DNA of 21,823 bases. It comes from a virus. Below the pieces are notes generated by a model. The model was not told the DNA's origin and searched no databases. It saw only the letters and a program-made list of their open reading frames with translations. The translations under genes were made by a program, and so were the position numbers. This document shows, piece by piece, positions 1 to 21,823 of this stretch (position 1 is the stretch's first letter; each line of letters begins with the position of its first letter). Where the stretch lies: positions 1-21,823 of the IMG/VR virus record IMGVR_UViG_3300030106_002853; one strand, 5' to 3'.

Positions 1-1659
1 GTAGCGATCCCAGATGGCGGATTAACCATTACGACAAGCGATAATACCGATCAGCTTTCTCTTGTTTCAACGGATGCTGATGCAGCAGTTGGTCCAAACA
101 TTAGAATGTATAGAAACTCAGGCTCACCAGCAGATAACGATTACATAGGTGAAATACAGTTTGAAGGCAGAAACGATAACTCTCAAGATGTAATTTATGC
201 TGGGATTGCATCGAGGATTGTCGATGCTTCCGATGGCACAGAAGATGGTCGTTTCGAGCTTTACACCATTTTAGCTGGTGCGCAAAATTCTAGAGTTCTT
301 GCTAATAGCACAGAAACAGTTCTAAACGAAGACTCAGTAGATTTAGATTTCAGAGTCGAGAGCAATGGCAATGCCAATATGCTTTTTGTTGATGGCGGTA
401 ATGATCGACTTGGAATCGGTGGAGATGGTCCTGATTGTTTAGTAGAAATGACTGGTGCGCATACTTCTAGTATCGGAATGTTGCATTTAGATTCAACAGA
501 CCATGCGTTTATTTCTTTAGATGCTGCTGGTGCAACCAACGACAAAGGCATTTACTTTCAAGAAGCTGGAACTGCTCAGGTGATAATAGACCACGATGGT
601 TCAGCCAATCAATTAAGAATACACGATGGTTCTTCTACTCATATGGTTATTACTGATGGTGGATTGGTTGGAATCGGCACCTCAAGTACGGGTTCATACA
701 ACTCAAACGCACGAAATTTAGTTATTAGAGATTCTGGAAATATGGGTATCACGCTTTCTAGTGGTGCTAGTAGTGATTGTTTTATTGGTTTTTCTAATGG
801 TGAAGATACAGGACTACACGGCTTAATTCAATATGACCATAATTCAGATGCTATGCACTTTAGAACCAATGATGTTGACAGTAGAGTAGTTATTGATAGT
901 GCTGGAAGTGTTGGGATCTCTAACACTATTGGAAGTTTCCATTCATCCGTACTTCCACTTATTGTCGGATCAGGATCAGGCGATGAAGGAATGGCAATAT
1001 ACTCAGGTACTAGCAGCAAAGGAAAATTAGGTTTTGCCGATGCTGCTACTGATGATTCAGGTTCTTATCGTGGATATTTACAATACGATCATTCTGGCGA
1101 CAATTTAAATATTGGTACTGCTGGATCAGAAGCCATGAGAATAGACTCATCGGGTGGATTATTGATAGCCAAAACAAGTCAATTCAGCCCAACTTCTAAA
1201 TTAGTAGTTACGGCTGGTGCAACAGGTGGAACAACTCCAGCTTGTAGTTTTCAAGCAAACACATCTACTTCTAGTGGTTCTATTGTGGTTTTCTATAAAG
1301 GCAATGGGGGAGAAGTAGCTTCTATTGGTATGTCCAACCTCAATGCTGGCACATCCGTTTCATATAACACAGGATCAGATGCCAGATGGAAAGATGTCAC
1401 AGGCGAAGCCAGAGGGCTTGAAGTAATAAACAATTTAAATCCTGTTGCGTTTAATTGGAAAGAAACTGGAACTGCTGATGAAGGTTTGATTGCTCAAGAA
1501 GTACAAGAGCATATGCCAAATGTAGTGCATGAAGGCAATAATGGTTATTTGCAAATGGACTACAGCAAACTCGTCACACCACTCATCAAAGCGGTACAAG
1601 AACAACAAGAACAGATCGAAGAACTCAAACAACAAATTAACGAACTAAGAGGAAACTAA
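1..1659 (+). CDS. Tail fibre protein with C-terminal S74 intramolecular chaperone (5' end missing)
   Basis: The frame is open from base 1, so the N-terminus lies outside the window; 552 codons are present. The body is a Gly/Ser/Asp-rich series of degenerate beta repeats, recognisable by blocks such as LIQYDHNSDAMHFR and YLQYDHSGDNLNIG, each followed by a V/M-x-I-D-S-x-G motif and a VGI/LLI strand. This is typical of trimeric phage fibres. The C-terminus is a peptidase S74 (endosialidase chaperone) domain: motif SDARWKD with the Ser codon at 1375, then GLIAQEVQEHMP and a terminal Gln/Glu coiled coil. In this family the Ser-Lys dyad of the SDxxxK motif cleaves the chaperone off after it has trimerised the fibre, here releasing about 94 residues. 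The role is host recognition at the virion tail; the receptor is unknown. The stop lies one base before the next ATG. Confidence 0.9.
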   Translation, partial: VAIPDGGLTITTSDNTDQLSLVSTDADAAVGPNIRMYRNSGSPADNDYIGEIQFEGRNDNSQDVIYAGIASRIVDASDGTEDGRFELYTILAGAQNSRVLANSTETVLNEDSVDLDFRVESNGNANMLFVDGGNDRLGIGGDGPDCLVEMTGAHTSSIGMLHLDSTDHAFISLDAAGATNDKGIYFQEAGTAQVIIDHDGSANQLRIHDGSSTHMVITDGGLVGIGTSSTGSYNSNARNLVIRDSGNMGITLSSGASSDCFIGFSNGEDTGLHGLIQYDHNSDAMHFRTNDVDSRVVIDSAGSVGISNTIGSFHSSVLPLIVGSGSGDEGMAIYSGTSSKGKLGFADAATDDSGSYRGYLQYDHSGDNLNIGTAGSEAMRIDSSGGLLIAKTSQFSPTSKLVVTAGATGGTTPACSFQANTSTSSGSIVVFYKGNGGEVASIGMSNLNAGTSVSYNTGSDARWKDVTGEARGLEVINNLNPVAFNWKETGTADEGLIAQEVQEHMPNVVHEGNNGYLQMDYSKLVTPLIKAVQEQQEQIEELKQQINELRGN

Positions 1660-1660
1660 A

Positions 1661-2005
1661 ATGGCAATAACATATGAATGGGATGTAAAAACTTGTGATG
1701 TTTACCCTTCAAAAAGCGGAAAATCAAATGTTGTCCATAATGTTCATTGGAGGCTCACAGCCGAAGACGATGCCAATCAAGATGCAGATGGAAATAACAT
1801 CACTGCAGGCGTGTATGGCTCACAAGGCTTGGATACATCTGATCTATCCAGTTTTACAAATTGGTCCAGTTTGAACGCATCCAAAGTACAAGGATGGGTT
1901 GAAACTGCTATAGGAGCTGATGAAGTAACAGCAATGAAAGCTGGGTTGGATGCACAAATTGGTGAAATAGTATCGCCTAGCTCAGTAACTAAAACATTAA
2001 GTTAA
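1661..2005 (+). CDS. Small fibre-associated protein of unknown function
   Basis: This 114-residue protein starts MAITYEWDVKTCDVYP and contains an NVVHNVHWRLTAEDD stretch. I recognise it as a small protein commonly encoded directly after tail-fibre genes of marine phages and cyanophages (a DUF family, DUF7936 from memory and not certain). The first half looks beta-rich. The second half, around WSSLNASKVQGWVETAIGAD, looks helical and resembles the Trp-x-x-Leu pattern of proteins that count residues along a sequence index. There is no signal peptide or membrane segment. The gene begins one base after the fibre stop and is probably co-translated with it, so a fibre-assembly or virion accessory role is an inference from position only. 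Confidence 0.75.
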   Translation: MAITYEWDVKTCDVYPSKSGKSNVVHNVHWRLTAEDDANQDADGNNITAGVYGSQGLDTSDLSSFTNWSSLNASKVQGWVETAIGADEVTAMKAGLDAQIGEIVSPSSVTKTLS

Positions 2006-2018
2006 AAAAGGAATAGAC

Positions 2019-2240
2019 ATGGCAGAAGCAGCAGATAATATCATCTCGATTGATGATAAGGAAATTAAGTATGACGAGTTGAACGAACAACAAAGATACT
2101 GGCATCAACAGATGCTAGACCTTCGCAACAAGCAAACTCGTATTCAGTTTGAATTAGATCAAGTCAACGCATCTTTTAGCGTGTTTCAGAACCTTTTTGT
2201 GGGTTCTTTGCAAGAAGAGGAAGAACAAGAGGAAAAATAA
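2019..2240 (+). CDS. Small coiled-coil protein (DUF6447-like)
   Basis: The protein has 73 residues and is preceded by an AAAAAGGA Shine-Dalgarno sequence. It opens with a short beta segment (IISIDDKEIKYDEL), followed by a long amphipathic helix rich in Gln, Arg and Glu, and ends in an acidic EEEEEQEE-type tail. The pattern of an IDDKE-Y-DEL strand and one helix of about 45 residues resembles the DUF6447 family of cyanophages and other marine phages, as I remember it; no function is known for that family. It sits between fibre accessory protein and membrane-protein genes and shares its last bases with the Shine-Dalgarno of the next gene. I cannot assign a role beyond probable oligomerisation. 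Confidence 0.7.
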   Translation: MAEAADNIISIDDKEIKYDELNEQQRYWHQQMLDLRNKQTRIQFELDQVNASFSVFQNLFVGSLQEEEEQEEK

Positions 2241-2438
2241 TTGACTAAAATATCTGATGTTGAGTTCGAGTTAAACAATCGAATATCAAATGTGCATACA
2301 AGAATAGAAAAACACGAAGCGGTTTGTGCTGAACGATGGCTTGAAATGCTTAATCGTGTTAAAAGAATCGAACATTTTATTGTTGCTACACTGATTACTT
2401 TAGTGGTTGGCATGGGATCAATAATTTTTGGATCATAA
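2241..2438 (+). CDS. Small XhlA-like coiled-coil membrane protein, possible lysis accessory
   Basis: The protein has 65 residues and a TTG start, chosen because no in-frame ATG lies at the front and AAGAGG (2227-2232) sits 8 bases upstream. Residues 8-44 form a charged, heptad-like helix; residues 46-63 (HFIVATLITLVVGMGSIIFG) are one transmembrane segment at the extreme C-terminus. This architecture of a cytoplasmic coiled coil plus C-terminal anchor is that of XhlA-type haemolysin/holin accessory proteins, which assist holins in Bacillus phages. Sequence similarity beyond architecture is not clear to me. The start abuts the preceding stop, indicating translational coupling. The alternative is a generic tail-anchored phage protein of unknown function. 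Confidence 0.65.
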   Translation: MTKISDVEFELNNRISNVHTRIEKHEAVCAERWLEMLNRVKRIEHFIVATLITLVVGMGSIIFGS

Positions 2439-2463
2439 ATATTAATAATAAAGGGAGTCAATT

Positions 2464-2628
2464 ATGGAAACTTTTGCAAATATAATGGCAGTGATAATGA
2501 TAGTGGTCACAACTTGTAGCGTTATTGCGTGTATTACGCCAACGCCACAAAAAACAGGTTGGATGAAAAAACTATATTCTGTTATTGATTGGTGTGCGAT
2601 GAACTGGTGGCACGCAAAAGAAAAATAA
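2464..2628 (+). CDS. 54-residue membrane protein, function unknown
   Basis: The ATG at 2464 is preceded by AAAGGGAG. The N-terminal half (METFANIMAVIMIVVTTCSV and the next few residues) is one hydrophobic segment with two Cys, ended by a Pro-x-Pro turn. The C-terminal half is basic and Trp-rich (KTGWMKKLYSVIDWCAMNWW), suggesting an amphipathic helix at the membrane surface. It lacks a cleavable signal peptide motif. A single membrane span and position in the lysis/envelope region fit a small holin or antiholin, but nothing in the sequence proves it. It is short, but the good ribosome binding site, spacing and composition make it a likely real gene. Confidence 0.6.
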   Translation: METFANIMAVIMIVVTTCSVIACITPTPQKTGWMKKLYSVIDWCAMNWWHAKEK

Positions 2629-2648
2629 GTTGGGGGATTGAGCTATGA

Positions 2649-2780
2649 ATGAAAGAACTATACGAACACGGAAAAATATCTAAGGAAGCATACGATGATT
2701 ATGTCTTCTATAAAAAGGCATTTTGGATTTGCTTTAGCTATGTGCTATGGGATCTATTTAGATCTTTTGGGTGGTTATGA
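2649..2780 (+). CDS. 43-residue membrane protein overlapping the nuclease gene
   Basis: The ATG at 2649 reads MKELYEHGKISKEAYDDYVF, then a hydrophobic, aromatic segment (AFWICFSYVLWDLF) and a short end. A GGGGGATTGAG stretch just upstream provides a Shine-Dalgarno. An ATG four bases earlier (2645) opens only a 12-codon frame. The stop overlaps the next start as ATGA (2777-2780), a classic coupling arrangement. The protein is predicted to be a small cytoplasmic head plus one membrane span; function is unknown. Confidence is moderate because of its size. Confidence 0.55.
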   Translation: MKELYEHGKISKEAYDDYVFYKKAFWICFSYVLWDLFRSFGWL

Positions 2781-3199
2781 TGTACGAGTACAACTGTGAA
2801 ATATTACGAGTAGTAGATGGAGATACAGTCGATGTCTCGATTGATTTAGGATTTGACATTTCTTACAAAAGCCGTGTTCGTTTATACGGCATCGACACCC
2901 CAGAGTCTCGCACCAGAGACAAAGATGAAAAAGCAAGAGGTTTGATGAGCAAAGAATACTTGATTGATGAGCTCTCAAAAGGTCAAGTTGTCATCAAAAC
3001 ACACAAAGATAAAAAAGGTAAATTCGGAAGAGTTTTAGGCGAGATGTATGTCGGTGATCGTAATATTAACTTGATGATGGTTGATGATTTTTTAGCTGTT
3101 GAATACAAAGGTCAAAGCAAGAAAGAAATAGAGGAAGAACACATCAAGAACAGACAAACACTAATAGCAAAAGGAAATTTTGACCCAGATAAGATATGA
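2777..3199 (+). CDS. Staphylococcal nuclease-like (thermonuclease, SNase) enzyme
   Basis: The SNase OB-fold is readily recognised. Counting from the ATG at 2777, it has VVDGDTVDV (Asp14, Asp16), VRLYGIDTPESR (Arg35, Asp40, Glu43), and the FGRVLGEMYV segment carrying the second catalytic Arg. These match the calcium-binding and catalytic set of micrococcal nuclease, so it should be an active Ca-dependent phosphodiesterase cutting DNA or RNA. The protein is about 140 residues and has no signal peptide, so it acts in the cytoplasm unless the membrane protein encoded just upstream tethers it. I prefer the ATG at 2777 (ATGA overlap with the upstream stop) over the in-frame GTG at 2771. Possible roles are host DNA degradation for nucleotide recycling, or processing during infection. 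The stop overlaps the next ATG by 4 bases. Confidence 0.9.
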   Translation: MMYEYNCEILRVVDGDTVDVSIDLGFDISYKSRVRLYGIDTPESRTRDKDEKARGLMSKEYLIDELSKGQVVIKTHKDKKGKFGRVLGEMYVGDRNINLMMVDDFLAVEYKGQSKKEIEEEHIKNRQTLIAKGNFDPDKI

Positions 3200-4317
3200 A
3201 GAAGTATATTCCATTGTTTTTTATGTTTTTCTTTGTGAATGATTCACAAGCAGATCAGACTGGTGACTGTACTGCTGGTTCTCAGTATTGTGAGCAAAAC
3301 TCGATGACCACGACATCGGCTACTACTACAACCAATACAAATACAAACACCAATACAAACACCAATACCAATACCAATACCAATACAAACACTAATACCA
3401 ATACCAATACTACAACCACTACTGGAACAAATACTAATACCAACACCAATACAAACACCAATACCAATACCAATACATCTACTGCTACAAACACGAACAG
3501 CAACACGAATAACAATACTTCAACTTCGACTGCAACAAACACAAACAGCAATACAAATACCAGTACATCGACTGCGACCAGTACAAACAATAACACCAAT
3601 ACAAATACATCAACGAGTACAAACACAAACACAAACAACAATGTAAATACTTCGACCAGTACGAACACAAATAACAGCACATCGAACAATACGAATACAA
3701 ATACGAATTTAAATACTTCTACATCGAACAATACTAATAAGAATGTTAATGAATCGACTTCTACATCGAATGTTCAGACCAACAATAAAAATGTAAATGA
3801 AAACAAAAGCACATCTGATAACACCAATAGAAATATTAATGAGTCAAAATCTGAGCAAACTATTAATCAGAACATTAAAACTGAAGCACCGCCTGCTTCT
3901 GCGATTGCACCAAGCATCATGAGTTATAGTCAAGATCTTTGTACTGTAGGTCGTTCTGGCGCGTTTCAAGGACAAGTATTTGGTTTATCGGCTGGAAGAA
4001 CAGTCAGAGACGAAAACTGTGAACGATTAAAATTAGGTAAATACCTATACGACATGGGCATGAAAGTCGCAGCAGTTGCCATTATGTGCCAAGATGTAAG
4101 AGTTTTTAGTGCCATGTATATGGCAGGCACTCCTTGTCCGTATGAAGGAAAAATAGGCGAAGAAGCAAGATCAGCATGGGCTGCTAACCCCAAAGATCGA
4201 CCAGATTACAAAGAAGCGAAAGCCAGCTATGTTGCCAAGTGCGTTAGAACAGAAAACTCGGCTGGACAAAATAAATCAAGACTGACTTGTAAGCGTGAGT
4301 TTGATAAGGGCAGTTAG
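3196..4317 (+). CDS. Secreted Thr-Asn repeat protein with Cys-rich C-terminal domain
   Basis: The protein has 373 residues. It starts MKKYIPLFFMFFFVNDSQAD, a Sec-type signal peptide with likely cleavage after SQA. Residues 25 and 32 are Cys. Residues about 43-225 are a low-complexity tract dominated by alternating Thr and Asn, becoming Ser/Asn-rich. Residues about 238-373 form a distinct globular domain with six Cys (249, 275, 298, 314, 349, 365) and motifs QDLCTVGRSGAFQGQVFGLS and CERLKLGKYLYDMGM. The even Cys number (eight) after export suggests disulphides in the periplasm or outside the cell. I have seen this C-terminal domain in other marine phages, always without function. The start overlaps the nuclease stop (ATGA). 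A linker spanning periplasm or peptidoglycan, a spanin substitute, or a virion spike are all possible; none is shown. Confidence 0.85.
   Translation: MKKYIPLFFMFFFVNDSQADQTGDCTAGSQYCEQNSMTTTSATTTTNTNTNTNTNTNTNTNTNTNTNTNTNTTTTTGTNTNTNTNTNTNTNTNTSTATNTNSNTNNNTSTSTATNTNSNTNTSTSTATSTNNNTNTNTSTSTNTNTNNNVNTSTSTNTNNSTSNNTNTNTNLNTSTSNNTNKNVNESTSTSNVQTNNKNVNENKSTSDNTNRNINESKSEQTINQNIKTEAPPASAIAPSIMSYSQDLCTVGRSGAFQGQVFGLSAGRTVRDENCERLKLGKYLYDMGMKVAAVAIMCQDVRVFSAMYMAGTPCPYEGKIGEEARSAWAANPKDRPDYKEAKASYVAKCVRTENSAGQNKSRLTCKREFDKGS
3334..3720 (+). repeat. In-frame AAY-ACN hexamer repeat encoding Asn-Thr
   Basis: A degenerate six-base repeat (AAT or AAC followed by ACN) runs through the gene, purest at 3334-3477 and decaying towards 3720 into Asn/Ser/Thr codons. 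Third positions vary, so protein rather than DNA sequence appears conserved. Because the unit is two codons, slipped-strand copying changes length without breaking the frame. Confidence 0.85.
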
Positions 4318-6589
4318 TCTATTTGCATTATTATTTGTACCTACAGTCAATGCAGGTTATATCTATGAGGCGAATCAATCTTTAATTGATTTAACGAGCG
4401 AAAGTAACACGACCAATATGGGCGTTGGCGATGACCAAGTATCGTCTGCGTTTAATTTAGATTTTACATTTACATTTTATGGTGAAGATTTTACATCTGC
4501 TCGAATGGCAACCAATGGCTGTTTACACTTTGGGTCGTCAGGAAGTTATTGTAATGACTACACACCTGATCCTTTGCCTGAGATTACATATACCCTATAT
4601 CCTTTCTGGACTGATTTAATACGAGACAATGGCTCAAAAGTTCTCGCCAAAAATTTTACCGACAAATCTGTTTTTGGTTGGTATAACCTACGAGAATATA
4701 ATCGAGGCAATACTGACAATTCGTTTGAAGTCATACTTTGGAAGTCAGATGACAGTTTTGAGTTTAGATATGGCGCCTTGAACATCATCAATCACGATGT
4801 ATTGATTGGCGAACAAGGTGCATCGGATGAACTTTACACATATTTGTTTTACGATCAATGTGGCAAAGGAACAACAAATGCGACTGGAACATGTGTAAAT
4901 GCAACTTGGAACGCATCTGCTTCGAATACTTTGCTAGAAAACGGTGGTAGTTTGTATGGCGTAGGCTCTGGTAACGGATTGGATTGTAGCAATCCTCTAA
5001 ACGATACCGCATGTACTGGCTATCAAGCAGCTTTTTTAACTCAACAGTGTGATTTAGATGGATTGTATTCTACTCAATGTCCTAACTATTGGGATGACTT
5101 GTTTGATTATGAGTGTGCTTTGGACTCGCAGTATTCGCCAGCTTGTGCTGGATATATGGTCGAAACTTTTGTCGAAGATTCCCATTACCAAGAAGACATG
5201 TTCGGCTATGACAGCTTTGAAGAAGATCAGTATGGATATTATGATCCCTATGAAGAAGAAATTTATTTCTTTGAAGAGGACCCTGTATATATTACTGAGC
5301 TACAAGGGATAGATTTTTATGAAGAAGAGTTATATTTTGAAGAAACACTATTCTTTGAAGAAGAATATTTCGATCCTTACATTGAAGAATTTAACTTAAC
5401 ACCAGAACAAGAGCTAATTACATTAAGTTATATCGAAGAAGAATTATATATCGAAGAGATATATGAAGAAATTTTAATCGCAGATGAGTTTAGACAAATA
5501 AATCAAGACTTGCCTTTACTTGATGATGTTTTAATGGATCATTTTGAACACGAAGAATTGATAGAAAATTTTATTGATGAAGAAACAATAGAATATTTAG
5601 AGTTTGAAACCATAGAAGAACTGGAGGAATGGTTTGAAGAAGAAGAAACAGAAGAAATACTCGAAGAACTTGCTGATTTGTCTGTTGCTGAAGATGGAGA
5701 CTTGGAGGATTCGGAGACAGTTGAAGAAGAGAGCCAAGACAGAGAAGAAACTGTCGAGCTTGTTGTCGCGCAGGATGAAGAGAAGAAAAGCAACAAAAGA
5801 GCAGAACAATTAAATGTCGTTGCTAACACAATTAGGGCAGCGAGCAACAGCGTAAGCGGTACAACTGCTGGCACCTCTGCGCAGTCTACTGGTACATCTA
5901 TTTCATCAGGAGGCTCCTACGCGTCTTCTGTGGCTTCTGGTGGCGTTTCTAACCCCACTAGCACAGCAGTAGCTAGTTCAGCATCAGGAGGCGGTATAAG
6001 CACCAGTAATTCTCCTAGCATCTCAGCTCAAGTTGCAAGTTCTGCAATGCAGACTCAACAAGTGCTTAGTTCGTTTAGTGCTGACAGCAGTTTTGGAAGT
6101 ACAATGGTTTCGCAAAACACAGCAATCGGTGGCGCAACAGACACGCAAGCAACAACAGATGGTGGATCTTCCACAACTACCACAGTGGCAAATACGAACA
6201 GTAGCGTTTCCAGCAACACAGGAAGTGGGTCTGACAACAGCATTGACGATAGTATAAGCGGTAGCGATACATCAGGACAGTCAGATGCAGATGTAATAGC
6301 AGAACAAATCGTTGCACAAAACATGCAAGAACAAAAAGAAGAGCTAGAACAACAGCAACAAGAAACTGGTGAGTATGCAGACGAAACACAATTAATTGCA
6401 TACATGGGCTTTGTGCAAGGCTTTGATGGCTATCTTCAGACAAGCATACCTGAGCAAGACACTTGGTATGAACCAAAAGATATTTATGCTAATGTATTAT
6501 TGCCAGACAACAACAGCGCTTTTGTCGGTTTGTACGGTAAGAGCTTGAATGATATGAACGGCTTGATAAACATGCAACCAAATTTATAG
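4295..6589 (+). CDS. Secreted nidogen-like protein with Cys repeats and acidic domain
   Basis: This 764-residue protein has a GTG start inside the end of the previous gene (23-base overlap). Residues 1-20 are a Sec signal peptide ending VNA. Residues about 22-190 resemble the NIDO (nidogen extracellular) beta domain: FTFTFYGEDFTSARMATNG, LYPFWTDLI, and later FEVILWKSDDSFEFRYG. Residues 231-290 hold three Cys-pair repeats of about 21 residues (C231/C240, C252/C262, C274/C284) with a C-x-GY or C-PNY signature. Residues about 295-500 are extremely acidic, rich in Glu with Tyr/Phe/Ile. Residues about 515-690 are a Ser/Gly/Thr-rich linker, and the last 70 form a separate domain (MGFVQGFDGYLQ, DTWYEPKDIYAN). 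NIDO domains occur in extracellular adhesive proteins, so surface binding or matrix interaction is inferred. A virion adhesin is an alternative. Confidence 0.8.
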   Translation: MSLIRAVSLFALLFVPTVNAGYIYEANQSLIDLTSESNTTNMGVGDDQVSSAFNLDFTFTFYGEDFTSARMATNGCLHFGSSGSYCNDYTPDPLPEITYTLYPFWTDLIRDNGSKVLAKNFTDKSVFGWYNLREYNRGNTDNSFEVILWKSDDSFEFRYGALNIINHDVLIGEQGASDELYTYLFYDQCGKGTTNATGTCVNATWNASASNTLLENGGSLYGVGSGNGLDCSNPLNDTACTGYQAAFLTQQCDLDGLYSTQCPNYWDDLFDYECALDSQYSPACAGYMVETFVEDSHYQEDMFGYDSFEEDQYGYYDPYEEEIYFFEEDPVYITELQGIDFYEEELYFEETLFFEEEYFDPYIEEFNLTPEQELITLSYIEEELYIEEIYEEILIADEFRQINQDLPLLDDVLMDHFEHEELIENFIDEETIEYLEFETIEELEEWFEEEETEEILEELADLSVAEDGDLEDSETVEEESQDREETVELVVAQDEEKKSNKRAEQLNVVANTIRAASNSVSGTTAGTSAQSTGTSISSGGSYASSVASGGVSNPTSTAVASSASGGGISTSNSPSISAQVASSAMQTQQVLSSFSADSSFGSTMVSQNTAIGGATDTQATTDGGSSTTTTVANTNSSVSSNTGSGSDNSIDDSISGSDTSGQSDADVIAEQIVAQNMQEQKEELEQQQQETGEYADETQLIAYMGFVQGFDGYLQTSIPEQDTWYEPKDIYANVLLPDNNSAFVGLYGKSLNDMNGLINMQPNL

Positions 6590-6597
6590 GAGTGAAT

Positions 6598-6963
6598 ATG
6601 GATTGGTTCCAAAATAAAACAACACAGCTTATTGCTTTAGCTGGGATAGTTTCCACATTGGCTGGATTCGGTTATACAGGCGCAACTTATGTAAACCGTA
6701 TAGAAAACCTTGAGTCAAAAATGACTCGTTATATTAATGAAATAGATGCTTTGGCAGATCAAGTTACAGCACTCGACAAGAATGTTGTTGCAGTTGGTGA
6801 GCAAATTAAATCTTTAAATGTCGAAACACAGGATTTAAGTCCAATCAAAAATGACATTGTTGCAATCCAAACAAGCATCGCAGGTATTAACTCAAGTATT
6901 GACTCTATGTATGATGATGTGCAGAGCTTAAAAAATAAAAATGACAATCCACTAGCAAACTAA
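6598..6963 (+). CDS. N-terminally anchored coiled-coil membrane protein
   Basis: The start at ATG 6598 is chosen because AGGAG (6588-6592) lies five bases upstream; the earlier in-frame GTG at 6592 overlaps that Shine-Dalgarno. The protein has 121 residues. Residues 9-31 form one membrane segment (LIALAGIVSTLAGFGYTGAT); residues 33-115 are a continuous heptad-rich helix, without Cys. The topology of membrane anchor plus long helix is shared by phage spanin-like and many marine-phage proteins labelled only as having a TM helix. No lipobox or partner gene is visible, so a spanin assignment is not justified. It closes the coupled secreted-protein cluster, separated from the 764-residue gene by only eight bases. 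Confidence 0.75.
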   Translation: MDWFQNKTTQLIALAGIVSTLAGFGYTGATYVNRIENLESKMTRYINEIDALADQVTALDKNVVAVGEQIKSLNVETQDLSPIKNDIVAIQTSIAGINSSIDSMYDDVQSLKNKNDNPLAN

Positions 6964-6972
6964 TATTGATCT

Positions 6973-7278
6973 GTGGCAACAAAAAAAAGAAAAAGCAAAA
7001 AAGATCCAAGACTAGCTAGAGTTGGTGTCAGTGGTTACAACAAACCTAAGCGCACACCCAAGCATCCAACCAAATCTCATGTAGTTGTTGCAAAAGAAGG
7101 CGACAAAATAAAAACCATAAGATTTGGTCAGCAGGGCGTAAAAACAGCAGGCAAACCGAAAAAAGGTGAGTCAAAAAAACAAAAAGCAAGAAGAAAGTCA
7201 TTCAAAGCAAGACATGCCAAAAATATTAAGAGAGGCAAGATGTCAGCAGCTTACTGGGCAAATCGTGAAAAATGGTAA
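6973..7278 (+). CDS. Small strongly basic protein, conserved in marine phages
   Basis: The protein has 101 residues with a GTG start and no obvious Shine-Dalgarno; no better in-frame start exists near the front. Lys and Arg make up roughly a third of the sequence. Recognisable segments are PRLARVGVSGYNKPKRTP, VVVAKEGDKIKTIRFGQQG and the C-terminal SFKARHAKNIKRGKMSAAYW. I recognise this arrangement from many marine phages and some algal viruses, where it has no assigned function. The basic charge suggests nucleic-acid binding, possibly packaged with DNA, but the central VVVAKEGDKIKTIRFG segment looks like a folded beta hairpin, not a disordered histone-like tail. The stop overlaps the previous reading of the next gene region. 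Confidence 0.8.
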   Translation: MATKKRKSKKDPRLARVGVSGYNKPKRTPKHPTKSHVVVAKEGDKIKTIRFGQQGVKTAGKPKKGESKKQKARRKSFKARHAKNIKRGKMSAAYWANREKW

Positions 7279-7292
7279 ACAGAGGATTGAAG

Positions 7293-7625
7293 ATGCGAAA
7301 AAGAACAATTAAAAGCAACAAGACCAAAGCTAAACTAAAAAAAGTTGTAAAAGGTTTGAAGAAAGCCAGCAAAACACACGCCAAACAAGCGAAAACTTTA
7401 CAATCAATTAAGTTAAAAAAAGGCGGTAGCGCAACAAAAAGGAAAACAAAGAGCAAGTCCACAGTAAACAAAGCTGGAAACTACACCAAGCCGACCATGC
7501 GTAAGAGGTTATTTAACAAGATTAAAGCTGGAACAAAAGGCGGTAAAGCTGGGCAATGGTCTGCAAGAAAAGCGCAAATGCTTGCAAAAGCGTATAAAAA
7601 AGCTGGTGGTGGATATAGAAACTAA
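7293..7625 (+). CDS. Small basic protein with GQWSARKAQ motif
   Basis: The start is placed at ATG 7293, which has AGAGGA (7281-7286) six bases upstream; an in-frame ATG at 7272 overlaps the upstream gene and lacks a ribosome site. The product is 110 residues. The first 60 residues are a Lys-rich, largely disordered tract. The C-terminal 45 residues carry a distinctive module, YTKPTMRKRLFNKIKAGTKG followed by GKAGQWSARKAQMLAKAYKK and AGGGY. From memory this module occurs in short phage proteins and, fused to others, in algal giant viruses (DUF5872-type sequences; not verified). Nucleic-acid binding is plausible from charge; function is unknown. Confidence 0.8.
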   Translation: MRKRTIKSNKTKAKLKKVVKGLKKASKTHAKQAKTLQSIKLKKGGSATKRKTKSKSTVNKAGNYTKPTMRKRLFNKIKAGTKGGKAGQWSARKAQMLAKAYKKAGGGYRN

Positions 7626-7642
7626 TCTATAATCGAGAAGTT

Positions 7643-7819
7643 ATGAAAAACATGAGAATAAAAATCCCAACGATTAAGCGTGGTGGTGCGAAAAAGTCTA
7701 AAGGCGGAAGAATCATGAAAAAGTCTAAAGGCGGAAGAATCATGAAAAAGTCTAAAGGTGGAAGAATCATGAAAAAGTCTAAAGGCGGATCCATGATGAA
7801 AAGAAACAAAAAAAGATAA
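7643..7819 (+). CDS. 58-residue basic protein built from MKKSKGGRI repeats
   Basis: The ATG at 7643 follows a GAGAAG weak Shine-Dalgarno. The protein begins MKNMRIKIPTIKRGG and then consists of nearly four copies of a nine-residue unit (KKSKGGRIM), ending in MMKRNKKR. About 45 percent of residues are Lys or Arg. It is too short to be found by a length cut-off, but it lies exactly in the gap between two real genes. Comparable Lys-Gly-Gly repeat mini-proteins occur in other marine phages. No fold is expected; it may bind nucleic acid or be processed. Function unknown. Confidence 0.65.
   Translation: MKNMRIKIPTIKRGGAKKSKGGRIMKKSKGGRIMKKSKGGRIMKKSKGGSMMKRNKKR
7691..7789 (+). repeat. Tandem 27-base repeat, about 3.7 copies
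   Basis: Three full units start at 7691, 7718 and 7745 and a partial 18-base copy starts at 7772. The units are identical except for one silent GGC/GGT change in the third. Each encodes KKSKGGRIM. The near identity at the DNA level implies recent expansion. Confidence 0.9.
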
Positions 7820-7834
7820 TTTTTTTAACAGGTA

Positions 7835-8509
7835 GTGGCATATTTGATTAGCAACATCCCACACTTTAAGTGTTGGGTCAGAAGAGAGTTTACTCATAAC
7901 CATGAAGCATATCATGATGAGTATCTTCACGCATTGGCTATAGCAGTCAATACTGTTCCAGATCGTTCACTGAGTTTTCATGTAGTCTTTACAGGATGTG
8001 AGTCTGATTGTGAGGACAACGATGAGCCAAATGTACATGGTGGAGCAATGTGGGCGAGATTACCGATACAAGCCATGGTTGCTGATATTCCTATGGAAGA
8101 TTTCCCAGAGCCCATGCAAGATCACATTGCACAGCCTTGGGATTGCGAGTCAAGAGATCATGCGGTAGTCGTATTGGATAGAGTCAGCTCTTCACCATGG
8201 CTTTGCAAAATAGATGGCGAGTTTTACACTGGACAATATTTATTTACAGTCGATTATACAAATTCTGATATTGCAGATGATTCAGCACAACACAAACAGT
8301 CACATGTCTTGTACATCACTGAAGACTGCGAGTTGCGTGGTAATTTAGTTGCTTTGCCAAATAATAGGGTCAGAGCCACAAGTCCTGCTCTTTGGGTCAC
8401 AGGCGAAGGAGCGCCTGATTTTAAACCATCTCAATGGAAACATTCAGCCGAACAGCATGAAAGCTACCTTGACCCATCTATCACATTTGATAATCTATAT
8501 GAGGAATAG
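7835..8509 (+). CDS. Conserved 224-residue phage protein of unknown function
   Basis: The GTG start is supported by the N-terminus MAYLISNIPHFKCWVRREF, which I recognise as the conserved beginning of a family in many marine phages. No strong Shine-Dalgarno is present. The protein is rich in His, Cys, Trp and acidic residues: FTHNHEAYHDEYLHALAIAV, TGCESDCEDNDEPNVHGGAM, PWDCES, WLCKIDGEFYTGQY and WKHSAEQHESYLDP. The density of His, Cys and Asp/Glu could form a metal site, but no known catalytic motif fits. It has no signal peptide or membrane segment, so it is cytoplasmic or in the virion. Its setting among basic mini-proteins and ahead of holin candidates gives no clear clue. It is acidic overall, in sharp contrast to its neighbours. 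Confidence 0.8.
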   Translation: MAYLISNIPHFKCWVRREFTHNHEAYHDEYLHALAIAVNTVPDRSLSFHVVFTGCESDCEDNDEPNVHGGAMWARLPIQAMVADIPMEDFPEPMQDHIAQPWDCESRDHAVVVLDRVSSSPWLCKIDGEFYTGQYLFTVDYTNSDIADDSAQHKQSHVLYITEDCELRGNLVALPNNRVRATSPALWVTGEGAPDFKPSQWKHSAEQHESYLDPSITFDNLYEE

Positions 8510-8511
8510 TT

Positions 8512-8754
8512 ATGGCTTTGAAAAAATCACAAAGATCACTGAAGCGCTGGACAAAACAGAAATGGCGTACACCTAGTGGTAAAAAATCATCTGAAACTGG
8601 TGAGGTTTATGCGCCAGCGAAGACCATAAAAAAACTTAAATCTACTGCAAAAGGCAGAAAAAAATTAGCATCAGCAAACAGAAAGAAAAGAGCAGCAACC
8701 AAAAAAGGCAAGCAACACGCACGACATGGTTTGCACAAAGGTAAAAAAAGGTAA
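8512..8754 (+). CDS. Small basic protein with KRWTKQKWRTPSGK motif
   Basis: The protein has 80 residues; the ATG follows GAGGAA of the preceding gene's end. It starts MALKKSQRSLKRWTKQKWRT, then SSETGEVYAPAKTIKKL and a Lys/Arg-rich tail (KQHARHGLHKGKKR). I recognise this N-terminal motif from phage mini-proteins and, from memory, as part of larger algal-virus proteins that also carry the GQWSARK module seen in the gene at 7293. It is highly basic with no Cys and is likely nucleic-acid associated; function unknown. It lies three bases after the preceding stop. Confidence 0.8.
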   Translation: MALKKSQRSLKRWTKQKWRTPSGKKSSETGEVYAPAKTIKKLKSTAKGRKKLASANRKKRAATKKGKQHARHGLHKGKKR

Positions 8755-8759
8755 AAAAA

Positions 8760-9143
8760 ATGAGTGAAGAAGAGCATTACGGAAGTCCTAGATTTGGTGG
8801 CGACCTCAGCCGAAACGAAGTCGAGATCGACCTCAACAAATTTATGGCTTTGCTTCAAGAAAAATCAGAATTAAAAGATCGAATAAGAGAGCTCGAAGAC
8901 GAGAAAAACGACAACCCATATCAAAGGTTTATTTTCGTTGCACAAGCAGTCGATGCATGGAGGATAATCCCAAGAGCGTTTCTTGGTATATATATGTATC
9001 TTTTGTATTACACTGTCATGTGGTTTATGGATTTGCCAGACCCAACCTTCGAACAATCAGGCTTGATCTCTATTGTTGTTGGTAGTGGGGCAGCTTGGTT
9101 CGGATTGTATGCAGGCACACATAAAAAAGACGCTAAAGAATAA
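8760..9143 (+). CDS. Putative holin, two transmembrane segments
   Basis: This 127-residue protein has AAGG just upstream of the ATG. Residues 27-49 form a charged coiled-coil helix. Residues about 72-91 (RAFLGIYMYLLYYTVMWFM) and 100-118 (SGLISIVVGSGAAWFGLYAG) are membrane segments joined by a short DLPDPT turn, and the tail is basic (THKKDAKE). Two spans with a charged C-terminus is a common holin layout, and this DLPDPTxEQ/AAWFGLYxGT type is often annotated as holin in marine phages. Holins form membrane holes that release endolysin. No endolysin is recognisable nearby, so the assignment rests on architecture. Confidence 0.65.
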   Translation: MSEEEHYGSPRFGGDLSRNEVEIDLNKFMALLQEKSELKDRIRELEDEKNDNPYQRFIFVAQAVDAWRIIPRAFLGIYMYLLYYTVMWFMDLPDPTFEQSGLISIVVGSGAAWFGLYAGTHKKDAKE

Positions 9144-9153
9144 GGAGTAAGTT

Positions 9154-9318
9154 ATGAAATATGGATTGACAGATTGGTTTAAGATTACATTTCTAGGTTA
9201 TGAAGCAAAAAAAGTCAGAGCTAGAAATGAAGATGGTACTTATGTAGCAGATGATAAGTCAACAGATGACGAAAACGAAGCCTACATAACTGTCGCAGTC
9301 AAACCAAAGGACAAGTAA
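9154..9318 (+). CDS. 54-residue acidic protein of unknown function
   Basis: A strong GGAG Shine-Dalgarno precedes the ATG at 9154. The sequence MKYGLTDWFKITFLGYEAKK is followed by an acidic Asp/Glu-rich middle and a beta-like end (AYITVAVKPK). It lies tightly between two membrane-protein genes. There is no membrane segment, Cys pair or known motif. It could be a cytoplasmic regulator of the adjacent holin candidates, but this is only positional. Confidence 0.6.
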   Translation: MKYGLTDWFKITFLGYEAKKVRARNEDGTYVADDKSTDDENEAYITVAVKPKDK

Positions 9319-9329
9319 GGCTTAAATTT

Positions 9330-9770
9330 ATGGGCTTTCCCTTCGAGATTATCACAATGCTCGGATCTACTCTATTGAGTAGTCTTCTTAGTATCTGGTC
9401 ACAAAGCAGAAAAGCAAAAGCTGAGGAGCAAAAATTGTTGATTACCAGAGGCGAGTTTGAAATGAAAGCAAAAAAACAATCTCTCGATCATGGATTAAAA
9501 GACAAAGGTTTTGCTTGGACAAGAAGGATTATCGCCCTGACTGCGATATTTGCAATCGTTTTATTGCCAAAACTTGTGGCTGTATTCTATCCAACTGTCG
9601 ATGTGACAGTTGGGTATACAAATTGGCTACCCGGTTTTATGTTTTTTAGAGAAGGTAGAGAAGTATTTGAATGGGTCACTTTTCAAGGTTTAGTTATTAC
9701 ACAATTAGACACAAATTTAGTTTCTGCAATCATCGGCATGTATTTCGGTGGTAGCTTGGTAAAAAGGTAA
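9330..9770 (+). CDS. Three-transmembrane holin-like protein
   Basis: The protein has 146 residues. Hydrophobic segments lie at about 4-23, 65-87 and 118-141, with a highly charged helix (28-60) between the first two. The block AWTRRIIALTAIFAIVLLP and the end IGMYFGGSLVKR resemble three-span phage or gene-transfer-agent holins (the 3TM holin family). This is the last gene before the packaging module. It may be the main holin, with the two-span protein upstream acting as antiholin or a second pore, but which is which cannot be told from sequence. Confidence 0.65.
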   Translation: MGFPFEIITMLGSTLLSSLLSIWSQSRKAKAEEQKLLITRGEFEMKAKKQSLDHGLKDKGFAWTRRIIALTAIFAIVLLPKLVAVFYPTVDVTVGYTNWLPGFMFFREGREVFEWVTFQGLVITQLDTNLVSAIIGMYFGGSLVKR

Positions 9771-9876
9771 ATGTGTTCTCTAAAATCCTCTATACTTTAT
9801 CTAGGTGTCGTTATACGACATTTAGAGCTGGATAGAATCACCAATATGTCACTACCTTGCTATCCAGCTCGCTGAT
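9771..9876 (+). promoter_or_regulatory. Structured leader upstream of terminase: two inverted repeats
   Basis: This 106-base gap has a possible -10 box TATACT (9791-9796) with no convincing -35. A perfect 6-base stem with a 3-base loop lies at 9806-9820 (TGTCGT/ACGACA). It is followed by a perfect 11-base inverted repeat, GAGCTGGATAG (9825-9835) and CTATCCAGCTC (9860-9870), with a 24-base loop. The second arm ends six bases before the terminase ATG. No Shine-Dalgarno is visible. There is no T-tract, so it does not look like a terminator. Confidence 0.6.
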
Positions 9877-11361
9877 ATGGAAAATGTAACCATAAAAGAT
9901 CTCGATATCTTATCTGAACAAGATAAAAGCGAAGCGATTGCTCTTCTATCAAGATATGAGCAGATGGACGCTCAAGAAAAATGCAAAACAGATTTTTTGA
10001 GTTTTGTGAAACACATGTGGGGCGGTTTTATAGAAGGAAGGCATCACAAAATAATTGCGGAAAAATTTAATAGAATTGCCACAGGTGAATTGAAAAGGTT
10101 GATCGTATGTTTGCCTCCAAGACATACAAAGTCAGAGTTTGCATCAACATACTTTCCAGCATGGATGATGGGGCTAAATGGTCATCTAAAAATTATCCAA
10201 TGTACACATACCGCAGAGTTAGCTGTGAGGTTTGGTCGTAAAGTAAGAAACCTGATTGACAGCCAAGAATTTCAACATATTTTCCCAGAGCTACAATTAC
10301 AAGCGGACAATAAATCTGCTGGACGATGGACAACCAACCAAGAAGGTGAATCGTTTTATGCTGGTGTTGGTGGTGCGATAACAGGTCGTGGTGCGGATTT
10401 ATTGATTATTGATGACCCACATTCAGAGCAAGATGCTTTGTCTCCAAAAGCCTTAGAGTCTGCCTACGATTGGTACACATCAGGACCAAGACAGCGTTTA
10501 CAACCCGGTGGGACAATCATAATCGTAATGACCAGATGGAGCACAAAAGACTTGGTTGGTAATCTTTTGAAAAAACAGGCAGATGAACATGCAGATCAAT
10601 GGGAGATGATTGAGTTTCCTGCGATAATGCCTGAGTCAGACACGCCATTATGGGGCGGATTCTGGAAAAAAGAAGAGCTTTTGAGCGTGAAAGCATCACT
10701 GCCAATATCTAAGTGGAACGCACAGTGGATGCAGAACCCAACAGCAGAAGAAGGATCTATTGTTAAAAGAGAATGGTGGAACAAATGGCATGAAGAAGCA
10801 GTACCGCCATATAATTACATCATTCAAAGTTACGATACTGCGTTTTCTAAAAAAGAAACAGCAGATTACTCTGCAATCACAACATGGGCTGTCTTTGAGA
10901 ACGAAGACGATGGTTCACAAAATATTATTTTATTGGATGCAAAGCGTATGCGCGTTGATTTCCCAGAGTTGAAGAAAGTAGCTTGGGAAGAGTACAAATA
11001 CTGGGAGCCAGATTGTATTTTGATAGAGGCTAAAGCATCAGGAACTCCTTTAACTCATGAGCTTAGAAGGATGGGAATACCTGTAACAGCATACACACCA
11101 AGCCGTGGACAAGATAAGGTCGCAAGAATGAACAGTGTTGCACCAATATTCGAATCAGGCATGGTTTGGGCTCCTGATGAAACATTCGCAGAAGAAGTCA
11201 TCGAAGAAGCTGCTTCTTTCCCATACGGTGATTATGACGACTATGTTGACTCCATGACTATGGCATTGATGCGTTTCAGACAGGGCGGTTTTTTGAGCCT
11301 CAATAGCGATTATCAGGACGAGATCAAACTGATGAGAAAAAACAGAACGGTATATTATTAA
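9877..11361 (+). CDS. terL: Terminase large subunit (DNA-packaging ATPase and nuclease)
   Basis: The 494-residue length is normal for the family. The N-terminal ATPase has a deviant Walker A, LPPRHTKSEF (Lys85, Ser86), Walker B LLIIDD (175-180) with nearby Glu184, and a coupling motif VMTRWSTKDL (218-226). The RNase H-like nuclease domain follows: SYDTAFSKKETADYSA with Asp320, ILIEAKASG with Glu384, and DDYVDSMTMALMRF with Asp458, the three acidic metal ligands. It docks on the portal, drives DNA into the prohead and cuts the concatemer. It starts the packaging-head operon after the structured leader and has no visible ribosome site. No small terminase subunit is recognised directly upstream, where it is usually found. 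Confidence 0.95.
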   Translation: MENVTIKDLDILSEQDKSEAIALLSRYEQMDAQEKCKTDFLSFVKHMWGGFIEGRHHKIIAEKFNRIATGELKRLIVCLPPRHTKSEFASTYFPAWMMGLNGHLKIIQCTHTAELAVRFGRKVRNLIDSQEFQHIFPELQLQADNKSAGRWTTNQEGESFYAGVGGAITGRGADLLIIDDPHSEQDALSPKALESAYDWYTSGPRQRLQPGGTIIIVMTRWSTKDLVGNLLKKQADEHADQWEMIEFPAIMPESDTPLWGGFWKKEELLSVKASLPISKWNAQWMQNPTAEEGSIVKREWWNKWHEEAVPPYNYIIQSYDTAFSKKETADYSAITTWAVFENEDDGSQNIILLDAKRMRVDFPELKKVAWEEYKYWEPDCILIEAKASGTPLTHELRRMGIPVTAYTPSRGQDKVARMNSVAPIFESGMVWAPDETFAEEVIEEAASFPYGDYDDYVDSMTMALMRFRQGGFLSLNSDYQDEIKLMRKNRTVYY

Positions 11362-11390
11362 CGAGAAATAAGGTATAAATATAATTTATT

Positions 11391-13877
11391 ATGGCAGTCG
11401 AAAATAAACTTGGAACAGAAACCGATCCTGACATTATTGAAACAGGCGGAACTATAGAGGTCGTACCAGAGAAATCCAGACAAGAACAGTTGGATGAAGC
11501 GATGTCAGTTTTGGTGACTGACGAAGGCGTTTTAATTGATGATGAAATAACAGCACTCGAAGAAATAGTCGAGAGCGATTTTAACGCCAATTTAGCAGAA
11601 ACATTAGACAATGACACCCTCATGAGGCTGTCAACTGACTTATGCGATTCTGTAAAAAATGATCTGGAGTCAAGATCTGAATGGGAAAAGACTTACATTG
11701 ATGGTTTAAAGTATTTGGGTATGAAGTTCGATGAAAGTCGGTCACAACCTTTTGAGGGTAGCTCTGGCGTAATTCATCCTATTTTGGCAGAAGCCGTAAC
11801 TCAATTCCAAGCACAAAGCTACAAAGAGCTTTTACCAGCTAAAGGTCCAGTGAAAACACAAATTATTGGAACGAGAACGGCTGAAACAGAATCACAAGCA
11901 GAGCGTGTGCAAGAGTTTATGAATTATTACATTATGAATGTAATGCAAGAATACGACCCTGAGCTAGATCAGTTGTTATTTTACTTACCATTGGCTGGTT
12001 CAGCGTTCAAAAAAGTTTATTTTGATTTCGTCTTGGGTCGCGCAGTCAGTAAATTTATACCGCCAGAGGACTTGATTGTTCCTTATGAGGCGCCTGATTT
12101 GCACAGCGCAGAGAGAATTACACATGTAATAAACATGTCAAAGAATGAAATCAGGAAGCAACAGCTTTCTGGTTTCTATGCAGATGTCGAGATTCCTGAT
12201 GACGCATATTATGATTCAGATGAGATAGAAGATGAAATTGATGAAATACAAGGCGTAAAACCGAACTACGCGGAAGACAGAAGCAGAACCATCTATGAAA
12301 TACACACCATACTTGATTTGGAAGGCTTTGAAGATGTCGATGAAAACGGTGAAGTTACAGGGTTGAAACTACCATACATCGTAACCATAGACGAAAAAGC
12401 CAATAAAGTATTAGCGATTAGAAGAAACTATCTGCCTGACGATCCGAGAAAAGACAAGATAGACTACTTTGTACAATATAAATTTCTACCCGGTCTAGGA
12501 TTTTACGGTTTGGGTCTGTCTCACATGATTGGCGGTCTCTCAAAAGCATCAACATCTATACTGAGACAACTTATTGATGCTGGGACTCTTGCCAACTTGC
12601 CTGCTGGTTTCAAGGCAAGGGGCATGAGGATAAGAGATGAGGCAGACCCTCTCCAACCCGGTGAGTTCCGTGATATAGACACCACTGGTGGATCACTCAG
12701 AGAAAACTTAATACCACTGCCTATCAAAGAACCAAGCAATGTATTGATGCAACTGCTTGGTATTCTGGTCGATTCTGGAAAAAGATTTGCAGCAATAGCA
12801 GATATGAATGTTGGTGATATGAATCAAGCTATGCCAGTTGGCACGACAGTCGCACTTTTAGAGCGTGGTACAAAAGTAATGTCAGCGATTCATAAACGCC
12901 TACATTACGCACAAAGAATGGAATTTAGGTTGATGGCAGATGTTTTTGCGGATTACCTGCCACCGAATTATGACTATGAAACTGGTTCTGGTCCTAAAGA
13001 AATAAAAGTACAAGACTTTGATGATCGTGTAGACATAATACCGATTAGCGATCCGAATATATTTTCACAAAGTCAAAGAATCACGATGGCACAAGAATTA
13101 TTACAAATGGTTCAGTCTGCCCCAGATGTTCATGGTCCTTTGGGTATTTATGAGGCATACAAACGCATGTATTCTGCTTTGGGAATAGATAATGTTGAGT
13201 CATTGTTGCAACCACCACCAGATATGACGCCTAAACCTATAGATGCAGGTCTTGAAAACAGTGGTTTTTTAATGGGACAGCCAGCACAGGCTTTTGTTCA
13301 ACAGAATCATGAGGCACACATTGCAACACATCAAAGTTTGTTTATGACAAAAGTGGTACAAGAAAACCCACAACTGCAAGCCATGATTATTAGTCATGTA
13401 ATGCAACATTTGCAATTCTTAGCATCACAGTTGGCAGAACAGCAAATGCCACCAGAGTTGCAAGAAAGAATCGGTATGCTACAAATGCAAATGCAACAAG
13501 TCTCACCAGAAGAGGCACAGATGATTGCACAGGAGCTACAAATGTTAATTGACCAAATGAGCGCTCCGTTTATGGCAGAGCTCACAAATCAATTCTTGTC
13601 CTCTATACAAACTGGTGATTCTGGAGATCCTTTGGTTGCTATAAGACAGCAGGAGCTAGAGCTTAGAGATAAAGAACTCGATATAGAGCAAGAACAGTTT
13701 GCTGTCAAACAAGAACAAAAATCACAAGACAAAATGGTAGACGCACAAATACAACAACAGAGGTTGGATGTGCAAAAAACTATTGCAGATGATAAGCTAC
13801 AATTAGGGCTTGATAGGTTACAGCAACAAGCAAATTTAAAACTTTTAGAACTAGAGCAAAAATTTAGGAGAAACTAA
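11391..13877 (+). CDS. Portal protein (P22-like)
   Basis: This 828-residue protein follows terL. An N-terminal acidic extension (about 1-75) precedes the portal core. Conserved blocks include LGMKFDESRSQPFEGSSGV, PEDLIVPYEAPDL, the GLGFYGLGLSHMIGGLSK helix (about 366-385), LRQLIDAGTLANLPAG, and VGTTVALLERGTKVMSAIHK. Twelve copies would form the ring at the capsid vertex through which DNA enters and leaves. The C-terminal 150 residues are very Gln/Met-rich and then a long coiled coil (about 750-828), as in portals with an extended barrel such as P22. It is larger than P22 gp1. The ATG lies in AT-rich sequence with AAGG too far upstream to act well. Confidence 0.9.
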   Translation: MAVENKLGTETDPDIIETGGTIEVVPEKSRQEQLDEAMSVLVTDEGVLIDDEITALEEIVESDFNANLAETLDNDTLMRLSTDLCDSVKNDLESRSEWEKTYIDGLKYLGMKFDESRSQPFEGSSGVIHPILAEAVTQFQAQSYKELLPAKGPVKTQIIGTRTAETESQAERVQEFMNYYIMNVMQEYDPELDQLLFYLPLAGSAFKKVYFDFVLGRAVSKFIPPEDLIVPYEAPDLHSAERITHVINMSKNEIRKQQLSGFYADVEIPDDAYYDSDEIEDEIDEIQGVKPNYAEDRSRTIYEIHTILDLEGFEDVDENGEVTGLKLPYIVTIDEKANKVLAIRRNYLPDDPRKDKIDYFVQYKFLPGLGFYGLGLSHMIGGLSKASTSILRQLIDAGTLANLPAGFKARGMRIRDEADPLQPGEFRDIDTTGGSLRENLIPLPIKEPSNVLMQLLGILVDSGKRFAAIADMNVGDMNQAMPVGTTVALLERGTKVMSAIHKRLHYAQRMEFRLMADVFADYLPPNYDYETGSGPKEIKVQDFDDRVDIIPISDPNIFSQSQRITMAQELLQMVQSAPDVHGPLGIYEAYKRMYSALGIDNVESLLQPPPDMTPKPIDAGLENSGFLMGQPAQAFVQQNHEAHIATHQSLFMTKVVQENPQLQAMIISHVMQHLQFLASQLAEQQMPPELQERIGMLQMQMQQVSPEEAQMIAQELQMLIDQMSAPFMAELTNQFLSSIQTGDSGDPLVAIRQQELELRDKELDIEQEQFAVKQEQKSQDKMVDAQIQQQRLDVQKTIADDKLQLGLDRLQQQANLKLLELEQKFRRN

Positions 13878-14165
13878 GTGACAACATCATATAAAAAAGA
13901 AGCTGTCGATGAGCTAAAGAAGCAAAAGAAAATCGAAAGAGAACGAGAACTTGCAGAGCTCATGGAAAAAAACGCAGAAGAGGCGAAAGCCAATGCTGAA
14001 AATATGGCTAGAATAGCCAAAAAAATGGCTAAGATTGAAGCTGGTTACGATGCCAACGGCTCACCAACAGAGGAAAAGCCCAAGAAAAAAGCACCAGCTA
14101 AAAAGAAAGCACCAGCTAAGAAAAAAGCACCAGCTAAGAAAAAAGCCAAGAAGAAAAAATCCTAA
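13878..14165 (+). CDS. Charged helical protein with Lys-Ala-Pro C-terminal tail
   Basis: The GTG start directly follows the portal stop. The product is 95 residues. The first two thirds are a continuous charged helix (ELKKQKKIERERELAELMEK, KANAENMARIAKKMAKIEAG). The C-terminal third is a repeat of APAKKK ending KKAKKKKS, resembling the disordered tails of histone H1 or bacterial AlgP-like proteins. It is expected to bind DNA or negatively charged partners. Its place between portal and co-chaperonin suggests a head-assembly or DNA-condensation role, which is inference only. The stop overlaps the next ATG by one base (TAATG). Confidence 0.75.
   Translation: MTTSYKKEAVDELKKQKKIERERELAELMEKNAEEAKANAENMARIAKKMAKIEAGYDANGSPTEEKPKKKAPAKKKAPAKKKAPAKKKAKKKKS
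14091..14144 (+). repeat. Tandem 18-base repeat, three copies, encoding APAKKK
   Basis: Units start at 14091, 14109 and 14127 and read GCACCAGCTAARAARAAA. They differ only at Lys third positions. The unit is six codons long, so copy-number change preserves the frame. Confidence 0.85.
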
Positions 14166-14350
14166 TGGATCCAATACATTTGGCTGAAAAGCTCCAAAGA
14201 GAGATTGATAAATCGTTGGAGCAAGTGCAAGAAACCTACATGAGTGGATCTCTCCGTGATATGGAGCATCATAAATACTTGCAAGGCAAGTTAGAAGCGT
14301 TGTACTATATACAAGATTTTATAAAAACTTATTTTAATTCGGAAAAATGA
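14165..14350 (+). CDS. 61-residue helical protein of unknown function
   Basis: The ATG overlaps the previous stop (TAATG) and the stop overlaps the next start (ATGA), so it is translated in a coupled chain. The protein is MDPIHLAEKLQREIDKSLEQ followed by a second helix (MEHHKYLQGKLEALYYIQDF), apparently a two-helix hairpin. Small proteins of this kind sit between portal and head genes in other marine phages; the function is not known to me. A scaffold or chaperone partner is possible from position. Confidence 0.7.
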   Translation: MDPIHLAEKLQREIDKSLEQVQETYMSGSLRDMEHHKYLQGKLEALYYIQDFIKTYFNSEK

Positions 14351-14760
14351 ATACAAAAGTAGAACTTGCATCCGCTTATGTCGATCCAGACGAAGTGGTG
14401 CTCAAACCAGAAAATTTAGATAAAAGTGTGTTGGAAAGGATGCCTCAACCAACAGGCTGGAGAATTTTAGTTTTGCCATATCGTGGCAGAGGCATGACTA
14501 AAGGTGGCATCGCTTTAACCCAAGAGACACTTGATAAAGAACAGCTTGCAACAGTGGTTGCTTATGTTGTGAAATGTGGACCCTTGGCTTATAGCGAGGA
14601 TAAATATGGTTCCCCATGGTGTGAAGAAGGTCAATGGGTATTGATCGGAAGATATGCTGGGGCAAGGTTCAAACTGGACGATGGTGCTGAAGTTAGAATC
14701 ATCAATGATGATGAGGTTATAGCGACAATCTTGAATCCAGATGATATAGTGAGTTTATAA
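14347..14760 (+). CDS. Viral GroES-like co-chaperonin (Cpn10 fold)
   Basis: The protein has 137 residues, against about 97 for bacterial GroES. After an N-terminal extension of about 32 residues comes PTGWRILVLPYRG, matching the first GroES strand (P-x-x-D/W-R-V-L-V). A Gly-rich mobile loop follows (46-62, GRGMTKGGIALTQETLD) with the hydrophobic tripeptide IAL at 55-57, where GroES has IVL for GroEL contact. Then come ATVVAYVVKCGPLAYS, a roof-like insert to about residue 96, QWVLIGRYAGARFKL and the end VIATILNPDDIV, matching GroES E-x-x-IL-x-x-DI. It likely replaces host GroES on host GroEL to fold the capsid protein, as T4 gp31 does. It lies directly before scaffold and close to the capsid gene and is coupled on both sides by overlaps. 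Confidence 0.85.
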   Translation: MNTKVELASAYVDPDEVVLKPENLDKSVLERMPQPTGWRILVLPYRGRGMTKGGIALTQETLDKEQLATVVAYVVKCGPLAYSEDKYGSPWCEEGQWVLIGRYAGARFKLDDGAEVRIINDDEVIATILNPDDIVSL

Positions 14761-15695
14761 TGGAAGAACAAAATATTGAAAGACAAGAAGAGGAAGTCAA
14801 TATAGAGATTGTTGACGAACCTCAAGAAGAGCAAGTTGCACAAAAGAATGTAGATACTGATGATGAGCTTGATAAATACACAAAAAATGTGTCTAGACGC
14901 ATCAACAAAAAGAATCAACAGATAAGAGAAGCAGAGGAAAAAGCACAACTTGCAATGGAACAGTTGCAAAGAGTGCAAACTGAAAACAGCGCTCTGAAGC
15001 AACATGCTACAACACTGCAATCACAAAATTTAATTGCTGAAGAACAGTCTATAGAAGCTAAAGAACAGCAAGCGAATGACATATACAAACGAGCAGTCGA
15101 GGCTGGTGATGCGGAATTGATGTCAAAAGCTGACAGTTTAAAGAGTGATTTAGCGATACAAAAAGAAAAACTTAGAGTTGCAAAAAATAGGCAGCAACAA
15201 CAACCAGCACAAACACAGCAAGTCTATGAACAACAGCCACAGCAGGCGCAACAAAGGGCACCAGAACCAAGCAGAGAGGCGCTAGATTGGCAAGGCAAAA
15301 ATCCTTGGTATGGCGATGGCGCTAAAGAAAATCACAATGTCGAAGCAAGTCAGTTTGCTTATTACACGCATGTCAACCTTATAAATGAAGGTTTTGAAGC
15401 TGACAGCAATGATTATTATGAAGAATTGAATAAAAGAGTTTACAAAGTTTATCCAGATTTGGATAATGATAGTAATGCCGAAGAAAGAGATGATAGACCC
15501 ACTGTGCAAAGAGTCACATCTGCTTCCGTTGGAAGTCGGAAAAAAACACAAGGCAACAGAAATGGCGTTGAGTTTACACCTTCTGAAATAAAGCGTCTTC
15601 GTGGTTTAAAGCCTTACAACATGTCTGAAGAAGATTGGTTGAAAAGGGTTGCCAAAGAGAAAGTGAAAGCAACTACTCGTAGGGAGACAATGTAA
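14760..15695 (+). CDS. Capsid scaffolding protein
   Basis: The protein has 311 residues; its start overlaps the co-chaperonin stop by one base. It has an acidic N-terminus (EEVNIEIVDEPQEEQVAQ), a long coiled coil (about 45-145), a Gln-rich linker, a conserved block WQGKNPWYGDGAKENHNVEA with Y-x-x-LNKRVYKVYPDLD, and a basic C-terminus (FTPSEIKRLRGLKPYNMSEE, then KVKATTRR). This order of acidic/coiled part, Trp-rich block and basic helix-turn end is that of scaffolds, whose basic end binds the coat protein. It would guide prohead assembly and then leave. Placement before the capsid gene agrees. Confidence 0.85.
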   Translation: MEEQNIERQEEEVNIEIVDEPQEEQVAQKNVDTDDELDKYTKNVSRRINKKNQQIREAEEKAQLAMEQLQRVQTENSALKQHATTLQSQNLIAEEQSIEAKEQQANDIYKRAVEAGDAELMSKADSLKSDLAIQKEKLRVAKNRQQQQPAQTQQVYEQQPQQAQQRAPEPSREALDWQGKNPWYGDGAKENHNVEASQFAYYTHVNLINEGFEADSNDYYEELNKRVYKVYPDLDNDSNAEERDDRPTVQRVTSASVGSRKKTQGNRNGVEFTPSEIKRLRGLKPYNMSEEDWLKRVAKEKVKATTRRETM

Positions 15696-16165
15696 TGACA
15701 GAAAATGAAAACAGCGTAAGACACACGCGTGAATCCGAGACACACGATAAACAGGCTCGTAGACAACCTTGGCGTCCAGTAAGAAAGCTAGAGACTCCAC
15801 CTGCCCCAGAGGGTTATGAGTACCGATGGATCAGAGAGTCATTTCTTGGACAGGAAGATGCGAACAATGTAAGTTATAGACTTCGTGAGGGATGGGAGCT
15901 TGTACAAGCAACCGAATTACCTGATGGTTTTGATTTTCCTGCAAAAGAAAAAGGCAGATTTGCTGGCGTTGTACACAACGAAGGACTTATTTTGGCAAAA
16001 ATACCAATAGAGACTGTTAAGGAAAGACGCGAATATTACGAAGGTAAAAACCGTCAAGCCAATGAAGCGCTAGACAACACTATGTTTAACGAATCAGCAA
16101 AAGACAGTCGCTATGTCAAGTACGATTCCAAAAGAGAGTCCCAAGTAACTTTTGGTAAAAAATAA
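15695..16165 (+). CDS. Conserved head-module protein of unknown function
   Basis: The protein has 156 residues with a TAATG overlap with the scaffold stop. The N-terminus is disordered and charged. A conserved block follows: PPAPEGYEYRWIRESFLGQE, then YRLREGWELVQATELPDGFD and FAGVVHNEGLILAKIPIET. The remainder is a charged helix (VKERREYYEGKNRQANEALD). I know this family from many marine phages in the same slot between scaffold and capsid protein. It may be a virion or assembly cofactor. It has no signal, membrane span or Cys. Confidence 0.75.
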   Translation: MTENENSVRHTRESETHDKQARRQPWRPVRKLETPPAPEGYEYRWIRESFLGQEDANNVSYRLREGWELVQATELPDGFDFPAKEKGRFAGVVHNEGLILAKIPIETVKERREYYEGKNRQANEALDNTMFNESAKDSRYVKYDSKRESQVTFGKK

Positions 16166-16167
16166 AT

Positions 16168-16180
16168 CGTAATTATTACG
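16168..16180 (+). promoter_or_regulatory. Short inverted repeat before head gene
   Basis: CGTAA-TTA-TTACG is a perfect 5-base palindrome with a 3-base centre that ends on the first G of the Shine-Dalgarno GGGAG (16180-16184) of the gene at 16191. It could be a weak RNA hairpin affecting translation or a processing site. It is AT-rich and short, so chance is possible. Confidence 0.35.
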
Positions 16181-16190
16181 GGAGACAAAC

Positions 16191-16778
16191 ATGGCAAATA
16201 ATGATGCTGCTTTTGGTTGTAGACCTGTTCGAATGATGGGTGGCGGTGCCTATACTGGAGGACAATCCAGATATAGAATTGCAAGCGGTGCGACTACTCC
16301 AATATACCAAGGTGATTTGGTTACACAACTCACTGCTGGTGTTATTGGTAGACACGCTGCTTCTGGTACTGTACCTATTGTTGGTGTGTTTAACGGTGTT
16401 TCATATACTGACCCAACTACAGGCGAACAAGTCTTTAAAAATTACTACCCCGGTAGTATTTCAGCCAGCGATATAATCGCCAGTGTGATTGACGACCCTG
16501 ATGTTGTTTTCGAAGTACAAGCTGATGACACTTTTCCTGTCGCAGATTTGTTCGGAAACTTTGACATTGTGGACGGATCACCTGTCGGTGACACAAAATC
16601 TGGAAGATCAAACCTTGAGCTCGATGTAACGACTGGTGCTACCACCGCTACATTGCCACTCAAAGCGATTGATATTTCTGAAGATCCTGATAATTCGGAT
16701 GTTGCATCCGCCAACACCAATGTTCTATGTGTGATTCAAAACCACATCATGGGGCAGAAAGGTGCTGGTTTAGCATAA
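16191..16778 (+). CDS. Head/structural protein, likely decoration or capsid accessory
   Basis: The protein has 195 residues and a good GGGAG site. It is beta-rich and starts MANNDAAFGCRPVRMMGGGA, then YRIASGATTPIYQGDLVTQL and VGVFNGVSYTDPTTGEQVF. The YQGDLV-to-VGVFNGVSY layout is familiar from small virion proteins encoded just ahead of the major capsid gene in marine and cyanobacterial phages, where they are found in particles. A decoration or capsid-stabilising role is inferred. There are no membrane segments. Confidence 0.75.
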   Translation: MANNDAAFGCRPVRMMGGGAYTGGQSRYRIASGATTPIYQGDLVTQLTAGVIGRHAASGTVPIVGVFNGVSYTDPTTGEQVFKNYYPGSISASDIIASVIDDPDVVFEVQADDTFPVADLFGNFDIVDGSPVGDTKSGRSNLELDVTTGATTATLPLKAIDISEDPDNSDVASANTNVLCVIQNHIMGQKGAGLA

Positions 16779-16794
16779 GTGAGGTAAATTAGTT

Positions 16795-17712
16795 ATGGCA
16801 ATTTCAAGAGCACAACTAGCTGCTGAACTTGAACCCGGATTAAACGCGTTATTCGGAATGGAGTATGATACATACGACTCTGAATATACCGAGATCTTCT
16901 CAATCGAGGACTCTCAAAGAGCTTTCGAAGAAGAAGTTTTAATCGTAGGTTTTGGTTCTGCACCAACAAAATCTGAAGGTCAAGGCGTTGTCTACGACAA
17001 TGCTTCAGAAAGTTACACTGCAAGATACACGCATGATACGATTGCGTTGGCTTTTGCATTAACTGAAGAAGCGGTCGAGGATAATTTATATGATTCTTTA
17101 GGCAAACGATATACAAAAGCACTCGCACGATCTATGGCTAACACCAAAGAAGTAAAAGGTGCAAATGTCCTAAACAATGCGTTCAGCTCCAGCTTTACTG
17201 GTGGTGACGGTGTATCTCTGATTAACACTGCACACCCTCTAGCTGGCGGTGGCACTGCTGCTAACAGAGCAACCACTATGGCTGATCTTAACGAAACTTC
17301 GTTAGAAGACGCATTGATCGACATTGCAACATTTACAGATGATCGCGGACTGACTATCAGTGTGCAAGGATCCAAGCTCGTGGTACCACCACAGCTCGTT
17401 TTCATTGCAGACAGAATAATGAACAGTCCACAAAGAGTCGGCACAGCAGATAATGACATCAATGCTATCAAAAACACTGGAGTTCTACCCGGTGGATACA
17501 CTGTGAATCATTATCTAACTGATCCTGACGCTTTCTTTCTTTTAACTTCTGTTACAGATCAAGGCGAAGGACTTAAAATGTTCCAAAGAACAGGTATGGA
17601 AACTTCTATGGAGCCAGATTTTTCTACTGGTAACATTAGATATAAAGCTAGAGAAAGATATAGCTTTGGTTTCTCTAACTGGCGTGGAATTTATGGTTCT
17701 CAAGGCGCTTAA
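16795..17712 (+). CDS. Major capsid protein, Mu gpT-like (HK97 fold)
   Basis: The protein has 305 residues, with GAGG upstream of the ATG. Key blocks are LNALFGMEYDTYDSEYTEIF, ESYTARYTHDTIALAFALTE, ALARSMANTKEVKGANVLNN, INTAHPLAGGG, TVNHYLTDPDAFFLL and the end YKARERYSFGFSNWRGIYGS. These match the Mu-like major head subunit gpT family, which adopts the HK97 fold. It forms the icosahedral shell. Overall size fits an uncleaved mature subunit, with the scaffold encoded separately. The gene is followed by a strong terminator, so it ends the main packaging-head transcript. Confidence 0.93.
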   Translation: MAISRAQLAAELEPGLNALFGMEYDTYDSEYTEIFSIEDSQRAFEEEVLIVGFGSAPTKSEGQGVVYDNASESYTARYTHDTIALAFALTEEAVEDNLYDSLGKRYTKALARSMANTKEVKGANVLNNAFSSSFTGGDGVSLINTAHPLAGGGTAANRATTMADLNETSLEDALIDIATFTDDRGLTISVQGSKLVVPPQLVFIADRIMNSPQRVGTADNDINAIKNTGVLPGGYTVNHYLTDPDAFFLLTSVTDQGEGLKMFQRTGMETSMEPDFSTGNIRYKARERYSFGFSNWRGIYGSQGA

Positions 17713-17720
17713 TTGAAGTC

Positions 17721-17747
17721 GTAATACACTTTATTACTCAGTATTAC
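17721..17747 (+). other. Inverted repeat between capsid stop and terminator
   Basis: GTAATAC (17721-17727) and GTATTAC (17741-17747) form a perfect 7-base stem with a 13-base loop, just 5' of the terminator hairpin. It may be an RNA-processing or stability element for the abundant capsid mRNA. The AT-rich stem is weak. Confidence 0.4.
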
Positions 17748-17751
17748 AATG

Positions 17752-17777
17752 AAAGGGCTCTTCGGAGCCCTTTTTTT
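17752..17777 (+). terminator. Rho-independent terminator after the capsid gene
   Basis: A 9-base perfect stem (AAAGGGCTC, 17752-17760, and GAGCCCTTT, 17765-17773) closes a TTCG loop in the very stable C(UUCG)G context and runs into a T-tract to 17777. It is by far the strongest terminator signal in the window. Confidence 0.95.
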
Positions 17778-17813
17778 ATGGTAAAAATAACTTAAATTAT
17801 CTTGTATAAATAG

Positions 17814-17841
17814 TTGTACATTTGTACACAATATGTATAAT
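17814..17841 (+). promoter_or_regulatory. Sigma70-type promoter with TGTACA palindrome in spacer
   Basis: The -35 box is TTGTAC (17814-17819), the spacer 16 bases, and the -10 box a perfect TATAAT (17836-17841). TGTACA occurs at 17815-17820 and 17823-17828, together a 14-base palindrome overlapping the -35 and spacer, as an operator would. Transcription should start at about 17848-17850, on or next to the ATG of the following gene. Confidence 0.75.
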
Positions 17842-17849
17842 AATAATTG

Positions 17850-18743
17850 ATGATTACTTATTACATATCCACTGGTAGGGGCAACAATCTATACACTTTG
17901 CGTTGCTACAGAAAGTTTTGGGTTGATTTAGGGGCTCTTGGTGGTCGCATACAAGAAGAAGATGAATACATTAAGACTCTTTGTGCTGATTCTGATTTAG
18001 CAATTAAAAAGGCAAAAGACTATATCGACACAAAACATTCAAATGATGAACGAAAACCAGCTCTCAAAACAGACGGCGCAACATCTAATTTATACAAAAT
18101 TAAACGCAGAAGCTCAGAAGAAGTTGAGCGAATTAGAATCTTAGAGGAAATATCGGCTGGAATCAAATATGGAATTGCAAGAAAAAGAAATCTTGCAAAG
18201 TGGACAATCGAAGCACACAAAAAACTTGATGAAGGCATTAATCCAATCGGTTATTGGAGAGATATTAAGATCGAAGAGATGCCAATGAAAAATATTCGAT
18301 ATTTTGCAAGTTTGACTGAATACAAAAGCGAAGTACACAAAAGATTGTCAGATCTTTGCAAACCACACTGCAAAGATGTGTTTGAAGATCGCAACAAACA
18401 TTTTGCAAATATTGGTGATAAAGTAAATGTCAAAGCAATGATTGTAAAAATAGATCATTGGAAAACTGATTTTGGTACTTCAATCTCGACTCATTATATT
18501 ACAGAGGAAGGCGAGAAACTTAAAACATTTGGATCATGCACCACAGCTTTTAATAGAGCGATTGTTGATGATTACAAAATATATGACATGATCGAGTTTG
18601 TTGCCACAGTCAAGGCACATAATTCTTTTGATCCGACTGAAGAATACGATATGCACTTTGGTAAAAAGATCGTTCATTATGAGGGCGATGGCAAAGTTGT
18701 TTACAAATCTACTAAATTGATTCGTCCTAAACTAATTTCTTAG
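17850..18743 (+). CDS. Separately transcribed protein of unknown function with possible OB-fold
   Basis: The product is 297 residues from ATG 17850 (an in-frame TTG lies one codon earlier). No Shine-Dalgarno is present, and the predicted transcript start is at the ATG. Residues 1-60 look like a small mixed domain ending in AIKKAKDYI; 80-185 are basic and helical with a conserved-looking RKRNLAKWTIEAHKKLDEG segment. Residues about 188-293 alternate strands (KVNVKAMIVKIDHWKTDFGT, DMIEFVATVKAH, KLIRPK) in a pattern like an OB-fold, suggesting single-stranded nucleic-acid binding. I recognise the family loosely from marine phages, without function. It is not an obvious virion protein although it splits the head genes; its own promoter and the terminator upstream mark it as an independently controlled moron-like gene. 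Confidence 0.75.
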   Translation: MITYYISTGRGNNLYTLRCYRKFWVDLGALGGRIQEEDEYIKTLCADSDLAIKKAKDYIDTKHSNDERKPALKTDGATSNLYKIKRRSSEEVERIRILEEISAGIKYGIARKRNLAKWTIEAHKKLDEGINPIGYWRDIKIEEMPMKNIRYFASLTEYKSEVHKRLSDLCKPHCKDVFEDRNKHFANIGDKVNVKAMIVKIDHWKTDFGTSISTHYITEEGEKLKTFGSCTTAFNRAIVDDYKIYDMIEFVATVKAHNSFDPTEEYDMHFGKKIVHYEGDGKVVYKSTKLIRPKLIS

Positions 18744-18841
18744 AGACACCCTTTACTTTTGTGCTATAGTTGAATAGTCATATAGATGGTAAACCACATG
18801 GGGTGGTTTGCTGGCACTTATAATATGGAGGGCTGTTTATC
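18744..18841 (+). promoter_or_regulatory. Intergenic region with extended -10 promoter candidate and hairpin
   Basis: TG-C-TATAGT at 18762-18770 fits an extended -10 promoter without a clear -35. Downstream, AAACCAC (18791-18797) and GTGGTTT (18803-18809) form a 7-base hairpin with a 5-base loop and no following T-tract, so an RNA element is more likely than a terminator. A second TATAAT (18819-18824) lies next to a strong GGAGGG Shine-Dalgarno (18827-18832) for the next gene. The region probably restarts transcription for the connector genes. Confidence 0.5.
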
Positions 18842-19552
18842 ATGACTACACACTTTACATCAGGAGTTACCAATGTTGGAGCTGATTCAACATTAGGTAA
18901 AGTAAAGGCTCCTGCACCACACAAGTATCACTCATACTTCAATGATTTTGATACTTACCTAGCGTCCGATTGGACAATCACAACAACAGAAGGTGGCTCT
19001 GGTAACGCCAGCGAAGCCTTGACTGACGGTGACGGAGGTTTGTTGTTGATTACCAACGATGATGCTGATAACGACCATGATTTTTTCCAACTGGTCAAAG
19101 AAGGTTTTAAGTACGAAACTGGAAAACAGTTAGCGTTCAACATCAGATTTAAAACGAGTGATGCTACGCAATCAGACATTGTAGCTGGACTACAGTTGAC
19201 TGATACGACACCTTTGGATGTGACAGACGGCATTTTCTTTTTGAAAGCAGATGGCGCTGCAACAATCAGCTTCATAGTTGAAAAAGACAGTACACAGTCT
19301 ACTCTGTCTTTGCCTAACTCATTGGCAGACGATACTTTCATGACTCTGGGCTTCGTTTACGACCCTAAAGATCAAAAGTTCCATGTTTTCCAAAACAATG
19401 TTCTGGCTGGTACAGTTGTAAGCACAAATGCTCCAGACGATGAAGAATTGACTGTTTCATTTGGCATACAAAACGGTGCTGCTGCTGCTAAAACTTTGAC
19501 AGTTGATTATGTTGGAGCAATGAAAGAGCGTACAGCAGTCACAGAGCTGTAA
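18842..19552 (+). CDS. Probable head decoration protein with lectin-like beta sandwich
   Basis: The protein has 236 residues and a GGAGGG site nine bases upstream. The sequence is rich in beta strands, Thr, Asp and Gly: YFNDFDTYLASDWTITTTEG, then LAFNIRFKTSDATQSDIVAG, DGIFFLKADGAATISFIVEK, and FVYDPKDQKFHVFQNNVLAG. This resembles concanavalin A/LamG-like jelly-roll domains that occur in phage virion proteins encoded just after the capsid gene in marine phages. Such domains bind carbohydrates, so surface decoration of the head is a reasonable inference. No signal peptide. The stop is followed by GGAG for the next gene. Confidence 0.7.
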   Translation: MTTHFTSGVTNVGADSTLGKVKAPAPHKYHSYFNDFDTYLASDWTITTTEGGSGNASEALTDGDGGLLLITNDDADNDHDFFQLVKEGFKYETGKQLAFNIRFKTSDATQSDIVAGLQLTDTTPLDVTDGIFFLKADGAATISFIVEKDSTQSTLSLPNSLADDTFMTLGFVYDPKDQKFHVFQNNVLAGTVVSTNAPDDEELTVSFGIQNGAAAAKTLTVDYVGAMKERTAVTEL

Positions 19553-19562
19553 GGAGTAAGTT

Positions 19563-19967
19563 ATGGCAGATGCAGTCACCTCTCAGACTATACAAGATGG
19601 TGAGAAAAGAGCGATCTTAAAGTTCACCAATGCCAGCGATGGCACTGGTGAATCTGCCGTGAAAAAGGTTGATGTATCGGCATTGGCAACAAATTCCAGA
19701 GGTCAAACATGCACAGAGGTCAGTATAGCTAGAATATACTGGGCGACTGTAGGCATGAGCGTCAAGATGGAATTTGACGCAACTTCTAATGTTTTGCTAA
19801 TGCACCTACCAGCCGATTCAACAGGTGATGAATACTATGACCGTTTTTCTGGTGTACCCAACAACGCTGGGTCAGGAAAAACTGGAGACATAGATTTTAC
19901 AACTGTCGGACACAGCGATGGCGATTCTTATAGCATTATCTTGGAACTGATAAAAAAATACGATTAA
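19563..19967 (+). CDS. Small virion protein of unknown function
   Basis: The protein has 134 residues and is preceded by GGAGTAAG. It is a beta-rich sequence including GEKRAILKFTNASDGTGESA and VSIARIYWATVGMSVKMEFD, with TVGHSDGDSYSIILELIKKY at the C-terminus. The family is familiar from marine phages and cyanophages in the head-completion region, usually listed as a structural protein. It could be a second decoration protein working with its upstream neighbour. There are no transmembrane or enzymatic motifs. Confidence 0.7.
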   Translation: MADAVTSQTIQDGEKRAILKFTNASDGTGESAVKKVDVSALATNSRGQTCTEVSIARIYWATVGMSVKMEFDATSNVLLMHLPADSTGDEYYDRFSGVPNNAGSGKTGDIDFTTVGHSDGDSYSIILELIKKYD

Positions 19968-19972
19968 AGTAA

Positions 19973-20668
19973 ATGGCAACATCAGGAAGTAAAAACTTCG
20001 CGCCAGATGTAGGAGAGTTTGTAGAAGAGGCTTTTGAGCGCTGTGGTATCGAGTTAAGAACTGGATATGATCTTAAAACAGCGCGTAGAAGCCTCAATCT
20101 CATGCTCGCTGAATGGGCGAATCGTGGTCTAAATCAATGGACTATTGCACAAAAAACAGTTGCAATGGTAAAAGATACGACTGTATATAACATTGATTCT
20201 ACAAATGCCACTGCACCGATTGATGTTCTTGATGCTTTTGTTCGTGAAACAGTAAACAGTGAAGTGACCGATTTACCGATGACTCGTATTAGTCGGTCAC
20301 AATACTCCGCATATCCAAAAAAAAGTCAAACAGGAAAACCGAATCAGTTTTTGATAGATAAACAATTATCGCCTACGATCACGGTTTATCCTGCACCAGA
20401 CAAATCAAGCGAATACACGGTTTACATGAATGTACTAACCAGAATGGACGATGCGGACGAAGGCGCAAACACTTTGGAAATGCCTTACAGATTTTATCCG
20501 TGTCTTGCTGCTGGATTGGCATATTACATATCTATTAAAAGAGCGCCAGAACGCACTATGATGCTCAAACAAATGTACGATGAAGAGTTCCAAAGAGCGT
20601 TGGATCAAGATGAGGAGCGAGCTTCTTATCGAATCATGCCAGACTTGAGAAGTTACACAAATCCATAA
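19973..20668 (+). CDS. Head-tail connector, P22 gp4/tail accessory factor-like
   Basis: The protein has 231 residues. The N-terminal helix block VGEFVEEAFERCGIELRTGY is followed by DLKTARRSLNLMLAEWANRG and the hallmark LNQWTI. Then comes a beta domain (YNIDSTNATAPIDVLDAFVR and TVYPAPDKSSEYTVYMNVLT) and a helical end (MMLKQMYDEEFQRALDQDEE). This matches the family of connector proteins that bind under the portal and begin the tail in short-tailed phages (P22 gp4 / T7 gp11 type). The start is four bases after the upstream stop with no clear Shine-Dalgarno. The stop overlaps the next start (TAATG). Confidence 0.8.
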   Translation: MATSGSKNFAPDVGEFVEEAFERCGIELRTGYDLKTARRSLNLMLAEWANRGLNQWTIAQKTVAMVKDTTVYNIDSTNATAPIDVLDAFVRETVNSEVTDLPMTRISRSQYSAYPKKSQTGKPNQFLIDKQLSPTITVYPAPDKSSEYTVYMNVLTRMDDADEGANTLEMPYRFYPCLAAGLAYYISIKRAPERTMMLKQMYDEEFQRALDQDEERASYRIMPDLRSYTNP

Positions 20669-20982
20669 TGGCTACATACGCAAAAGGCAATAAAGCATAC
20701 GGTATCTGCGACATCACTGGTTTTCGATACAATCTTAGAGATATGAAGAAAACTTGGGATGGTTTATTGGTCGGACCAGACCAATGGAGTGCAAAACACC
20801 CACAGTTAGAGCCAAGACCTGCTCCAGTAGACAGCGAAGCGCTCAACGATCCAAGACCAGATACGGACGATGACAACAATTTTTTTGTGGTTTACACGAA
20901 TGTAGGCTTGGGTAAACTAGGTAAACAGCTCACGACATTTGAAATAGGTGTGAGCGTTGGGAGCGTGACGGTAACAGTATGA
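20668..20982 (+). CDS. Small virion-associated protein of unknown function
   Basis: The protein has 104 residues, coupled on both sides by TAATG and ATGA overlaps. The N-terminus, MATYAKGNKAYGICDITGFR followed by YNLRDMKKTWDGLLV and HPQLEPRPAPVDSEALNDPR, is a pattern I recognise from many phages between connector genes. It looks like a small zinc-ribbon-derived motif (GICDxTGF) but only one Cys remains, so metal binding is unlikely here. The C-terminus is a hydrophobic beta stretch (IGVSVGSVTVTV). It is likely part of the connector or tail, by position. Confidence 0.7.
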   Translation: MATYAKGNKAYGICDITGFRYNLRDMKKTWDGLLVGPDQWSAKHPQLEPRPAPVDSEALNDPRPDTDDDNNFFVVYTNVGLGKLGKQLTTFEIGVSVGSVTVTV

Positions 20983-21626
20983 GTTTTACATATTCAACAC
21001 TAAAAACAGCAGTACAGGACTACTTAGAGTGTACTGAGAGCACTTTTGTCACTCAGTTGCCCACTATCATTACTGAGTCTGAAGATCGCATATTTCAGCT
21101 CGTACAGCTACCAGAACAGAGAAAAAATGTACAAGGTACTACGGAATCTGGCAATCGTTTTCTTGCCGTTCCAAATGATTTTCTGGCACCGATGAGTCTT
21201 GCAATTATAAGCAGTAGCACATACACATACCTTGATTTAAAACACGCATCATTTTTGAAAGAGTACAGTCCAACAACAACTGTGACTGGACAGCCCAAAT
21301 ATTATTCAATATACAGCCAGAGTTCTTTTGCGTTGGCACCTGTACCAAACGCAAACTTTACTGTAGAATTACATTACTTACATAAACCGACTTCTATAAC
21401 AAGTGGTAGTGACAGTGGAACAACGGTTTTGTCGGAAGATTATTCAGACGCATTGTTATATGGTGCGTTAGTAGAAGGTGCAATCTTCCTCAAAGAGCCA
21501 CCAGATGTCATTGCTCAGTTTGAAGCAAGATTTAAAGAGAGCGTGGCTAGAATGAAAAACCTAAGTGAAGGTCGAGAGACCAAAGACGAATACAGATACG
21601 ACAGCCTCCGAATCGGAGTGTCGTAA
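20979..21626 (+). CDS. Head-tail adaptor protein, SU10-adaptor-like
   Basis: The protein has 215 residues and its start overlaps the preceding stop (ATGA). It has the pattern of the SU10-type phage adaptor: N-terminal helices TYSTLKTAVQDYLECTESTF and LPTIITESEDRIFQLVQLPE, then a beta domain RFLAVPNDFLAPMSLAII, the YYSIYSQSSFALAPVPNANF block, and an end helix (LYGALVEGAIFLKEPPDVIA, then RFKESVARMKNL). Adaptors of this kind bind the portal and join the nozzle of short tails. It agrees with the connector gene upstream. The stop overlaps the next ATG by one base. Confidence 0.8.
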   Translation: MSFTYSTLKTAVQDYLECTESTFVTQLPTIITESEDRIFQLVQLPEQRKNVQGTTESGNRFLAVPNDFLAPMSLAIISSSTYTYLDLKHASFLKEYSPTTTVTGQPKYYSIYSQSSFALAPVPNANFTVELHYLHKPTSITSGSDSGTTVLSEDYSDALLYGALVEGAIFLKEPPDVIAQFEARFKESVARMKNLSEGRETKDEYRYDSLRIGVS

Positions 21627-21823
21627 TGAAACCAATAAAGTCTTTAGAGGGCAAGAGAGTTGCCATAATCGGTCTTGGCATTTCGCAGATAGACCTTGTT
21701 ATATCATTAGAAAACAGCAAAGAATGGGATGAGCTCTGGGGCATTAATTCCGCAGGTGCAGTTTTCAACTTAGATCGTCTGTTTATGATGGACCCTGCAA
21801 GTCGTTTTTTAGATACAGATGGT
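21626..21823 (+). CDS. Rossmann-like phage protein, 3' end outside window
   Basis: Sixty-six codons are visible. The sequence GKRVAIIGLGISQIDLVISL is a beta-alpha-beta start with a GxGxS loop, as in nucleotide-binding Rossmann proteins; WDELWGINSAGAVFNLDRLF and MMDPASRFLDTD follow. I know this family from many marine phages near the tail genes; its function is unassigned. Nucleotide or sugar-nucleotide binding is a guess from the loop. It begins in a TAATG overlap with the adaptor gene, implying co-expression with the connector genes. Confidence 0.75.
   Translation, partial: MKPIKSLEGKRVAIIGLGISQIDLVISLENSKEWDELWGINSAGAVFNLDRLFMMDPASRFLDTDG

Follow-up and report, generated by a model that had tools for sequence, protein, structure and literature searches.

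The question raised by this locus is whether five adjacent genes in a 21.8 kb virus record of IMG/VR, analyzed over its whole length and referred to here as the window, form a single unit, and at which step of infection such a unit might act. The initial annotation had proposed a coupled cluster (genes A to E, Table 1) acting together at the host envelope. The window is near the HTVC023P-type pelagiphages, because its terminase is 58–63% identical to those of phage 023Pt_psg01 and Pelagibacter phages HTVC027P and HTVC023P. The start/stop overlaps on which the proposal was based are all present: the stop codon of A (2778–2780) overlaps the ATG of B at 2777, the stop codon of B (3197–3199) overlaps the ATG of C at 3196, and the GTG start of D (4295) lies 22 nt inside C. 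The gap between D and E is likewise present, with the stop codon of D ending at 6589 and the ATG of E, preceded by GGAG, at 6598. Comparison with relatives indicates that substitutions in all five ORFs cluster at codon position 3 (counts at positions 1/2/3: A, 94/66/188; B, 782/448/2039; C, 6296/8844/24454; D, 8093/5000/17593; E, 798/331/3297), and all five evolve like coding sequence.

Table 1. Features of the window, all on the plus strand, with the evidence for each.
Feature	Position	Strand	Evidence or status
Gene A, 43-aa peptide, hydrophobic C-terminal half, lineage-local	2649..2780	+	5/65 clusters; third-position bias
Gene B, SNase-family nuclease, optional neighbor, without signal peptide	2777..3199	+	PF00565
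Gene C, 373 aa: signal peptide, Thr/Asn-rich repeat, four-cysteine domain	3196..4317	+	module core
C signal peptide, ~20 aa	3196..3255	+	read by eye; hydrophobic N-terminus recurs in relatives
C Thr/Asn-rich low-complexity region	3331..3885	+	TRF arrays; predicted disordered
C Cys domain	3901..4200	+	alignment with invariant residues; AF2
Gene D, 764 aa, exported, adhesin-like; GTG start, 22-nt overlap with C	4295..6589	+	module core
D NIDO-like N-terminal domain, residues 22–190	4358..4864	+	RemA 8gl6 match; AF2
D Cys/Tyr/Pro repeats, C..D..YS..CP.Y type	5015..5170	+	sequence
D acidic stalk, residues 293–500, net charge ~-75	5171..5794	+	sequence
D Ser/Thr/Gly-rich linker	5795..6274	+	sequence; AF2
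D coiled coil and conserved C-terminal module ending QPNL	6275..6586	+	hhalign
Gene E, 121 aa: N-terminal TM, coiled coil, C-terminal NPLAN	6598..6963	+	module core
E transmembrane segment (approximate)	6628..6678	+	hydropathy
E NPLAN motif, C-terminal	6946..6960	+	recurs in relatives
phrog_10198 membrane protein, frequent neighbor of C-D-E	8760..9143	+	neighborhood counts
Membrane protein of holin-like neighbor family	9330..9770	+	Pfam holin: no match

Comparison across relatives separates the five genes into a core and its neighbors. C, D, and E are one strictly co-conserved three-gene module of marine phages (hereafter the trio), whereas A and B are optional neighbors, so that the coupled cluster proposed initially holds for its last three genes only. 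A five-gene system was rejected because, of 65 sequence clusters, 17 have the SNase within 1.5 kb upstream of C and 5 have the 43-aa peptide there. A sequence scan with D returned 60 relatives in IMG/VR, and a scan with the C-domain alignment returned at least 597 viral stretches in IMG/VR; 24 relatives of C were found in genome assemblies, mostly metagenome bins. Where D loci have sufficient flank, C is present upstream in 43/43 and E downstream in 49/49. Viewed from C, D is adjacent in 109 of 109 loci, defined as distinct C sequences with at least 3.6 kb downstream, in a sample whose viral loci are the best 80 of at least 597 and lean to close relatives, broadened by genome-bin and isolate loci; every one of these 109 loci also has a small downstream ORF with NPL or NPM near its end, which carries an N-terminal transmembrane (TM) segment in 108. 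In isolate phages, queries with D or E match only records that also carry C.

The trio has the same gene order in HTVC023P (gp45-48), HTVC115P (gp54-52), HTVC033P (gp46-44), HTVC202P (gp24-26), EXVC032P Baldr (1-4), the myovirus Mosig EXVC030M (202-200), an uncultured Votkovvirus (T7-like), and the Roseobacter phages CRP-207 and CRP-810; these isolates span podoviruses, a myovirus, the HMO-2011-type group (PMC9038755), and a T7-like phage. No match to C was obtained in HTVC027P and 023Pt_psg01, nor in the HMO-2011-type isolates CRP-212 and CRP-345, in contrast to HTVC033P and CRP-207. Because the trio is present in unrelated SAR11, Roseobacter, and uncultured phages while some of their relatives gave no match to C, it is accessory and mobile, a distribution more in keeping with a fitness module than with a core function.

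Of the optional neighbors, B matches the SNase family (PF00565, 2.3e-13, 51 bits against a cut-off of 21; phrog_452, 2.8e-40), and its catalytic residues are intact as first described (DGDT, RLYGIDTPE, and GR motifs). Nearly all SNase relatives lack a signal peptide, and for this reason the nuclease is not considered an envelope protein. Downstream of the trio, the phrog_10198 membrane protein lies within 1 kb of it in ~70/149 loci, often abutting C or E, and homologues of the second membrane protein in Table 1 lie within 2 kb in 27/149. Elsewhere in the window, 1 kb upstream of the cluster, positions 106–1659 encode a tail fiber whose C-terminus is a chaperone domain of the S74 endosialidase type; a 54-aa membrane ORF at 2464–2628 contains VIAC, which resembles a lipobox, and then a Pro/Thr stretch, and is possibly a small lipoprotein; and the ORF at 7835–8509 matches phrog_3704 (ferredoxin) and no Pfam family, whereas its HTVC023P homologue gp44 is annotated PurM.

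The Sec signal peptides initially assigned to the 373- and 764-residue proteins are discernible by eye, and hydrophobic N-termini recur in relatives of both. That of C is MKKYIPLFFMFFFVNDSQA, with cleavage before an aspartate (D), and that of D is MSLIRAVSLFALLFVPTVNA, with cleavage before a glycine (G). Both are of Sec type, and no convincing lipobox is found in either protein, the pattern matches falling within the hydrophobic core or beyond the point of cleavage. It follows from these sequences that C and D would be exported by Sec to an oxidizing compartment and that E would be a membrane-anchored coiled coil.

The length of C differs among relatives, and in the window its repeat region comprises a period-6 array of 24 copies (3331–3476) plus 42/48-bp arrays as detected by TRF. 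In the AF2 model the repeat region is disordered and residues 270–372 mostly exceed pLDDT 90; the Cys domain is predicted to form a beta hairpin between C249 and C275 followed by helices carrying C298 and C314, the helical part being of high confidence. All four cysteines are conserved in alignments of relatives. A PDB fold search with C yielded no match better than E 0.9, and a Pfam search yielded no curlin or other match. The profile match is to phrog_20531 (1.4e-11), which has the cysteine domain in common with C; it is a family annotation without function and without linkage to D and E. The C proteins of loci L158, L160, L162, and L170 and HTVC115P gp54 end in a short, very hydrophobic tail with an uncharged end, perhaps a membrane anchor. 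CRP-810 gp53, which carries an OmpA-family annotation, is homologous to C and matches no Pfam family.

More distantly, a structure search of viral models links C to gp51 of the Achromobacter phage phiAxp-2 (E 1.8e-3), which itself matches phrog_20531 (1.4e-5). Four Achromobacter phages, phiAxp-2 (L259:44598-45710) and those of loci L260, L261, and L262, encode an exported pair, a Gly/Ser/Asn-rich protein followed by the C-like Cys-domain protein, in differing genome backgrounds and in regions without lysis genes. These loci indicate that the C family also pairs with exported partners outside lysis cassettes. In HTVC027P, gp13-gp17 (L068:8492-10448) comprise a TM coiled-coil protein, the exported Cys-containing gp14, a second TM coiled-coil protein, a small protein, and an M15 endolysin; this set looks like a counterpart of the trio, and gp14 has at least 210 relatives in IMG/VR.

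Among relatives, D usually overlaps C, most often by 22–30 nt, and D starts with GTG in 25 of the 26 relatives having the 22-nt overlap. Its NIDO-like domain is the best conserved part of the protein and is modeled by AF2 as beta-rich, mostly with pLDDT 80–95. The NIDO assignment made at the outset is probably right but faint: Pfam NIDO (PF06119) does not match D of the window and matches 3 of 59 D relatives with a best E of 0.0019, and a match is obtained to the NIDO-domain adhesin RemA (PDB 8gl6 chain; 7e-8 from the single sequence, 5e-12 from the profile). The likeness to RemA, a Bacteroidota type 9 secretion adhesin, is limited to this N-terminal domain; D is phage-encoded and lacks the remaining RemA parts. 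In the uncultured Votkovvirus and the relatives of its D, the head is CBM_4_9-like instead of NIDO (a weak match, 0.0089). The Cys/Tyr/Pro repeats, of which D of locus L164 has many copies, coincide with weak matches to PF09717, under the cut-off, in 28 of 59 members. The acidic stalk is poorly conserved and has low pLDDT, and a PDB search with the D model, mostly disordered, returned nothing useful. The C-terminal module aligns with that of D types ending instead in QY (hhalign, 99% probability), whereas hhalign of the NIDO-type C-terminus against the CBM-type and Roseobacter-type gave 3.6% and 1.9%, which is not significant; the unity of D across these three types is therefore supported only by gene position and a short motif. 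At four loci (L156, L160, L170, and L172) D is followed by another exported protein, ending CIA-, with a likeness by eye to domains of the fimbrial or spore-coat-U type.

For E, the charges flanking the TM segment are ambiguous as to orientation, and the match to phrog_739 is weak (1.9e-4). Two Roseobacter-phage homologues, CRP-207 gp73 (L070:3292-3873) and CRP-810 gp51 (L074:5162-5584), are annotated lysozyme; both show a TM segment, a coil, and an NPL tail, and the annotation is apparently a misnomer.

The surroundings of the trio bear on when it might act. GH24 lysozyme homologues lie within 2 kb in ~46/149 loci and holin-like genes in ~31/149. After clustering, a peptidoglycan hydrolase or holin-like gene is found within 2 kb in at least 25 of 48 clusters at 90% identity and at least 9 of 24 at 80%, these being lower bounds from few seed sequences. 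Among neighbors of 29 diverse loci, Pfam identified Phage_lysozyme 6 times, SNase 5 times, and M15 and GTA holin once each, and Rz-like spanins number 4. An amidase gene also adjoins the trio, and in HTVC023P an M15 gene directly follows E. In 23 loci a profile search placed Rz-like genes close to the trio, many of them accompanied by an overlapping or adjacent lipobox protein; the window, which is a fragment, has no Rz-like gene. A late position of the trio is probable from the adjoining lysozyme, M15, amidase, holin-like, and Rz genes. The trio was rejected as a spanin substitute because in those 23 loci it has Rz-like spanins as neighbors, several of them paired with a lipoprotein. The lysis role suggested earlier survives in part: the trio frequently falls within the lysis region, but with Rz-type spanins alongside it is not simply a lysis effector.

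C, D, and E probably act jointly on the host cell envelope around lysis, and the proposed site of action can be kept for these three, more plausibly located there than in the virion, but not for the nuclease. E would sit in the inner membrane with its coiled coil in the periplasm, and its NPL tail would dock the conserved C-terminus of D, whose acidic stalk would present the NIDO head (elsewhere a carbohydrate-binding-like one) to an envelope ligand, with C as a disulfide-bonded exported partner. Made late, the complex would occupy or mask ligands or receptors at the surface of the dying cell and of its debris; released progeny would then not be lost to these sites, and new virions would be kept off. 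That C-D-E masks or occupies surface ligands around lysis is a tentative reading, which we favor over its rivals as a possibility. It is supported by the co-conservation, the signal peptides without lipobox, the conserved cysteines of C, the RemA-related head of D and its exchange for a CBM_4_9-like domain, the probable late position, and the mobile, accessory distribution. Several points argue against it. D has no visible route across the outer membrane, so its head may stay inside until lysis. The good conservation of the NIDO head is not what would be expected of a typical receptor blocker caught in an arms race. Neither C nor D is a lipoprotein, and Llp and Cor are of different build. The charges of E leave its orientation ambiguous. 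Receptors are not directly addressed by the gene set.

The same evidence can be read in other ways. The trio might instead help to breach the envelope, or time its breach, alongside holin, endolysin, and spanin, for instance as an additional complex disrupting the outer membrane or wall in which D bridges the layers and E is the inner-membrane end. The GH24, holin-like, and Rz counts given above, M15 directly after E in HTVC023P, the i-spanin outline of E (TM and coil), and the HTVC027P arrangement of exported gp14 between two TM-coil proteins just before M15 endolysin all accord with such a role, which is nevertheless rather unlikely given that Rz-type i-spanins, several with an adjacent lipoprotein, share cassettes with the trio, that the trio-less relative CRP-345 has its own spanin2-type protein and endolysin, that the C-like gene of Achromobacter phages is away from the lysis cassette, and that C and D lack a lipobox. 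If C and D were secreted or released, they could form a surface fiber or adhesive matrix gluing cells, debris, or virions; the adhesin-like D, the low-complexity repeats of C, the Gly/Ser/Asn-rich partner of the Achromobacter C relative, and the curli genes reported for HTVC023P-type phages (PMC9599517) are compatible with this, but Pfam and PHROG searches of neighbors found no secretion pore beside the trio, the C repeat is predicted to be disordered and C lacks a curlin or other Pfam match, and E ties the set to the membrane, so that we hold a matrix to be unlikely.

Superinfection exclusion, in which a periplasmic complex would block DNA entry or receptors for competing phages, would suit an exported, mobile set that is accessory in unrelated phages and has a C relative among non-structural genes of Achromobacter phages; it seems quite unlikely, since placement in the lysis region of many marine phages suggests expression that would be late for such a role, and Pfam and PHROG tie neither C nor D to a known exclusion protein. 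That the proteins are ordinary virion components with hydrophobic N-termini is highly improbable: tail-fiber and head-packaging genes do lie nearby in the window, but two independent Sec signals, the conserved cysteines, the TM anchor of E, the absence of the trio from close relatives, and the lack of a structural PHROG for C and D point elsewhere. The literature search found no virion proteome of a trio-bearing phage.

Extending the masking reading, C-D-E might be a new class of envelope machine, in which an inner-membrane coiled coil carries an acidic stalk across the periplasm and, on it, an adhesive head that can be exchanged (NIDO, CBM-like, or others). Many ocean phages would deploy this machine at lysis, controlling to what progeny and debris adhere; we regard this as doubtful. 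SAR11 and Roseobacter are among the most abundant bacteria of the ocean, and the trio genes of their phages have so far been annotated as hypothetical or apparently misnamed (lysozyme, OmpA). A strictly co-conserved exported set suggests that infection includes an as yet unnamed step at the host envelope. HTVC023P, with the trio, and HTVC027P, without it, both grow on host HTCC1062, and the question is thus testable now.

In the literature searched, which covered few subscription journals, no prior description of C-D-E as a set was found. Judged from its sequences, the set appears to match no described system found, having neither the lipobox of spanins nor the genes of curli. E shares with the two-component spanin Rz/Rz1 the i-spanin outline of N-terminal TM segment and coiled coil, as well as the lysis region; the lipobox outer-membrane partner is missing from the trio, and Rz-like genes are next door. 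The pelagiphage curli T8SS modules reported in phages related to HTVC023P (PMC9599517) are, like C-D-E, exported-protein modules moved between unrelated SAR11 phages. They differ in having csgF, csgG, and curlin, none of which gave a profile match in C, D, E, or the tested window neighbors (Pfam, PHROG) or in the neighbors of 29 loci (Pfam), and a curli relation was rejected. Phage-encoded envelope-modifying proteins are a known kind. Among them, Llp of T5 and Cor are small single proteins, Llp being a lipoprotein, that stop adsorption to host or debris. Like them, C-D-E is phage-encoded, would act at the envelope, and is accessory to virion production, a likeness by proposed role, and it differs in comprising three proteins without a lipobox; in the masking reading it would act as Llp or Cor do in blocking receptors, from unrelated parts.
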